From Thermosipho ferrireducens (GTDB lineage: Bacteria; Thermotogota; Thermotogae; Thermotogales; Fervidobacteriaceae): a stretch of DNA of 64,000 bases. Positions 1-64,000 of this stretch are shown piece after piece (within the stretch, counting starts at the first letter, position 1; each line of letters starts with the position of its first letter). Location of the stretch: contig NZ_CP071446.1 in the NCBI RefSeq assembly GCF_017358165.1, positions 1,860,001 through 1,924,000 of the forward strand, written 5' to 3'. Both the position numbers and the translations under genes were made by a program. The notes beneath the pieces are model-generated. The model searched no databases, was not told the origin of the DNA, and saw nothing but the letters and a program-made list of their open reading frames with translations.

Positions 1-1014
1 GGTACCCGCGCAATTCCAAGAATAGTTGAAGCTGTTGAAAACTCACTACATGGGAAAAAAGTAGCATATTTTGAAGATTTAATAGATAAGATAGATTACA
101 CATCGATTTCAAGAAAAGCTTCAAAACATCATGCCTGGGTAACCATAATTTACGGATGCAATAGATTTTGTACTTATTGTATAGTTCCTTACACCCGTGG
201 AAGAGAAAAGTCAAGAAAGTTAGAAGAAATTCTTTTAGAAGTCAACAAACTGGCTTCCAGTGGTGTAAAGGAGATAACATTTTTGGGACAAAATGTGGAT
301 GCTTATGGAAAAGATTTAAAAGATGGCACAAATCTTGCAAAATTACTACACAAAGCATCAGAAATAAATAACATAGAAAGGCTATGGTTTTTAACCTCAT
401 ATCCCACGGATTTTTCTCTGGACATTGCATATGAGATTTCGAAAAATCGAAAAATTTCAAAAAATATACATCTTCCTGTTCAACACGGCAGCAACGATAT
501 ACTTAAAAAAATGAATAGAAGATATACACGAGAAGATTATATTGAACTTATCAAACAAATAAGAGAAATTGTACCAGATGCTTCAATTTCAAGTGATATA
601 ATTGTTGGTTTTCCTGGCGAAACAGAAAAGGATTTTGAAGATACTGTAAAACTTGTAAAAGAGATTAAATTCGAACGTTTAAATTTAGCTATATACTCTC
701 CACGTGAGGGAACTATAGCATGGAAATATTTTAAAGACGATGTTCCAAGGATAGTTAAAACCAAAAGAATGGCATATTTATTAAATCTTCAAAAAGATAT
801 TAACAGACAGCTCAATGAACAATACTTAAATAAAGAAACAGAGATAATTGTTGAAGCCCGGGCAAATTCTGGATTGTTATATGGAAGAGACATAAGAAAT
901 AAGATAATATCCTTCGGTGGTAACCCTGAATTAATAGGCAAAAAAGTCATTATAAAAATAGAAAAAGTCACAGCAGGACCTCTTTATGGAAAACTAATAA
1001 AAATATTAGATTAA
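1..1014 (+). CDS. miaB: tRNA-2-methylthio-N6-dimethylallyladenosine synthase MiaB, 5' end off window
   Basis: Radical-SAM methylthiotransferase that adds a methylthio group to i6A37 of tRNAs reading UNN codons. The frame is open from base 1, so the N-terminal UPF0004 domain is mostly outside the window. Seen here: a radical-SAM CxxxCxxC motif (GCNRFCTYC, codons from about base 154), the following RGREKSR stretch typical of MiaB, the SAM-barrel segment, and a C-terminal TRAM domain (about the last 60 residues). An internal ATG at 283 lies after the cluster motif and cannot be the start. The stop is 22 bases before the YitT gene, so co-transcription is likely. RimO and MtaB are relatives; the motif context favours MiaB. 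Confidence 0.9.
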
Positions 1015-1036
1015 TCATACCTAAAGGGGGAGTTTT

Positions 1037-1897
1037 ATGACAAACGTTTCAAAAAGAGAGATAATAAGTGAATACATTTTGTCAACTATAGGTGTTATAA
1101 TAACAGCAGTTGGTCTGGTAGTTTTTTTAATACCTAATAATATTGCAGCAGGAGGAGCTTCTGGATTAGCAATAATTTTACATTCTATTATTTCTCTACC
1201 TGTTGGTATATGGATGTATATTATAAACATAGTTCTATTTTTAGTAGCTTTTGTTACAATAGGTTTTGATTTTAGCTATAAAACAATATATTGTACTTTT
1301 TTACTGAATTTTCTTATAGATTTTTTTGACCGAATTGTCCCCCTTCCAAAATACAGTGGTGAAGATTTAATATTAGCAGTACTATTTGGTGACATCTTAA
1401 CAGCTATTGGTATGGCAATAACATTTGCTCAAAACTCTTCAACTGGTGGCACAGACATTTTAGCAAAAATATTCAACAAATTTTTCAGCTCTCCAATGGG
1501 TACAACTTTACTTTTTATTGATTTCTTCATAGGAATACTTGCAGGGTTGACCTTCAACGCATCGATTGGTATGTACTCAATTCTTGCTATAATAATCAAC
1601 GGTATTACCATTGACTTTGTATTAAAAGGTCTGGAACTTGCAATTACTGTGACCATTATAACAGACCAAAAAGAAGAAATAGCGGATTTTATACTCAAAA
1701 AGATGGGAAGGGGCTTTACATATTTACATGGAATAGGTGGTTATACTGGAAAAGAAAGAGATATAATATATGTAGCGCTGAGAAGAAAAGAACTCAATGA
1801 ACTGATACATTTTGTTAAAAAAGTTGATCATGATGCGTTTGTCATTGTAAATGAATCTCGATACGTTTTAGGAGAAGGGTTCAAAAAAAGGTTATAA
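1037..1897 (+). CDS. YitT family membrane protein (DUF161 + DUF2179)
   Basis: 286-residue integral membrane protein. The first 180 residues or so hold about five to six hydrophobic segments with the glycine-rich, Asn-rich DUF161 pattern (for example IPNNIAAGGASG, and QNSSTGGTDILAK near residue 135). Residues about 200-286 form the soluble DUF2179 domain with the GRGFTYLHGIGGYTGKE signature. GGGGGAG precedes the ATG at a normal distance. The biochemical function of the family is not established. It sits between miaB and an isochorismatase-fold gene in a plus-strand run, which does not suggest a specific role. Confidence 0.9.
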   Translation: MTNVSKREIISEYILSTIGVIITAVGLVVFLIPNNIAAGGASGLAIILHSIISLPVGIWMYIINIVLFLVAFVTIGFDFSYKTIYCTFLLNFLIDFFDRIVPLPKYSGEDLILAVLFGDILTAIGMAITFAQNSSTGGTDILAKIFNKFFSSPMGTTLLFIDFFIGILAGLTFNASIGMYSILAIIINGITIDFVLKGLELAITVTIITDQKEEIADFILKKMGRGFTYLHGIGGYTGKERDIIYVALRRKELNELIHFVKKVDHDAFVIVNESRYVLGEGFKKRL

Positions 1898-1919
1898 AAC
1901 CAGAAGGGGTGAGTTACTT

Positions 1920-2447
1920 ATGAAAGCCCTGTTAATTATTGATGTACAAAATGATTTTGCAACGCCGAAAGGTAGCCTGTATTTCAAAGGTGCAGAAAAT
2001 GTTATTGACCCTATTAAAAAACTCATATTAAAATTCAAAGAAAAAGAATTACCAATATTTTACACTCAGGACTGGCATTTACAAAATGATCCCGAGTTCA
2101 ACATCTGGCCTCAACATTGTGTTGAAAATACTCCTGGCGCAGAAATAGTTGATGATATAAAAAAAGTTCTTGAAAACTATGATAAAGCTTTCTCCATAAA
2201 AAAAACCAGATACTCAGCTTTTTATAATACAAATTTTGATAAAATGTTAAAAGAACTGAACATAACCGAAATCGATGTGGTAGGCTTAGTAACAAACATA
2301 TGCGTGTTATTCACAGTGGAAGAACTAAGAAATAGGCAGATTGAAACAAATGTATACAAAAACTGCGTAGCATCATACGATAAAGAATTACACAACTTAT
2401 CATTAAAGTTAATGAAAGAAGTACTAAGAGCAAATATTATTGAATAA
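1920..2447 (+). CDS. Isochorismatase-fold cysteine hydrolase, probable nicotinamidase
   Basis: 175 residues, typical length for the family. The catalytic triad is visible: Asp8 (IIDVQNDF), Lys near 94-95 (SIKKTRY) and Cys128 (VGLVTNICV, including the family cis-peptide region). Metal-type ligands Asp51 and His53 (TQDWH) and the WPQHCV segment with His66 resemble nicotinamidases, which release nicotinate from nicotinamide for NAD salvage. The spacing of the metal site differs slightly from textbook PncA, so another amidase substrate is possible. The ATG follows a GGGGTGAG ribosome site. An NAD synthetase (nadE) lies elsewhere in the window but is not linked to it. Confidence 0.8.
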   Translation: MKALLIIDVQNDFATPKGSLYFKGAENVIDPIKKLILKFKEKELPIFYTQDWHLQNDPEFNIWPQHCVENTPGAEIVDDIKKVLENYDKAFSIKKTRYSAFYNTNFDKMLKELNITEIDVVGLVTNICVLFTVEELRNRQIETNVYKNCVASYDKELHNLSLKLMKEVLRANIIE

Positions 2448-2466
2448 ATTAACAGGAGCTGATTGT

Positions 2467-3429
2467 GTGAACCAAAACATAATAAAAAGAGTGGCCTTTG
2501 TTGCTCTTTTAACCAACACAATACTTGCAGGGTTTAAAGTATTTGTTGGTATTTTATTTAACAGTATGGCTGTACTAGCAGATGGGATAGATACCTCAAC
2601 AGACATACTAACGTCCACAGTAGTTCTTATATCTACAAAAATCTCAGCAAAACCACCTGATGAAACCCATCCATACGGTCATCAAAAATCTGAAAACATT
2701 GGTGCGAAAATTGTATCATTCGTCATTTTCTATGCCGGTGTTTCTCTTTTAATAGAAAGTATCAAAAGGCTCGTCACAGGTAACTATTTTGTTATCACAA
2801 GCTTTATACCACTTTTAATAACAATCGTATCACTTATTGGAAAAACTTTCTTATTTATAATAGAATACAAAACTGGAAAAAAGTACAACAGTGCATCCAT
2901 GCTTGCAGAAGCTTTAAACATGCGGAACGACATATTATTATCAACATTGGTTTTTCTGGGGGTATTTTTCAACAAACTTGGAATACCATGGATGGATCCC
3001 GTTGTTGGAGTTATAATGTCTGGTATAATAATAAAAGTAGCTTTTGAAATTTTTACAGAAAATGTATACGATTTAATGGATGGGTTAAAGCCAGAAGATA
3101 TGTGGATTTACAATACTATATTCAATTCATGTAAAGAATGTGACGGAGTTTACAATCCGCACAAAGTTCGTGTAAGAAAGATAGGAAATCTTTACGACAT
3201 AGACATGGATATAGAAGTTAGTCCGCATCTTACTGTTAGTAAAGCACATGATTTAACATTGTGTTTAAAGAAAAAAATATTATCCAAAACCGACAGAATA
3301 TTTGATGTTGTGATTCATGTTGAACCTATTGGAAACCTTGAAAAAGAGCCTTTTGGATTAGGGGAGAAAAATGAAAAAATTAACGACGATTTTAGTAATA
3401 ACTCTATCAATAATAATCCTGGGAATTAA
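2467..3429 (+). CDS. Cation diffusion facilitator (CDF) family metal exporter
   Basis: About 320 residues: an N-terminal membrane domain with six hydrophobic segments and a cytosolic C-terminal domain from about residue 210 (family ferredoxin-like dimerisation domain). Hallmarks are DGIDTSTD in TM2 (two Asp ligands, residues about 42 and 46) and HPYGHQKSE after it. In TM5 the usual His-x3-Asp of zinc exporters is Asn-x3-Asp (NMRND), so Mn or Fe is at least as likely as Zn. I chose the GTG at 2467 because AGGAG lies 8 bases upstream; a TTG at 2440 would overlap the preceding gene. The 3' end overlaps the next gene by 59 bases. Confidence 0.88.
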   Translation: MNQNIIKRVAFVALLTNTILAGFKVFVGILFNSMAVLADGIDTSTDILTSTVVLISTKISAKPPDETHPYGHQKSENIGAKIVSFVIFYAGVSLLIESIKRLVTGNYFVITSFIPLLITIVSLIGKTFLFIIEYKTGKKYNSASMLAEALNMRNDILLSTLVFLGVFFNKLGIPWMDPVVGVIMSGIIIKVAFEIFTENVYDLMDGLKPEDMWIYNTIFNSCKECDGVYNPHKVRVRKIGNLYDIDMDIEVSPHLTVSKAHDLTLCLKKKILSKTDRIFDVVIHVEPIGNLEKEPFGLGEKNEKINDDFSNNSINNNPGN

Positions 3430-4477
3430 CAAAAATCAAATACTTGATGTTTCAAAGAGCAATCCAGAAAGAGCCTGGGGAATGTTTCTTGATTATGTCC
3501 TTGAAAATCCTACAGATACCTCACTGGAAAATATTGGTCACATCATAAAAGCGAAACTCACATTAAAAAATATTTCCGGTTTTGATTTTGCCATTCAAGA
3601 AAATTTTGACGAATTTATAAACTACGTTCAAAATACCACTCCACCTGCAAGTATATTAAATTCACTTTTAACTATTTTCCCTCAAACCAATGAAAGTGTA
3701 CGTAAAGCCATTGAAACTCCTGAGTTTGACACTTTTAATCGGTATTTAAGACTGCTAAAAATAGTAAATCCAGAAATAAATTCAAAAATTGCGGGGAAAA
3801 ATCTTGTCAATTTTTTTGTAAAATATCCGACGTTTTTATCATACGATAACATATCACTTTTGAAACTCAGTAAATATTCAAAAGATATAGGAACCAATAT
3901 GCTGATTTATATAGCTACGAACATAAACGATTTTGATGAAAAAAATATCCCCATAATTGCAAGAATAATAGAAATAGCAAAAGAGCTTGGAGGAAACCTG
4001 AGTTCGAGTATTTTAAAAGCAATAGAGACGTACGCCAGCATAACCAGAAGATTATCAGAAAATTTAACTCAGGACGAACTATTTCAAATAAAAAAAGAAA
4101 TAACAGAACTACCTGTAAAGCACTCACTTCTTACTCAAACAGTTGAAAAAAAATTAAACAACATCAACGAAAATTCCGAAATAAAAAATATTCCGGAAAA
4201 TTTGAATATCAAAAAGAACACAAAAAAAGATTTTAATATTATACCATGGCTTTCAACATCACTGTTATTCATACTAATTTCATTTAGAATCATAAGATTT
4301 TACATCTTCTACATTTTTGGATTAAAAAAGCTTGCAGCTCTCACCTACAAAAAGATTGTAAATAACTCACCAATGGATGAAGAAAAACATTTAAGATTAG
4401 CCCAACTATACGAAGAAGCTGGAATGTACGATGAAGCTCTTGAAGAATACAATTTGATAAAAAGATTAAAATTATAA
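3371..4477 (+). CDS. Membrane-anchored protein with C-terminal TPR
   Basis: 368 residues, family not recognised. An N-terminal hydrophobic stretch (residues 5-20) looks like a signal or anchor. A long helical, Lys/Asn-rich middle follows, then a transmembrane segment near residues 290-315 (WLSTSLLFILISF). A single tetratricopeptide repeat closes the chain (about 335-368, HLRLAQLYEEAGMYDEALEEY). GGGGAG precedes the ATG, so the 59-base overlap with the CDF gene looks real. Translational coupling with the exporter is plausible. The topology suggests a short cytoplasmic TPR platform; no enzymatic motif is seen. Confidence 0.75.
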   Translation: MKKLTTILVITLSIIILGINKNQILDVSKSNPERAWGMFLDYVLENPTDTSLENIGHIIKAKLTLKNISGFDFAIQENFDEFINYVQNTTPPASILNSLLTIFPQTNESVRKAIETPEFDTFNRYLRLLKIVNPEINSKIAGKNLVNFFVKYPTFLSYDNISLLKLSKYSKDIGTNMLIYIATNINDFDEKNIPIIARIIEIAKELGGNLSSSILKAIETYASITRRLSENLTQDELFQIKKEITELPVKHSLLTQTVEKKLNNINENSEIKNIPENLNIKKNTKKDFNIIPWLSTSLLFILISFRIIRFYIFYIFGLKKLAALTYKKIVNNSPMDEEKHLRLAQLYEEAGMYDEALEEYNLIKRLKL

Positions 4478-4580
4478 TTTCAACCCACTCTTTCCATGGG
4501 AATTATACAGATCGTCGTAAAAAAGTGTCTAATAGATTTACTTACAGCAATTGTTTATCTCAAATTCAAACATCAAATAG

Positions 4581-4612
4581 AAAAGTGGGCTGCTTTTAAA
4601 CAGCCCACTTTT
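4581..4612. terminator. Bidirectional intrinsic terminator between convergent genes
   Basis: A perfect 12-base inverted repeat (AAAAGTGGGCTG / CAGCCCACTTTT) with an 8-base loop. The A-tract on one side and T-tract on the other let it work in both directions. It lies between the TPR gene (+) and the pilin gene (-). Confidence 0.9.
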
Positions 4613-4669
4613 TTAGATTAAAATAAACCATAAAAATTTCTCTATTTCAAAAATGACTAATTGCTCTTG

Positions 4670-5080
4670 TTACCACCATTTCGCTACCTGGAATTTCAAG
4701 CCTGGATTTTTCGCTGTTCCAATTTCTGTTGCATCTGGCAGGATTTTAACGAGTTCATTATAAGTAACATCATCTTTTGTATACCATACTTCACCGCTAT
4801 AATAAGTAGAATTATCAGTTATAGAATAATCGTAACTACTTTTCAAATCTGCCCCTGTTAAATAATTGGTTAAATCAGTAAATGTAGATGGAGTACTCTG
4901 TTCAATATTTATATAACTCTCAATTGCTGTTTTTAAATTTCTCAAATTCTGTGCAACCTGAGTTGCTTTGGCCTTTCTAACCGCATTCAACGCTACAGGT
5001 GTTGCAACAGATAACAGTGCTGCAATAACTGCTAACACAATCAAAAGTTCAACCAAAGTAAAACCTTTCCTCATTTTCAT
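4670..5080 (-). CDS. Type IV pilin-like protein
   Basis: 136 residues beginning with a short basic leader followed by the prepilin site and helix KGFTLVELLIVLAVI: cleavage would fall after Gly and leave methyl-Phe1, with Glu5 present. The rest is a small pilin head (residues about 45-136) rich in Ser/Thr/Tyr, with a conserved NLRNLKTAIESY helix. It is either a major/minor pilin or a pseudopilin of a type II-like system. I chose the ATG at 5080, with GGGAGGTGG just upstream, rather than the GTG at 5089 that lies within the ribosome site. No assembly genes are adjacent, and it has its own promoter. Confidence 0.88.
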   Translation of the reverse strand: MKMRKGFTLVELLIVLAVIAALLSVATPVALNAVRKAKATQVAQNLRNLKTAIESYINIEQSTPSTFTDLTNYLTGADLKSSYDYSITDNSTYYSGEVWYTKDDVTYNELVKILPDATEIGTAKNPGLKFQVAKWW

Positions 5081-5129
5081 AAACCCCACCTCCCAAAATA
5101 ATTAAGATTCTAACTTAAATTCATGTCTC

Positions 5130-5159
5130 ATTCTATCACATTACACTGGTTTATGTCAA
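5130..5159 (-). promoter_or_regulatory. Sigma-70-type promoter of the pilin gene
   Basis: Minus strand reads TTGACA (5159-5154), 18-base spacer, TAGAAT (5135-5130). It lies between the galT stop and the pilin start, so the pilin can be expressed independently of the galT operon. Confidence 0.65.
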
Positions 5160-5184
5160 CCGCTCTGTAATTTTCCATTAACAC

Positions 5185-6183
5185 TTACACTTCTATTTCT
5201 CTTAAATATATCGCGGCATCTTCAGGTGGTACTGGATTGATGTAAAAACCAGAACCCCATTCAAACCCTGCTACTCTTGTCAACCTTGGCATTATCTCAA
5301 CATGCCAGTGATAATATATTTTCCCTTCTTCGTAAGTTGGAGACGTATGTATTACAAAATTATACGGTGGATTATCGAGAACGGAATATATCCTGTAAAG
5401 TGTATTTTTTAAAATTATTGCAAATTTTTCAATCTCAGGTTCCGTAATCGTCCCAAAATTATGATTATGTCTTTTGGGAAGAATCCAGACCTCAAATGGA
5501 AAGCGTGAAGCATATGGCGCAAAAGCTATAAAATGTTCGTTTTCTTCTATTATTCTTTTATTTTCTATTTTTTCCTGAGAAATCATATCGCAAAACACAC
5601 ATCTTTCCTTGTAATCATAGTAATCTTTTGCCCCGTTTAGCTCTTCCTGAACCCTTTTTGGGACACTTGGAACGGCTATTATCTGACTATGTGGATGCAC
5701 TAAAGATGCTCCTCCAAGAATACCGTGGTTCCTGAATATAAGTACATATTTTATTCGCTCATCTTCTGCGATGGCATTATACCTTTTTACATATGCCCAC
5801 ACAACTTCTTTTGCCTGTTCAGGGTCAAGTAACGCAAAAGTACTGGAATGATCCGGAGTTTCAATTATAACCTCATGATATCCAAAGCCAGTCATCGCAT
5901 CATACATTCCGTGACCGTATTTTTGAATTTTTAACTCTGGATTAACCGCAGGAAATTTATTTGGAACAACTCTTACCCACCAGCCAGGAGTGTTGGGCTC
6001 TGTATCTGCAGGTCTAAACGCTAATATTTCAGGAGGTGTAGTATGTTCATTACCATAATCAAATGGACAAAAACCTCCCTGTTTCTCCTCGCTCGGTACA
6101 GAGAAATCATGCGGCCTTTTTGCTCTCTCAGTAGCGATTATTACCCATCTTTTAACCACTGGATCCTTTCTATACTCTGGCAT
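5185..6183 (-). CDS. galT: Galactose-1-phosphate uridylyltransferase
   Basis: 332 residues, normal length. HIT-superfamily enzyme of the Leloir pathway that exchanges UDP between UDP-glucose and galactose-1-phosphate. The catalytic HPH motif is at 163-165 (LVHPHSQII), and the family Asp-His-Ser is near 111-113. The first zinc motif is CPFD (Cys39, Asp42) instead of the usual CPxC, so one Cys ligand is replaced by Asp; a second CVFC motif is intact near residue 195. It lies 22 bases downstream of glgA in a sugar-storage operon. The call is secure despite the altered ligand. Confidence 0.93.
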   Translation of the reverse strand: MPEYRKDPVVKRWVIIATERAKRPHDFSVPSEEKQGGFCPFDYGNEHTTPPEILAFRPADTEPNTPGWWVRVVPNKFPAVNPELKIQKYGHGMYDAMTGFGYHEVIIETPDHSSTFALLDPEQAKEVVWAYVKRYNAIAEDERIKYVLIFRNHGILGGASLVHPHSQIIAVPSVPKRVQEELNGAKDYYDYKERCVFCDMISQEKIENKRIIEENEHFIAFAPYASRFPFEVWILPKRHNHNFGTITEPEIEKFAIILKNTLYRIYSVLDNPPYNFVIHTSPTYEEGKIYYHWHVEIMPRLTRVAGFEWGSGFYINPVPPEDAAIYLREIEV

Positions 6184-6205
6184 ATCAACACAACCTCCTC
6201 AGTAT

Positions 6206-7660
6206 TTACACAATTTTATTTTTTGCACGTGTATAAAGTTTAATATATTCTTTTGCTGATCTTTCCCATGAAAGATCTGTTGTCATTGCATTTTTAATTA
6301 ATTTTCTCCAATGCTGTTTTTTGTTAAAGTAAATATCAACAGAACGTGCTATTGCCCTCAACAGATGAGCCGAATCATATTCCTTGAATCCAAAACCGTT
6401 TCCTTTCATTGTACTTTCATCATATTCCATTACAGTATCTGCGAGTCCACCTGTATACCTGACAACTGGAATTGTGCCATATCTTAAACTATACATTTGT
6501 CCCAAACCGCAAGGTTCGTATCTTGATGGCATTAAAAACATATCACTTGCAGCATATATTTTCTGAGCAAGCGTCACATCAAATTTTATATTTGCTGATA
6601 CTTTTTCTGGAAATTCTTTTGCGATATCCTCAAAAAGTTTTTCATATTTTTCATCTCCCGTACCAAGTAACACAAACTGGACGTTGAACAACGTTATATA
6701 CCTAAAAATATCCGCAAGAATATCGAGTCCTTTTTGATCAACAAGTCTATTAATCATACCAATAACTGGAACATCTTTTACCGGCAATCCCATTTCTTCT
6801 TGAAGTTTCTTTTTGTTTTCATACTTTTTTTCTATGTCATCAATTGAATAATTAACATATATCCTATCGTCAGTGGCAGGATTGTATTCTTCGTAATCTA
6901 TACCATTTAATATTCCATATAAATCAGCTGCTCTAAGTCTTAAAACCCCATCAAGCTTTTCTCCGTATTCTTTTGTTTGAATTTCCTGCGAATATGTTGG
7001 ACTAACCGTGTTTATAACATCTGAAAATAGTATTCCTCCTTTTAAAAAGTTTATCTTTCCATAAAACTCTATACCGTCTATATTGTAAAGATATTCTGGT
7101 AAACCTGCAAATTCCAGATACTTTTGATCAAAAATCCCCTGATACCCAAGATTGTGAATTGTTAACACAACAGCTGCTTTAAAAAATTCAGGAACTTCCT
7201 TATAAAGACTTTTCAAATACACGGGAATTAAGGCAGTTTGCCAATCGTTTACGTGGAAGATATCAAATTTGAGCTTAAGATTTTTTATCGCTTCAAGAAC
7301 AGCAGCTGAAAAATAAATTGCCTGTTCAGCAAGATCAGGACCATCATAAACTTTTTCTGCAGAAAAATAATAATCATTTGAAATCAAGTATACAGGTACA
7401 TTGCTCTTTGGTAACTTTGTTTCGTAGATATCAAATTTTTCGTCTGTTTTTAAAAAAGGAACATTAAGACCTTCTTTGATTTTTTTTAACGTATACCCAA
7501 ATTTCTCAGCACCTTTTTCAACAACTCTATGTTTTGGCATAAATATTATGGGCTTGGTTCCATGTTTTTCAAGGTATTTTGGAAGTGCTCCTACCACATC
7601 AGCAAGTCCCCCAACTTTTGCAAATGGATAAACTTCATAAGATATTAACGCCACTTTCAT
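6206..7660 (-). CDS. glgA: Glycogen synthase (ADP-glucose starch glucosyltransferase)
   Basis: 484 residues, standard GT5 length. It transfers glucose from a nucleotide sugar to an alpha-1,4-glucan. Visible features are the KVGGLADV motif at residues 15-22 (nucleotide-sugar binding) and the C-terminal GT-B half with EPCGLGQMYSLRYG near residue 375. The ATG at 7660 is preceded by GGAGGTGAG; the GTG at 7667-7669 would be inside that site. The start lies next to the stop of the MBL-fold gene, and galT follows, so the three genes are probably co-transcribed. Confidence 0.95.
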   Translation of the reverse strand: MKVALISYEVYPFAKVGGLADVVGALPKYLEKHGTKPIIFMPKHRVVEKGAEKFGYTLKKIKEGLNVPFLKTDEKFDIYETKLPKSNVPVYLISNDYYFSAEKVYDGPDLAEQAIYFSAAVLEAIKNLKLKFDIFHVNDWQTALIPVYLKSLYKEVPEFFKAAVVLTIHNLGYQGIFDQKYLEFAGLPEYLYNIDGIEFYGKINFLKGGILFSDVINTVSPTYSQEIQTKEYGEKLDGVLRLRAADLYGILNGIDYEEYNPATDDRIYVNYSIDDIEKKYENKKKLQEEMGLPVKDVPVIGMINRLVDQKGLDILADIFRYITLFNVQFVLLGTGDEKYEKLFEDIAKEFPEKVSANIKFDVTLAQKIYAASDMFLMPSRYEPCGLGQMYSLRYGTIPVVRYTGGLADTVMEYDESTMKGNGFGFKEYDSAHLLRAIARSVDIYFNKKQHWRKLIKNAMTTDLSWERSAKEYIKLYTRAKNKIV

Positions 7661-7665
7661 AAAGC

Positions 7666-8295
7666 TCACCTCCAGTTTTTTAAATCAACCACCCCATCAT
7701 GAGTCAAGACCAAATAATCGCAATTATCAACCATTTCTCGAACAAATCTTGCGCAATCATCGTTTCTTAACATCCTCATTATATCATAGAACTCCACCCT
7801 CGTCATTACAATATCTCCAGCAAAAAATACTTTTCCCATATTTTCTGTTTCTACAACAAAAGAACAGTGTTCTTTTGCATGCCACGGTGTATGATATACC
7901 TTAATTTTATCAAATAAAATATCTCCGTCTTTGAATGTCCGGGCTTTTTTCCATGAATTCATAACCGCAAGATATTGTTTTCCAACTATCATTCCAAACT
8001 TTTCGTAACTTTTCTTCAAATAATTTTCATGAATATGAACTGTGGCCTCCGGGAAAAACATTGAATTATACGCATGATCAAGGTGAAAATGTGTTAAAAC
8101 AACATCGGTGATTTCTTCAACTTTAAGTCCTAACTCTTTCAATTTATTCTCCAGAAACGCATGAGTTACATAATCTCCAGGTTCCAGTATTATTTTTTTA
8201 TCTTTATCATAGAGTAATGCAATTGTACTATAAGTAGCTTTTACCACGCTGGAAATGTTTATAATTCCTCCTTCAAGCAAAATCTCTAATTTCAT
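7666..8295 (-). CDS. Metallo-beta-lactamase-fold hydrolase
   Basis: 209 residues. The metal-binding motif THFHLDHA (about residues 68-75) is intact, followed by a later His in HTPWHAKEHCS, Asp in AGDIV and His in LTHDG: a complete binuclear MBL site. Lactonase- and glyoxalase II-type enzymes share this pattern, and the substrate cannot be read from sequence. It lies directly upstream of glgA and downstream of a PAS/sigma-54 activator, a position also seen near glgA in other Thermotogota as I recall (established neighbourhood, not checked). The ATG has a good AGGAG site. Confidence 0.85.
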   Translation of the reverse strand: MKLEILLEGGIINISSVVKATYSTIALLYDKDKKIILEPGDYVTHAFLENKLKELGLKVEEITDVVLTHFHLDHAYNSMFFPEATVHIHENYLKKSYEKFGMIVGKQYLAVMNSWKKARTFKDGDILFDKIKVYHTPWHAKEHCSFVVETENMGKVFFAGDIVMTRVEFYDIMRMLRNDDCARFVREMVDNCDYLVLTHDGVVDLKNWR

Positions 8296-8309
8296 GAAAA
8301 ACTCCTCCT

Positions 8310-10001
8310 TTACTTTAATCCGTAGCGCTCTATTTTATAATACAAAGTTCTTATACTTATCCCAAGTTTTTCTGCTGTTTTTGTCCTATCACCATTGTTT
8401 TCTTTAAGCACTTTTTCTATAACTTTTCTTTCAAAATCTTCTACAAGAACTTTAAGTGGCCCTTCGATTTTATATGACTCTACACTCGTTTCTAAATGAA
8501 GAGGTGGTAAATGCCTTTTTTCTATAACATTTTCGTTCATATTCATATTTATTATTGCCCTTCCAATAATGTTTTCCAGCTCTCTCACATTTCCAGGCCA
8601 ATCATATGAAACTAAGTATCGTATAGCTGCTGGAGAAATACCATCTACTACACGTCCGTATTGTTGACCTATCTTTTTTACCATATACATTGCAAGTGCG
8701 GGGATATCTTTTTTTCTTTCTCTCAAAGAAGGTAGATGTATCGGGAATACATTTAATCTAAAATATAAATCTGGAAGAAATTCACCTTTTTTTACCATAC
8801 TTTCTAAATCCATATTAGTAGCTGCTATTATCCGCACATCAACTCTCTTTGGTTTGCTTCCACCTACAGGCATAAACTCTTTTCGTTCAATAAACCTTAA
8901 AATCTTAGCCTGAAGTTGAACTGGCATCTTTCCTATTTCATCAAGGAAAAGCGTGCCCCCATTTGCCTCCTCTATCAATCCTTTTTTACCGCCACGCTTT
9001 GCCCCGGTAAAAGCTCCCTCTTCATATCCAAAAAGTTCAGATTCCAGAATGCTTTCCGGTATAGCGGAGCAATTGACACTAACAAAGGGACCATTACGCC
9101 TAAAACTTGCATTGTGAATAGCATGTGCAAATAACTCCTTTCCAGTTCCACTTTCTCCCCTTAAAAGCACAGTAGCTGGGGTATTTGCGACTTTAAGCGC
9201 CTGCTCCTTGGCCATTACGAATTTCTCGCTATCGCCTATAATATCCTCAAATGTGTATTGGGCCTTCAAATGCCTCATCATTCTTCTTACTTCTTCAAGT
9301 TCTTTTGTAAGACTTATTATTTTTGAAACATCGTGTACTACAGCCACACTTCCACTAAATTTACCTTTCACAAAAAGAGGCGTCGCATTTACAACCACTT
9401 CTTTATGAGCCGGCCCAACTTTTAATCGCGCGCCGTAAATAGGCTTTTTTGTTTTTGAAATTAGGATATGTATACTTTCTCCTTCCGCTATATCTACAGT
9501 TGCCGGCTTTCCTATTACCTCTTCAGGTTTAAGGCCTGTTATTTCTGTATACGCTTTGTTAACAAGCACAACATTCCCATATTCATCGGCAACAGAAATC
9601 GCATCATAGGTAGAATCAATAATAGCTTTAAGTCGCGCTTCTATCTCGTGTAAATCAGTTATTTCTTCAGCCAGTTTTTTCACACTTGTAATATCACGAA
9701 AAACTGCAACCGCTCCTACAACATTTCCTTCTAAGTCTTTCAATGGCATTCTTGAGGTTATAATCACACTTTCTCCAGCGTGTTGTATTTTATCTATTTC
9801 TGGAATACCTGTTCGAACAACAATATGCAATCTGGTATTTGGAACCACTTCAGTCACAGGTTTCCCAACAATATCACTTGGTAAATTAAGAAGACGCGCT
9901 GCCATCTTATTAAAATATAGGACGCGCGCGTCTTCATCAACGATAATTACACCTTCTATGATGGATTCTAAAACTGTTCTAAAAAATTTTACAAGCTCCA
10001 A
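8310..10001 (-). CDS. PAS-domain sigma-54-dependent transcriptional activator
   Basis: About 563 residues. There are two PAS domains (about 5-110 and 125-235), then an AAA+ domain (about 250-480) with Walker A GESGTGKE and the GAFTGA loop that contacts sigma-54. A Fis-type helix-turn-helix ends the chain ([20 protein letters not shown]). The PAS input suggests sensing of a small ligand, redox state or another protein; there is no receiver domain. I favour the TTG at 10001, which has GAGGAG 9 bases upstream; a TTG at 10034 would overlap yjbQ. It implies a functional RpoN in this genome. Confidence 0.9.
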
Positions 10002-10023
10002 AATTATCAGCTCCTCGAACCTT

Positions 10024-10434
10024 TCATTCTCCAATAACTTTTACTACCACTCTTTTGCGTCTCTGGCCATCGTATTCTGCATAAAAAATCTGCTCCCATG
10101 GGCCTAAATCAAGTTTCCCATTGGTCACTGGCAAAACAACCTGATGATGAGTTAATATTCTTTTCAAATGGGCATCTCCATTATCTTCTCCTGTCCAGTG
10201 ATGCTTGTAGTCCCCAACAGGTGCCATTCTTTCAAGCCATTCCCAGATATCCTGATGTAATCCCGATTCATTATCATTTACAATTATCCCGGCTGTAATA
10301 TGCATGGCAGAGACCAGGCAAAACCCCTCTTTTATATTGCTTTTTTTCACAATTTTATCTATAACATCTGTGATCCTGATAAGCTCTTTTCTTTTCTTTG
10401 TATTAAACCACAGATACTCCGTATAACTTTTCAA
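10024..10434 (-). CDS. YjbQ/UPF0047 family protein
   Basis: About 136 residues of the secondary thiamine-phosphate-synthase-like YjbQ family. The conserved core is visible: [15 protein letters not shown], the [15 protein letters not shown] stretch with its clustered His residues, and PLGPWEQI-like [16 protein letters not shown] near the end. Some family members show weak thiamin-phosphate synthase activity, and the physiological role is unsettled. The TTG at 10434 is chosen because AAAGGAGG lies just upstream; an ATG at 10452 sits before that site. The ATP-grasp gene's 3' end overlaps this upstream region, and the sigma-54 activator follows. Confidence 0.88.
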
Positions 10435-10448
10435 AGCAATACCTCCTT

Positions 10449-11378
10449 TCATTTGTTGCGTTTAAATGATACTTCTAATATCTTTAAAATTAATTCATCA
10501 TAAGAATATCCTGCTGCTTCCGCCATTTTTGTTATATCAGAATACACCGGAACAAGCTGGGGTAAAGAATTAATTTCAAGGAAATATATCTCATCATCTC
10601 TTATTCTAACATCCATTCTGGCATAATCCTTTAAAGACAGCACTTTAAAAACCTTTCTTGCATAATCTTTTAACTTTTCCTCTACATTTTTATCTATCCT
10701 TGCTGGACACACATAATTTGTTTGTTCCCCATAATAATGTTTTACCTCATAAGAATAAAATCTTTCTAAATTTTCGGGTAAAGTAGAAAAATCTATTTCA
10801 AGAATCGGCAAAACTTCAAGATTTTTATTATTACCTATCAACCCAACACTGACTTCTATCCCATCAATGAACTCTTCAACAAGCGCAGGTTGCTTAAATT
10901 CTCGATGAACTTTCTCTACCTGTTTTCTCAAATCTTCTATATTATCAACCACAGAATCTCTTGTTATTCCCTTGGCACTTCCTTCTCTTGAGGGTTTGAC
11001 AATAGACACTTTTTTTATATCTATTGGAGTATCTCCGATATTATAAACTTCAAAATCAGGTGTGGGAATTCCATAATGCCTTAAAATAATTTTTGTTGTA
11101 ATTTTATCCAGACAGACAGCGTGCGAATAAGCATTAGAACCTGTGTATGGTATTCCAAGTTTATCAAGAACAGCGGGAACGTGCATCTGTTTTGTTTCCT
11201 TTCCACCCTTATTGGATAGATTAAATACATAATCAAAATTCTTAATTTTTTTAACAAAATCATCATCAAACGCTATTTTTACACAATCATATTTCTTGGA
11301 GATGGCTGAATAAACGCTATCAACCATTAATCTTTCTTCATCGCTTATGTCACAGTCATGCACTACAGCAATTCTCAT
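10449..11378 (-). CDS. D-alanine-D-alanine ligase-like ATP-grasp enzyme
   Basis: 309 residues with the ATP-grasp layout of Ddl: an N-terminal Rossmann-like part (1-90), the [17 protein letters not shown] segment and the substrate/ATP segments [12 protein letters not shown] and [14 protein letters not shown]. At the C-terminus are the metal-binding ARMDVRI and [10 protein letters not shown], then [10 protein letters not shown]. The NxxP motif reads NSLPQL where Ddl usually has NTxPG, so another carboxylate-amine ligase specificity is possible. It appears to be the first gene of the operon running to galT, and an extended -10 promoter lies about 80 bases upstream. Confidence 0.72.
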
Positions 11379-11461
11379 TCATCCACCTCCTTATGTTTCG
11401 AATATTTATATTCAATTATTCCTTTATCATTAACTTTCTTCATGAATTTTAACCTAAAAAA

Positions 11462-11470
11462 ATTATATCA
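11462..11470 (-). promoter_or_regulatory. Extended -10 promoter upstream of the ATP-grasp gene
   Basis: Minus strand reads TGATATAAT (TGn plus TATAAT, 11470-11462) with no convincing -35 at 16-18 bases. It would drive the operon ATP-grasp, yjbQ, sigma-54 activator, MBL, glgA, galT. Confidence 0.5.
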
Positions 11471-11518
11471 TACACAAAACAGTTTTTTTGTTAAAACGTG
11501 AGGACTCCAACTCACCTT

Positions 11519-11810
11519 TGTCATTCCGAACCCGAAGGGTTAGGAATCTTATTATTAGCAAGGTTGGCGAGTGTTAGCGAGGCCTGTCCTGAGGAGTAAA
11601 ACGACGAAGGATCTTGCGAGAGTTAGTAAAAAGAATAAGATCCCTCGCATACGCTCGGGATGACAGAAAAAGAGACTTTCATTTCAAAGAACAAGAAAGC
11701 AAGGAATTCCCCCATCTGTGTCATTCCGAGGGGCAAGAAAGGGTAGAAATCCCCCACCAGTGTCATTCCAAGGAGCGGGCAGGCGAGGAATCTTATAACT
11801 GGCAAGGTTA
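11519..11810. repeat. Cluster of dispersed TGTCATTCC-type repeats (copy A)
   Basis: The roughly 300 bases hold at least three forward units starting TGTCATTCC (near 11519, 11718 and 11760) that end in GGAATCTTAT-like or GAAATCCC sequence. An inverted unit ends in GGGATGACAG (about 11640-11665). The forward units are followed by GGTTGGCGAG-type spacers. The same modules recur at 47880-48090 and 52835-52871. No transposase is present. The block is unlike the surrounding coding DNA (locally richer in G+C), and short open frames in it are not genes. Confidence 0.8.
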
Positions 11811-11820
11811 GTTTATTTTT

Positions 11821-13452
11821 TCAACCTCTCTTAATTAACTTTAATCTCTCATTTTCTTTTAAAATCTTTCCGTTCTCATCCACAGCAAAAGACGCGCCAT
11901 TTATTATTCTTGTTTCAAATCTTCCCCTTGCCACAGAAAGTCCTTTTAATCCAGGAGCATCTAATATTCCAGACTTAATTGCATTATAAATCACTACAGG
12001 TTCTATTAACGGATCTTTATATTCTTTCCCTGAGTCTTTTATAGCTTCTATAATCAACATAGCTTCTTCTTTTAAGACTTCAATTCTTTCACGTAAATCT
12101 TTATCAAAACTTATATCAGGTAACCCTGCCATAGTATTTTTTATTACCTGTTTAACCATTTTCACGCTTTCTATAATTTCTTTACTCGTAGCCCTTTTTA
12201 TAGCTTCTGAATAAGACACAACATGAATTATGTGAGGTTTGAGCCACATTCCATAAAACATAGTGCTGGTAAGTTGCCCCATTGCTCTAAATTCTTCTGC
12301 GGGAAATGAAAGTAAGCCGGTGCGTATCATAGTAAAGGAAATAAAGTTTTCATCGTGTAATGATTCTATCAACTGTTTTTTTGCGATTTGCTTGGCTAAA
12401 TCGTACTTTGGCGATAGACCCGGAGGTGTTGAGAGCATGTATTGAGCAACATAATGCTTTACCCCAAGTTTCTTCGCATTATATGCTGCCAGATATGCCA
12501 CAGCTACTTCCATGGCATCGTGGGCATAACGTAAAGACCACTGATGCGCCTCGTTTACTTCAACAGGTACTCCATTGGCAGCGTTCCATTTTATAGCTTC
12601 CTGGTTTTCTTTTATAGCTTCTAAAAGCTCTCTATCAGAGCGCCTATCAAGTTCTGAATACCAGGTTAGGGGTACAGCGGCCCAGGCATTATTAATTGTT
12701 TCTTTCAAAAGTCTGGAAAATTCCAGTAAATTCTTTGTTCCAGAATAACATCTCATAAGAGGAAAATTTCCTCTTCTTGTAGCCTGGTACATTCTTTCAA
12801 AATCTTCTCTTGTTCTTAAAGGAACACCACCGGCCCCATCTTGCTTCTTATCCATTTTATCTGGTTCAAAAAAATACTGCTGACAGTTTTGATCTGGAGC
12901 AAGCGATATTATATCTAACAATCTGGATTCTGCTAATATTTTTATATGCTTTTCCGTTTCTTCAATTGTTGACAAACCTATATGATGCCTTATCAATGGA
13001 TATGGACTTTTATACTTTATTCTTTCAACCAGAGTTTGAGGAAGGATTTCATTGGCTTTATTTTTCCCCTTAACAACATTTCTAAGCCACATAACAACTT
13101 CATCAAACTCTTCTCTTCCATCAAAAACTTTGCTTATAAAAGAAAATTTCCTGGCAATATTTCCTGTTTCTACTGTTCCACCAAATACGTAAATTTTATT
13201 AAGAAGTTTCTGAGCTTTCAATTTCTTTTCAAGATCAGCAAGTAATTGATATAACGCTTCTGGATCAAGTCTATAACTAATCGCTACAATATCTGGATCA
13301 AATTCTATTACAGCACCTACAAATTTATCCAGCTCGACAGCCCCACCAAGATATTCTGTTTTATATCCCTCATTTTCTGCCATTTTTAAAAAATTCAAAA
13401 GGCCTGCTATATGAACGCAACTACCTATTGCAGCTCCAAGAATTTTTTTCAA
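11821..13452 (-). CDS. Fused B12-binding / glutamate-mutase-like protein
   Basis: 543 residues. Residues 1-130 resemble the small subunit (MutS) of glutamate mutase: a Rossmann-like B12 domain with GSCVHIAG at 10-17, SYRL near 60 and FGGTVETGN near 93. The canonical base-off motif DxHxxG reads CxHxxG, so the axial His (14) and Gly (17) remain but Asp is Cys. Residues about 150-540 resemble the catalytic TIM barrel (MutE), with VNEAHQWSLRYAHDA near 290 and a conserved AQYMLSTPPG. In known glutamate mutases these are separate chains. The TTG start overlaps the stop of the opine-dehydrogenase gene by 4 bases. It is probably an adenosylcobalamin-dependent carbon-skeleton or amino mutase of unknown substrate. 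Confidence 0.72.
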   Translation of the reverse strand: MKKILGAAIGSCVHIAGLLNFLKMAENEGYKTEYLGGAVELDKFVGAVIEFDPDIVAISYRLDPEALYQLLADLEKKLKAQKLLNKIYVFGGTVETGNIARKFSFISKVFDGREEFDEVVMWLRNVVKGKNKANEILPQTLVERIKYKSPYPLIRHHIGLSTIEETEKHIKILAESRLLDIISLAPDQNCQQYFFEPDKMDKKQDGAGGVPLRTREDFERMYQATRRGNFPLMRCYSGTKNLLEFSRLLKETINNAWAAVPLTWYSELDRRSDRELLEAIKENQEAIKWNAANGVPVEVNEAHQWSLRYAHDAMEVAVAYLAAYNAKKLGVKHYVAQYMLSTPPGLSPKYDLAKQIAKKQLIESLHDENFISFTMIRTGLLSFPAEEFRAMGQLTSTMFYGMWLKPHIIHVVSYSEAIKRATSKEIIESVKMVKQVIKNTMAGLPDISFDKDLRERIEVLKEEAMLIIEAIKDSGKEYKDPLIEPVVIYNAIKSGILDAPGLKGLSVARGRFETRIINGASFAVDENGKILKENERLKLIKRG

Positions 13453-14534
13453 TTTAAATCACCCTCTTTGAGAAGTCTATTTATCTGAGAAAGGGTGAGA
13501 TTTGCTATTCCTAATTTTTCAAGGGTTCTTCCCTCTCTGTAAAAGTCGCGATTCATCATAATCGAAGCAATATATATTATTGAATCTATGGCAGGAGTAG
13601 CTATTCCTAATTTTTTTGCCATAGAAGAAATGGGAACAAGACTCATAGGAACATCCTCAAATATATATCTATTTTGCAAACTTGGTGGTGCAATAATCCC
13701 CTGATAACCACTATTATTATGAATTGCTTCATATAAATTCATACCAAGAACATCGTAGGCATAATTCAACCACTCCACAGATGTCATTGGTTCAAGCCCC
13801 AGAGTTCTTGCAACAGCACATCTTTCAGAGTCTATTTTTTCAAGTACTTTCGCAATTGATGGTGTTATACCCTCAAGATAAAACTCAAACTTTCCAAATG
13901 TGCTTTCCACTCTTCCAGCATTCAATATCAATGTAGCAGGATGGAATACTGCTCCAATATTGTTAAAGCTTGTGTATAACGTAGACTCAACCACCTGCAT
14001 TTCAGGTATTACTTCCTCTACAACGTCTTTTAATTCATTGTTTTTTCTCGCAGGAAGCGCCGAAACAGGAACGGCATTCTTTATTTTGAATATATGGGAT
14101 ACACCGGGATTTGATGTACGAGAAGCAAATAAAAAAGTTTGTGCTTCAGCAACAATTATTTCTTTCTTCATTCCCTCTCTTTTTAAAACCTCCCAGAATT
14201 CCAGTGCGCCAAAAGTTCTTCCAGGATTTAAAATAAAAATCTGCCCATTTTTAACATAAGGTGCCACTTTTTTTGCTATATCAGCATGAGCAAAAGCAGG
14301 AACAACTATCATTATCAATTTAGCATTTTCCAGCGCTTTTTCTAAATCAGTAGTGACCTCATCAATAGTCACCGTAGCGTTAATCTGCCCCTCAAGTTTT
14401 ATTTGCCGTGAAGTTTTAAAAGCAGAAATTCTTCGAAGTGATCTATTATACAAAGTTATGTTATACCCTCTCATCCCCAGAAATCCAGCAAGTGCTAATC
14501 CACCGTTGCCGGCTCCAATAACACATATGTTCAT
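13449..14534 (-). CDS. NAD/NADP octopine/nopaline dehydrogenase family protein
   Basis: 361 residues. An N-terminal Rossmann domain has GAGNGGLALAGFL (residues 7-19). The C-terminal octopine-dehydrogenase domain has the NNIGAVFHPATLILNAG signature near residues 185-201, containing the His thought to be catalytic in opine dehydrogenases. Enzymes of this family reductively couple an amino acid and a 2-oxo acid, or run in reverse. GGGGGTGATTGG precedes the ATG. It lies 23 bases after a 2-hydroxyacid dehydrogenase gene and overlaps the B12 protein gene, which suggests one amino acid/2-oxo acid pathway. The substrate is not deducible. Confidence 0.85.
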   Translation of the reverse strand: MNICVIGAGNGGLALAGFLGMRGYNITLYNRSLRRISAFKTSRQIKLEGQINATVTIDEVTTDLEKALENAKLIMIVVPAFAHADIAKKVAPYVKNGQIFILNPGRTFGALEFWEVLKREGMKKEIIVAEAQTFLFASRTSNPGVSHIFKIKNAVPVSALPARKNNELKDVVEEVIPEMQVVESTLYTSFNNIGAVFHPATLILNAGRVESTFGKFEFYLEGITPSIAKVLEKIDSERCAVARTLGLEPMTSVEWLNYAYDVLGMNLYEAIHNNSGYQGIIAPPSLQNRYIFEDVPMSLVPISSMAKKLGIATPAIDSIIYIASIMMNRDFYREGRTLEKLGIANLTLSQINRLLKEGDLN

Positions 14535-14557
14535 CCAATCACCCCCTTTAAATAGTG

Positions 14558-15532
14558 TCAGTACATTTGCTCTGGATCAACTATATTTTTAGGTTTACCT
14601 TTCATAATAAAGTGCTCTATATTCTCAATCAACTCGTCTATTCGCCCTTCCTGTCCCTCTATAGTATATCCCCCAACGTGAGGAGAAATCACCACGTTTT
14701 TAAACTTGTGAATTGGATAATTGAACGGTAACACCACACTTTTTTCTTTTCCAGGGTAATTGTACCAAACATCACTTGCGTATCCCGCAAGGATTTTATT
14801 TTCAAGAGCTTTATACAAAGCTTTTTCTTCAATCAATTCTCCTCTACCTACATTTATCAAAAACTTATTTTTCATAAGCAATAAAACTTTCTTATTAATA
14901 ATATGATAAGTCTCCTTTGTAAGAGGCAATGTCACAAAAACCACATGGGCATCTTTTATTGCGCTTTCAATGGAAGTCGTTATCAGATCAAAGTCTTTTA
15001 TTTCTTTAAAAACTCTTTTGAAGCCTATTATCTTACAACCAAACCCCCGTAAAAGTTTTGCAAGATGCCTCCCGATAGTACCAGTACCAAGAATCGCAAC
15101 ATTTTTATTTTGAAGAGAAAACCATAAGTCTTCTTTTTTAAAACCAACTGCAAAACCATGCCATATTCCTTTTAAAAGATCATTGTGATATTCCACTACC
15201 CGTGCAGTCAACGTCAGAGCAAGCGCAAGAGCTCTCTCAGCAACTATTTTCCCATTGCCATGTGAATTCGCAACAAAAACTCCTTTTTTCTTAATCACAT
15301 CCCAGGGGAGCATGTCAGCCCCTGCCCATGGTACGAATATCGCTTTTAAGTTTTTGGCTATCTCTATTTGCTCCGGTGCCACATATCCTGCCACAATAGC
15401 ATCAATTTCAGGCAGTACTGTGTTAACTTCCTTTCCTGGTACTACTATCCAGCTTATATTATATTTCTTTCCCAGGTCTTCCATTTTGCTTTTCAAGTAA
15501 TCATTAATTTTTGTAAGAACTAATATTTTCAT
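14558..15532 (-). CDS. D-2-hydroxyacid dehydrogenase, NAD-binding
   Basis: 324 residues, typical of the D-isomer-specific family. The dinucleotide fold is GTGTIGRHLAKLL near residues 150-162. The catalytic Arg lies in NVGRGELI, and the catalytic His in SPHVGGYT near residue 293. The N-terminal substrate domain is less conserved. It would interconvert a 2-hydroxy and a 2-oxo acid. It is the first gene of a three-gene operon, with GAGGGAGAC before the ATG. A 2-oxo acid produced here could feed the opine-type dehydrogenase next to it; this is inference from context. Confidence 0.9.
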   Translation of the reverse strand: MKILVLTKINDYLKSKMEDLGKKYNISWIVVPGKEVNTVLPEIDAIVAGYVAPEQIEIAKNLKAIFVPWAGADMLPWDVIKKKGVFVANSHGNGKIVAERALALALTLTARVVEYHNDLLKGIWHGFAVGFKKEDLWFSLQNKNVAILGTGTIGRHLAKLLRGFGCKIIGFKRVFKEIKDFDLITTSIESAIKDAHVVFVTLPLTKETYHIINKKVLLLMKNKFLINVGRGELIEEKALYKALENKILAGYASDVWYNYPGKEKSVVLPFNYPIHKFKNVVISPHVGGYTIEGQEGRIDELIENIEHFIMKGKPKNIVDPEQMY

Positions 15533-15642
15533 TGTCTCCCTCCTCGTGTATAATGTAGTAGAAAAATTTGCAAATCAATCCAACTCTGAGTTATTATATA
15601 ACTAAAGTAATTCAGTCCTTTCCTGCACATAAGTGCTTAAAC

Positions 15643-15671
15643 TTGATAAATATCATTTACTATGTTAAAAT
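15643..15671 (+). promoter_or_regulatory. Probable promoter of the PiT transporter gene
   Basis: TTGATA (15643-15648), 17-base spacer, TAAAAT (15666-15671), ending about 34 bases before the chosen start codon. It lies in the short divergent region shared with the hydroxyacid dehydrogenase operon. Confidence 0.45.
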
Positions 15672-15705
15672 AACACTTAATTACCTGTCAATAAAGGTGA
15701 TAATG

Positions 15706-16626
15706 ATGTTATGGATATTACTTCCCAGTGTATTGTTTGGAATAGTATTAGGAGCAAATGACGTTGCAAACGTCTTTGGTCCATTAACTGCTAATGGAGT
15801 ATTAAAATATAAAAAAGCGATAATTTTTTCCAGCATATCCGTAATTTTAGGTGCCCTGCTTCAGGGAAAAGCAGGTACTGCGACTATTGGAACACTTGCT
15901 CCATTAAATGACCTTACAGGTTCAATCTCATTACTTACGGCCACAATAGTGGTTACATTTGTTAATTTTTTAAAGATTCCAGTTTCAACTACTCAAGCAA
16001 TTGTTGGAAGCATCATTGGATCTGCCGTATTTTCATCTATTTCTCTAAACATCGGAAAACTACAAATAATAATTATTTCATGGATATTAACTCCAGCACT
16101 TTCATTTATTTTTGGAATACTATTTTCAAAAATTTTCTCTCTTATATTTTCCCATATAAAACACATTGTCACTCAAAATTTTCTTATAAAAATTCTCTCG
16201 TGGATTTTTCTACTTTACGGTGCTTATTCCCTGGGTGCCAACAATTTAGGTAACATTGTAGGCGTTTTAAATAAAAAATTTGATTTTTCAATACTTGCTT
16301 TAATTGGTGGAATTTCCATATCAATAGGTACTATATTTTTCAGTAAAAGAGCCACCTATAATATTGGAAAAAAGCTTATTGCACTTACTGAATTCACAGC
16401 TTTTTTAGTAGTAATAAGTGCAACCATGACTGTCTGGATATATGCGATGATAGGTATTCCAGTAAGTTTTTCGCAGTCTATATTAGGAGCAATGCTTGGG
16501 GTTAGTTTTGCAAATGGTATGAAAGCCATAAACAAAAAGGTTATTTCCAAACTTGTTTTTACATGGGTAGGAACACCAACTATAAGTTTTATAATAAGTT
16601 TTTTTATGAATTTTCTCATAAATTAA
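15706..16626 (+). CDS. PiT family inorganic phosphate transporter
   Basis: About 306 residues, nearly all membrane segments. The two inverted family signatures are present: GANDVANVFGPL near residue 18 and GANNLGNIVG near 178. These motifs bind phosphate and the coupling cation in PiT permeases. I chose the ATG at 15706 because AAAGGTG sits 6 bases upstream; an ATG at 15703 is the alternative. An in-frame ATG at 15568 would add about 45 residues unlike the family and lies upstream of the probable promoter. The 3' end overlaps nadE (opposite strand) by 4 bases. No PhoU-like (DUF47) partner is adjacent. Confidence 0.9.
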   Translation: MLWILLPSVLFGIVLGANDVANVFGPLTANGVLKYKKAIIFSSISVILGALLQGKAGTATIGTLAPLNDLTGSISLLTATIVVTFVNFLKIPVSTTQAIVGSIIGSAVFSSISLNIGKLQIIIISWILTPALSFIFGILFSKIFSLIFSHIKHIVTQNFLIKILSWIFLLYGAYSLGANNLGNIVGVLNKKFDFSILALIGGISISIGTIFFSKRATYNIGKKLIALTEFTAFLVVISATMTVWIYAMIGIPVSFSQSILGAMLGVSFANGMKAINKKVISKLVFTWVGTPTISFIISFFMNFLIN

Positions 16627-17489
16627 AGTCTTTCCAGACTTATTAACCTGATTCTGTTTCTTCTCTCTCCCATTTCAATAAGTTTTTTTACTTTTTTGAC
16701 CATCTCTTCATCTTCGTTATCTAAACTTTCTCCTGTTTCAATTTTAGAAAGCAAGCGGTCTATGTCAAAATACGACATACCCAATATTTTTTCGTCTGTA
16801 AGACCCGGGATAAGATCAGGAGTAGCTGGTTTTTTAATAATTTTCTCCGGAACTTTCAAAAACTTTGCCATTTCAAAAATCTCCGTTTTGTAAAGGTGTA
16901 AAAGTGGCTCTATATCTGTGGCATCATCTCCCCACTTCACGTACAATCCTGTAAGAAATTCTGTTCTATTTGTTGTTCCTATAACAGCGTAATTTCTTCT
17001 TTCCGCTTCTTTGTACAAATAAACCATTCTCACTCTATGTTTCGCTCTATAATATGCAAGTCCATTCAAAAATTCCTGATCATCACTTCCTGTAACATCT
17101 GTTTCATATGGTGTTTTATTTTTAGCATAATCTTCCCATCTCTTCAACGCATACTTTGCTTTTACTTTCCATGGAATAAAATAAGCGGGCGGTTGTAATT
17201 TGTAAATTCCCAACGCCTTTAAAATACCTGTAATAGGATGCAAAGTATAACCAACGTCAAAATGTTTGCAAACCAATTTTGCATCTTTTGTACTTTCGGG
17301 GGATGAATCACGTTCAGGCAATATAAAAACAGCAATCTGTTTGCGATCCAGAGCCTTTAAAAGAAGAGCAAGTACCACGGCAGAATCAATACCACCACTT
17401 ACTCCTAATACGGCTCCTTTAAAACCATATTCACTTAATCTGGAACGGATGAATTCCACTATCCGTTTCACTTCACTCTCAATATTCAC
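16623..17489 (-). CDS. nadE: NAD+ synthetase
   Basis: About 288 residues, ammonia-dependent class by size (no glutaminase domain). It adenylates and amidates nicotinate adenine dinucleotide. The PP-loop GVSGGIDSAVVLALL lies near residues 34-48, and the GTTNRTEFLTG motif near 170 is characteristic. The GTG at 17489 is preceded by AGAAGGGG and overlaps the dnaJ stop region, so translation is probably coupled; a more upstream start at 17564 would lie inside dnaJ. It is the last gene of the hrcA-grpE-dnaJ operon, an unusual partner for chaperones. Confidence 0.93.
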   Translation of the reverse strand: MNIESEVKRIVEFIRSRLSEYGFKGAVLGVSGGIDSAVVLALLLKALDRKQIAVFILPERDSSPESTKDAKLVCKHFDVGYTLHPITGILKALGIYKLQPPAYFIPWKVKAKYALKRWEDYAKNKTPYETDVTGSDDQEFLNGLAYYRAKHRVRMVYLYKEAERRNYAVIGTTNRTEFLTGLYVKWGDDATDIEPLLHLYKTEIFEMAKFLKVPEKIIKKPATPDLIPGLTDEKILGMSYFDIDRLLSKIETGESLDNEDEEMVKKVKKLIEMGERRNRIRLISLERL

Positions 17490-17490
17490 A

Positions 17491-18606
17491 TCAACCCCTT
17501 CTTTCTTTTGCAATTTCCTCAAGAAGCTTTTTCTCTCGTCTTGAAACTCGTCTTGGAATTTCAACCTTAATGTTTAAAATCAAATCTCCTTTTATTCCTG
17601 TTTTCATATCCGGTAATCCTTCTCCGCGAATGTAAATCCTTTCACCATATTGAGTTCCAGCAGGAATTTTTACTTCCTTCACCTTGCCGTCAGGCATTTG
17701 CATTTTAATTACTGTTCCAAGAATAGCACTCACATAATCGATTGTTACATCCTTTACAAGATTATTTCCTTCTCTTATAAAACCCGCACCGCCTGTAACT
17801 CTCACATGAATATATAAATCACCGTATTCTCCTCCATAATAACCTGCATTTCCACCTTTTTGAATTCTTAAGGTGGTTCCATTTTCTATCCCTGCCGGAA
17901 TTTTTACCTCAACTTTATGCCTTTTCTTAACTCTTCCACTTCCTTTACAAACACTGCACGTTTCTCCTGGAATTTTTCCTGTACCTCCACATTGATTACA
18001 AGTATATTGATTAATAACCACCCCCAAAAAGGTTCTTCTTTCCTCACGAACAGTTCCCGTTCCATGACATTTCGGACAACTCACCCATCCACTTGAAGGT
18101 TCCACACCTTCTCCTTGACAATGCTCACAAACCTCATATCGTTCGTACTCCAACGGTATCTTAACACCTGTAAACAGTTCCTGAAAATTTACATCAACAG
18201 AAATATTAATATCTTCGCCTCTCCGGGCAGTTCTTCGCTTTCTACTGGAAGATGTTCGTTGATTTCCAAAAAATATGTTAAATATGTCATTATTAATAAA
18301 TTCTCCAAAATCTCTGAATATATCTTCAAACCCTCTAAAACCACCAAAACCGCCAAAACCTTCACCCATGTTTGGGGGAATGTCCCCAACATATCCATAT
18401 CTATCGTACATAGCTCTTTTTTCCGGGTCAGACAGTACTTCATACGCCTCCTGAATTTCTTTGAATTTTTGTTCAGCTACTTTTTTATTTTCATGGTGTC
18501 TATCAGGATGCCATTGTTTTATTAATTTTTTGTAAGCTCTTCTAATTTCTTCGTCCGTTGCACTTCTCGAAACACCGAGTATTTCATAATAATCTTTTTT
18601 GGGCAT
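17491..18606 (-). CDS. dnaJ: Chaperone DnaJ
   Basis: 371 residues, full-length class I J-protein that stimulates the ATPase of DnaK. It has the J-domain with HPD near residues 33-35, a Gly/Phe region (GEGFGGFGGFRGF) and four zinc-finger repeats: CEHCQGEG, CPKCHGTG, CNQCGGTG and CSVCKGSG. C-terminal substrate-binding domains I/II complete it. The ATG at 18606 follows AGGAGGTGA. It begins 5 bases after the grpE stop. dnaK itself is not in this window. Regulation is probably by HrcA at the CIRCE site upstream of hrcA. Confidence 0.97.
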   Translation of the reverse strand: MPKKDYYEILGVSRSATDEEIRRAYKKLIKQWHPDRHHENKKVAEQKFKEIQEAYEVLSDPEKRAMYDRYGYVGDIPPNMGEGFGGFGGFRGFEDIFRDFGEFINNDIFNIFFGNQRTSSSRKRRTARRGEDINISVDVNFQELFTGVKIPLEYERYEVCEHCQGEGVEPSSGWVSCPKCHGTGTVREERRTFLGVVINQYTCNQCGGTGKIPGETCSVCKGSGRVKKRHKVEVKIPAGIENGTTLRIQKGGNAGYYGGEYGDLYIHVRVTGGAGFIREGNNLVKDVTIDYVSAILGTVIKMQMPDGKVKEVKIPAGTQYGERIYIRGEGLPDMKTGIKGDLILNIKVEIPRRVSRREKKLLEEIAKERRG

Positions 18607-18611
18607 AAAAT

Positions 18612-19172
18612 TCACCTCCTGGGTTTAACAGATACCTTGACTTTTGCTGGTTTCACTACCCTATCCAAAAATTTATAACCATCCTCAACAACTTCTAAAA
18701 CTGTATATTCTTCTTTTTCTTCATCTTCTATTTTTTCCACAGCTTCGTGTTCAAATGGATCAAATTTTTCACCAACTTCTATTTGCTTAAGTCCCAAACT
18801 TTCTAACGCTTTTTTGAAATTTTTATATATAATTTCTATACCCTTATAAAAGACACTTTCTTTTACACTATCCTCAGCTCCTGAAAAGGCTCGCTTAAAA
18901 TCATCCAGCACTGGTATAAACTTTTCGACAATACGCCCTGTAGCAGATACAGATATCATTTCCTTTTCTTTTGCTGCTTCCATTTTATAATTTTCAAATT
19001 GTGCCTTTAAACGCCTGGCGTAGTTTTCAAACTCTCTTAATTGATTTTCCAGTTCTTTTATTCGTTCTTTTAATTCGGTAACTTCTTTATTTTCTGTATC
19101 TACATTTTTTTCATCAAGTACTTCTTTATTTTTCATTTTTTCGCTGCTGGCATTTGTTCTTTTTTCTTCCAT
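18612..19172 (-). CDS. grpE: Nucleotide exchange factor GrpE
   Basis: About 187 residues. It is the DnaK nucleotide-exchange factor. A charged N-terminal tail is followed by a long coiled coil (about 35-90, ENQLREFENYARRLKAQFEN). The GrpE core contains FIPVLDDFKRA and the C-terminal beta-domain ends in RVVKPAKVKVS. The ATG at 19172 has AGGAGGTGG upstream; an ATG at 19337 would extend into hrcA and is rejected. It is 13 bases after hrcA and 5 before dnaJ. Confidence 0.96.
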   Translation of the reverse strand: MEEKRTNASSEKMKNKEVLDEKNVDTENKEVTELKERIKELENQLREFENYARRLKAQFENYKMEAAKEKEMISVSATGRIVEKFIPVLDDFKRAFSGAEDSVKESVFYKGIEIIYKNFKKALESLGLKQIEVGEKFDPFEHEAVEKIEDEEKEEYTVLEVVEDGYKFLDRVVKPAKVKVSVKPRR

Positions 19173-19185
19173 CTTATACCACCTC

Positions 19186-20199
19186 CTATTGAATGTTTCT
19201 TGCAACCACTGTGAAATATTCTGTAAGTCTATTAACCACATATTCCACACTATCAAAAACCTTATCATAGTCACTGTATTTATCAAAGATTGTGGCAAGT
19301 TTTCCCACTTTTTTATTTCCAACAAAATATGGGACAATTAATATACTATATTGTTCAAAATTTCTAATCCCATGTTCCTTGCCTACGTAAATTCCATCTT
19401 TCATACTAAATATGTATGAATAAAACTCAAAAGTTGTAGAATATCTTATGATTTCTTTCAGTTTATCACTATCAAATTTTTTTCCAGAAATCAAATTAGA
19501 TATTCCCTCACTTATATAATCTTCATACCTTTCAGTAGCAATTCTCTCGGAAAGTTCAATAAATTCCTTTAATCTACCTTCTGCCCAGGAGAATTTTTCA
19601 ATCACTTCCCTGAGTCTCATTTTAAAATCGTTCAAAGTTGCTCCCTGCAAACTTTTATTTAAAAAGGCCTCGATATCAACTAAATTAAAAACTTCTGAAT
19701 GTTGCATTGGCAAAACCGAAGTTAAACCAAGTTCTGTTATTATGTTTACAATAGTAAAATTTGGAGTAACTGGTGTAAGAACTATTCTTTTTATTCTTAA
19801 ATTAATAGGGCTCGGCTTTTCTACAATAACATAGCTTCTTACAGTTGAAGCCAGAAGTTTTGCAGCCCCCTGAATAATTCTGTCAAGATCTCCTATTGGA
19901 AATTGTGTAGTAGTATTAACCGAGTAGCCAGTACGCTTTGTTGCCTGTCTCAACGAAAGAACCTCGTCAACGTAAAAACGCAACCCTTTATCTGTGGGTA
20001 TTCTTCCAGCGGAAGTATGTGGTTGATAAATATACCCAAGATAATCTAATTTTCTCAAATCGTTCCTGACCGTGGCTCCACTCCAGTCAAGATTTGTAGA
20101 CTCCAGAATTCGTTTCGAACTAACAGGACTTCCAGTTTTAACGTATTCTCTAACAACACAATAAAGGATCTTTTGCTGCCTTTCTGTAAGATCCTTCAC
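19186..20199 (-). CDS. hrcA: Heat-inducible transcription repressor HrcA
   Basis: 337 residues, normal length. An N-terminal winged helix (residues 1-75) contains SGATVRNDLRKLDYLGYI and the conserved PHTSAGRIPTDKGLRFYVD. It is followed by the GAF-like dimerisation domain. HrcA binds CIRCE and represses class I heat-shock genes; GroEL assists its folding in known systems. A CIRCE element lies 28 bases upstream and overlaps the predicted transcription start, so the operon is autoregulated. Confidence 0.97.
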   Translation of the reverse strand: MKDLTERQQKILYCVVREYVKTGSPVSSKRILESTNLDWSGATVRNDLRKLDYLGYIYQPHTSAGRIPTDKGLRFYVDEVLSLRQATKRTGYSVNTTTQFPIGDLDRIIQGAAKLLASTVRSYVIVEKPSPINLRIKRIVLTPVTPNFTIVNIITELGLTSVLPMQHSEVFNLVDIEAFLNKSLQGATLNDFKMRLREVIEKFSWAEGRLKEFIELSERIATERYEDYISEGISNLISGKKFDSDKLKEIIRYSTTFEFYSYIFSMKDGIYVGKEHGIRNFEQYSILIVPYFVGNKKVGKLATIFDKYSDYDKVFDSVEYVVNRLTEYFTVVARNIQ

Positions 20200-20226
20200 T
20201 ACACCACCTCACCTTTATCAAACGCT

Positions 20227-20253
20227 TTATCACTCTATAAATTAGATTGCTAA
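20227..20253 (-). promoter_or_regulatory. CIRCE operator (HrcA-binding site)
   Basis: On the minus strand: TTAGCAATC, 9-base spacer, GAGTGATAA. This matches the CIRCE consensus (TTAGCACTC-N9-GAGTGCTAA) at 16 of 18 arm positions. It sits between the promoter -10 and hrcA. Confidence 0.92.
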
Positions 20254-20257
20254 TTAA

Positions 20258-20286
20258 AGTATAACACAAAAAGCTTCGCGCGTCAA
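20258..20286 (-). promoter_or_regulatory. Sigma-70-type promoter of hrcA-grpE-dnaJ-nadE
   Basis: Minus strand: TTGACG (20286-20281), 17-base spacer, TATACT (20263-20258). The transcription start would fall at the upstream edge of the CIRCE element, the classic repressor arrangement. Confidence 0.8.
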
Positions 20287-20324
20287 ATGGATAGTTTTGT
20301 TACAAAAAATAATACCTGAACTTT

Positions 20325-20930
20325 TTAAATATTTTCACCAAAATCATCTGGAATGGAAAAGAATCCTATTACAGCAAGAATGTCACCTATCAATATAAAT
20401 ACCATTCCAATCATAAGCACAACCAATATAGCTCCCCATTTGTAAAATGAAGCTGCCATATTAAAAATATTCAAGGAAAGACGTTCTGATAATAGTCTAT
20501 ATGCTCTTATTTTGTATACAATTGCAATTATCATTAACCCAACAAAAGAAACAAAACTTATAACAAAATTCCCTGTCATTGAAAATACTTGATCTTCAAA
20601 ATGCACCTCGCCAAAACCATAATCTGTCGTTTCATACCCAAACGGAGCTCTTTCACCAAAAGGCATCACTGCGTGCTCAGAAAACATACTTACCATACCG
20701 GTAAATATCACTATTGCAAAAATAACTACAGAAATAAATCCAAAAACTACAGAAGTTAAAAAATACCTAAAAATTCGAGAATCTTTCAAAGTATTGGATA
20801 TGTTATACACTCCCATTAAGAAAAGAATCAATCCAATAAGTCCAAAAAACCAACCTATATGAGGCATGTACCCAAAGATTCCAAAAACCACACCAAGCCC
20901 TGCTAACACTTTCGATACGTTCAAAGCCAT
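20325..20930 (-). CDS. DUF996 family membrane protein
   Basis: 201 residues with about five hydrophobic segments. The opening (residues 1-50, with KVLAGLGVVFGIFGYMPHIG and a glycine-rich LIGLILFLMGVYNIS) and the following SRIFRYFLTSVVFGF match the DUF996 pattern as I know it. The function of this family is unknown. An acidic/aromatic loop (about 90-115) separates the segments. AAGGAGGG precedes the ATG. It stands alone between the heat-shock operon and the mannosidase gene, all on the minus strand. Confidence 0.75.
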   Translation of the reverse strand: MALNVSKVLAGLGVVFGIFGYMPHIGWFFGLIGLILFLMGVYNISNTLKDSRIFRYFLTSVVFGFISVVIFAIVIFTGMVSMFSEHAVMPFGERAPFGYETTDYGFGEVHFEDQVFSMTGNFVISFVSFVGLMIIAIVYKIRAYRLLSERLSLNIFNMAASFYKWGAILVVLMIGMVFILIGDILAVIGFFSIPDDFGENI

Positions 20931-21051
20931 TTAAATCCCTCCTTGCTAATTTTTTATCAAACTACAAATTACACTTATAAATCTTTCTGTATAAAAACTT
21001 ATTTCTGAAATAGCATTCTTCGGGACTATTTTCCAGGTCTTGAAACACTTT

Positions 21052-24000
21052 TTATTTAAACATTAACGTATATATTTTAAATGGTTCGTACTGGATTTTT
21101 ACTTCACCATTTTTAACATCGAGTTTTTTTATTTTATCTTCCAGAATATTACACTCCCACACTTCTTTTACGGAATTGTTCAAACTTATTTTTGAAATAC
21201 CTCTTGATCCTGAAACTTCCACCATTCTGATGATTATAGCTCTTTCTTTTTCTGCACGTTTCATTCCTATAACTTTCAAAGATTGAGAACTTATTTTCAA
21301 AAATGGAAAGATACTTTTGTCAAAAAATCCCTTAAAAATCATTAAAGGTTTGTTTAGCTTTTCTGCCTCCATTACAGTCGGCAAAATTTCCGAACTTCCA
21401 TATGAAAAAACCGAGTATGTAAATTCATGTCTTCCTTCATCAGCATAAAAATCTGGATAGACAGGGGATCTTAAAAGCGTTAAACCTATAATATTGTTTT
21501 TACAACTATGTCCATATTTCCCATTATTTAAAAGGCTGAATGTGTATCCCGATTCAGAAATACTTACCCATCTGTGTGCTGGTACTTCAAATCGTGCCTT
21601 CTCATAATCTGTATTTTGGAAAGTAGATCGTTCAATATAACCAGCAGAAAGATCATATTTAGCATAACGAGCTAACACGTTAACCGGAAATATTGCTCTT
21701 AACATAGTACGCCTCATATGCCAATCAACAACTGTTTTTATATCTAATCTTCGAGAAGCTTTACTTAAAATATAATACTGAATTATTGATGTACTTCTTA
21801 TTTTATAACTTACTTTTACAACTGCTCTAACTGGTCCATTCTCAACAATTTCAATATTTTGAGCCTTAAGAAATTCCCCGAATTTTTCATAATGATAATC
21901 TATATCCCACGCATCCCACGCAGAAGGGATGTCTCTATAAAGTACTAAACGATTTCCATTTCCATCAAGTACATTTCTTGAAAACTGTTTATCAAAAATA
22001 TTTAATGAACCATCTTCATTTATCGTCACTTTTAAATATTCATTTTCTAAAAAAATACCATGACTGTCAAAAAAACCTATGCGTTCTTTTGGAGATTTTT
22101 TTAAAGCAACATGTTCCTCTTTTAATTCCAGAATTGAAAATGGTTCTACATTATTTTCAATCCAATATATATTTTTCCCATCGTATGTTTTTTGTGAAAT
22201 TGACTTTTCTCCTTTATCGTCAAAAAATACTTTTTCCATATTACTTTCAAATATTACTGGTTGAGAATAAGAACTTATGTTCAAAAGAGTGATTCCTTTT
22301 TCTTTTTCTGTTACTAATTTTCCAGAGGCTTTTTTTACTATAAAGCTTGCATTTTTAATCACATTTTCTAATTCATTTTCAGCATCTTTTTTGACTGTCT
22401 CTATACAAGAACCAGGTAATATATCGTGGAATTCATTTCTCAACAACTTTTTCCAATTTTGCTCTAAATCTCTTTCTGGATATTCATAATCCTTAAATGC
22501 AAGGATAGACATAAATTCAGCTTTATATAACTCATCTTCTGCTCTCTTATGCAACGCTTTTATACGCGCTTGAGATGTATACGTGCCTCTGTGATACTCA
22601 AGATACAATTCTCCATCCCACACGGGTAAATCTTTCTTCACATTTTCTATCGACTCAAAAAAGACTCGTACAGGCTGCATTTTTAATTCTGGCAGGCCAG
22701 GATATTGCTTTAAAATTTGATAGTTTTCGCACATTTCATCGGTAGGCCCACCACCGCCATCACTATAACCAAAAGTAAACAATGTTTTGTTAATGAGCGA
22801 TTTATTCCGGCAGGCATTCCACACATTATAAATATCTTCAGGTCCAAGAATTCCACCATATCCACGTCCTTTGTTATAAAAACTATGATAAATAACCTTT
22901 GAACCGTCTATTCCCCGCCAGAGACATAAATCATAAGGAAATGTATTTTTCTCATTCCATGTTAATTTTATAGTAAAAAAATAGGAGATTCCGGCTTGTT
23001 TCAATACTTGTGGCAAAATCCAGGAAAATCCAAATACATCAGGAAGCCAACACACATTACTTCTTTTGCCAAATTCATTTTCAAAAAATTTTTGTCCATA
23101 CAAAAATTGCCTTATCAAAGATTCTACGTGTGGAATATTGCAATCAGATTCTACCCACATTCCTCCTATAATTTCCCATTTCCCATCTTTCACCATAGCT
23201 TTAATTTCTTTAAAAATTTCAGGATAATTCTCTTTTATATCTGCATACATCTGGGCAGAGGATTGAACAAACACAAATTCAGGATATTTTTTTGCGAGCC
23301 TTATTGCGTTGACAAAAGTTCTGGCTTCCTTACGCTTTGTTTCTTCAATAGGCCATAACCAGGCATAATCAAGATGAGCATGACCAACTACATTGACTTC
23401 ACCAGATACTTTGAACTCCTTCTGCAACACTTTGATTTCTCTTTTTAAATACGTTAAAGCATTCAAAATTGTTTCTCTCTGCTGGTTGGTTATAATACTG
23501 TTCTCTTTCTTAAAAAATCTGGGCTTTTCCCAGAGATTTTCTAAACTGTTTTTAAGAAGTAAATTCTCAGATATGGCGGAAATATACTGTTTTGTGTCTC
23601 CTGGAAGATCCATCATGGAAAAAACATTGTCAATTAAATTAGCGAGCTTTTCCTCAAGGATATTATCCTTAGTAACCTGTAAAACTTCTATAGCATTTTT
23701 TATTTCAATGAAAGCTTTATAAATTTCCTCATCTATGACTTTTATTTCACTTATCTCAACTGTTGTTTTTTCACTGAATTTTCCAAATAATCCACGTGGC
23801 ACAACCTGAACACTAATGGTATGCCATTTCCCATCTGCAAAAGGCGAAATATCCAATTCTTTATGATATTCATTTATTTCACCAAAAGCAACATTATCAA
23901 TAAACACGAGGCTTTCTCCACCAAACCATAAATTCAAATAAATTCTTTCATTCAGACGAATTTCCGGTATAAAAATTTTTTGAGAAAACCACACAGGAGA

Positions 24001-24195
24001 TGGCTCCGGGTTCCAAAAAGAACCTACTCTAATCTTAGAAGTAAAACCTAACGGAGGCATTCGCTCAGATGAACGCTCAAACAACCATTCTGGAATAACT
24101 TCCAGTTTTCTTACAACGTAAGGATAAATCTCGTAAAGCATGTGCTTGAACCTTGAAACTAATTGTGTTTTATTAGAATACATTATTTCCTTCAC
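21052..24195 (-). CDS. Alpha-mannosidase, glycoside hydrolase family 38
   Basis: 1047 residues, typical for bacterial GH38 enzymes that trim alpha-mannosides in the cytoplasm (no signal peptide). An N-terminal accessory beta-domain covers about 1-250. The catalytic domain starts with the zinc-binding GHAHLDYAWLW (about 267-277) and carries the nucleophile in GGMWVESDCNIP (Asp near 348). Further features are WLPDVFGFSW and the C-terminal beta-sandwich domains. The GTG start has GGAGG just upstream; an ATG four codons later is possible. It lies 13 bases after the radical-SAM gene and may be co-transcribed. Confidence 0.93.
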   Translation of the reverse strand: MKEIMYSNKTQLVSRFKHMLYEIYPYVVRKLEVIPEWLFERSSERMPPLGFTSKIRVGSFWNPEPSPVWFSQKIFIPEIRLNERIYLNLWFGGESLVFIDNVAFGEINEYHKELDISPFADGKWHTISVQVVPRGLFGKFSEKTTVEISEIKVIDEEIYKAFIEIKNAIEVLQVTKDNILEEKLANLIDNVFSMMDLPGDTKQYISAISENLLLKNSLENLWEKPRFFKKENSIITNQQRETILNALTYLKREIKVLQKEFKVSGEVNVVGHAHLDYAWLWPIEETKRKEARTFVNAIRLAKKYPEFVFVQSSAQMYADIKENYPEIFKEIKAMVKDGKWEIIGGMWVESDCNIPHVESLIRQFLYGQKFFENEFGKRSNVCWLPDVFGFSWILPQVLKQAGISYFFTIKLTWNEKNTFPYDLCLWRGIDGSKVIYHSFYNKGRGYGGILGPEDIYNVWNACRNKSLINKTLFTFGYSDGGGGPTDEMCENYQILKQYPGLPELKMQPVRVFFESIENVKKDLPVWDGELYLEYHRGTYTSQARIKALHKRAEDELYKAEFMSILAFKDYEYPERDLEQNWKKLLRNEFHDILPGSCIETVKKDAENELENVIKNASFIVKKASGKLVTEKEKGITLLNISSYSQPVIFESNMEKVFFDDKGEKSISQKTYDGKNIYWIENNVEPFSILELKEEHVALKKSPKERIGFFDSHGIFLENEYLKVTINEDGSLNIFDKQFSRNVLDGNGNRLVLYRDIPSAWDAWDIDYHYEKFGEFLKAQNIEIVENGPVRAVVKVSYKIRSTSIIQYYILSKASRRLDIKTVVDWHMRRTMLRAIFPVNVLARYAKYDLSAGYIERSTFQNTDYEKARFEVPAHRWVSISESGYTFSLLNNGKYGHSCKNNIIGLTLLRSPVYPDFYADEGRHEFTYSVFSYGSSEILPTVMEAEKLNKPLMIFKGFFDKSIFPFLKISSQSLKVIGMKRAEKERAIIIRMVEVSGSRGISKISLNNSVKEVWECNILEDKIKKLDVKNGEVKIQYEPFKIYTLMFK

Positions 24196-24208
24196 CTACC
24201 TCCAAATA

Positions 24209-25531
24209 CTATCTGGAATTTGCCAACAATTTCCACAAAAATGGAAACCCTCGTTTGAATATCAAACGTGGAGTTGTATACACTGCATAATATGCTTTTA
24301 AAAACTCACGCCGCAGTTTTTCCGGAGAAAAATGTGGATGTTTAAACACAAGATGTGTGCCGTCAAATTTTTCGTAATTTTTTGTTAAAAGACGAGTTTT
24401 TAATTGCTCAAATAACTTCGTACCTGGATAAGGCGTAAGTATCGAAAATTGCACAATACTTGCTCCCAGTTTTTTGGCAAATTTCACAGTTCTTTTTATA
24501 CTCTCTGTCGTTTCGTTTAATGCTCCGAGAATAAAACTCGCAAATATATCTATCTTATATTTTCGGAGCAAACTGCTCACTTCAAAAGCTATATTGCTAT
24601 GAAGCTTTTTATTAAATTCCTCCAGCACTTCTTCGTTTGCACTTTCAAACCCGATAAAAAGCATTTTACATCCAGATTTTGCCATAGCCTCTACCATATC
24701 TTCGTTTCTTAAAAGTTCATCTGCCCTTGAAAATGCCCACCATTTTATTTTCAAATCATTTTTTATAATTTCATCTGAAAGCCTGATAACTCGCCCGGGA
24801 TTTAAAGTAAAATTATCATCAAAAAATACTACAGATTTATATCCAAATTTTTCTACAAGTATTTTCAACTCTTCAACGGTACTTTCCACACTTCTCTGTC
24901 TCCACATTTTCCCCATAAATTGAGTGACAGAACAAAAATTACAGTCAAAAGGACAACCACGTGATGTTATTATACTCATAGCATAATTTCCCGCAAACTT
25001 TGTACGATATTTATGCAATGGCAATCCTTCCCTATCGGGAAACGGGAGAACATCCAGATTCTTTACAAATTTCACAGGAAATATTTTTACCACATTCTCT
25101 TTTAAATATGCTATTCCTGGAATCTCTGGATACATTTCCCCAACAGAAATAGCTTTTACCAGTTCCACAAAAGCTATTTCTCCTTCTCCTAAAATGATAT
25201 AATCAGCTAACCCTTCTTTTAATATGCTGTGCGCATTAAAAGTTGCATGAGGACCACCCATTATAACAATAGTTCCCTTTTTCCTGGCATCTTTTCCTAT
25301 TTTAGCCGCAAGTGGAAATCGAACAGTATCAGTAGAAATACCTATTACATCATATTCTTCGTAAGATTCTTTTTTATAATCAAAATTTTCCACGTTCATG
25401 TCTATAAGCCTTGTCTCATAGCCTGCATTTTTCAGAGACGAACTTATATAGGCAAGACCCAGAGGAGGAAAGAAAGCACCAAGTCTATAATAATAACCTG
25501 AATCTTTTGGATTAATCAACAAAATTTTCAT
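24209..25531 (-). CDS. B12-binding-domain radical SAM protein
   Basis: 440 residues. The N-terminal cobalamin-binding-like domain (about 1-140) contains FFPPLGLAYISSSLKNAGYE and IIMGGPHATF but no DxHxxG base-off motif. The radical-SAM core has CxxxCxxC in SRGCPFDCNFCSV (about residues 189-201) and the Elp3-type barrel. A short C-terminal extension follows. Members methylate unactivated carbons or rearrange lipids and metabolites, so the substrate is open. The ATG follows an AAGGGGCG ribosome site. Proximity to alpha-mannosidase does not by itself suggest a substrate. Confidence 0.88.
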   Translation of the reverse strand: MKILLINPKDSGYYYRLGAFFPPLGLAYISSSLKNAGYETRLIDMNVENFDYKKESYEEYDVIGISTDTVRFPLAAKIGKDARKKGTIVIMGGPHATFNAHSILKEGLADYIILGEGEIAFVELVKAISVGEMYPEIPGIAYLKENVVKIFPVKFVKNLDVLPFPDREGLPLHKYRTKFAGNYAMSIITSRGCPFDCNFCSVTQFMGKMWRQRSVESTVEELKILVEKFGYKSVVFFDDNFTLNPGRVIRLSDEIIKNDLKIKWWAFSRADELLRNEDMVEAMAKSGCKMLFIGFESANEEVLEEFNKKLHSNIAFEVSSLLRKYKIDIFASFILGALNETTESIKRTVKFAKKLGASIVQFSILTPYPGTKLFEQLKTRLLTKNYEKFDGTHLVFKHPHFSPEKLRREFLKAYYAVYTTPRLIFKRGFPFLWKLLANSR

Positions 25532-25615
25532 AATATCGCCCCTTGATACCTATGATGAAAGCTATGGAAGCTGAAATATGTAAATCAAATAAATTTGTAT
25601 TATTCTTTATATTAA

Positions 25616-25624
25616 ATTATAGCA
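25616..25624 (-). promoter_or_regulatory. Extended -10 promoter upstream of the radical-SAM gene
   Basis: Minus strand reads TGCTATAAT (TGn + TATAAT, 25624-25616) about 85 bases before the start codon; no clear -35. The 230-base divergent region to the VIT1-like gene holds nothing else I can name. Confidence 0.45.
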
Positions 25625-25772
25625 CATTTGAAGTGTTAAAATTAAAACCAACGCCATAAAAATGTCAATTATTTATAAACATAATTTTCGCTTATCCTTT
25701 AAAATTGAACATTTCAGGTCCCAATTTTCTATGTTAAAATTAAAAGTAACAGCTACATAAGGAGTGATACAA

Positions 25773-26600
25773 TTGATTCATTGGTTTTTCAAAAAGACAA
25801 AAAGTAGAGTAGAAATAGCTCGTGAAGCTTTCAAAAAAAGAGACAAAAAACTACACAAATTAGCTCATTCAGAAAAGTACATAAAAGAAGAGCCCCACAA
25901 AATAGAACAGGGAAAATACATAGGTCCAGCTGTTTATGGAGCAAGTGATGGAATCGTCACAACTTTTGCAGTTGTTGCCGGTGTTGCTGGAGCTAATCTT
26001 GATCCAAAAATTGTACTAATACTTGGTTTTGCCAATCTTTTCGCGGATGGTTTTTCAATGGCAGTAGGTGATTACCTTTCTTCAAAATCTGAAAAAGATT
26101 ATATAAACAGCGAGCGCGCAAGAGAGTTATGGGAAGTTGAACACTTTCCGGATGCCGAACGTAAAGAAGTAGAAGAAATTTACAAGAGAAAAGGTGTTAA
26201 AGGTGAAAAATTAAAACTTTTAGTAGACATTATTACATCCGATAAAGAATTATGGGTTGATACCATGATGAAAGAAGAGTTGAATTTATTAGGTGATGAT
26301 GAAGTTTCCCCGATAAAAAGTGCATTAGTAACATTTTTCTCGTTCGTAATCGCTGGATTTACCCCTTTAATTGCTTATGTTTTTTCAAACTTTGTTCCTT
26401 TCTTCCAAACATATAAATTTTTAGCTGCCTCAATTATAACCGGAGCAACTCTTTTTACCGTTGGAGGATTAAGACAGTTAATCACAGATGTAAAATGGTA
26501 TATCGGAGGCCTGGAAATGCTTTTAGTTGGAGGAGCTTCAGCTTCTGTAGCGTTTTTAATAGGGTTCATTTTACGTACAGTTTTTGGGATAGTAATCTAA
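25773..26600 (+). CDS. VIT1/CCC1-type iron/manganese transporter
   Basis: 275 residues. A cytoplasmic N-terminal helix is followed by TM1 with YGASDGIVTTFAVVAG and TM2 with GFANLFADGFSMAVGDYLSSKSE, the signatures of the VIT1/CCC1 family. A soluble metal-binding helical hairpin rich in Glu follows (about 105-165). Three more transmembrane segments end the chain. Plant and yeast members move Fe2+/Mn2+ into vacuoles; bacterial ones are thought to export or detoxify. The TTG at 25773 has AAGGAG 8 bases upstream. It begins the long plus-strand run, with purH 36 bases downstream. Confidence 0.87.
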   Translation: MIHWFFKKTKSRVEIAREAFKKRDKKLHKLAHSEKYIKEEPHKIEQGKYIGPAVYGASDGIVTTFAVVAGVAGANLDPKIVLILGFANLFADGFSMAVGDYLSSKSEKDYINSERARELWEVEHFPDAERKEVEEIYKRKGVKGEKLKLLVDIITSDKELWVDTMMKEELNLLGDDEVSPIKSALVTFFSFVIAGFTPLIAYVFSNFVPFFQTYKFLAASIITGATLFTVGGLRQLITDVKWYIGGLEMLLVGGASASVAFLIGFILRTVFGIVI

Positions 26601-26636
26601 ATATGTTAGAATTCAATATATAGGAGGAGTAAAAAG

Positions 26637-28043
26637 ATGAATATAAAAAGGGCACTTATTAGTGTTTCAAATAAAGAAGGTATAGTTGAATTTTCAAAAG
26701 AACTTCAAAAAAGAGGTGTAGAAATCATAAGCACAGGTGGTACCGCAAAACTTTTGGAAGAAGCTGGAATAAAAGTGATTCACGTTTCCAATGTCACCGA
26801 ATTTCCAGAAATATTGGAAGGGAGAGTCAAAACTTTACACCCAAAAATTTTCGGAGGCATTCTTGCAAAATTTGGTAACAGGTCTCACCAGAGAGATTTG
26901 TTAGAAAATGGTATAGTCCCAATAGACATGGTGGTTGTTACGCTTTATCCATTTGATAAAGTCTCAAGAGAAACAAGAACAGAAGACAAACTTATAGATA
27001 GCATCGATATAGGTGGTGTGGCATTGTTAAGAGCAGCCGCAAAAAACCATAGAGATGTAGTGGTTGTATGTGATCCAGAGGATTATGAAAAAATAATAAA
27101 AAGCATTGATGAGTGCGGCGATGTTACTCTTCACGATCGAAGAATATTAGCTTTAAAAGCATTTTATAAAACTATGAGATACGATGCAGCTGTCCACAAA
27201 GTATTCTCAGAATTGTTTGCATCTGAAAAATTCGAGCATCACACTTTAGAGAGACTTAACAGTTTAAATTACGGTGATAATCCTCATCAGTTTGCTGAAC
27301 TTTTGCGTGAAATTGATGAAAGCAATTTCAAATTTAAAGCAAATTGGAAACTTTCTCTAAAAGAATTGAGAAACATTTATACAGCTTTTAAAATCTCAAA
27401 TGAACTGCCAGATGCTGTTATATCTATATCCAACGGTGTACCAACTTATGTTTCTTTAGAACAGGAGATTCCACAAAATGGCAAAAATCTTTACATAAGA
27501 AAAGTAGACGAAAATGTTCTTTCCAGACTAAAAAACTTTGAAATAATAATAACTTATGAAATTGATGATAAACTATTCTATAACAGTAACATAAAAATTG
27601 TAAAGCTTGAAAAATCACTCGGTATTGAATACGATGAAGTAAAACTTGGTAATTTTGTTGCCCGTCAGGAACTTGATAAAACAAACGGAAAATTTTCTAT
27701 AACTTCTGGAAATAATTATTCTGAAAACGATATAATCTTAGGCATCACTGTCTCAAAATATGTCAGATCTCACGCGGTGATTGCCACTAAAGATGCAAAA
27801 GTAATAGGTGTAGCCAATGACCCAGAAGATCCACTTTTTGCGTTAAAATTACTTATTTCAAAATTAGACTTAAAAGATTCAACTATTGTATCTGACACAC
27901 CTGTATCTAAAAAATTCGTAGAAATATGTTGTGAAAACGGCGCTAAAACATTGGTAGAACCAGGTGGTAAATATTCTCCCGAAGAATTTGAAAGTTATGA
28001 CATCACTCTGATACAGACTGGAGTTACTCATTACTCTTTCTAA
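26637..28043 (+). CDS. purH: PurH: IMP cyclohydrolase with degenerate AICAR-transformylase domain
   Basis: 468 residues. The N-terminal MGS-like IMP cyclohydrolase domain is well kept: IISTGGTAKLLEEAG, GRVKTLHPKIFGGILA and DIGGVALLRAAAKNHRDV (residues 1-160). The linker LNYGDNPHQ (near 213) is intact. The C-terminal half still aligns in outline but lacks the transformylase motif KHxxPCG (the position reads NGVPTYV), the GQxxR loop and the usual SDAFFPF (here SDTPVSKK). It probably closes the purine ring but may not formylate AICAR. Another enzyme such as PurP could serve. AGGAGG precedes the ATG. Confidence 0.85.
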   Translation: MNIKRALISVSNKEGIVEFSKELQKRGVEIISTGGTAKLLEEAGIKVIHVSNVTEFPEILEGRVKTLHPKIFGGILAKFGNRSHQRDLLENGIVPIDMVVVTLYPFDKVSRETRTEDKLIDSIDIGGVALLRAAAKNHRDVVVVCDPEDYEKIIKSIDECGDVTLHDRRILALKAFYKTMRYDAAVHKVFSELFASEKFEHHTLERLNSLNYGDNPHQFAELLREIDESNFKFKANWKLSLKELRNIYTAFKISNELPDAVISISNGVPTYVSLEQEIPQNGKNLYIRKVDENVLSRLKNFEIIITYEIDDKLFYNSNIKIVKLEKSLGIEYDEVKLGNFVARQELDKTNGKFSITSGNNYSENDIILGITVSKYVRSHAVIATKDAKVIGVANDPEDPLFALKLLISKLDLKDSTIVSDTPVSKKFVEICCENGAKTLVEPGGKYSPEEFESYDITLIQTGVTHYSF

Positions 28044-28056
28044 GAGGTTTAGTGTT

Positions 28057-28671
28057 ATGTATGCAATAGTAACTGAGACTTTTGGAAAATTTATGAAGCT
28101 AAAAACAAAAAATGGAGAAATAGTAATAAGGTCTAAAAAATCTGTTCCCAAAGAGGGAATCTCTGTTGAGTTGAAAAGCTCGGGAAATGCTGATTTTTTC
28201 GGAAAAATAATAGCTGGCCCATCAAAAAAATTACCATCACTTAAATTTCTCGTTTTTGCGGAAAAGATTTCTAAAAAAAAGCAACATATTGTATCAATTG
28301 CATTCTTTCTGGAAGAGTTAAAAGAAAGACTGAAAATTAATAATGAAATTATTAACATCATCAAAAAGTATGTAGAAATTGGGGAAGTTAATGAAGAAAT
28401 GAAAACTATCGGTTCGTATTTGAACGCATTATCCGGGAAATTTGGGCTGAGATCTTACCAAAATTCTCTTGTATTTACAAATAGAGAAACAGGAGAATTT
28501 GAAATTTATACTGAAGACAACACAATAAAGGGTGTTGTTAGAGGCAACTCTATAGAAATCATCTTAAAAAAAATTCCTGAAGATATCGAATTGTTAAAAA
28601 CATCTCTTGAAAAGCACTTTACTTTTGTAAGTATCAAGAAAGAAGGAATGGAAAATGGAATCTACGCTTGA
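28057..28671 (+). CDS. Uncharacterised protein paired with an FlhB-C-like gene
   Basis: 204 residues, no signal peptide, no motif that I recognise. The N-terminal 75 residues look beta-rich (an OB-like run such as MKLKTKNGEIVIRSKKSVP), the middle is helical and the C-terminal 80 residues are again beta-rich. Its 3' end overlaps the FlhB-C-like gene by 17 bases, which implies coupling. In other bacteria the stand-alone FlhB-C gene is often preceded by a FliK-like protein, so a substrate-switching partner is a possibility, but I see no FliK signature. AGAGGT precedes the ATG. Confidence 0.6.
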   Translation: MYAIVTETFGKFMKLKTKNGEIVIRSKKSVPKEGISVELKSSGNADFFGKIIAGPSKKLPSLKFLVFAEKISKKKQHIVSIAFFLEELKERLKINNEIINIIKKYVEIGEVNEEMKTIGSYLNALSGKFGLRSYQNSLVFTNRETGEFEIYTEDNTIKGVVRGNSIEIILKKIPEDIELLKTSLEKHFTFVSIKKEGMENGIYA

Positions 28672-28924
28672 AACAAAAGAAATAGCTGTGGCTCTAAAAT
28701 ATGAACCTGAAAAAGATTTAGTGCCTTTTGTAGTAGCAAAAGGTAAAGGGAAGCTTGCAAAAAAAATAATAGAAACGGCAAAGAAATCGAAAGTCCCTTT
28801 AATAAAATCACCACAACTTGTTCGAGAACTGTTCAAACTAAACATTCTCGAAGAGATACCTAAAAATCTTTACGTAGCAGTAGCCGAAATAATAGCATAT
28901 GTTGAATCCCGTGAAAAAAGGTGA
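28655..28924 (+). CDS. Stand-alone FlhB C-terminal-domain-like protein
   Basis: 89 residues resembling the cytoplasmic domain of FlhB/YscU export-switch proteins. The match runs from EIAVALKYEPEKDLVPFVVAKG to VPLIKSPQLVRELFKLNILEEIP and LYVAVAEIIAYVES. The autocleavage NPTH loop of true FlhB is absent because the domain starts after it. Such FhlB-like proteins can replace the FlhB C-terminus or modulate the type III export switch in other bacteria. It overlaps the upstream unknown gene by 17 bases, and the secreted PEGA protein starts 4 bases after its stop. Confidence 0.82.
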   Translation: MESTLETKEIAVALKYEPEKDLVPFVVAKGKGKLAKKIIETAKKSKVPLIKSPQLVRELFKLNILEEIPKNLYVAVAEIIAYVESREKR

Positions 28925-28928
28925 TATT

Positions 28929-29855
28929 ATGAAGAAAATTATATTATTTATATTTTTACTCTTTTCGCTTTTAATAATGGCAGATGTATCTATAAGTGTG
29001 GGTTTTTCCATATACTTTGGAAATTTCCAAGACATTCCTGAGTATAGCATCCTTATAAACGTTGGAGAGCCATTAATTGATGTTTACGTAGATGGGGTTT
29101 ACGCAGGCAAAACAGATGTTTTTGGAAGTTTATTGATAAAATTTTCATCAGCAGGCTACCACACAATTACGTTGGAAGGGGAATATTATTTAAAAGCAAC
29201 TTATAACTTTTACGTAGATAAAGAAGGAACGTATTTAAACCTTCCTTTGCAACCTGCAGGGAAATTAACAATTTTCTCCAATGTTTATCCTGTAGAAATA
29301 TATGGAAATGGTATCTATTTTGGAAAAGTATACAGTCTAGAAGACAGCATAAAAATTCCTGTGGGCACTTTTAATTTAATCTTTTCATCCCCAGGGTATG
29401 AAAATGCAACTTCCACTGTCACAATAAACTTTCAAGAATCACAGGCTGTAGAAGTGAATTTCATCCCTAAAAAATTGAAAATGTATATTAGAAGCAAAAA
29501 TAACAGTTTTTCTCCCAATGGTGATTGGTATAACGATAAATGGCAGGTTGAAATTTTCCTCAGCACTTACGCAACAGTAACAATTACTATTGTAAACGAT
29601 AATAACAAAATAGTATATTTTTATACGTTCAGAGGAAAGCCTAATCTTAACATTTTCACATGGGACGGTTCCAACGTCAGTGATGGAAATTATAAAGTTA
29701 TTATAAATAGTCAAACAGAAAATGAGAGCAAAACAGTTGAAACATACGTCAGTATTGATCGAAGCAATTACACCTATTTAAAAGAAATAACTTTAAGTTT
29801 TATAACAGTCTTTTTTGGATATCTACTTTACAGTATTTTCCAGAATTTACAATAA
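28929..29855 (+). CDS. Exported PEGA-domain protein with FlgD-like Ig domain
   Basis: About 308 residues. An N-terminal signal peptide (1-20) is followed by two PEGA-like beta domains (about 45-115 and 115-180; the second is introduced by GKLTIFSNVYPVEIYGNG). Next is a FlgD/CHU_C-type Ig module containing FSPNGDWYNDKW, WDGSNVSDGNYKV and YVSID. A C-terminal hydrophobic segment (about 285-305) may anchor it. The ATG at 28929 has AAAAGGTG upstream. It is probably a surface or periplasmic structural protein; FlgD-like modules also occur outside flagella, so a flagellar role is not proven. Confidence 0.75.
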   Translation: MKKIILFIFLLFSLLIMADVSISVGFSIYFGNFQDIPEYSILINVGEPLIDVYVDGVYAGKTDVFGSLLIKFSSAGYHTITLEGEYYLKATYNFYVDKEGTYLNLPLQPAGKLTIFSNVYPVEIYGNGIYFGKVYSLEDSIKIPVGTFNLIFSSPGYENATSTVTINFQESQAVEVNFIPKKLKMYIRSKNNSFSPNGDWYNDKWQVEIFLSTYATVTITIVNDNNKIVYFYTFRGKPNLNIFTWDGSNVSDGNYKVIINSQTENESKTVETYVSIDRSNYTYLKEITLSFITVFFGYLLYSIFQNLQ

Positions 29856-29880
29856 TTAGTTATAATGAGGAGGTAATGAC

Positions 29881-30987
29881 GTGATTACTTATGAAACAAA
29901 ACAAAAGATAGAAGAAATAAAGAAAAAATACGAAGACATTTTACGGGTTTTTCATCCTGAAGAAAAGGCAGTAGAGCTAAAGAAATTAGAAGAAAAAATG
30001 GGAGAGTCTGATTTTTGGAATGACCAGAAAAAAGCACAGGAAATATCCAAAAAGGCGCAGCGTATTAGAAAAATAATTGAAGATATGAAAGAAATAGAAG
30101 CTCAACTTGAAGACATAGAAGTTGGTATAGAGCTTGCAGATGAAGATCAAAGTATGGAACAAACTGTTCTCGAGCTTGTTTCAGAAATAGACGAGAAAGT
30201 AAGAAAATTTGAGCTTGAACTAATCCTGAATGGAAAGTTTGATTCAAGTAATGCTTATTTAACAATTCATCCTGGTGCCGGTGGAACTGAATCTCAGGAC
30301 TGGGCATCCATGCTTTTGAGAATGTATACAAGATGGGCTGAAAGAAATGGCTTTGGAGTAGAACTTGTTGATTACCAACCAGGAGATGAGGCTGGAATAA
30401 AAAGTGCTACTCTATTTGTAAAAGGTGAATATGCATATGGATATTTAAAATACGAAAGAGGAGTTCACAGACTCGTCCGAATATCACCATTTGATGCAAA
30501 TAAACGACGTCATACTTCATTTGCTTCAGTAAATGTAATACCTGAAATAGAGGAAGATATTGATATTGAAATAAACCCGGAAGATTTAAGAATAGACACT
30601 TACAGAGCCTCTGGCGCAGGCGGACAATACGTAAATAAAACAGAGTCAGCCATAAGAATCACCCACATTCCAACGGGCATAGTAGTGACATGCCAGTCTG
30701 AAAGATCACAACTTCAAAACAAAGAAACAGCTCTTAAAGTCCTTAAAGCTCGACTTTATCAGCTCGAAATAGAAAAACGTCAAAAACAGCTCCAGGAAAT
30801 TCAAGGAGAGTTAAAAGAGATTTCCTGGGGAAATCAAATAAGATCTTATGTTTTCCAACCATACACTATGGTTAAAGATCATCGAACGAACGTAGAAACG
30901 GGGAATATTGAAGCAGTCATGGATGGAGATATTGATATGTTCATAGAAGCAGAACTTACACACTTTGCAAAAAGAAATACCGAATAA
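29881..30987 (+). CDS. prfB: Peptide chain release factor 2
   Basis: 368 residues, full length in a single frame. It recognises UGA/UAA stop codons and triggers peptidyl-tRNA hydrolysis. The GGQ motif is in [15 protein letters not shown] (about residue 245) and the anticodon-like SPF tripeptide is in [15 protein letters not shown] (about 200). The N-terminal segment that in many bacteria contains the autoregulatory in-frame UGA reads straight through here, so the classic +1 frameshift is absent. The start is GTG after GAGGAGG. minD begins 22 bases downstream. Confidence 0.96.
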
Positions 30988-31009
30988 AATATTTCAAGAG
31001 GTGGTTTCA

Positions 31010-31816
31010 ATGGGAAAAGTATTTGTGGTTACCTCTGGAAAAGGTGGAGTAGGAAAAACCACCATTTCTGCGAATCTTGGATGTGTTTTAGCAAAACAGG
31101 GGGAGAAAGTTTGTTTAATTGATGCAGATGTTGGGTTAAAAAATTTAGATGTGGTTCTGGGATTGGAGAACAGAATTATTTACACAAGTCTTGATGTAAT
31201 CAAAGGAAATGTTACCGCAAAAGAGGCTCTTGTTAGACACAAAATAATTAAAAGTCTCTATCTTCTTCCAGCTTCTCAAGTGGCAACAAAGGAAATGGTA
31301 TCACCTGAAGATATGAAAGCTATTGTTAACGATCTCAAACCTCATTTTGATTACATTATTATCGACTCACCTGCAGGAATAGAAAGAGGATTTAGAAATG
31401 CAGCCGCTCCAGCAGAAACTGCACTTGTAGTAACCACTCCTGAACTTCCTGCTATTTCGGATGCTGATAGGGTCATAGGTTTACTTGAAAACTTCGGCTT
31501 CGATGAAAATCGCATTTTTCTGTTACTTAACAAATTCAAAATTCACATGGCAAAAAAAGGAGACATGCTTTCACAAGCGGATGTTGAAAAAGCTCTTGCA
31601 ATAAAACTTCTTGGAGTGATACCAGATTCTGAAGAAGTAATAATCGCAACCAATAAGGGTATACCTGTTGTTTTAGAAGATGGGATGGGAATTTCCAGAA
31701 GTTTTGAAAACATAACCAGAAGACTTCGAGGAGAAGAAGTTCCAGTTTCTGAAGACATTCACTCTAATAGCAAGGGGTTCTTTGATTTACTCCGAGGGTT
31801 CTTCAAAAAGAGGTGA
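31010..31816 (+). CDS. minD: Septum site-determining protein MinD
   Basis: 268 residues, normal length. It is a membrane-associated ATPase that positions division inhibition. The deviant Walker A is SGKGGVGKTT (about residues 8-17) and Walker B-type DSPAGIE lies near 118. The amphipathic membrane-targeting helix at the C-terminus (GFFDLLRGFFKKR) is clear. The ATG at 31010 follows AGAGGTGG; an upstream ATG lies inside prfB. minE follows after 5 bases. minC is not adjacent. Confidence 0.95.
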   Translation: MGKVFVVTSGKGGVGKTTISANLGCVLAKQGEKVCLIDADVGLKNLDVVLGLENRIIYTSLDVIKGNVTAKEALVRHKIIKSLYLLPASQVATKEMVSPEDMKAIVNDLKPHFDYIIIDSPAGIERGFRNAAAPAETALVVTTPELPAISDADRVIGLLENFGFDENRIFLLLNKFKIHMAKKGDMLSQADVEKALAIKLLGVIPDSEEVIIATNKGIPVVLEDGMGISRSFENITRRLRGEEVPVSEDIHSNSKGFFDLLRGFFKKR

Positions 31817-31821
31817 TAGGG

Positions 31822-32088
31822 ATGTGGCTGCTCGATATATTCAAAAAAAGAAAAAGAAAAAACTCAAAGGAAGAAGCTCTCGAAAGACTCGAAAACATTA
31901 TTTCCCGCAGAAGAGAACCTATTAAAAAAATTCCTATAGACGAATTTGAAAGTAATTCTGAAGAAATCAAAAAAGCCGTTGTAAATATGGTTGCTGAAAA
32001 ATTTAATGTACCACACGAGAGGGTGAAAGTAGATTGCCAGGAACAGGACGGTTACGTAATAATAGTCACAAATATAAATTTCAGGTAG
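31822..32088 (+). CDS. minE: Cell division topological specificity factor MinE
   Basis: 88 residues. It has the amphipathic N-terminal segment MWLLDIFKKRKRK, the MinD-activating helix region (EEALERLENIISRRREP) and a C-terminal beta-alpha dimerisation domain with EEIKKAVVNMVAEKF and the beta-strand YVIIVTNINF, in line with MinE. The ATG at 31822 has GAGGTGAT upstream. MinE stimulates MinD ATPase and drives pole-to-pole behaviour in characterised bacteria. The 3' end overlaps the lipoprotein gene by 55 bases. Confidence 0.9.
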   Translation: MWLLDIFKKRKRKNSKEEALERLENIISRRREPIKKIPIDEFESNSEEIKKAVVNMVAEKFNVPHERVKVDCQEQDGYVIIVTNINFR

Positions 32089-32804
32089 CGCTTTTATTCA
32101 TAATCTTTTCTGGAACGTTTTTAATTTCTGGTTGTGGAATATTATTAGACAATATTATCCCGGATTTTCAAAATGAAAAAAAAGTAGAAGTTGAAGCAAT
32201 ATATCAGGGATATTACTTCGGTGAAGCAAGCATAACGTACAATGATTTAATTTCTATAGAATTTGAAGGAACAATATCTGTCAATGATATCTCAAAACAA
32301 ATTAATTCTTCTGGACCTATAGAATTTGATAGATATATCCCTACAAACTCTCTGGAAACATTCTATGTGACTGCAAAAAACAATTCTACAATCAACGTCG
32401 ATTTAGTAGCAACCCTTACATACTATTCAACAACATCAGAAACCAATCCAACCAGAGAAAGTACTTCGATAGTATTTCACTATTTAGATTCAACTTCTCT
32501 TGACCTTTTGAATTTTAACAATTTAAAATTAATATTTGGATTCTCAAATCCAGATTATTCCCCAATATTTTTAGCACTAACTGAAAACGATTTTACTGAA
32601 AAAAAAGCAGAAAGCGATGGAGATTACATAAACGACATTTTATATACCATAGGAACTTATAAAGGTGTAAATATAACATTTTCTACAATAGGACTTAAAG
32701 AAGTGATTTCTGGTATGCCACATGCTCGATTTGTTTTACCACTGGACTGGAACGGAACAATATATTCTCAAACAGATAATTTTCCAGTGGAGCTGATAAA
32801 ATGA
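32034..32804 (+). CDS. Predicted lipoprotein of unknown function
   Basis: 256 residues from the TTG at 32034. The only possible signal is a long basic n-region followed by a hydrophobic stretch and the lipobox LISGCG (Cys near 34). No usual start codon lies closer to the signal sequence, so the overlap with minE is accepted; a GAGGGTG site precedes the TTG. The mature part is beta-rich, Ser/Thr/Asn-rich and without known motifs. It sits between minE and an FtsB-like protein, so an envelope or division-linked role is an inference only. Confidence 0.65.
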   Translation: MPGTGRLRNNSHKYKFQVALLFIIFSGTFLISGCGILLDNIIPDFQNEKKVEVEAIYQGYYFGEASITYNDLISIEFEGTISVNDISKQINSSGPIEFDRYIPTNSLETFYVTAKNNSTINVDLVATLTYYSTTSETNPTRESTSIVFHYLDSTSLDLLNFNNLKLIFGFSNPDYSPIFLALTENDFTEKKAESDGDYINDILYTIGTYKGVNITFSTIGLKEVISGMPHARFVLPLDWNGTIYSQTDNFPVELIK

Positions 32805-33109
32805 GAAGCAAAAGAAAAAAAAGAACTTCAAAGACATATCAAAAAAGAAACAATCATAAAAAAAACAAATTCGGATTTTTTTTATATATACTACTTGTAA
32901 CCATTCTAAGCTTGTTTTTGTTTGTCACATTAATAAGTTCATATATTAGATATAAAATAAATCTCAAAGAAGTAGAAAATCTTAAAGAAAAATACGAAAC
33001 ATTATCAAAAGAATACCAGAGAAAATTGGCGCTTTATCAACGATTCCAGAAAATAGCTGAGGAACAAAAAGAAAAAGAAGTTCGAAAGGAGCTCGATACA
33101 CAAAGATGA
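32801..33109 (+). CDS. Small bitopic coiled-coil protein, FtsB/DivIC-like
   Basis: 102 residues. There is a very basic cytoplasmic N-terminus (residues 1-25), one transmembrane segment (about 26-48, GFFLYILLVTILSLFLFVT) and an extracytoplasmic coiled coil (about 58-100) rich in Leu, Glu and Lys. This topology is that of FtsL, FtsB and DivIC, which link in the divisome, but the sequences are too variable to assign. It overlaps the lipoprotein gene by 4 bases and the next gene by 4 bases (ATGA). The position after minDE supports a division role. Confidence 0.65.
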   Translation: MRSKRKKRTSKTYQKRNNHKKNKFGFFLYILLVTILSLFLFVTLISSYIRYKINLKEVENLKEKYETLSKEYQRKLALYQRFQKIAEEQKEKEVRKELDTQR

Positions 33110-33891
33110 AAGAAAAGTACGTTGTCACAACATCTTACAGACCAACAAAAGAATGTGTACGTATCGCTCATAAACTGGCCAATAAGTTTGATGCAAAATA
33201 TATAAATAGAAGGCATGTAAATGAAAAATTAGAAAAAGGCTTGATAGATTTTTATTATGTTGTGGAAAAAGATTTGACTTTAGCCATAAAATGGAAAAAC
33301 GGTGAGTTTTTCTTTCATCAAGGAATTTCTAAAATCAGAATGGAAAACATCAAAAATGGGCATAAAGATTATCTTATAGAATCTATTAACCCTTCTCCCG
33401 ATGATGTAATTTATGATGCAACTTTTGGCCTTGGTTCTGAAGCAATTTTACTCTCAGCTTTTGTGCCAGATGGAAAAGTTATTGGCACGGAAGGTTCAAT
33501 TCATATATATCGCGTCGTCAAGTGGGGACTCAAATATTATAAAACGAATGTGGAATGGATTAAAGATGCACTAAAAAGAATTGAATTGCATTATGGAAAT
33601 TATAAAACTTTCATAAAAAATGTTCCCGACAAACACTTCGATATAGTGTATTGTGATCCTATGTTTGAAAATCCAATATATGAAAGCAGCTCACTAAATC
33701 CGCTAAGAACGTTCGCAGTATATGACCCATTAAATTTTGAAGATATTGAAGAAATGATACGAATAGCAAAAAAGCGCGTGGTAATAAAGACACTAACTCG
33801 CGATGCGTTATTTGACAAAATAAAATCTTTGTTTAATAGAACATACCTTTCAAAAAAGAGTGGAGTAATATACGGAGTAATAGAATTGTAA
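33106..33891 (+). CDS. Class I SAM methyltransferase, RsmJ (DUF548)-like
   Basis: 261 residues. The SAM-binding motif is DATFGLGSEAILLSAF (about 105-120), then an acidic loop (VIGTEGS) and the catalytic-type motif YCDPMFE (about 182-188). The DPMF form is typical of the RsmJ/YhiQ family, which methylates G1516 of 16S rRNA in E. coli. The N-terminal 75 residues match the family's non-catalytic lead domain. rRNA or another nucleic acid is therefore the likely substrate. It overlaps the FtsB-like gene by 4 bases, and ftsY starts 18 bases downstream. Confidence 0.75.
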   Translation: MKEKYVVTTSYRPTKECVRIAHKLANKFDAKYINRRHVNEKLEKGLIDFYYVVEKDLTLAIKWKNGEFFFHQGISKIRMENIKNGHKDYLIESINPSPDDVIYDATFGLGSEAILLSAFVPDGKVIGTEGSIHIYRVVKWGLKYYKTNVEWIKDALKRIELHYGNYKTFIKNVPDKHFDIVYCDPMFENPIYESSSLNPLRTFAVYDPLNFEDIEEMIRIAKKRVVIKTLTRDALFDKIKSLFNRTYLSKKSGVIYGVIEL

Positions 33892-33909
33892 AACTCAGGA
33901 GGTGTCACC

Positions 33910-34821
33910 GTGGGCTTTTTCAACAAACTCAAAGATGGTTTGAAAAAAACTCGAGAAAACTTTTTTGGAAAATTTAAAAAAATATTGTCCGGTAAAACTC
34001 TAAATGACGAAATCCGTGAGGAAATAGAAGAACTGTTGATTCTTTCAGACGTTGGCTTTGAAGCTACCCAATATATTTTAGAAAAACTCGAAGAAATAAA
34101 AGGAGGAGACCCATTTGATAACTTAAAAAATATCATCGAAGATTTACTATCAGGCGACAACGCGCTAAACATACCCGAAACTCACCCCTTTGTTATAAAT
34201 ATGGTAGGAGTTAATGGTTCCGGAAAAACAACAACTGCCGGGAAGCTTGCAGCACTTTTCTCCTCACAGAATAAAAATGTGGTTTTAGCAGCCTGCGATA
34301 CATTCAGAGCTGCTGCCATAGACCAGCTTAAAATCTGGGCGGAAAGAACAAAATCTTCGTTTATCGCCCATTCAGAAGGAGCTGATGCAGCAGCAGTAGC
34401 ATATGATGCTGTTAAACACGCACAGGCTAAAAGTAAAGACATTGTTATATTAGACACAGCCGGACGACTTCACACAAAAAGTAACCTTATGGAAGAATTG
34501 AAAAAAATAAACCGGGTAATTAAAAAGGTAGTGCCAGACGCTCCTCATGAAGTCTTACTCGTTATCGACGCTGTTACAGGGCAAAACGGTTTACAGCAGG
34601 CTAAAGTTTTCAAAGATGCTGTTAATGTCACAGGAATAATTCTCACAAAATTAGATGGAACGGCAAAAGGTGGTATAGCTATAGCTATAGCAAAAGAACT
34701 TGGCATACCAATAAAGTTCATAGGCGTTGGAGAAAAAATTGAAGACTTAAGGCCATTCAACGCTCATGAATTTGTAGAAGCGCTCCTGGAAGGTGATACT
34801 GTTGAAAATACTATGGGATAA
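33910..34821 (+). CDS. ftsY: Signal recognition particle receptor FtsY
   Basis: 303 residues: the NG domain without a long acidic A domain, as in many Thermotogota. GTPase motifs are [15 protein letters not shown] (about 98-112), [20 protein letters not shown] and [10 protein letters not shown] (about 240). FtsY docks SRP-ribosome complexes at the membrane for co-translational targeting. The GTG start follows AGGAGGTG. The 3' end overlaps the DUF2225 gene by 20 bases. Confidence 0.96.
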
Positions 34822-35455
34822 GGAATATAAATGTCCATACTGTGGGAAAAGTTTCTCTTCAAAAAAAGTTTTTATTGATGCAATAAAGCTTGAAAAATAT
34901 GACGATGATTTAAAACCAATATATAAAAACGTAAATCCAATATACTATCAACCCATAGTATGTCCATTTTGCAATTATACTGAATATGAAACAGAATTTG
35001 AAAAGTCATTGAGCCCCATAATTACACAAAAATTAGAACCTACTTTAAAAAAAATCAAAAAACTAAATCTTACTGACGTTCGAAATCTTGACGACGCCAT
35101 TAAAGCGTTTGCGATGTTAATAATAGTCCTTACTGTAAAAGATGAACCATGTAAACTTGGTGATGCTTATTTGAAAAGTGCATGGCTTTTAAGAGAAAAA
35201 GGAGATGAAAAAGAAGAAAAAATCGCCCTGGCTCATACTTTAAAACATTTTGAAAAGTGTTATAGATATTCAAACGTTGAAGGAAAAATGGAAGAAAAAA
35301 TATTATTTTACCTGGGAGAAATAAATAGACAATTTGGCAGAAAAAAAGAATCAATTGAATGGTTCTCACAGCTTATGAAAAGGCATGGAAAAAGCTCATC
35401 ATATTACGTTAAGGTGGCGAGGGATAGATGGCAAAGTATGCGTGGCTCTCACTGA
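34802..35455 (+). CDS. DUF2225 family protein
   Basis: About 217 residues. The N-terminal zinc-ribbon-like pairs CPYCGKSF (residues 11-18) and CPFCNYTEYE (about 51-60) are the family signature. The rest is helical with TPR-like packing (about 95-215, for example EEKILFYLGEINRQFGRKKESIEWF). The function is unknown; the family often accompanies envelope or secretion genes. The TTG at 34802 has GGAAGGTG upstream, inside the ftsY end; the next gene starts within its 3' end. Tight overlaps on both sides suggest coupled translation with ftsY. Confidence 0.82.
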   Translation: MKILWDKEYKCPYCGKSFSSKKVFIDAIKLEKYDDDLKPIYKNVNPIYYQPIVCPFCNYTEYETEFEKSLSPIITQKLEPTLKKIKKLNLTDVRNLDDAIKAFAMLIIVLTVKDEPCKLGDAYLKSAWLLREKGDEKEEKIALAHTLKHFEKCYRYSNVEGKMEEKILFYLGEINRQFGRKKESIEWFSQLMKRHGKSSSYYVKVARDRWQSMRGSH

Positions 35456-37047
35456 TAATATTCATACTTATCACAATTTTTTCGGGATGTAATTTTGTCT
35501 CTCAAGATGAGTTTTCATCCTTAGTATTTCGTGTAGAAAATCTTGAGCAACAAATAAAATATAATGCCAATAAAATCGAAAATATAGAATCAGAACTATC
35601 GAAAATTAGTTCCCGGATAAATGTACAAATAGACAGTATTGATGAGAGAGTAAAAAAGCTTGAAAAAAACTACAATTATCAGTACTTAGAAAATTTTATC
35701 AAAAAGGTAGCCAAAGAACTTGCAAATGTGCAAAGTCAGTTAAATCAAGTCACAGCGGAACTTTCCGCTTTTGATTTGAAAACTTTTATATATCGTATTA
35801 ACTATGTAGAAGACCTTGCAAAAAATCTGGAATTAGATAAAGTAAATAATAAATTAAACGATATTTCAACAAGATTTGAAAATTCCATAGAAGAAGTTTT
35901 GAAAATGGAAAGAAAATTAAAAGAAATCGAGACAACTGTTTCTGCACTTCAGAGTACTGTAATAGAATTACAGCAGGTTAAAAGTGCTACCAACACTTCT
36001 TATGTTCAGGCTTCAACTTTGATAATGCAACAATTAAATAAAATTTCTCTTCTTGAAAAAGAAATTACACAGTTATCCAGAAAAGTAGAAAAAATCAGTT
36101 ATCTTCCGGAAAAAGAAAGTTTAGAACGCAATTTAGCCCTAACACGTCAAATATCTGAAGAACTTTCTTTTTTAAAGACGCAGTTTTCAAAAACAGATAT
36201 AGTAGATCTTCTAAAACTTAGAACAGGATATATAAATTACATCATAAGACCTGGAGACACTCTTTACCAGATAAGCACCGCATTTAAACTTGGTAAGGAA
36301 GGAATATCACGAATAATTTCCATAAATAATATTAAAGATCCAAAAAGAATCAGGCCAGGTCAGGTAATAAAAATCCCGGTTGACAATCCAAAGGACTTTA
36401 TAAAAATCCCGATAAAAATATCTCCTGAAAATATTGTGGGATTTTTTGGAGAAACAAAAGATGGTGTTCAAAATCTTGGAATAGACATAGAAGCATATGG
36501 GAAAAACATCTACCCAATACTTCCTGGAAGAGTGACAGTTAAAGGAAACAATGTGTTGTACATTGATCATGGAAGCGGTATAACTGCTGTTTATCGAGGA
36601 CTGGAAACAAATTATCAGGAAGGTGATTGGGTTGTAACAGACAAACCTCTTGGGCAGAGTTTAACCATTTTTCATTTTGAAATCTGGATTGACGGGGAAC
36701 CCCGTGACCCATTTAAACTTTTTTTTGATTTTGCAGGAACATTTGACGTGACGTTTTACACCCCATGGGACGATGGGAAAATTCCAGAGCATCCGACTTT
36801 TAGATTAACAAGACTTGGCAGTGTTCCTAAAGAATGGTACACAGTAGCAGTCGACCCAACAGTTATTCCATTGGGAAGTCTTGTGTATATTCCTATGTTG
36901 AAAAAATTATTATTTGTAGCTGAAGATACAGGAAGTGCTATTAAAGGAAAAAGATTAGATATTTACATTGAAGATGTGAGAATTGCGCGAATTAACAGTA
37001 CAAGACCTTTTGAAGTATACATATTAAAAAATAAGAATTGGAGGTAG
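35428..37047 (+). CDS. Lipoprotein with coiled coil, LysM, degenerate M23 and 3D domains
   Basis: 539 residues. A lipoprotein signal ends at IFSGC (Cys20). Coiled coil covers about 30-250. One LysM domain (about 271-316, YIIRPGDTLYQIST) binds peptidoglycan. An M23/LytM-like domain (about 335-435) lacks key zinc ligands: the usual HxGxD reads NLGID and HxH reads IFH. The C-terminal 3D domain (about 440-535) has VDPTVIPLGS, EDTGSAIKGKRLDIY and resembles MltA/RlpA-type lytic enzymes with their aspartates. It is likely envelope-anchored: the LytM part may be a regulator and the 3D part catalytic. Overlaps DUF2225 by 28 bases. Confidence 0.85.
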   Translation: MAKYAWLSLIIFILITIFSGCNFVSQDEFSSLVFRVENLEQQIKYNANKIENIESELSKISSRINVQIDSIDERVKKLEKNYNYQYLENFIKKVAKELANVQSQLNQVTAELSAFDLKTFIYRINYVEDLAKNLELDKVNNKLNDISTRFENSIEEVLKMERKLKEIETTVSALQSTVIELQQVKSATNTSYVQASTLIMQQLNKISLLEKEITQLSRKVEKISYLPEKESLERNLALTRQISEELSFLKTQFSKTDIVDLLKLRTGYINYIIRPGDTLYQISTAFKLGKEGISRIISINNIKDPKRIRPGQVIKIPVDNPKDFIKIPIKISPENIVGFFGETKDGVQNLGIDIEAYGKNIYPILPGRVTVKGNNVLYIDHGSGITAVYRGLETNYQEGDWVVTDKPLGQSLTIFHFEIWIDGEPRDPFKLFFDFAGTFDVTFYTPWDDGKIPEHPTFRLTRLGSVPKEWYTVAVDPTVIPLGSLVYIPMLKKLLFVAEDTGSAIKGKRLDIYIEDVRIARINSTRPFEVYILKNKNWR

Positions 37048-37053
37048 ATTAAA

Positions 37054-37512
37054 GTGGCAGTGACAATGAAAAGTGAATACGCTTTAAGACTTCTCTTAAT
37101 ACTTTCAATAGAAAATAGAAGACTCAGCACTTCAGAAATTGTAAGAAAATGTAGAACAAAGCTTCCCTATGAATTTGCACAAAAAATACTCTCAGAGCTT
37201 GTTAATGCGGGGATATTAACTTCTTCACGAGGAAAATTTGGTGGATACAAACTTGCAAAAGATCCAGAATCAATAACCATTCTCGATGTGGTAAATTCTG
37301 TAGATGATATGAAGAGTGCTATAACATGTTTTGTTGACCCATCAAAAATTGAATTTCCCGAACTCTGCTCAATAAACGAAATATGGCAGCTTGTTATGAA
37401 TAAATTTGAAGAGTCGTTAAAATCTGTCACTCTTGAAGAGCTTAAAAAATCATACTTGAAGAAGTGTGAAGAACTTGAAAGGAGGAATTTAAAATCGCAA
37501 AAGTTGGAATAG
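37054..37512 (+). CDS. Rrf2 family transcriptional regulator
   Basis: 152 residues. The winged-helix core has the family opening KSEYALRLLLILS and the wing SRGKFGGYKLAKDPESITILDVV. Cys residues at 33, 92 and 105 are present, but the three-Cys cluster motif of IscR is not complete (only two of three), so Fe-S sensing is uncertain. GGAGGTAG precedes the GTG. It runs directly into mnmA, whose frame opens within its last codons. Rrf2 and mnmA neighbours are common because thiouridylation draws on cysteine desulfurase; that link is inference. Confidence 0.88.
   Translation: MAVTMKSEYALRLLLILSIENRRLSTSEIVRKCRTKLPYEFAQKILSELVNAGILTSSRGKFGGYKLAKDPESITILDVVNSVDDMKSAITCFVDPSKIEFPELCSINEIWQLVMNKFEESLKSVTLEELKKSYLKKCEELERRNLKSQKLE
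37478..37496 (+). promoter_or_regulatory. Unusual translation start region of mnmA
   Basis: AAAGGAGG (37478-37485) is a full ribosome site, 8 bases before ATC at 37494. No ATG, GTG or TTG exists in the mnmA frame between the preceding stop (37476) and the PP-loop codons. In addition TTTAAAA at 37488-37494 is a -1 slippery heptamer in the Rrf2 frame (T TTA AAA) that would lead into mnmA. Confidence 0.7.
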
Positions 37513-38558
37513 GCCTAAGTGGTGGTGTGGATAGTGCAGTTGCGCTTCATTTACTATTAAAAGAAGGTCATAATGTAACAGCATATCACATAAAAACAGT
37601 TCCAGATACATTATATTTAACCAAACAAATAAAGCACAAAGTGTGCTGCAGTCCGTCAGATACATTTGATGCAAAAAAAATCGCAAAACATTTTAATGTA
37701 GAATTTAAGATCGTTCATTTAGAAAAAGACTTTTCTAATACAGTAATAAAATATTTCGTCAAAGAATATAAAAATGGACGAACCCCCAATCCGTGTTTCT
37801 TCTGCAATGACTGGATAAAATTTGGTGTTTTATTTGAAAAAATGCTAAACGACGGAATGGACTATGTAGCTTCCGGACACTACGCGAGAATTATAAACGG
37901 AAAATTATATAAAGCAGTTTCTCCCGATAAAGATCAATCGTATTTTCTTGCGTCCATAAAAAAAGAAAAACTTTCAAAAATTTTACTTCCAAATGGTATA
38001 TATACGAAAGAAGAAATTAGAAAAATTGCAAAAAGTTTAAATATCCATGTACACGACAAAAAGGAATCTCAAGACCTGTGCTTTATACCAGACAACGATA
38101 TATTTTCTTTTTTAGAAGAAAACAAAGTAACAATGAGGAAAGGGTTAATAATAGACTCCCATGGAAATGTGCTGGGCACCCATAAAGGCATTCAAAATTA
38201 TACTATAGGTCAAAGGAAAATTGGTGTTGCAACGGGAAAAAAACTATACGTAAAATACAAAGATCCAGAAAAGAACCTGTTAATTGTCGCTTCAAAAGAA
38301 GAACTTTACAACACTAAATTTATAGTAGAGCACGTTAATTTTCTTCAGAATGTTTCAGAACATTTCGAAGGTTATGTTAAAGTAAGGAAAAAATTTAAAG
38401 AAGTTTATTGCAAAGTTAGCATAAAAAATGGTAAGCTATATGTTAATACAGAAGAACCTATTTTTGCAATAACCCCTGGACAAATCGCTGTCTTTTATGA
38501 CAATGATAACGCAGTTATAGCTGCGGGAGTGATTAAAGAGGAGGGATGGAATGCTTAA
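37494..38558 (+). CDS. mnmA: tRNA-specific 2-thiouridylase MnmA, non-canonical start
   Basis: About 354 residues from the ATC at 37494. It makes 2-thiouridine at U34 of Lys, Glu and Gln tRNAs. The PP-loop GIGLSGGVDSAV (about residues 5-16) is essential and lies partly upstream of the first usual start (GTG 37527), which would delete it. The two catalytic Cys are visible (NPCFFC near 90, and SQDLCFIP near 185). ATC at 37494 has a perfect ribosome site at 8 bases. Alternatives are a -1 frameshift from rrf2, giving a fusion, or a base error. hpt overlaps its end by 8 bases. Confidence 0.9.
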   Translation: MAKVGIGLSGGVDSAVALHLLLKEGHNVTAYHIKTVPDTLYLTKQIKHKVCCSPSDTFDAKKIAKHFNVEFKIVHLEKDFSNTVIKYFVKEYKNGRTPNPCFFCNDWIKFGVLFEKMLNDGMDYVASGHYARIINGKLYKAVSPDKDQSYFLASIKKEKLSKILLPNGIYTKEEIRKIAKSLNIHVHDKKESQDLCFIPDNDIFSFLEENKVTMRKGLIIDSHGNVLGTHKGIQNYTIGQRKIGVATGKKLYVKYKDPEKNLLIVASKEELYNTKFIVEHVNFLQNVSEHFEGYVKVRKKFKEVYCKVSIKNGKLYVNTEEPIFAITPGQIAVFYDNDNAVIAAGVIKEEGWNA

Positions 38559-39060
38559 AACACTTATAACAGAAAAAGAGCTGGCAAAACGAATCAAAGA
38601 ATTAGGATCAGAGCTAACAGAATATTACAAACCAAAAACCGATACAATTCATGCAGTTTGTGTGTTGAAAGGGGCTATTCACTTTTTCACTGAACTTGTC
38701 AAAAACATAGATCTAAACGTAGAGTACTCTTTTATTCACGTTTCAAGTTATACCGGTACCGAATCGTCCGGTAAAATCAGGGTGAAAAGCTGGATTGATG
38801 AACCCATAGAAGGAAAACACGTACTCGTTGTAGAAGACATACTTGACACAGGGTTAACCCTTTCTTATATACTCGGATACCTTCAGAGGTACAAACCTGC
38901 CGATTTAAAAGTAGTTTCCCTTTTAAAAAAGAAAGGAAAGAATCCAGAAGTTGATGCTGACTTCATTGGATTTGAAATAGAAGATAAATTTGTAATTGGT
39001 TATGGATTGGACTATGATGAAAAATTCAGAAACATACCATTTGTAGGGTATCTTGAATGA
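38551..39060 (+). CDS. hpt: Hypoxanthine phosphoribosyltransferase
   Basis: 169 residues. It makes IMP/GMP from hypoxanthine/guanine and PRPP. The PRPP-binding motif VLVVEDILDTGLTL (about residues 90-103) is complete. Also seen are the VLKGAIHFFTELVK segment and the C-terminal FVIGYGLDYDEKFRN signature that distinguishes HPRT. The ATG lies within the end of mnmA after GAGGAGG. It overlaps the LCP gene by 4 bases. Confidence 0.95.
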   Translation: MLKTLITEKELAKRIKELGSELTEYYKPKTDTIHAVCVLKGAIHFFTELVKNIDLNVEYSFIHVSSYTGTESSGKIRVKSWIDEPIEGKHVLVVEDILDTGLTLSYILGYLQRYKPADLKVVSLLKKKGKNPEVDADFIGFEIEDKFVIGYGLDYDEKFRNIPFVGYLE

Positions 39061-40223
39061 AAATGAAAACATTCTTTTTAACTGTATCCATAGTAATATG
39101 CCTTGCAATGCTAATTTTTATTCCTCTTCCATGGTTAAAAATCCTATATTCTATGTTTTATTCTCCTATTCCCGGGAGAACTAATTTTCTGGTTTTAGGT
39201 CTTGATAGAAACATTCAAGGAACACGAAGAACTGATGTCATAATATTTGCAAGTATAGATACTTCTTCCCGGAAGGTAATTTTAAGCAACATTCCAAGAG
39301 ACCTCATTTATAACGATCATAAAATAAACTCGATATTCCAGAATGAAGGTCTGGACAAATTAAGTCAAATAATAAAAGAACTTACCGGACAGAATATTGA
39401 AAAATATATTATTCTGGACTATAGTGTTATAAAATTAGTAGGCGACACCATAGGTCCAATAGAAGTTTATGTAAACGAACCTATGAAATATACTGACTAT
39501 TCTCAAAATCTATTTATAAATTTCGAGCCAGGGTATCACAAACTCAATGGCTCCGAGCTTCTTGCTTTTATCAGGTACAGAAAAGATGCAAACGGCGATA
39601 TAGCAAGAATTGAAAGGCAAAAATATGTCATAAACAAGTTAATAGAAACCGCTTTTAAAAAGGACATATTCACACTATCTCATTTATATAAAAGTGTGTT
39701 CAAACAAATAGAAACAAATCTCAAAACAGGAGAATTAGTTTATTTTGCCGCTCAATTTAGAAAAGGGCTTTCTATCCTGAGTATAAATTTTCCAATTAAG
39801 TACGACAAAAAAGGTAATATATATGCTGGAAACCTGAAAAATTTTAAAAAAGAAATATCAATTGAAAAACAGTTAATCAAAACAAAAAAGTACAACTTTT
39901 ACGTCCTTAACAACACCTCAAACCAGAGTAGAACATACAATGTAAATCTCTACTATATGTGGAAAGCTGCTAATTTTCCTCCAGAAAATGTTTATAATTT
40001 AAAAAACTTAAAAATAGCAAGCGATACTGTATTTTTATTAAATAATAATTTAAACCCTGAAGAGATTAAAAATATCGCCCAGGTCGTTCATCCTAAAAGA
40101 AAATTTCTCGTTAAGCACGCAGAAGAGTCTTTAGAAAATTACTACAGAATAATAGATGCTCTCTCTTCCGAAAGAACATACTTAAGATTCCCCATCGATT
40201 TTATTGTGGTTCTTTCCCAATAA
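39057..40223 (+). CDS. LytR-CpsA-Psr (LCP) family protein
   Basis: 388 residues. An N-terminal anchor (about 5-25) is followed by the LCP domain (about 40-215): NFLVLGLDR, GTRRTDVIIFASID, NIPRDL, then FIRYRKDANGDIARIERQ with the Arg residues that grip the polyprenyl-phosphate. The remaining 170 residues form a less conserved extracytoplasmic domain. LCP enzymes transfer glycopolymers from lipid carriers to peptidoglycan or protein. The substrate in a sheathed, Gram-negative-like bacterium is unclear. It closes the long plus-strand run and overlaps nfi (opposite strand) by 23 bases. Confidence 0.88.
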   Translation: MKMKTFFLTVSIVICLAMLIFIPLPWLKILYSMFYSPIPGRTNFLVLGLDRNIQGTRRTDVIIFASIDTSSRKVILSNIPRDLIYNDHKINSIFQNEGLDKLSQIIKELTGQNIEKYIILDYSVIKLVGDTIGPIEVYVNEPMKYTDYSQNLFINFEPGYHKLNGSELLAFIRYRKDANGDIARIERQKYVINKLIETAFKKDIFTLSHLYKSVFKQIETNLKTGELVYFAAQFRKGLSILSINFPIKYDKKGNIYAGNLKNFKKEISIEKQLIKTKKYNFYVLNNTSNQSRTYNVNLYYMWKAANFPPENVYNLKNLKIASDTVFLLNNNLNPEEIKNIAQVVHPKRKFLVKHAEESLENYYRIIDALSSERTYLRFPIDFIVVLSQ

Positions 40224-40884
40224 ATTCTTTTTTCAACTTTTGCGTATAAATATGGGCTAATCTTGTCGGCTCAGGAAGTTTATATCCATTCAAAAAAAGT
40301 TTGGTAATATGCAAACTACTTTGAAGATCAATTAAATTACCTGGAGAAATAAAAATTGGTTTTGTTTTCTTTTTACTTCGAAAAGCTATTCCTATTGTTT
40401 TATCATTATATTTTATGTAAGAATAACTATAAACTTCCTCAGGAACATTTTCATAGTTTCCTACCAATTTTCTTTTTGCAACACCAATTGTTGGTTTTTC
40501 AATGAAAAGTCCCATATGACTGGCTATTCCCATAAACCTTGGATGAGCTATACCATGTCCATCAAAAAAAACAACATCAACTTCTGTTTGCAACTTTTCC
40601 CATGCCTTTAAAAACACCGGACCCTCTCGAAAGGCAAGCAATCCTGGAACGTAGGGAAATTCTATCTTCTGAACGTGGTAAACAACATCTTTAATATCAA
40701 AATTTCTGTCAAGTACCACAATAACCGCCAGTCCATATTCCCCAAAAAACGAAAGATCAACACCTGCTACCAACGAAACATTATGGACATTTGTATTAAA
40801 ATTTAACAATTCCTTCAACCTGTTCTGAATATCTATTGCTTCTTTTGGAGATACATTCCAACTATGCAAATTTCTAAAAAACAT
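40201..40884 (-). CDS. nfi: Endonuclease V (deoxyinosine 3' endonuclease)
   Basis: 227 residues, normal length. It cleaves DNA one base 3' of deoxyinosine. The metal-binding Asp lies in VAGVDLSFFG (about residue 43), and FDGHGIAHPRFMGIASHMG (about 108-126) is the family core, followed by IGVAKRKLVG. AGGAGAG precedes the ATG. It is the last gene in a minus-strand string from the GH5 gene. Its 3' end overlaps the convergent LCP gene by 23 bases, leaving no room for a terminator. Confidence 0.94.
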   Translation of the reverse strand: MFFRNLHSWNVSPKEAIDIQNRLKELLNFNTNVHNVSLVAGVDLSFFGEYGLAVIVVLDRNFDIKDVVYHVQKIEFPYVPGLLAFREGPVFLKAWEKLQTEVDVVFFDGHGIAHPRFMGIASHMGLFIEKPTIGVAKRKLVGNYENVPEEVYSYSYIKYNDKTIGIAFRSKKKTKPIFISPGNLIDLQSSLHITKLFLNGYKLPEPTRLAHIYTQKLKKEFIGKEPQ

Positions 40885-40916
40885 ATCTTATCTCTCCTTA
40901 AGAGCGCTTTTTTACA

Positions 40917-41702
40917 TTACTTCGGTTTTTTCGCCCAATAGATAGCACGTTGTGTAAATTCATTTATAGGCTCTTCTGCATAACTTCCATATTTCTTTTC
41001 AATAACAAATCCCGCATCACCCATCCATTTTTCCATTTCTTGAACTGTTGGAACATATTTAACATACTTTTCCTCTTTAACAAAAGTCTCTCCAGACTTT
41101 AATCTAAGTTCAAACCGACGGATTCCAGATACTAATTGCTTTTCAACATCATATTCTTCATTAACGAGCATGTATCGGCCATAGTTCCCCGAACTATCTG
41201 TACCTTCAAAAATTATTCGTTCTCCGGGATAACCAAAGAATTGTTCAGGATGGATAAAATAATTGTTATCCAGATACATATGACCTCCTGGTTTAAGCGC
41301 AAAATACGCTTTTTGAATAAATTTCTGCTGAGCACTTTTAATATCTTCCGAAACAATATTGAGTAAAATATTTCCCCCTAAAATTACAACGTCATATTCT
41401 TTACCCCATTCCGCTGTGGTTGCATCTGCCTGAATTACTGTAATATTATTAATTCCATAGGCCTTTTCAAAGAGTTTTGATATCATTAAATTATCCATAT
41501 CCAGCCCCGTCATTATATGCCCATCTCTGGCAAGCGGTATAAGAATACGTCCGCTGCCACAACAAACTTCAAAAATGCATTGTTTTTTGTTGTTTCCTAT
41601 TAATTTTTTGATAAGTTCAACATCCTCTGTTTCATTAACTATTTGATCATAAAGTTCAACCTGCCATGAATGTAAATCCCTATCGTAAGATTTCATATTC
41701 AC
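40917..41702 (-). CDS. Class I SAM-dependent methyltransferase
   Basis: 261 residues. The SAM motif I is FEVCCGSGRILIPLARDG (about residues 43-60), the acidic end of strand 2 is GLDMDNLM, and motif II-type VVILGGN lies near 105. The C-terminal half contains a beta-rich insertion seen in methyltransferase domain 25/11 proteins. The substrate is unknown. The GTG start follows GGGGGAG; an ATG two codons later is also possible. It lies between GNAT and nfi genes with gaps of 43 and 32 bases. Confidence 0.8.
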   Translation of the reverse strand: MNMKSYDRDLHSWQVELYDQIVNETEDVELIKKLIGNNKKQCIFEVCCGSGRILIPLARDGHIMTGLDMDNLMISKLFEKAYGINNITVIQADATTAEWGKEYDVVILGGNILLNIVSEDIKSAQQKFIQKAYFALKPGGHMYLDNNYFIHPEQFFGYPGERIIFEGTDSSGNYGRYMLVNEEYDVEKQLVSGIRRFELRLKSGETFVKEEKYVKYVPTVQEMEKWMGDAGFVIEKKYGSYAEEPINEFTQRAIYWAKKPK

Positions 41703-41745
41703 AAGATCTCCCCCTTATTATACAAAATTTTTTTGAATTTACAGA

Positions 41746-42246
41746 TCATTCAAGCAATTTAGCCATACAATATTCATCAACATATACGCCATTTACAAAA
41801 AGTGAATGCTTTTTGAGGCCTTCAATTTTAAATCCCATTTTCCTATACAAAGCAATCGCAGCCTTATTGTGGGTCATAACAGTTAACTCCAGACGATGCA
41901 ATTTCCTGGAACGTGCCCATTCTTCCAGTTTCTGAAACAATCTGGTGCCAATACCCTGCCCTGTAAAATTTTGCAATATTCCTATCACAATGTAGACAGT
42001 ATGTTTATTTCTTCTAAATCCTCCTCCATAGCCCCCTATAAATCCAACTAACCGCTCACCACTCTCCACAACAAATACTATTTGATTGTCTCTTGATAAT
42101 ACATTTCTTATTATATTTCGCTGTTCCTCCACTGTAGTCGTTCTTTCACCAGCTTCAAGCAACATAAACTGAGTTTCTTCATCAAGTTTTTTTCGAAGTT
42201 CCAAAAACCTTAGTGCATCACTTTCTTTAATTTCTCTTATGATCAC
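41746..42246 (-). CDS. GNAT family N-acetyltransferase
   Basis: 166 residues. The acetyl-CoA loop is QNFTGQGIGTRLFQKLEEWA (about residues 92-111; the canonical Q/R-x-x-G-x-G/A is QGIGTR). Motif B follows as LTVMTHNKAAIALYRKMGFKIEG. The C-terminal HSLFVNGVYVDEYCMAKLL matches RimJ/RimL- and PhnO-like small-molecule or protein N-acetyltransferases. The substrate cannot be assigned. The GTG is preceded by GGGGGATG. It is 17 bases after the nucleotidyltransferase gene. Confidence 0.85.
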   Translation of the reverse strand: MIIREIKESDALRFLELRKKLDEETQFMLLEAGERTTTVEEQRNIIRNVLSRDNQIVFVVESGERLVGFIGGYGGGFRRNKHTVYIVIGILQNFTGQGIGTRLFQKLEEWARSRKLHRLELTVMTHNKAAIALYRKMGFKIEGLKKHSLFVNGVYVDEYCMAKLLE

Positions 42247-42263
42247 AACATCCCCCCTTTATT

Positions 42264-43031
42264 TCATAATTTCTTAAACCTTTCAAACATGAAATAAAAA
42301 AACTCAATATTTACCTTACTTTTCAATGTCTCATTAAGATGCATCTCAATTATCTCTCTTAAAATTTCTGCCAGCATAATCGCACCTTCTGGTAAATAAG
42401 AAGGACCAGAAAAATCCATAGCTTTGATTAGTTTTTCCCGCAAATTTTTATCTAACTTTTCGTGTAATCTCTTGAAACCAAGTTTAGAATTGTCTCTATC
42501 ATAAAAATACCGTAATATCGCAGCTAAATCTGCACTTAAATGATTTGTCAATCTTGAAGCCCATATTAAATCCTTTCTAAGATACGCTGTTTCAAATTCA
42601 AGCATAGTAAACGCAAAACTATTAAAATATCGCAAAAACTCTTTCTCACTTATAGCTAATTTCTCTGCTTTATAATTGTCAAGTAAATTTTCAGGATCAT
42701 AAATTATTTTTATTTCATCTGTCATTGATAAAGTATCATGAGTAACAGTATATAAATCAAAATGCAGTCCATTATCAAAAACTGCAACTATTTGTGGCCC
42801 AACAAAATTTACTTCACTCCAATAAATTAACGGCCTATATTGCTTTAAATAATGTAATCGTTTTTTTAAAAACTCTTCCAGACTATCACTTTTCACCAAA
42901 CAATAAAAATCCACATCAGAATAACTATCCATTTCATTGCGTGCCAATGAACCTTTAAGAAACATCGAACGAACATTCTTATCTTTTTTAATAGCTTCAG
43001 AAATTACTTTAATCGCTTTTAATTGTTCCAT
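42264..43031 (-). CDS. Nucleotidyltransferase-domain protein (aminoglycoside-type)
   Basis: 255 residues. The N-terminal polymerase-beta-like fold has the motif FLKGSLARNEMDSYSDVDFY (about residues 24-43: GS followed by DxD). This is followed by a helical C-terminal domain (about 140-255). The layout resembles aminoglycoside 4'/6-nucleotidyltransferases (AadK-like), but the substrate is not readable; a housekeeping NMP-transfer role is equally possible. An ATG with GGAGGAATG upstream is clear. Neighbour GNAT and APH-like genes share this resistance-like flavour. Confidence 0.78.
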   Translation of the reverse strand: MEQLKAIKVISEAIKKDKNVRSMFLKGSLARNEMDSYSDVDFYCLVKSDSLEEFLKKRLHYLKQYRPLIYWSEVNFVGPQIVAVFDNGLHFDLYTVTHDTLSMTDEIKIIYDPENLLDNYKAEKLAISEKEFLRYFNSFAFTMLEFETAYLRKDLIWASRLTNHLSADLAAILRYFYDRDNSKLGFKRLHEKLDKNLREKLIKAMDFSGPSYLPEGAIMLAEILREIIEMHLNETLKSKVNIEFFYFMFERFKKL

Positions 43032-43076
43032 TTCTCATTCCTCCAGCAACTTCCATTTTCAATGTAAGTTAAATTC

Positions 43077-44138
43077 TCAATAACTTTTCTTCAACTGGTT
43101 TAATACAAACTTGCCGTAATCAGTGTATCCTTTAAACTTTTTCGTAAACATTTGTGGCTCCCATTTATCGTCATACCAGCAAGCAATCCATCCTATGTTG
43201 TTTTTTACTAAATATTCCATCAGAACTTTTCCGTAACTATTTTCATCTCCTATAAGATATTTTTGATTTGTTGTATTTCTATTTTCGTCCATAAATCCCC
43301 ATTCTGTTATTACAACGGGATATATTTTTGAGATTTTTCCAAAATAATAGTCCCATAACACCCTGTTATGTGCTGGATATATATGCGAAGCATACGCAAC
43401 ATTTTTATCCAATATCGGTAATCTTTTCACCCATGAAATATCTTTCGAATAATCAATACCACCTACTATTATCAACTGGTAAGCCTTTTGCTCTCGTATT
43501 AGTTTCACAATTTCTGTTGCGCTCTCATGCCAGGCTTTTGCCGTAATGTTTGATGGTTCATTAAATATTTCAAAGATAACATTGGGAACATCTTTAAAAT
43601 AATTAGCCGTTTGTCTCCAGAATTTAATCGTTAATTCCTTCGGAGAAGTATCAACATCTGACATATTTTCTCCTACACCAGTATTTATATTACCTATATA
43701 ATGCCAGTCTATTATCACATACATCCCCAATTCACCAGCCCAGGAAACTATGGGATCCAGATAACGCCAAATGTAGTATTCATCTTTAACCCAACTTTCT
43801 GGATGAACAGGAATTCTAACAACATTTGCTCCTGTCTCGCTGATTTTAACAAAAAAATCTCTTTTAAACATATTCCTGCTATGTAACCTTGCTGGATCAG
43901 GGGGCATTAAGCCCCTGAAAATTACAATTTTTCCATTAGCATCAAGGATTTGTGAGCCTTTTACACTTAAAAAAGATGGAAAAGTCTCTATTCTCTCATT
44001 ATAAAATACACCTTTTCGTTTTACTGGAAAAAGTAATTTCCCATTTTCAGAAAATATTACAAACAAAACTAACATTACTAACAACGTAATTAATATACCC
44101 AAAAAAACTAATATCGCTCTAAACAATCTCTTTGCCAT
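43077..44138 (-). CDS. Membrane-anchored GH5-type glycosidase
   Basis: 353 residues. There is an N-terminal transmembrane anchor (about 8-29), then an (alpha/beta)8 barrel of glycoside hydrolase family 5. The acid/base Glu194 is in FEIFNEPSN and the nucleophile Glu279 is in VVITEWGF. IIDWHY near 142-147 is also typical. The activity is probably endo-beta-glucanase or mannanase; the subfamily is not resolvable. A sigma-70-type promoter lies about 95 bases upstream. The catalytic domain would face outside the cytoplasmic membrane. It is the first gene of the minus-strand string ending at nfi. Confidence 0.88.
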   Translation of the reverse strand: MAKRLFRAILVFLGILITLLVMLVLFVIFSENGKLLFPVKRKGVFYNERIETFPSFLSVKGSQILDANGKIVIFRGLMPPDPARLHSRNMFKRDFFVKISETGANVVRIPVHPESWVKDEYYIWRYLDPIVSWAGELGMYVIIDWHYIGNINTGVGENMSDVDTSPKELTIKFWRQTANYFKDVPNVIFEIFNEPSNITAKAWHESATEIVKLIREQKAYQLIIVGGIDYSKDISWVKRLPILDKNVAYASHIYPAHNRVLWDYYFGKISKIYPVVITEWGFMDENRNTTNQKYLIGDENSYGKVLMEYLVKNNIGWIACWYDDKWEPQMFTKKFKGYTDYGKFVLNQLKKSY

Positions 44139-44231
44139 TATCCCTCCACTTTATCCCACAAAATTTAATTTATATAAATTTTTAGAGCTATAACCCTAAT
44201 TTTTTTAATAATAACAAAAAAATATATCTAA

Positions 44232-44260
44232 ATTAGAACATTTTTTGCTATTCTTGTCAA
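44232..44260 (-). promoter_or_regulatory. Promoter of the GH5-to-nfi gene string
   Basis: Minus strand: TTGACA (44260-44255), 17-base spacer, TCTAAT (44237-44232), in a 279-base very AT-rich divergent region. The same region holds the promoter for the HD-domain gene on the plus strand. Confidence 0.6.
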
Positions 44261-44347
44261 CTATTTTTTTAAACCAATCAAAGACTTTACAGGTGGAATT
44301 TTTATTCTAAAAACTATTAACAACATAATTTATAGATATAAATAATT

Positions 44348-44375
44348 TTGCAAAATTATACTATTCTGCTATAAT
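44348..44375 (+). promoter_or_regulatory. Promoter of the HD-domain gene
   Basis: TTGCAA (44348-44353), 16-base spacer, TATAAT (44370-44375), 42 bases before the ATG at 44418, which has AGGAGG upstream. Confidence 0.6.
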
Positions 44376-44417
44376 TTGCGTGTTTCACAGTAATAATAAA
44401 TTCAGGAGGCTTTAATT

Positions 44418-44948
44418 ATGGTGTCAATTAAAAAACTTGAAAAATTTGTTGAATCTTTTTATCAAAACAAAGATATGATGCACAATCTATCACATATAAA
44501 AAGAACACTCAAAGCAGTTAAAAAGATAACAAACTATTATAACAACATAGACAGGGACTTAATAGTTTACAGTGCTTATTTTCACGGCATTATTTATGAA
44601 AAAGAAAATCTGATACGTAAATTCTTAGAAACTGAAGGATTGTCAGGTGAAAAAATCAACAAAATAATTCAGGTTTCATGGGAATCACAAAAAGAAAAAA
44701 TCCCTGAAACTCTGGAAGGAAAAATTCTTCACGACGCTCATTTAATTGAAGGTGGTACTACTTTTTTAATTGTAAAATCTTTAATTACTGGAACTTTGCG
44801 AGGTCAAACTCTGGAAGAAACCATAGAATATATCGAGAAAAATATTTTAGGCAAATTTTCCTGCTATCTTCCAGAAACAAAAGGTATTTACAATAAGAAA
44901 GAAAAGTTTGCAAAAAAATTCCTGGAAGACTTAAAAGAAAATTTGTAA
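44418..44948 (+). CDS. HD-superfamily-like protein
   Basis: 176 residues, small alpha-helical. The HD-type metal motif is partly altered: an early His in HNLSHIKRTLKAVKKI (about residues 22-37), AYFHGI (about 52-57) where HD enzymes have HD, and LHDAHLIEGG (about 106-115) where the later Asp remains. Small HD hydrolases act on nucleotides and related phosphates. With HD changed to HG the activity is doubtful or different. A decayed second copy of its 3' half lies at 53962-54086. It has its own promoter. Confidence 0.65.
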   Translation: MVSIKKLEKFVESFYQNKDMMHNLSHIKRTLKAVKKITNYYNNIDRDLIVYSAYFHGIIYEKENLIRKFLETEGLSGEKINKIIQVSWESQKEKIPETLEGKILHDAHLIEGGTTFLIVKSLITGTLRGQTLEETIEYIEKNILGKFSCYLPETKGIYNKKEKFAKKFLEDLKENL

Positions 44949-44989
44949 TATATAACTATTTTTTGAATGTCAACTTCATTAATTTTAAT

Positions 44990-45018
44990 TTGACAGAAAA
45001 AATTTTTTATGATAGAAT
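44990..45018 (+). promoter_or_regulatory. Strong sigma-70-type promoter before the DUF3795 gene
   Basis: TTGACA (44990-44995), 17-base spacer, TAGAAT (45013-45018). It lies about 190 bases upstream of the next start codon, implying a long leader. Confidence 0.7.
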
Positions 45019-45211
45019 TCCACATATTAGTATATTAATTTTTATATTAATTTGTGTGTTCCGTTGTTTAATTCTTATTTAAAGTATAGTTGTAAGTCTA
45101 AATGGAACAGCTTCCACCAAAACTATAGAAAATCTTATATGAGTAATATAAAGCGCATTTATTAAATACAAAAACAACCTTATTTTTCATTAATAAAAAG
45201 GGGGAATTAGC
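45019..45211 (+). other. About 190-base leader, no gene seen
   Basis: AT-rich leader between the promoter and the DUF3795 start. The 3' end holds the ribosome site AAGGGGG. I see no riboswitch consensus, no convincing terminator and no short gene with a ribosome site. Confidence 0.5.
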
Positions 45212-45511
45212 ATGGAAAAAGTCGTCGGTGTATGCGGATGTATCTGCAGTGATTGCAGGCTTTTTGGAAAGGAATGCGGTGGATGTTTCGCCATAGAAGG
45301 CAAACCTTGCTGGCTTCACGAAGTGAACCTTGAAATTTGTGATTTTTATGAATGTAGTGTAATTAACAAAGGATTAAAGCATTGTGGTGAATGCGAAGAG
45401 ATTCCATGTGACAAATTCTGGAAAAACAAGAATCCTAAATGGACAGAAGAACAGCATAAAAAAATTGTAGAAGAAAGAGTTATCTTACTCAAAAAACTGG
45501 CTCAAAATTGA
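45212..45511 (+). CDS. DUF3795 Cys-rich small protein
   Basis: 99 residues with about 11 Cys, in the DUF3795 arrangement: VCGCICSDCRLFGKECGGC at 7-25, a later Cys pair, then HCGECEEIPC (about 57-66) and a basic helical tail. It probably binds zinc or an iron-sulfur cluster; the family's function is unknown. Such genes are common in anaerobes and often sit alone. It has a strong promoter and long leader, and the PHP gene follows after 73 bases. Confidence 0.87.
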   Translation: MEKVVGVCGCICSDCRLFGKECGGCFAIEGKPCWLHEVNLEICDFYECSVINKGLKHCGECEEIPCDKFWKNKNPKWTEEQHKKIVEERVILLKKLAQN

Positions 45512-45584
45512 TTTTTAGTTAGCTCAAACAATATTCATTAATATAATTTGTGAAAAAATTCAAAAACTTTTAGGGGAATCTTTT

Positions 45585-46184
45585 ATGGTTATTGATTTAC
45601 ATAATCATTGTGAGTTGTCAAAAAATACTGACTTAAAACTAACAGACTATGTTAAAAGAGCAAAAGTATTGAATATTTCTTTGGCAATTACTGAACACAA
45701 TCGCCTATACAATGTCCAGGGAAAAGTTAATGGAGTCCATGTATTTTCTGGAATAGAAATTCTCAATGATTATGGTGATTTTATAGTATTTGGTGCTCCA
45801 GAGAGCTGTGTTGAACTCAGGAATAACATTTTTGAATTTATCGACTATGTCCATAAATCTGGTGGAGTTGTTATAGCAGCTCATCCATTTTCCGGTTATG
45901 GAGTTTGCAGAATTAATAAAAATGGATTAGCAAACGAAATCATAAAATTAGTCGATGCGATAGAAGTATACAACGGAAAAGCAGAACGTAGGTTCTGGCA
46001 ACAGGCCGAAAAACTGGCAAGAATCTATAAAAAACCAGGCACAGGTGGTAGTGATGCACATAATGTTTCTGATCTATTTAAAGTAGGAACCCAATTTTTT
46101 GAAAAAATTGAAAACATTTACGATTTAGTTAAAGCCATAAAAGACGGAAAATGTAAACCGGTGTTAATAGATAAACACAAATAA
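45585..46184 (+). CDS. PHP-domain metal-dependent phosphoesterase
   Basis: 199 residues. The PHP motifs are in order: DLHNHCELS (residues 4-12), TEHN (about 37-40), GIEI (about 57-60), AAHPF (about 103-107) and GGSDAHN (about 155-161). Stand-alone PHP proteins of this size hydrolyse phosphomonoesters such as nucleotide 3' phosphates or histidinol phosphate. The substrate is not deducible. GGGG lies about 7 bases before the ATG. No flanking pathway gene narrows the role. Confidence 0.87.
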   Translation: MVIDLHNHCELSKNTDLKLTDYVKRAKVLNISLAITEHNRLYNVQGKVNGVHVFSGIEILNDYGDFIVFGAPESCVELRNNIFEFIDYVHKSGGVVIAAHPFSGYGVCRINKNGLANEIIKLVDAIEVYNGKAERRFWQQAEKLARIYKKPGTGGSDAHNVSDLFKVGTQFFEKIENIYDLVKAIKDGKCKPVLIDKHK

Positions 46185-46268
46185 TTAAATAACCTATTAG
46201 CACTATTTACTATGTTTATTTTCAATAATCATTGAATTTGAAATTCATGTTTTGAAGGAGGCTTCTTC

Positions 46269-47021
46269 GTGAGCTTTATTAGCTATGGAAATTACGAAAT
46301 ATATTATGAAACAATCGGCAAAGGAGAACCTTTATTCATGATTCATGGAAATACCGCTTCATCTAAAATGTTGAAAGAAGAAGCAATATACTATTCAAAT
46401 TTTTATAAAATAATATTGGTTGATATGATAGGCCATGGCAAATCCAGAAAAATGGAGGTTTTTCCTGAAGATTATTGGGTAGAAAATACCAAAGTATTAG
46501 TTGAACTGTGTGACAAGTTAAAAATAAATAAAGTAAATATTTTAGGCACCAGCGGTGGTGCAATTGTAGCACTTAACTTTGCAATTAATAAACCTGAGAT
46601 TGTTAACAAAGTTATTGCAGATAGTTTCATAGGTGAAAAACTGACAGTACCCGAAGCTCAAAGAATAAAAGAAGAAAGAGAAATCGCAAAAAAGAATGGA
46701 GCAGTTAAATTCTGGAAATACATGCATGGAAAAGACTGGGAAAAAGTTGTAGATGCAGATAGTAAGATGTTAATTAATTACGCCAGAAAATACAGGAATA
46801 ATTTTAAAAATAGCTTAAATAAAATTTCCTGCCCTGTCCTTATTACGGGAAGTTTGAAAGATAATTTAATAAACGATATCGGCAAAAGACTAACTAATGT
46901 TGCAAAGCAAATAAATTCATCATTAACAATATTTACATCTGAAGGAGAACATCCGTTAATGCTGAGTAGAAAAGAACTTTACAGGAATATAGCTATAAAA
47001 TTCTTAAAAAATAATTTATAA
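46269..47021 (+). CDS. Alpha/beta-hydrolase fold protein
   Basis: 250 residues. The oxyanion segment is MIHGNTAS (about 24-31), the nucleophile elbow GTSGGAI (Ser near 95), an acid in LITGSLKDNLI (Asp near 198) and the His in EGEHPLM (about 226). The triad is therefore complete. Sequence style is that of small esterases and C-C hydrolases; the substrate is unknown. The GTG start is preceded by AAGGAGG with normal spacing. It is an unlinked single gene between PHP and YCII genes. Confidence 0.87.
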   Translation: MSFISYGNYEIYYETIGKGEPLFMIHGNTASSKMLKEEAIYYSNFYKIILVDMIGHGKSRKMEVFPEDYWVENTKVLVELCDKLKINKVNILGTSGGAIVALNFAINKPEIVNKVIADSFIGEKLTVPEAQRIKEEREIAKKNGAVKFWKYMHGKDWEKVVDADSKMLINYARKYRNNFKNSLNKISCPVLITGSLKDNLINDIGKRLTNVAKQINSSLTIFTSEGEHPLMLSRKELYRNIAIKFLKNNL

Positions 47022-47060
47022 CTATAAAAAAATAATATTCACAGCAGAGAGGGTGAGTAT

Positions 47061-47366
47061 ATGAAAAAAGGGGATAAATTATACGTTAGAGTAGATTACA
47101 AAGTTGAAGGTAATAATCTCAGTCAAAATGATCTTGAAGATCATTATAAATATTTAAAAGAGATCGCAGCCAAAAGATATTTAGTTGGAGGTGGTTTTTT
47201 AGATAGAAACGGAGGAATGGTACTTTTTGAAGCCAGAAATTTAAAAGAAGCTATAGAGATTGCAGATAACGACCCTTTGATAGAAAGAAAATTCTATACC
47301 TACGAACTATTTGAGTGGAAATTAACAATTCTTTCAGAAGAAATACAAAAAGATAAATCCAGGTAA
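47061..47366 (+). CDS. YCII-like small protein
   Basis: 101 residues, ferredoxin-like alpha/beta barrel of the YCII type. A His in DLEDHYKYLKEIAAKR (about residue 28) matches the conserved active-site region, and VGGGFLDRNGGMVLFEA plus EIADNDPLIERKFYTYELFEW follow the family pattern. Suggested roles for the family include hydrolytic or muconolactone-isomerase-like chemistry; it is unproven here. The ATG has GAGGGTGAG upstream. The next gene starts 52 bases downstream. Confidence 0.8.
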   Translation: MKKGDKLYVRVDYKVEGNNLSQNDLEDHYKYLKEIAAKRYLVGGGFLDRNGGMVLFEARNLKEAIEIADNDPLIERKFYTYELFEWKLTILSEEIQKDKSR

Positions 47367-47418
47367 ATCAAGCACAATCAGACAACAAAGTTTACTCTGG
47401 AAATAGGAGGAATAAAAG

Positions 47419-47880
47419 TTGAAATCAATTTTGAATAACTGTTTTTTACTAATTATACCAATACTAATATGGAACCTGCTTTTTGCTCATAAATTAATTG
47501 AAGCTGGTTATCCAATTTCCACAATAAAAGTTAAAAGGTTAGAATGGCTGGAAAATACTTTGAGATTTGCGGTTTTTATAATTCCATTATTTATGAAATT
47601 TAACGTTTCTGATATACATTTTTTGAGATATCTTACTTTATATATCGCTGGAATTTTGATATATTTTGCAGCGTGGTTAATGATTATATATTTTCCAGAA
47701 AGTAAATGGAGCACATACAAGATAGGCCTTTTAGCTCCAGGATATACACCTACTATCTGGTTAATTGCTATTGGACTGCTGGGAAATTTAAAAATTTACA
47801 TTTATTTATCCATAGCTTTTGTTATTATTCACACCCTTAGTTCATACTTTAAACTTAAAATAGCAAATGTTAAAGATTAG
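47419..47880 (+). CDS. Small membrane protein of unknown function
   Basis: 153 residues with about four transmembrane segments (about 7-25, 47-62, 68-93 and 112-145). No family recognised with confidence. The TTG start is preceded by AGGAGG, so the frame is probably real. Its stop codon abuts the dispersed-repeat block at 47880, so the present C-terminus may have been created by repeat insertion. Confidence 0.62.
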   Translation: MKSILNNCFLLIIPILIWNLLFAHKLIEAGYPISTIKVKRLEWLENTLRFAVFIIPLFMKFNVSDIHFLRYLTLYIAGILIYFAAWLMIIYFPESKWSTYKIGLLAPGYTPTIWLIAIGLLGNLKIYIYLSIAFVIIHTLSSYFKLKIANVKD

Positions 47881-48090
47881 CGAGGTTGCGAGGATTGGCT
47901 AGGTTGGTAAGGCCTGTCCTGAGCATGGAGTGTGAAAGATCTTGCGAGGTTGGCGAGAGTTGGAAAAAAAGATCCTTCGTCGCTATGCTCCTCAGGGTGA
48001 CAGGAAAGGAGTTTTCGGAATGATCTCCTTTTTTGTCATTCCAAACCCAAAAGGTGATGAATCTTATAATTAGAGAGAGCTGGCGAGATT
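47880..48090. repeat. Dispersed repeat block (copy B)
   Basis: Modules shared with 11519-11810: GCGAGGTTG / GGTTGGCGAG strings, GGCCTGTCCTGAG, GATCTTGCGAG, an inverted unit GATCCTTCGTCGC...GGGTGACAGG, and a forward unit TTGTCATTCC...GAATCTTAT. No open frame with coding character. The 120 bases that follow, up to the next gene, are AT-rich and show only a ribosome site (AAGGGGG). Confidence 0.8.
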
Positions 48091-48213
48091 AGATATCACT
48101 ATCCGAGCCTGTTTCAAAAAGCAATAGTATAAAAAAATTCTTGTTTTTCATTCTTTTAGCATATAAAACAAAGAAATTCCAATAAATAAGTATAAACGTA
48201 AGGGGGTAATGTA

Positions 48214-48966
48214 ATGAAACAATTCCTGGGAAAGACAGTAACAGTGAAAGTTGATAGACCTATTGGTTCAAAACATCCGGAATATGGGTTTTATTATCCC
48301 GTAAATTATGGCTATGTACCAAACACCCTGTCTGGCGATGGAGAAGAAACAGATGCTTATATATTGGGAATTTATGAACCAATAGTTGAATTTACGGGAA
48401 AGGTTATAGGAATAATTCATAGAAAAAATGACAATGAGGATAAACTGGTTGTAGCTAATAAAAACGCTTTGTATAGTAGAGAAGAAATTCGTGTATTAAC
48501 AGATTTTCAAGAAAGATTTTTTGACATAGAAATTATTGCCCTTGAATATTTGAAGCAGTCTATAAGAAATACTGTAAGAGGTATTATCAGGAGGGGCGAT
48601 GAAATCCTTGTAGTGGAAGAAAAAGATGAAATAAAAGGGAAATACTATTATCTTCCTGGAGGAGGAATTGAATTTTTAGAAAAAAGCGATGATGCAATTT
48701 ACCGCGAAATAAGGGAAGAGTTGGAATGTGAAATTCACAACATAAAATACAAAGTTACAATTGAAAATCTTTTTGAGATTAATGGAATTAAATGCCACGA
48801 AATGTGTAGAATATACGAGTTAAAAGTAAGTGAAGAAATGTATCAAAAAGAAGAAATTAATATCACAGCTGATATTTTTCCAAACATCGCAAAATGGGTA
48901 AATATAAAAGAATTTAAAGAAAAGAAAAAAGTTCTTTATCCCGAAAAACTAATTGATATGTTGTAA
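48214..48966 (+). CDS. Fusion of small inorganic-pyrophosphatase-like and Nudix domains
   Basis: 250 residues. Residues 1-105 resemble the short pyrophosphatase-like proteins of Firmicutes: VDRPIGSKHPEYGFYYPVNYGYVPNT, shortened here as YYPVNYGYVP, and DGEETDAYILG in place of the DGDPxD metal motif. Residues about 112-250 are a Nudix hydrolase with a complete box (about 149-171: GX5EX7REIREEL). Nudix enzymes cleave nucleoside diphosphate linkages, often releasing PPi, which the first domain could split. AAGGGGG precedes the ATG. The combination in one chain is uncommon to my knowledge. Confidence 0.82.
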   Translation: MKQFLGKTVTVKVDRPIGSKHPEYGFYYPVNYGYVPNTLSGDGEETDAYILGIYEPIVEFTGKVIGIIHRKNDNEDKLVVANKNALYSREEIRVLTDFQERFFDIEIIALEYLKQSIRNTVRGIIRRGDEILVVEEKDEIKGKYYYLPGGGIEFLEKSDDAIYREIREELECEIHNIKYKVTIENLFEINGIKCHEMCRIYELKVSEEMYQKEEINITADIFPNIAKWVNIKEFKEKKKVLYPEKLIDML

Positions 48967-49097
48967 GGTGAGACGAACACGTCTGGAATAACTAAAATTT
49001 ACCCTTATTTCTTTATAAGTGTTAACAAAAATTTTTAACCGGAGATGAACAATTAATGATATTTTTCGATAAATGATAATTTCGAGGGGTTGATAAA

Positions 49098-49757
49098 ATC
49101 AACAGAGAGAAATGGATAAAAGAAAAACGCCGTATGGCTGAAAAACGTTATGACACGATATTTTCCGTTGATTATGATAAAAAATGGGGCAAAATTGATA
49201 AAACACATAAAAGTTTTTTATCGAAATTTTTAAGTTTTTTACCGGAAAAATGTAAGATTCTGGATGCGGCATGCGGTACAGGAAAATATTGGAAATTAAT
49301 ACTGGAAAATAATTGTCAGGTCGTAGGAATAGACCAATCTGAACAAATGTTAATTAAAGCCAAAGAGAAATTTCCAAATTGTGAGACAGTAAAAATTGGA
49401 TTGCAAGAAATGTGTTATGAAAATGAATTTGAAGGTATTATCTGTATAGATGCGATGGAAAATGTTTTCCCAGAAGATTGGACGCTTGTTTTAAAAAACT
49501 TCTACAGAGCGTTGAAAAAGAAAGGATATTTATATTTTACAGTTGAATTGATAGACGAAAAAAAGCTTAAAGAGGCATATATCGAGGGAAAAAGAATGGG
49601 ATTACCCATTGTTGAAGGTGAAGTTGTATATAACGGAGGATATCATTATTATCCGCCTATAAAAAAGGTTAAAGAATGGCTATATGAGGTTGGTTTTAAA
49701 ATAATTGAAGAGGGTTTATCAGATGGATACTATCACTTTTTAGTTAAAAAATTATAA
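49098..49757 (+). CDS. Class I SAM methyltransferase, probable ATC start
   Basis: About 220 residues from the ATC at 49098 (208 from the ATG at 49134). Motif I is LDAACGTGKYW, the acidic residue is GIDQSEQML, and the C-terminal half has GGYHYYPP. Related proteins, as I recall them, begin xxREKWxxEKRRxAEKRYDT; that N-terminal helix is encoded upstream of the ATG and in frame. CGAGGGG lies 8 bases before ATC, whereas the ATG at 49134 has no ribosome site. No ATG, GTG or TTG in frame gives the full helix. Substrate unknown. Confidence 0.8.
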   Translation: MNREKWIKEKRRMAEKRYDTIFSVDYDKKWGKIDKTHKSFLSKFLSFLPEKCKILDAACGTGKYWKLILENNCQVVGIDQSEQMLIKAKEKFPNCETVKIGLQEMCYENEFEGIICIDAMENVFPEDWTLVLKNFYRALKKKGYLYFTVELIDEKKLKEAYIEGKRMGLPIVEGEVVYNGGYHYYPPIKKVKEWLYEVGFKIIEEGLSDGYYHFLVKKL

Positions 49758-49811
49758 GATTGAAAACTTTTTCCATAAATTCTAAATACTTACGAAAGGA
49801 AAGTGTTTATT

Positions 49812-50579
49812 ATGAAAAAAACAGATAAAAAGGTTGTGATAATAACTGGTGGAAATAATGGACTTGGCTACTATATGGCAAAAGCACTTCTGGAAGATGG
49901 GCATAAAATAGCTGTTTTTGATATTTCAGGAGAAAATCTAACAAACCTTCAGGAAATTTACCCGGAAAATCTACTTTTTTGCAAATGTGATGTTTCCATC
50001 GAAGATGAAGTGAACCTTTCAGTTGATAAAGTTATTGAAAATTGGGAAAAGATAGATGTTTTAATTAATAACGCGGCTCTTGCAATCTTCAAAAATTTTG
50101 AGCACAAAAACATAGAAGAAACAAAAAAGGAATTTTCTGTCAACTATTTTGGATATATCTTAATGATTAAATCGGTGCTTCCTCATATGAAAAAGCGGGG
50201 GAAAGGTATTATATACAACGTAAGCTCTGGGGTGGGAATAACGGGATTCGCAAAAATTCATGGTTATGCTTCTACAAAAGCTGCTATTGAAACACTTACA
50301 AGAACATTAGCTATAGAGTTTGAACAATATAACATAAGTGTTAATTTAATACATCCTCCATTAATGAGAACAAAATCAGCATCACCATTGGGAATTCCTC
50401 CTCAAATGATGGAAGATCCCGAGATTACAGCAAAAAAACTTGCAAAAAAGATCTTTGCTGATAAAAAAGTGCTCACCCCAGATTTTAAAACTTCAGTTTT
50501 TTTATTTATTTCTCGAATGTGTCCAGACGCGGTAGGAAAATTTTTAAGCAAAATGACCGAAAAAAACAAAACTTATTAA
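49812..50579 (+). CDS. Short-chain dehydrogenase/reductase (SDR)
   Basis: 255 residues. The classical SDR features are complete: the TGGNNGLGYYMA nucleotide loop (about 11-22), a cofactor Asp after strand 2 (VFDIS, NAD preference), NNAA (about 86), Ser in NVSSGVG (about 138) and YxxxK in GYASTKAA (about 155). The C-terminal part fits 3-ketoacyl or sterol-type oxidoreductases. The substrate is unknown. The ATG at 49812 follows GAAAGGAAAG. It lies 54 bases after the methyltransferase gene. Confidence 0.88.
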   Translation: MKKTDKKVVIITGGNNGLGYYMAKALLEDGHKIAVFDISGENLTNLQEIYPENLLFCKCDVSIEDEVNLSVDKVIENWEKIDVLINNAALAIFKNFEHKNIEETKKEFSVNYFGYILMIKSVLPHMKKRGKGIIYNVSSGVGITGFAKIHGYASTKAAIETLTRTLAIEFEQYNISVNLIHPPLMRTKSASPLGIPPQMMEDPEITAKKLAKKIFADKKVLTPDFKTSVFLFISRMCPDAVGKFLSKMTEKNKTY

Positions 50580-50607
50580 AAAATTGTAGACAAAGGGAGG
50601 GATTTCC

Positions 50608-51278
50608 GTAAAACGAAAAGATTTACTAAAATATCTAACAAATTTTATTTTAAAAAAGATAAACAAAGACCTGTTCTTGCAGAAATCGATGGTGTTGATG
50701 CTTCTGGAAAAACAACTTTAGCTGAAGAACTTGCAAAGGAACTGGAAAGTTCAAAACGGCCAATAATAAGAGCTTCTATAGATGGGTTTCATAATTCTAA
50801 AAGTATTCGATACGCTAAAGGTGAAGATTCGCCAGAAGGTTATTATTACAATTCATTTAATTACAAAGCACTGGTGAAAGTACTTTTAAAACCATTAAGT
50901 TCTGGAAAATTACTATACAAAACCTCAGTCTTTGATTATAAAACAGATTCAAATGTTGAATCACCGTTCCAGCAAGCAGCAAGTAATTCAATTTTGATAA
51001 TGGAAGGAGTATTTCTATTTCGACCTGAACTGGTAAATTATTGGGACATTAAAATTTTTGTTGATGCTGATTTCAAAGTAACTGTTGAACGTGCAGTAAA
51101 AAGAAACACTGAAAAAGATTACATTGGAAGCGAGCAAAAAATTCGCAGTAAATATGAAAAAAGATATATCCCCGGCCAACAAATTTATTTTAGAAAAGCA
51201 TCTCCAAAGGAAAAAGCGGACATTGTTATCAATAATAACGACTTTGAAAATCCGTTATTAACGAAAAAACCAATTTAG
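50608..51278 (+). pseudogene. Uridine-kinase-like P-loop protein, frame apparently broken
   Basis: The main frame contains EIDGVDASGKTTLAEELA (P-loop, from about 50682), SIDGFHN and the lid-like YIPGQQIYF, as in uridine-kinase family proteins. It has no ATG, GTG or TTG before the P-loop; the first is GTG at 50874. A family-like N-terminal helix (KRKDLLKYLTNFILKKINKD) is encoded from 50608 in another frame, beginning with GTA 7 bases after GGGAGG. The two frames must join near 50660-50670. This is either a decayed gene, a sequence error, or a gene with unusual initiation. The rest is intact to the stop. Confidence 0.68.
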
Positions 51279-51295
51279 AATTGAAAGGAGATAGG

Positions 51296-51871
51296 ATGAG
51301 ACAGGCGTTTGATAGTATTACGGATTTTATTTTTATGGAAGATGAGTTGGAAGAAGCGGATATAATATTGATTCCCGGAGGTAGTCATAGAGAGTTAATG
51401 GAACATGCTGTGAAATTATATCACGAAGGATTGGCTAAATATATTCTGCCTTCTGGAGGTTATAATAGTAAAATACCTGAATATAATTCAGAGTGGGAAT
51501 TCTTGCATAATATTGCTATAGACCTTGGAATACCAAATGAAATAATATTAAAAGAAGATAAAGCAACAAATACATTTGAAAACGCAAAATTTTCATATGA
51601 AATTATTGAAAAACATAGAATAACAGTGAATAAAGCTATACTGGTGTGCAAAACATTTCACGCCCGTCGGGCATATCTAACATATAAAGTGTTTTTCCCA
51701 TATTTTGTAAAGTTCATTGTATCTCCAGTAGTAGATGAGAGGGATATTAGAAAAGACAATTGGTTTCTTGATATGTACAAAGTTAAAATAGTTATGAATG
51801 AGCTCGTTAAAATAGGAAAATACTTTGAAAGTTATATAATCGACGAAATTGTTTCCAAAGGAGCTGATTGA
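51296..51871 (+). CDS. YdcF/DUF218 family protein
   Basis: 191 residues. The DUF218 core is visible: DIILIPGGSHRELMEHAVKLYHEG, LPSGGYNSKIPE, EDKATNTFENAKFSYEII and the His/Arg segment CKTFHARRAYLTYK. Members such as SanA and ElyC act in envelope integrity or bind SAM; this soluble, signal-less form is of unknown role. The ATG at 51296 has AAAGGAG just upstream. Its stop is 1 base before the adenosine-deaminase start, so the two are probably a translationally coupled pair. Confidence 0.82.
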   Translation: MRQAFDSITDFIFMEDELEEADIILIPGGSHRELMEHAVKLYHEGLAKYILPSGGYNSKIPEYNSEWEFLHNIAIDLGIPNEIILKEDKATNTFENAKFSYEIIEKHRITVNKAILVCKTFHARRAYLTYKVFFPYFVKFIVSPVVDERDIRKDNWFLDMYKVKIVMNELVKIGKYFESYIIDEIVSKGAD

Positions 51872-51872
51872 A

Positions 51873-52811
51873 ATGTTTACAAAAGAATTTATTGAAGCGC
51901 TTGAAAAAAGAGATGTAAAAAAACTTAGAACCATTCCAAAAAGTGACTTGCATAACCATGCTATTTTAGGCGGAAATCTTGAATATATTGAAAATTGGAT
52001 TGGAAGGAAAATTCCAAAGTTGACACAAAGAATCACCAGTATTGAAGAAATGGAAAACTGGGTTAACCAGCATTATTTGCCATATATAAAAGGAACAACA
52101 GGTTTTGAAAAAGCCATAGAAGCTGCTTTTGTACAGGCAAAAGAAGATGGAGTTGTCAAATTAGAAATGAGTATAGATGTGTATTTCAGGCACTTTTACG
52201 GTGGATCTGCGGGAAAATTAATTGAAGTTCTAAAAAAACTTCATAAAAAATACGCTCCTGAAGTAAATTTCATTCCTGAATTAGGTTTTAACCGCAGCGT
52301 TTCTCAAGATTTACTAATTGAATGGTTTGAACCATACCTTGATTATGACTATTTTAAATCTGTGGACCTTTACGGTGATGAACTTGCTCAACCTGCAAGT
52401 AACTTTAAACAACTATATAGGATAGCTAAATCGAACGGTTTTAAGTTAAAGGCGCACGTTGGTGAATTTGGAGATGCTGAAAGCATTCAAAAAACTGTAG
52501 AAATTCTCGAACTGGATGAAGTTCAACATGGCATAAGTGCCGTTAAATCGAAATCGGTTATGAGATTTTTGCGCGAAAATAATATTCAATTAAATATTTG
52601 TCCCACAAGCAATTATATGTTAAGTAGAGTAGAAGAAATAAAAAAACACCCTATAAGAAAATTATTTGATTACGGTATAAAAGTAACTGTAAACACAGAC
52701 GATGTAATAGTTTTTCAAAATGGTGTATCTGAAGAATTTTTAATGTTGTATGAACATGGTGTTTTTTCTGCTAAAGAGCTGGACGTAATTAGATTGAATG
52801 GATTAATGTGA
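51873..52811 (+). CDS. Adenosine deaminase-like amidohydrolase, short C-terminus
   Basis: 312 residues. The ADA/AMP-deaminase motifs are present: KSDLHNHAILGG (zinc His pair, about 23-34), KAHVGEFGD (His and the catalytic Glu region, about 195-203), EVQHGISAV (about 218), CPTSNYML (about 246) and NTDDVIVF (about 278). Deamination of adenosine or a related purine is likely. The chain ends at IRLNGLM, roughly 15-25 residues short of typical members, and a dispersed repeat begins 24 bases later. The ATG at 51873 follows AAAGGAG. Confidence 0.85.
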   Translation: MFTKEFIEALEKRDVKKLRTIPKSDLHNHAILGGNLEYIENWIGRKIPKLTQRITSIEEMENWVNQHYLPYIKGTTGFEKAIEAAFVQAKEDGVVKLEMSIDVYFRHFYGGSAGKLIEVLKKLHKKYAPEVNFIPELGFNRSVSQDLLIEWFEPYLDYDYFKSVDLYGDELAQPASNFKQLYRIAKSNGFKLKAHVGEFGDAESIQKTVEILELDEVQHGISAVKSKSVMRFLRENNIQLNICPTSNYMLSRVEEIKKHPIRKLFDYGIKVTVNTDDVIVFQNGVSEEFLMLYEHGVFSAKELDVIRLNGLM

Positions 52812-52834
52812 GAGATATTTTAACTACTTTTTTA

Positions 52835-52871
52835 TGTCATTCTAAGGAGCAAAGCGACGAAAAATCTTGAA
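52835..52871 (+). repeat. Single dispersed repeat unit (copy C)
   Basis: TGTCATTCTAAGGAGCAAAG followed by CGACGAAAAATCTTG. It is the minimal form of the units at 11519-11810 and 47880-48090, immediately after the shortened adenosine-deaminase gene. Confidence 0.75.
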
Positions 52872-52981
52872 TCAATAAATGTTAAAAAGTATGTCAAGTT
52901 GTTCGTTTCCTGTTCATTGTTTATAGTATTATAGATATTATTTTAGTAGTTTAAGCCGAACAATATAAGGAGGTATAAAAA

Positions 52982-53905
52982 GTGCTCATTAATGAAAAGA
53001 TTGTTCGGTTTGTGAAATCATTAATAGGGAATTTCGAAGTTGTAAAAAATCATAGAAGTAACAGTAACAGAACAGGTGTTTTGGAAATTATTACCAATAA
53101 TAAGAGAATGTTTGTCAAGATTCATAAAAGGTTAAACCGATGGAGTCCTGAAGTTTATGCATACAAAAATTGGACTTGTATACTTGGAGATTACGTGCCA
53201 AAACTAGTGCATTTTTTTAACAACGAAAACTTTTATGGAATAATTACTACACCAATTCGTGGAAAAACAGTAAATGAATCTCAAATAAATGATGAGAATA
53301 TTTTAAAACGAGTATATTATAAAGCAGGAGAATTACTCAGACAACTACACAATAATTTCGAAGGAACGTATTATGGTATCCCATCGATTGATGGTTCGCC
53401 CCTCGAAAATGATGCAAAAACGGATCCAGTGGATTATATTAATTCTGCATTAGAAAATATTCTGAAATTGGGATACGATAAAGAACTATTTAATGGCAGT
53501 GACAAAGAATTAGTTCAATGGTGTATGAAGCATAGCTATGTCTTCGCAAATAACAAACCTGTCCCCACAAACTGGGATTTTTCACAAAATAACTGGATGG
53601 TTGATGAAAATGGTAGATTTACTGGTTTTATAGATTTTGAGAATATGCTCTGGGGAATTGACGTTGACAGTTTTGGAATAATAATTGAAAGATACACTCC
53701 AGATAGACCCAGGTTGAGGAAAGCCTTATTTGAAGGATATGGACTTGAAAAAAGTGAGGAAAAACATTTGCAACTCAAAATTGTAAGTGTAAAAATAGCT
53801 ATAGCAGACATAACATATGGAGCAAGTATCGGAAATAGCAGGATTTTTTCGTTAGCAAAGAACTTAATGGAAAACTTAAAAAAACCAGAGTTCAGGTTAT
53901 TTTAA
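52982..53905 (+). CDS. Aminoglycoside phosphotransferase (APH)-like kinase, altered catalytic loop
   Basis: 307 residues of the APH/choline-kinase fold. The N-lobe Lys is in RMFVKIHKR (about 41-49). The catalytic loop reads TNWDFSQNNWMV (about 199-210), where the usual HxDxxxxN has Asn in place of His, with Asp and Asn kept. The DFG-equivalent is FIDFENMLWG (about 219-228). It is probably a small-molecule kinase; antibiotic resistance is not implied. GGAGG precedes the GTG. It stands alone between the repeat unit and the HD-gene remnant. Confidence 0.8.
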   Translation: MLINEKIVRFVKSLIGNFEVVKNHRSNSNRTGVLEIITNNKRMFVKIHKRLNRWSPEVYAYKNWTCILGDYVPKLVHFFNNENFYGIITTPIRGKTVNESQINDENILKRVYYKAGELLRQLHNNFEGTYYGIPSIDGSPLENDAKTDPVDYINSALENILKLGYDKELFNGSDKELVQWCMKHSYVFANNKPVPTNWDFSQNNWMVDENGRFTGFIDFENMLWGIDVDSFGIIIERYTPDRPRLRKALFEGYGLEKSEEKHLQLKIVSVKIAIADITYGASIGNSRIFSLAKNLMENLKKPEFRLF

Positions 53906-53961
53906 GAACAGAGTCATGAAACAAATATCGTAAAGATTGACACTATTTATAACAATATAAA

Positions 53962-54086
53962 TTTAATTGAATGTAGTAGAACCTTTTAATTGTAAAACCT
54001 TTAATCACAGAAACTTAAAAGTTCAGGTTCTGGAAGAAACAATAAAATACATTGAAAAAACATGCTGAGAAAACCTAAGTGTTATC
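53962..54086 (+). pseudogene. Remnant of a second copy of the HD-like gene
   Basis: These bases align closely with 44740-44875 inside the HD-like gene (shared runs such as TTTAATTGTAAAA and CTGGAAGAAAC). The translated piece VLEETIKYIEKT matches TLEETIEYIEKN. Stops and an indel break the frame, and nothing is left of the 5' half. It ends inside the 3' end of the S41 gene. Confidence 0.8.
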
Positions 54087-55464
54087 TTTCATATATTATT
54101 TTTATTAATTTTTCCACTTGCGGATCTTTTTCATTTAATATATCCTCTATAGTAGTATAAACTTCGATGTCAGGATATAATGAATTTTCTGGATCATTAT
54201 CTGTGTTTGGTCTTACCCATTTTTTGTGCGAAACATAAAATTTAAAACCAGAAACTGGCAACTGAAATCTCAAAATATCTCCATAACTTGATGGTTGATT
54301 ACCTGTTGGCTCTCCTATTATTACACCTAAATTGTTATCTCTCATAACCACTGCAAACCAATTCCCGGAGCTAAAGGTATATGAAGAAGTTAAAACATAT
54401 ATCCTGCCATTGTAAATTAAGTTTTTATTAAAAACTTTCTTGTTAGCGACTACCCTTTTTGGATATGACTTGTAATCAATTTCCCCGGTATATCCTCTTT
54501 GCTGTTTAGCTTGCTTTGAAATTCTCACATCACCTGTATAAAACAAATATTTATCTACATCAATATATCTCATAAATTCATTTATAACCTGAGAGTTACC
54601 ACCAGTATTTTTTCTTAAATCTATTGCTATATTTTTTATATTATTTCTGGCAACTTCTTCGAAAAAATTTTTCAACGTTGTTTTATACACTTCGTTGTAT
54701 ATGCATTTATCAAGCCGGAAAACTCCCAGTGAATTTTCCAGATCTATATCATAACTAACCCAATTTCTATTGTTGTTACTGTTCCCAGATTCTGCTTGAT
54801 TTATCAGCGGAAGTTTTATTGCAACTTTTTTATTGTTTCTTTGTACCACTATATTGACATAGTCATTTTCTATCAACTTAAGATGGTTTAAAAAAGATTC
54901 TTTAGTAAGATTAATTTTTCCCATTACTTTAACCCACTGCTGGTTTTCAGCTGGAATTATTTTTTCAAGTTCAGCTAATAGTTCAGCTTCTGTTTTTCCT
55001 CCAATAGAAACAATTTTATCACCTTTTTTTAAGTCAGCTGTACTCTTGCTTACATACATTCCATCTTTAAGCCATATTATTGGCAAGTTTATAATTTTAT
55101 CCTCTTTAGTTGTGTCAATCCATATCATAGTATGGGCATCTTTCAGAGAACATATTACTTCATTAAGTACAAAGTAAAACTCTCCAGCTGTCATTGGACT
55201 TTCAATCTTTTTATATGCTTTCTTTATTACATAATTTTGCTTTTTATTGAAACCATTAAGTGTTTTTGGATGGACATCTTTTAAAGTATTCACAAGATAA
55301 TTTAAATCGGTTTCCATTTCTTCTCTTGTCATTATAGTATTAGCCGCCATTTGCTCTTTAAAGTTGTAAACAGTTTGTCTGGGAACAATATAATATGTTG
55401 CAATTAACGAAATTAAAAGAACTGGAATCAAAAGGCCCAAAAGATACGGCATAATTTTTTCCAT
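54082..55464 (-). CDS. S41-family peptidase-like protein
   Basis: 461 residues. An N-terminal membrane anchor (about 5-27) is followed by a helical lead domain and a PDZ-like part (about 130-200). The S41/tail-specific protease core has AIDLRKNTGGNSQVINEF (about 265-282) and TSSYTFSSGNWFA (about 360-372), holding the likely Ser nucleophile, then GEPTGNQPSSYGD. The ATG at 55464 has AAAGGAG upstream; a start at 55536 would lie over the promoter. It probably cleaves or senses peptides outside the membrane. It has its own promoter. Confidence 0.82.
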   Translation of the reverse strand: MEKIMPYLLGLLIPVLLISLIATYYIVPRQTVYNFKEQMAANTIMTREEMETDLNYLVNTLKDVHPKTLNGFNKKQNYVIKKAYKKIESPMTAGEFYFVLNEVICSLKDAHTMIWIDTTKEDKIINLPIIWLKDGMYVSKSTADLKKGDKIVSIGGKTEAELLAELEKIIPAENQQWVKVMGKINLTKESFLNHLKLIENDYVNIVVQRNNKKVAIKLPLINQAESGNSNNNRNWVSYDIDLENSLGVFRLDKCIYNEVYKTTLKNFFEEVARNNIKNIAIDLRKNTGGNSQVINEFMRYIDVDKYLFYTGDVRISKQAKQQRGYTGEIDYKSYPKRVVANKKVFNKNLIYNGRIYVLTSSYTFSSGNWFAVVMRDNNLGVIIGEPTGNQPSSYGDILRFQLPVSGFKFYVSHKKWVRPNTDNDPENSLYPDIEVYTTIEDILNEKDPQVEKLIKIIYER

Positions 55465-55507
55465 ATTGTTCTCCTTTCTCATTTTGCTTATTAGATAACA
55501 TAACAAT

Positions 55508-55536
55508 ATTTTATATATAGTTTTACACAGTGTCAA
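55508..55536 (-). promoter_or_regulatory. Promoter of the S41 peptidase gene
   Basis: Minus strand: TTGACA (55536-55531), 17-base spacer, TAAAAT (55513-55508), about 45 bases before the ATG at 55464. Confidence 0.7.
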
Positions 55537-55724
55537 GTTCTTAATTGATTTGTAGTGGTAAATCTTATGCTCTTTGATATTTGTATTTCAATAAAAAAAA
55601 AAGTTATATTTACATTTCAACTAACTTTACAACTATTTTGATATTTAAAAATACATGAAAATTAGAGAATATTGTCATTATTTGATTTTTTTTTGAATTT
55701 AAAAATATTATCTGATATTTAGTA

Positions 55725-55753
55725 TTGACAATTTAATTTCCATTTTGTAATCT
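55725..55753 (+). promoter_or_regulatory. Probable promoter of the ABC exporter gene
   Basis: TTGACA (55725-55730), 17-base spacer, TAATCT (55748-55753), 82 bases before the ATG. It lies in a 370-base, very AT-rich region between the S41 and ABC genes that otherwise holds only the opposing S41 promoter. Confidence 0.5.
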
Positions 55754-55835
55754 TCTTGTTGAGATAATATAAAGATTTAAATCATATGGGTTATTTCATT
55801 TTCTCTACTACATTATAAACGAGGAGGAATTTATA

Positions 55836-56192
55836 ATGAAACTTTTCTCGTTTTTTTCAAACAGAGAATTAAGTAAACTATTAGCACATTCAAAGCAATA
55901 TCTAAAATATCAAAAACTAATTTTCATATTTTCCCCAATGTTGCTTGGAATTGGTGCAGCAAGCCCGTTTATCATTAGATATTTATTTGACAATATAATT
56001 CAGAAGTATGATTTTTCAAAATTACCATTATTTGTTTTGCTGTTTATCATTATTAAGGGTTTTGAAAGATTTCTTTCGGTTATTGTGAATTATAATTTTA
56101 GAAAATGTGGGAATTTAATTATTCGCGATGAACAGATCTACTTTATTAAAAAAGTTTTCAATTTGCCAGTAAAAAAAAATTTCGAGAAATAA
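55836..56192 (+). pseudogene. 5' part of a frameshifted ABC exporter
   Basis: 118 residues encoding the start of an ABC exporter membrane domain: a cytoplasmic elbow helix, TM1 (about 30-52) and TM2 (about 65-85), ending FNLPVKKNFEK and stop. The frame breaks after a run of nine A (56171-56179). If one A is removed, the reading passes into the downstream frame as PVKKISRNNTGDLIARVSSD, the exact spacing of the family's coupling-helix region. GAGGAGG precedes the ATG. A sequencing slip, a recent mutation or transcriptional slippage at the A9 run are the options. Confidence 0.82.
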
Positions 56193-56202
56193 TACCGGGG
56201 AT

Positions 56203-57561
56203 TTGATAGCACGAGTCTCTTCTGATATTCCCAATTTTTCTGAATCATTAAGCGCTGCTATACCTGGTATTAGTTTAAATATTATGGCTCTAATTATTTT
56301 CAGCGGTGTACTTATTTATTTAAGCTGGCAACTTGCATTAGTTGTTTTTGCTACATTACCTTTTTATAATATATCGATTAACACTTTTAATAAAAAGTTG
56401 AAGAAACTTTCAAAATTAGAACGTGAAAAAAACAGCAAAGTTATGGAAGGAATACGAGAAAGTATAGAAGGTACATTGACAATTAAAAGGTTTAATAAGT
56501 CTAATTACTTTATTGAAGCCCTAAAAAGTTATATAAATGATTGGATAAAAGCAAGTAATAAACATAATTTGTTTATACAGTCAATCGAAGATTTTATAAC
56601 CTTCATAAGAGGAATATGTCCGATAATTGTATTAAGTTTCGGAGGATACCTGGTTATGAAAGGTGACATAACACTTGGAACTTTAATAGGGTTTTACAGT
56701 TTTATGAATTGGATTTACGAACCAGTAAGAGTAATAAGTCATTTTTTTATTTCACTACAAAGTACGATACCTGTGTTTAAAAGAATAAAAGAAATCCATG
56801 AAATGGAAGAAGAAACAAGTGGGTTGGAATTATTAAATAAGGTTAAAAATATAGAATATAGGAATGTTTATTTCTCTTATGATAGCATTCCAATATTAGA
56901 AGGATTAAATTTAAAAATAAGATCGAACGAACGTATAGCAATTGTAGGAGAAAGCGGTAGTGGAAAAACTACGGTAATAAAGTTAGTTATGAGGTATTTT
57001 AACGTAGACAAAGGAAATATTTTAGTAAATGGGAAAAGCATAGTTGAGTATTCGTTGCATGACCTGAGAAGGAAAATAATCGTGGTACATCAAAATGATT
57101 TTCTCTTTAACATGAGTATACGAGAAAATATTTTGCTTGGAGAAAAATTCAGCGAAAAAGAATTTACAAACGCTATAAAAGTTGCGTGTATAGATAAATT
57201 TATAAATGAATTGGGAAAGGGTTACGACACAATTGTTGGAGAGAGAGGAACAAGACTATCTGATGGTCAAAAACAAAGAATAGCAATAGCACGAGCTGTG
57301 ATCAGAAAGCCAGATGTTCTTATACTTGATGAAGCAACTTCAGGAATTGATTCTCAAACAGAAGCAGAGATATTTAAAAATTTACAAAATTTGAATATCA
57401 CTGTGATAATAATATCACATAGATTATCAACAATAAAGAAAGCAGATAGAATAATAGTTTTGCATAAAGGTAGAGTGATATGTGAAGGTAATCACGAAAA
57501 TTTATTAAAAAATTGTAGAAAGTATAATGATATAATAAGGAACCAACTTATCGTAGTGTAA
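56203..57561 (+). pseudogene. 3' part of the frameshifted ABC exporter (TMD + NBD)
   Basis: About 452 residues continuing the same protein from the TTG at 56203. The remaining membrane segments of a type IV ABC exporter are followed by the ATPase: Walker A GESGSGKTT, Q-loop HQND, signature LSDGQKQ (one residue off LSGGQ), Walker B DVLILDEATSG and H-loop SHRLS. It resembles lipid/peptide/drug half-exporters of the MsbA type. The TTG is unlikely to be the true start, since a full exporter needs the 118-residue 5' piece. Whether functional protein is made depends on the frameshift. Confidence 0.87.
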
Positions 57562-57637
57562 GTTGTTAAATAAATTTCAGCAAAACAACTATTAAAAACT
57601 TTTTCGAATAATATATTAAAAATTTGTACAAAAGATT

Positions 57638-58519
57638 TTATAAAATAACACTGTGAGATGTGTAAAAGTCTAAATAAACCAATGAGAAAGTTACAACTGG
57701 CATATAAGCCTGTATTATACCCGTCAATGCAACTATAGCAGGAACTATACCATTTCCAGAATTTTCATTCACATGGAAACCCACATATTTTTCAAAATCA
57801 AAATTTTTTAATATTAATCCCCGTTGTCCTTCGACGCCCGCATTTAAAACTAATTTATTCTTACTTAGCCCATATTTTGTTATAAGATATCTGTCTTTAA
57901 AATTATCGACACAAACATATATAACATCATATTCATCTAAAATATTTAAGTTTTCTAATTTAAGTTTTTCTAAAATTGCTCTTTTGCAATACTTAAGTTT
58001 TGATGCAAGTACTTCTGCCTTAAATTTTCCCACATCATCTTCGGTAAATAATATTTGCCTTGCAAGATTGGTTTTATCTATTTTATCGTCATCAATTATA
58101 GTAAAAGGAACTCTACGCCTGTTAAGCACATAGGAGACAAAATTTCCCAGACCCCCTGAACCAACCACAATGGTTTTTACAGAGTTAAGAGTAAGTGCAA
58201 TACTTCTACTAATGTCAAAAGGCAATTTTATGGTATTTATCCCAAAGAGTAATTCTGATATAACAAGTTGTGCAATCAGACTTCCTATTATTTCATCAGG
58301 CAAAATACTATTATTTTGAGCTGATCCCACCAGCTTGACGGTGCTATCATCATAAATTTTTATATCTTTAAACTCACCTTTTTGGCTTATATTCACACCA
58401 CAATTTTTTAAAATTTTGTTAGCAAGAGAACTCTTAGTATACACAGCGTAATTTAACAACTTCATGGTATTTTCCAGACCAATACATTTTATTTGTCTAT
58501 CAAAATAAATTTTATCCAT
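57638..58519 (-). CDS. thiF: ThiF-type E1-like adenylyltransferase
   Basis: About 293 residues. It activates the C-terminus of ThiS with ATP for thiocarboxylate formation. The ATP-binding VGSGGLGNFVSYVLNRR (about residues 118-134), Asp in IDDDKIDKTNLARQILF (about 139-155) and CVDNFKDR (about 204-211) match E1-like proteins. The zinc CxxC pairs of MoeB/ThiF are not seen. The extra 115 residues at the N-terminus are of unknown role. The ATG at 58519 is favoured over a TTG one codon earlier. It is the last gene of the thiamin operon and overlaps thiDN by 8 bases. Confidence 0.85.
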   Translation of the reverse strand: MDKIYFDRQIKCIGLENTMKLLNYAVYTKSSLANKILKNCGVNISQKGEFKDIKIYDDSTVKLVGSAQNNSILPDEIIGSLIAQLVISELLFGINTIKLPFDISRSIALTLNSVKTIVVGSGGLGNFVSYVLNRRRVPFTIIDDDKIDKTNLARQILFTEDDVGKFKAEVLASKLKYCKRAILEKLKLENLNILDEYDVIYVCVDNFKDRYLITKYGLSKNKLVLNAGVEGQRGLILKNFDFEKYVGFHVNENSGNGIVPAIVALTGIIQAYMPVVTFSLVYLDFYTSHSVIL

Positions 58520-59705
58520 CAACTCCTACCACATCCTTCACCTTATTTATAACCTCTGATGGAGTTCTTCCAAAAACACGTATCATTGCCTCTTTTCCAT
58601 AAAAACCATCATCCCATACAAAATCTATAGGTTCTTTTACCTGTTCATATATCTTTGAAAGACCATACGGTATAGAATGACCTTCCTTTACCCGTATTTC
58701 AACAGGTTCCTTATTTCTATCCAGGTAAAAAGTTCTATATCCTAACTTTTCAGCTCTTTTAATATAATCTTCTTTATATTTTATGTTCATAGCAGACCTT
58801 ATCCATGGGAAATATTTCATAGTGGCAAGAACAGCTCTTGCCATGTGACTTTTACCAAAAAATGCTGGTTCATGTGTGAAATTGACTTCATTACCGAATT
58901 TGTAAATCCTCCCTGGATACTTTCCAACATCATCTTCGCATTTCGCATTTGGCATTGCAAATACAATATTTTGACCAACTTCAGGTATTGTATATTGCCC
59001 CAGTTTTATTATTTCTGTCTTAATTTTCCACAGTTCCTCCAGAATATAGCTTTTATGAAACTCGTAAACCATGTTTTCAGTTTTCACATAGTTTTCAGAA
59101 TTTTTAACCAATTTATCCATATAATATAAAGAAGCTATTATAGACTCTTCAATTGTGTATTTATTATAAAGAAAAGCCACTATTAGCGAAGAAAACACAC
59201 AGCCAGTTCCGTGTAAATTTTTATTGTATTTTGGAGCATAAAATACTTTGTTTTTGTACAATACTTTTATTTTTTCAGTATCTTCGTGCCCGCCGGTTAT
59301 TATTACATCACAAGAGACTTTTGCCAATTTGTACTCTTCAGAATTCATTATCATTAAGTCTACGTATTTTTCCCCTTTCTTCACTTCTTCTGGAGAAATT
59401 ATATTAAAACCAGACGAAGTTTTAATAACAGGATTCCATATTATCTTTGCATTTTTATAGTTATTTCTTAACTCAACAATTTGTTTTAAATTTGAAAGAC
59501 CAACTTTAATTAAAGTAATATTATCAAACAACTTAAATTCATCAAATTTCTCGCGGTATATTACTTTTTTAAAGTTCTTCTCATTCTGTACAGTGTATGC
59601 TGAGATAACTGCTCCTGGATTTATTTGAAACATCTTCATAATAGTTATATCCTGTAATATTCCCGCCCCACCAGATGGATCAAACCCGGAAAAAATCATT
59701 AACAT
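58512..59705 (-). CDS. thiD: Bifunctional HMP-P kinase / thiamin-phosphate synthase ThiDN
   Basis: 397 residues. Residues 1-220 are the ThiD ribokinase-fold domain (FSGFDPSGGAGILQDI at 5-20, and GTGCVFSSLIVAFL near 171), which phosphorylates HMP and HMP-P. Residues about 235-397 are ThiN: IPEVGQNIVFAMPNAKCEDDVGK and FVWDDGFYGKEAMIRVFG, shortened here as WDDGFYGKEA. ThiN joins HMP-PP and thiazole phosphate and replaces ThiE in archaea and Thermotogota. No separate thiE is in the operon, consistent with this. GGGAGG precedes the ATG. Confidence 0.93.
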   Translation of the reverse strand: MLMIFSGFDPSGGAGILQDITIMKMFQINPGAVISAYTVQNEKNFKKVIYREKFDEFKLFDNITLIKVGLSNLKQIVELRNNYKNAKIIWNPVIKTSSGFNIISPEEVKKGEKYVDLMIMNSEEYKLAKVSCDVIITGGHEDTEKIKVLYKNKVFYAPKYNKNLHGTGCVFSSLIVAFLYNKYTIEESIIASLYYMDKLVKNSENYVKTENMVYEFHKSYILEELWKIKTEIIKLGQYTIPEVGQNIVFAMPNAKCEDDVGKYPGRIYKFGNEVNFTHEPAFFGKSHMARAVLATMKYFPWIRSAMNIKYKEDYIKRAEKLGYRTFYLDRNKEPVEIRVKEGHSIPYGLSKIYEQVKEPIDFVWDDGFYGKEAMIRVFGRTPSEVINKVKDVVGVDG

Positions 59706-59736
59706 ATCGATTCCTCCCTGACGCTATAATAATTTT

Positions 59737-61020
59737 TCAAGAATTTTCAAAATACTTTTCCGAAATTTTCAAGGCGCACAATGGTCCACACATAGAACAT
59801 CCTTCAACCTCTTTTATTTTTCTTTCATTGTAAATATTCCTGGCTTTTTCTTCATCAATGGCTAATTTGAATTGATTTTCCCAATCTAATTTACATCTTG
59901 CTCTGCTCATTTTATTATCGACTTCCATATGTTTTCTATTTTTCACAATGTCTGCAGAATGAGCAGCAATTTTCGCAGCTACAACTGCGTCTTTTATATC
60001 TTCAACAGCTGGCAATCCAAGATGTTCAGCTGGTGTGACTGCACAAAGAAAATCTGCCCCACTTGCAGCTGCAATCGCTCCACCTATAGCAGAAGTAATG
60101 TGGTCATACCCCGGAGCAATGTCTGTTACTATTGGGCCCAACACATAAAAAGGAACCCCCTTACATATTTTCTTTTGTAATACAACATTAGCTTCTATTT
60201 CACCCATAGGCATATGACCGGGCCCCTCGACCATTACCTGAACTCCAAAACTATGAGCTTTTTCTACAAGTTCGCCTAATGTTAACAGTTCATACAGTTG
60301 AAGTTCATCTGTTGCATCGTGGAGTGTTCCAGGCCTTAAAGCATCACCTAAGCTTAAGGTTACATCATATTTTCTACATATTTCTAATATCTCTTCGAAA
60401 AATTCATAAAATGGGTTTTCTCTTTTATTTATTACCATCCATCCAGCTATTATAGAACCACCTCTGGAAACTATCTTTGTTATCCTATCTGAGTTTTTTA
60501 ATTTCTCCATCATATTTTGTGTAATTCCCGCATGAATTGTCATAAAATCAACCCCATCTTCTGCGTGTTCTTTTACAATTTCAATAAAATCTTCTGCCTC
60601 AAAATCGACTACTTTTTTTCTTTGATTTACAGCCTTTGCAGCTACATCATATATAGGTACAGTTCCAACCATTACATTTGAATTTTTTATTATTTCTTTT
60701 CTTATATGTCTTAAATCTCCCCATGTGGAAAGGTTCATTATTGAATCAGCTTCATATTTCTCTGCTACCTTAAGTTTTTTTATTTCTTCATCCAAATTTG
60801 AAAATCCTTTTGAAGTACCTATATTTATATTGACTTTTGTCTTTAAACCTTCACCAATCGCACGAATGTTTTTAAAAGCTCTATTTTTATTTTTCGGAAG
60901 TACAACTTTTCCATCAGCTATTTTTCTCATCAAAAATGCTGGATCTAACCCTTCATATTCTGCTGCTATTTTCATTTCTTCCGTAATAATTCCCTTTTTT
61001 GCAAATTCCAATTGCGTCAT
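59737..61020 (-). CDS. thiC: Phosphomethylpyrimidine synthase ThiC
   Basis: 427 residues, the shorter archaeal/clostridial-type ThiC. It converts AIR to HMP-P by SAM radical chemistry. The C-terminal cluster motif is CSMCGPLC (about 411-418), the CX2CX3C spacing of the short class. Also present are PIYDVAAKA, SLGDALRPG, EGPGHMPMGEI and LGPIVTDIAPGYDHI. GGAGG precedes the ATG. It depends on purine synthesis for AIR, linking to the purH seen at 26.6 kb. Confidence 0.96.
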   Translation of the reverse strand: MTQLEFAKKGIITEEMKIAAEYEGLDPAFLMRKIADGKVVLPKNKNRAFKNIRAIGEGLKTKVNINIGTSKGFSNLDEEIKKLKVAEKYEADSIMNLSTWGDLRHIRKEIIKNSNVMVGTVPIYDVAAKAVNQRKKVVDFEAEDFIEIVKEHAEDGVDFMTIHAGITQNMMEKLKNSDRITKIVSRGGSIIAGWMVINKRENPFYEFFEEILEICRKYDVTLSLGDALRPGTLHDATDELQLYELLTLGELVEKAHSFGVQVMVEGPGHMPMGEIEANVVLQKKICKGVPFYVLGPIVTDIAPGYDHITSAIGGAIAAASGADFLCAVTPAEHLGLPAVEDIKDAVVAAKIAAHSADIVKNRKHMEVDNKMSRARCKLDWENQFKLAIDEEKARNIYNERKIKEVEGCSMCGPLCALKISEKYFENS

Positions 61021-61033
61021 ATAAATTCCTCCT

Positions 61034-62101
61034 TTAAACCCAATTAACCATTGCTGGATTATAACCTCTACTTTTTACATACCTGATAAATTCTTCTATT
61101 GTTCTTTTATCTTCTGTTGAAAATTGCTTCACTTCGTCTTTGTAAATGGTGTACCCACCCACATTTGTACTTGAACCAGCTGACATCTTTGTTGCAACTC
61201 CAACAAGCGCGTTTCTAAAATTTTCATTTTCACGGGTAGAAATATTCACATGCACTCTTGGAAAAAGCAACTTAAATGCAAGAATATAATGTATGAGCTC
61301 TTTATCAGAAACTTGCTCGAAATCGAATTTTACATTATATGCAGGTTTCATTCTGGGAAACGATACAGAGTATTCTATCCACGGATACGTTTTTAACAAA
61401 TAATCCATATGGTAAGCCAGCATTATTGTTTCAAATACAGGATCACATAAGCCATATAATACTCCTATATTTATTTCCCTAACTCCTGCTTTTATAGCAT
61501 GTTCTATTGTATTTAAACGCTTTTTATAATCACTTTTTGGTCCAAATGGATGAAGTTCAGCATATTCTTCAATACAATATGTTTCTTGATACATAGTGAC
61601 TCCTGTTAATCCTGCTGAAATAAGATACTTATAATCATCCTCGTTTAACGAATAAGATTCTAAAGAAACCTCCTTGAAAAACATTTTACCGATTTTTATA
61701 ACGTTGTATAAATACTCCACCCCCACATTCTCAGGATCTTCACCGGTTAAAATAAGAACATGTTCTACACCTGATTTTTTTAAATATAACATTTCTTTTC
61801 TTATTTCATCATAATTAAGCTTCCTTCTTTTAATTAAATTCGAATTCTTAAACCCACAGTAAATACATCCATTTACACAATAATTTGAGACGTATAATGG
61901 TGCGTATAAAAACACAACATTTCCAAAAAATTTTTTGTTGTTTTTTAATACTCTCTTTGCCATAAAAGAAAGCTCGTTACTTTCAAGTAAAGCAAATATA
62001 TCTCTTGCCATAAAAAATTCCTTATTCAAATTTACATAATGCTTTCTTTTTATTTCACTTTTTACCATCCTAATAATTTCTCCTATTAACTCTGAAAACA
62101 T
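61034..62101 (-). CDS. thiH: Tyrosine lyase ThiH (dehydroglycine synthase)
   Basis: 355 residues. Radical-SAM enzyme that cleaves tyrosine to dehydroglycine for thiazole formation, an oxygen-free alternative to ThiO. The CxxxCxxC motif is in NYCVNGCIYCGF (about residues 73-84). ESYSLNEDDYKYL and TMYQETYCIEEYAELHPFGPK, here YQETYCIEEYAELHPF, are ThiH/biotin-thiamin-type features. The presence of ThiH rather than ThiO fits an anaerobe. The gene starts just after thiG and is followed by thiC 13 bases later. Confidence 0.94.
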   Translation of the reverse strand: MFSELIGEIIRMVKSEIKRKHYVNLNKEFFMARDIFALLESNELSFMAKRVLKNNKKFFGNVVFLYAPLYVSNYCVNGCIYCGFKNSNLIKRRKLNYDEIRKEMLYLKKSGVEHVLILTGEDPENVGVEYLYNVIKIGKMFFKEVSLESYSLNEDDYKYLISAGLTGVTMYQETYCIEEYAELHPFGPKSDYKKRLNTIEHAIKAGVREINIGVLYGLCDPVFETIMLAYHMDYLLKTYPWIEYSVSFPRMKPAYNVKFDFEQVSDKELIHYILAFKLLFPRVHVNISTRENENFRNALVGVATKMSAGSSTNVGGYTIYKDEVKQFSTEDKRTIEEFIRYVKSRGYNPAMVNWV

Positions 62102-62102
62102 A

Positions 62103-62870
62103 TCAATCCCTTCCTATACAACCAAATAATGGAGAAGAAGCTTCTGCAAAATCCTTTTCCTCTGGTATTCCTGCCAGATACGCCAACCTTCCAGCCATAA
62201 CTGCATATGAAAATGCTTTTACCATTTTCACAGGATTATCGGATATAGAAACAGCAGTATTGGCCAGCACTGCGTGACATCCCATTTCCATTACTTCGGC
62301 CGCATGTGAAGGTTTACCTATACCAGCATCAATCACTATTTTCACATCCATCTCGTTAAGTAAAATCTTTACGAGCTCTTTTGTTTTAAAACCTTTATTT
62401 GTACCTATTGGTGAACCAAGTGGCATCAAAACCTCCGCGCCGTTTTCGACCATTCTTCTTGCATCGTATAAATCAGGATACATATATGGAAAAACGTTAA
62501 AACCATTCTCTGTTAGCAATTTGCAAGCTTTTATAGTTTCCTGGTTGTCTGGCATTAAATACTTTGTATCATTTATAATTTCTATTTTTACCCAGTTTGT
62601 ATTTATCAATTCTCTTCCTATTTTTGCTATGAATAAAGCTTCTTCTGCACTTCTTGCACCAGATGTATTTATCATTATCTTCTTTGCATTTATATAATCA
62701 AGAATATTTTCATTTGTTTCACTGTAAGAAGCTCTTCTTACAGCAACAGTAACAACTTCTATGTTGGCTTCTTCTATCGCTTTTTTCATAATATCAAAAT
62801 TTCCAAACTTACCCGTTCCCATAAAAAATAAATTTTCTATTTCTTCTCCATAAAACTTAATATCAACCAC
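62103..62870 (-). CDS. thiG: Thiazole synthase ThiG
   Basis: 255 residues. A TIM-barrel enzyme that joins DXP, dehydroglycine and ThiS-thiocarboxylate sulfur to give thiazole phosphate. Seen: FMGTGKFGNFDIMKKAI, TVAVRRASY (catalytic-face Arg pair), KIEIINDTKYLMPDN (Lys of the Schiff base region), GSPIGTNKG and DAGIGKPSHAAEVMEMG. The GTG at 62870 overlaps the thiS stop by 8 bases. The ThiS-ThiG complex is well known, and coupling supports stoichiometric production. Confidence 0.95.
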   Translation of the reverse strand: MVDIKFYGEEIENLFFMGTGKFGNFDIMKKAIEEANIEVVTVAVRRASYSETNENILDYINAKKIMINTSGARSAEEALFIAKIGRELINTNWVKIEIINDTKYLMPDNQETIKACKLLTENGFNVFPYMYPDLYDARRMVENGAEVLMPLGSPIGTNKGFKTKELVKILLNEMDVKIVIDAGIGKPSHAAEVMEMGCHAVLANTAVSISDNPVKMVKAFSYAVMAGRLAYLAGIPEEKDFAEASSPLFGCIGRD

Positions 62871-63060
62871 CCCCCACTACAGTAATAATCTCAACTTTGT
62901 CGTTTTCAGATAATTTTATTTCTGGATAATCCTTTACTGATACTATATTTCCATTGAGTACCACAACAATAGGCTTATCTACCAACAAGAGTTCTTCCAA
63001 AAGCTCTTTTACACTTGATGCTTTACATACTTTTTCTTTTCCATTTACACTTATTTTCAA
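62863..63060 (-). CDS. thiS: Sulfur carrier protein ThiS
   Basis: 65 residues, ubiquitin-like. The chain ends ITVVGGG, giving the Gly-Gly tail that receives the thiocarboxylate. MKISVNGKE at the start and VVVLNGNIVSVKDYPEI in the middle fit ThiS. The TTG at 63060 has GGGAGGTGG directly upstream, just past the leader terminator. The longer open frame reaching 63273 runs through the riboswitch and is not coding. It is the first gene of the thiamin operon. Confidence 0.93.
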   Translation of the reverse strand: MKISVNGKEKVCKASSVKELLEELLLVDKPIVVVLNGNIVSVKDYPEIKLSENDKVEIITVVGGG

Positions 63061-63075
63061 GAAACCACCTCCCTT

Positions 63076-63107
63076 AAAAAAATCTCCTGCGCGAAGCAGG
63101 AGATTTT
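63076..63107 (-). terminator. Leader terminator of the TPP riboswitch
   Basis: Minus-strand hairpin AAAATCTCCTGC / GCAGGAGATTTT with a 5-base loop, followed by a T run. It lies between the TPP aptamer and the thiS ribosome site, so it is the likely expression platform: termination when TPP is bound. Confidence 0.92.
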
Positions 63108-63111
63108 CTAT

Positions 63112-63216
63112 CTTCTGCTCCGCTCCTTTCGCTGGTATTACCCAGGTCAAGTTCAAAGGGTCAGGGGATTCCTCCCCACTCTCAGCTGCGGTATCAGCAG
63201 CTCCCCTGCGGAGAAG
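63112..63216 (-). promoter_or_regulatory. TPP riboswitch (THI element)
   Basis: The minus strand carries the THI-box signature in order: AGGGGAGC, GCTGAGA, GACCCTTTGAAC, CTGGGTAATACCAGCGAA. They are enclosed by a P1 stem (CTTCTCCGC with GCGGAG/AGAAG). It is followed by a terminator and the thiS start, and controls the whole thi operon by TPP-dependent attenuation. Confidence 0.97.
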
Positions 63217-63244
63217 TGTATTTACTTTTACTATGTACAACAAA

Positions 63245-63273
63245 ATTATAGCATCGGAATTAAATCCACTCAA
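63245..63273 (-). promoter_or_regulatory. Promoter of the thiamin operon
   Basis: Minus strand: TTGAGT (63273-63268), 17-base spacer, TATAAT (63250-63245). Transcription would begin about 20 bases before the riboswitch P1 stem. Confidence 0.7.
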
Positions 63274-63300
63274 GCCAATACTTTGAACAACTACAAATCA

Positions 63301-63537
63301 CATAGAATAGCTGTTTTAAATATTCTTTGCAAAAATAAACCTAAAAAAATGGAAAAATTCACATAATTTTCAAAAAATTCTTTACGATTGGAAAAAGCGA
63401 TTTATCCAAAAGGGAAAAATTTTATTTATAAAAAATCACTTTTTGAGGGCAAATGTTTGACAAATCACCAGGAAATTATCCAGAAATCAATGGTGGAAAA
63501 GCCTTGCGCACAAGATTTTATTACAATAATTCTCCTT
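63301..63537. other. AT-rich spacer with one imperfect inverted repeat
   Basis: No gene seen. Arms AAAAAGCGATTT (63392-63403) and AAATCACTTTTT (63433-63444) can pair with one mismatch over a loop of about 29 bases. This could be a weak terminator for the small gene at 63538 (-). Confidence 0.4.
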
Positions 63538-63822
63538 TCATATCTTTTCTAAATATTTCAATTCTTTTTTATCCATATCAGAAAACTTTGACAAAGTACT
63601 TATAAATTCTTTTTTCTCTTTTCTTAATAAATGATCCGTTTCTTTTATAGTTGTTTTTACTAACCTTTTAGTTTGCTTATCATGAACTTTTCTAAGTTTT
63701 CTAATAGCCATTTTTCTGAAAAACGCAGCATGCTCAGAAAAATATGGATCTATTTTGTAGTACCTTACAGCTGAATAATATTGCTTTGCATATATTAATG
63801 CGTCTATTTTTTTCTTTTCCAT
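63538..63822 (-). CDS. Small basic protein of unknown function
   Basis: About 94 residues, Lys-rich (pI clearly basic), mostly helical, with a Tyr-rich segment (YAKQYYSAVRYYKIDPYF, about 11-28) and a Lys/Glu helical C-terminus. No known domain is recognised. A ribosome site (AGAGGTGG) precedes the ATG at 63822, and a -35/-10 promoter is upstream, so it is probably expressed. It could bind nucleic acid, judged only from charge. Confidence 0.65.
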   Translation of the reverse strand: MEKKKIDALIYAKQYYSAVRYYKIDPYFSEHAAFFRKMAIRKLRKVHDKQTKRLVKTTIKETDHLLRKEKKEFISTLSKFSDMDKKELKYLEKI

Positions 63823-63867
63823 AATAGTACCCACCTCTTTATTTGTTTTTTTAACCGTTTATCATGT

Positions 63868-63895
63868 ATTATATAAGCACTCTTGATTTCGCCAA
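63868..63895 (-). promoter_or_regulatory. Promoter of the small basic protein gene
   Basis: Minus strand: TTGGCG (63895-63890), 16-base spacer, TATAAT (63873-63868), 45 bases before the ATG at 63822. Confidence 0.6.
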
Positions 63896-64000
63896 ACATC
63901 ATATTAATAATCAATACAAAGTTTTATACTATTGAGAGACACAATATCTCTCTTTAATGTTCCTACTAACTTTATATATAAATTAAAAACTGCTATATCT

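Follow-up and report, generated by a model that had tools for sequence, protein, structure and literature searches.

What do an opine-type dehydrogenase and a fused B12 protein, whose genes overlap in Thermosipho ferrireducens, make or degrade together, and which of the surrounding genes belong to the same pathway? The locus lies in a window (the whole stretch of DNA that was analysed, 64,000 nucleotides long, with GC = 33%) from a complete genome of 1.98 Mb. An earlier note on this DNA had grouped three minus-strand genes, HDH, OPI and MUT, and the open reading frames and Pfam matches confirm both their positions and their spacing (a gap of 23 bases between HDH and OPI, and an overlap of 4 bases, TTGA, between OPI and MUT). 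The choice of these three genes was wrong, and the linked next gene, which encodes the ATP-grasp protein DDL, had been missed. The locus contains the following features:

10449..11378, minus strand: DDL, a D-Ala-D-Ala-ligase-like ATP-grasp protein (309 aa; Pfam Dala_Dala_lig_C, E 8e-34)
11490..11820, no strand assigned: multi-copy GTCATTCCGA-type repeat between MUT and DDL (genome-wide matches and junction alignment)
11821..13452, minus strand: MUT, a fused B12 protein (543 aa; Pfam B12-binding, E 1e-8, and a weak Met_asp_mut_E match, E 1e-6)
13402..13425, minus strand: B12-binding motif of MUT, residues 10-17, GSCVHIAG (CxHxxG for DxHxxG; His14 is the predicted cobalt ligand)
13449..14534, minus strand: OPI, an opine-type dehydrogenase (361 aa; Pfam Octopine_DH, pfam02317, E 4e-47)
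14558..15532, minus strand: HDH, a D-isomer 2-hydroxyacid dehydrogenase (324 aa; Pfam E 4e-43)

The conserved pair and its amide-forming partners

A scan with one genome per species found 273 encoded MUT relatives, and the best 80 loci of these 273 were analysed. OPI is present in 76 of the 80, either adjoining MUT or one gene away. Two of the four loci without it are truncated by contig ends (L077 and L097), a third has MUT at the contig end (L071), and in the fourth (L109), where OPI was not detected, a gene for the reactivase GlmL overlaps MUT. In this same set (best 80 of 273), the pair is carried by Thermotogota, Bacillota, Bacteroidota, Actinomycetota, Atribacterota, Stahlbacteria and Asgard archaea (Heimdall/Hodarchaeota), spanning at least seven phylum-level groups. 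Co-inheritance was counted in 103 Thermotogota genomes, with OPI scored as full-strength above 300 bits and either MUT or its distant stand-in MUT2 accepted: both partners occur in 65 genomes and neither in 38 (103/103 concordant), and in 64 of the 65 carriers they lie close together on the same contig. The Fisher value for this co-occurrence, which ignores relatedness, is 4e-29, and the joint absences are scattered inside genera (e.g. g3, g5, g10 and g14). The conserved core is an opine-type dehydrogenase and a B12 protein that are inherited together, and the earlier claim of a linked trio lacking a described pathway stands for the OPI-MUT pair and falls for HDH.

The closest solved relative of OPI is N-(1-D-carboxyethyl)-L-norvaline dehydrogenase (1bg6), matched over nearly the full length (phmmer E 5e-81). 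OPI has what characterizes a CENDH-type enzyme, an Octopine_DH domain with the catalytic His/Asp, and these residues (His198 and Asp294) are invariant in all 76 MUT-linked homologues. It would be an opine-type NAD(P)-dependent dehydrogenase, making or breaking a C-N bond on the metabolite of MUT. Neighbouring genes for histidine biosynthesis, V-ATPase, DnaE and WecC were rejected as clues to the pathway, since none of them extends beyond one or two lineages; searches of plasmids for named, annotated homologues found none.

DDL adjoins OPI-MUT in 19 of the 80 loci (best 80 of 273), in the order OPI-MUT-DDL in Thermotogales, DDL-OPI-MUT in Mesoaciditogaceae, Atribacterota and Fermentithermobacillaceae, and OPI-DDL-MUT2 in L038; in Thermotogota it is the usual third member. 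MUT and DDL overlap or abut in relatives (by a 4 bp overlap in most of the closest ones) and are 442 bp apart in the window, where the junction was aligned with those of three relatives. Since the space between the two genes holds a multi-copy repeat (98 matching pieces of the GTCATTCCGA type in this genome) and the genes of the relatives overlap, repeat DNA has probably split the operon in the window lineage, and the MUT-DDL link is therefore hidden here. Judged by its sequence scores, DDL is not the housekeeping D-Ala-D-Ala ligase, because it falls below the family cut-off (153.4 bits against TIGR01205, cut-off 245.65 bits) and a separate Ddl at 431 kb in the same genome scores higher.

Other lineages place different ATP-dependent enzymes at the same locus. 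In Clostridiaceae 14S0207, Hathewaya and one Bacteroidales genome, OPI and MUT lie within surface-polysaccharide clusters and are accompanied, between the two genes or next to them, by a gene for a PRK12767/PF15632-like ATP-grasp protein; in Hathewaya massiliensis the order is OPI-ATP-grasp-MUT. When the clostridial protein was searched against PDB sequences, no useful match came up. In Kosmotogaceae, the neighbour of OPI is an asparagine-synthetase-like protein, found in either orientation. The recurrence of unrelated ATP-dependent amide-forming enzymes favours a biosynthesis that ends in an amide, and the earlier reading of the locus as an amino-acid conversion through oxo-acid steps finds no support in these partners. 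Most loci outside Thermotogota have no adjacent ligase, so amide formation is not universal, and the product of OPI and MUT must also be useful by itself.

The OPI-MUT module is real and conserved, and from it we infer the pathway chemistry, including the enzymatic activities, the order of steps and the biosynthetic direction of OPI, MUT and DDL. In the reading that we prefer, with a probability of roughly one half, the combined action of an adenosylcobalamin mutase and an opine-type dehydrogenase yields an unusual amino acid, and in T. ferrireducens DDL then forms an amide bond between it and a partner. The product of MUT and OPI would have a rearranged skeleton or a shifted amine, and probably more than one carboxylate.

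The pair could instead be catabolic, with the mutase rearranging and the dehydrogenase oxidizing an amino acid during fermentative degradation, as happens when ornithine or lysine is fermented. Anaerobic lineages account for most carriers, the enzymes that share the fold of MUT (OraE, KamD and MutE) are fermentative, and a 2-hydroxyacid dehydrogenase is encoded nearby in Thermosipho-like genomes, all of which would suit such a role. However, no thiolase, CoA transferase, deaminase or transporter recurs beside OPI-MUT in the loci surveyed, whereas ATP-consuming amide-forming enzymes do, and the genome already encodes its ornithine and lysine aminomutases (OraE, KamD and KamE) away from the MUT locus. 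We consider a catabolic pathway unlikely.

Fold and motif of the fused B12 protein

In the preferred biosynthetic reading, MUT is a mutase. The Pfam B12-binding domain covers residues 3-94, above the curated cut-off, and the AlphaFold2 model (mean pLDDT 82.7) has, as its first Foldseek match, glutamate mutase subunit E (1cb7_B, E 9e-16, TM 0.67 by target length), followed by ornithine and lysine aminomutases. In this architecture the B12-binding domain lies at the N-terminus and is fused to a TIM barrel of the glutamate-mutase type, and the label of B12 mutase-like fusion given in the earlier note is upheld by the model. We predict that MUT is a radical mutase that depends on adenosylcobalamin and is of the same kind as glutamate mutase or ornithine aminomutase, with the B12 domain ahead of the barrel.

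By sequence, MUT scores low against the mutase equivalogs: it reaches 19.9 bits against the glutamate mutase equivalog TIGR01503 (cut-off 390 bits) and lies far under the cut-off of all other mutase equivalogs. When the barrel is aligned by profile with MutE, OraE and KamD, the matches are marginal (E 0.005-0.12), and MutE is roughly as distant as OraE/KamD; local alignments of MUT with MutE are marginal too. Because of this, residue mapping is unsafe. Among 82 homologues, His14 and Gly17 of the B12 motif are present in all 82, while position 12 is Cys in 63 (including the window protein) and Asp in 19, with nothing else found; with Cys in place of Asp so near the predicted cobalt ligand, most members depart from the canonical motif in a way that can be tested. 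In the same set, the barrel has dozens of near-invariant positions with polar, charged or aromatic residues. Arg155, Arg234 and Arg377 are invariant and, by analogy with the three-arginine claw of glutamate mutase (R66, R100 and R149; PMC10947579), could bind carboxylates, although the profile alignment is too weak to support a residue-by-residue equivalence. No near-invariant Lys, as expected of a PLP-binding Lys, was found in the B12 domain of the 82 homologues.

MUT may, on the other hand, not be a mutase at all: it could be a methyltransferase of the corrinoid type, or a sensor of B12 through which OPI is controlled or assisted. This would agree with the sequence of the B12 domain, which scores best against methyltransferase-type corrinoid proteins, with the fusion of MUT to a CRP-type regulator in L072, and with the replacement of the Asp of DxHxxG by Cys in most members. 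Nevertheless, the full-length model matches mutases first, the near-invariant barrel positions resemble those of an enzyme active site, and in L109 the gene overlapping MUT encodes the reactivase GlmL; we regard a non-mutase role as quite unlikely.

Several further observations bear on the preferred reading. Those counting against it, besides the low equivalog scores, the marginal barrel profiles and the motif Cys, include the Pseudothermotoga-like genomes, in which MUT is present and GlmL absent. Those counting for it, besides the fold match and the GlmL overlap, are the presence of OraE, KamD and KamE in the genome, the de novo B12 synthesis reported for the genus Thermosipho (PMC3403396) and MUT2, a B12 protein 29% identical to the window MUT, which takes its place beside OPI and DDL in L038 (where it carries the canonical motif) and L176. 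The presence of GlmL was tried as a marker of MUT dependence and rejected: it tracks the family Fervidobacteriaceae, not MUT.

The neighbouring hydroxyacid dehydrogenase

HDH is adjacent to OPI and probably co-transcribed with it. A neighbourhood search, proposed in the earlier note as a check, found the trio kept in seven Thermosipho-like relatives (L021-L027), with the gene order NadE - glycerate 2-kinase - HDH - OPI - MUT - DDL - YjbQ - sigma-54 regulator. The linkage is confined to these and the window genome; in the other loci surveyed, HDH is absent beside OPI-MUT, and the block is OPI-MUT-DDL in most Thermotogales relatives. HDH is no part of the conserved module. The kinase that abuts HDH in the relatives is a DUF4147/MOFRL protein (best NCBIfam match 'glycerate 2-kinase', below cut-off), and the window genome encodes, away from HDH, a kinase that shares 57% identity with it. 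Because glycerate 2-kinase is a natural partner of such an activity, hydroxypyruvate/glycerate reduction is the likelier role of HDH. That HDH, OPI and MUT form one oxo-acid pathway, as first proposed, is very improbable: the three genes are contiguous and closely spaced in the window, and the arrangement is kept in the seven relatives, but HDH is missing from the pair everywhere else among the loci surveyed and, in the relatives, stands between OPI and the kinase.

Comparison with known systems

The neighbourhood itself had already been described. Zhang et al. 2009 (BMC Genomics 10:78, PMC2667541) predicted a new family of B12-dependent proteins, encoded by 11 genomes from four phyla, Thermotogae among the carriers, without assigning a function; its members have an N-terminal B12-binding-like domain, are always adjacent to a pfam02317 octopine/nopaline dehydrogenase and, in several organisms, have a D-Ala:D-Ala ligase and an asparagine synthase nearby. 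The window MUT shares the N-terminal domain and the pfam02317 neighbour and, compared by description of context, the window proteins fit this family on every point examined. The differences are that Zhang et al. put a TIM-barrel-like structure at the N-terminus, whereas the mutase-type barrel is C-terminal here, and that carriers are now seen in seven or more phylum-level groups, with Asgard archaea among them. The earlier suggestion of a possible undescribed pathway is correct in that a described pathway is lacking, while the neighbourhood was published as the 2009 prediction (PMC2667541). No follow-up work on this prediction was found in the open-access literature. What the present analysis adds is how widely the pair is distributed and how strictly it is co-inherited, the barrel of mutase type, the CxHxxG motif, MUT2 as a replacement for MUT, a second type of ATP-grasp protein and the exclusion of HDH from the module.

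Among characterized enzymes, glutamate mutase (MutS and MutE) is the best fold match and, like MUT, combines a B12-binding Rossmann domain with a His ligand and a TIM barrel; MUT differs in being a single fused chain with the B12 domain first and in its very low score, and Clostridiaceae carriers encode a true MutE besides MUT. D-ornithine 4,5-aminomutase (OraE) and lysine 5,6-aminomutase (KamD/KamE), the next-best matches, likewise consist of a barrel and a B12 domain, but the domain order differs from that of OraE, and the B12 domain of MUT lacks a conserved Lys like the PLP Lys of both enzymes. OPI keeps the catalytic His and Asp of the 1bg6 enzyme and, unlike it, is always tied to a B12 mutase-like protein in the Thermotogota surveyed.

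To our knowledge, few AdoCbl mutase reactions have been described. The OPI-MUT pair, strictly co-inherited across bacteria and Asgard archaea and apparently uncharacterized since 2009, should define a new one, with a new amino acid as its probable product, and the recurring amide-forming partners offer a direct handle on finding that product.

In pyrrolysine biosynthesis, a radical mutase (PylB), an ATP-grasp ligase (PylC) and a Rossmann dehydrogenase (PylD) build an unusual amide-containing amino acid. On paper, MUT, DDL and OPI resemble these three, and we intend this as an analogy only, not as a claim of homology. Tentatively, we suggest a widespread two-enzyme pathway with an optional ligase, in which a new fused class of AdoCbl mutase (Cys-x-His) may rearrange an amino acid or the opine itself. 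The result would be an amino acid not yet described, used free or amide-linked into surface polymers. Such a pathway would possibly be, in its logic, the B12 counterpart of the pyrrolysine route, from which it differs in that MUT would be B12-dependent and PylB is radical-SAM-dependent, and in that most MUT/OPI loci have no ligase.

Repeat between MUT and DDL

Between the gene for the fused B12 protein (MUT) on one side and that for the D-Ala-D-Ala-ligase-like ATP-grasp protein (DDL) on the other lies a repeat of the GTCATTCCGA type (window 11490-11820). The genome as a whole has 98 pieces that match it; the repeat here is likely a lineage-specific insertion by which the operon was split.

MUT and its neighbour in other genomes

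Surface-polysaccharide gene clusters (L049:2409-14780, L052 and L113) enclose MUT together with the opine-type dehydrogenase gene (OPI) and a gene for a PRK12767-like ATP-grasp protein. One Kosmotogaceae-like genome (L182, G073 C1:171000-190500) carries OPI-MUT twice, about 10 kb apart, each copy with a divergent asparagine-synthetase-like gene upstream. In Halothermothrix sp. DTU029, a MUT homologue and a C-terminal CRP-type regulator (cNMP-binding and HTH) read as a single ORF (L072:7989-10244); the fusion may be genuine, or an assembly or frameshift effect may have produced it.

A stand-alone gene for the reactivase GlmL/MutL is missing from the f2 and f3 genomes that carry MUT; nearly all examined Fervidobacteriaceae have it, with or without MUT (e.g. 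L138, G000 C1:225000-240000).

Other features of the window

63107-63217, minus strand: TPP riboswitch aptamer (77.7 bits)
8310-10034: sigma-54 activator, closest to PrdR (479 bits, under the 795 cut-off)

In Thermosipho-like genomes, the sigma-54 activator, DDL and YjbQ all lie in one gene string.
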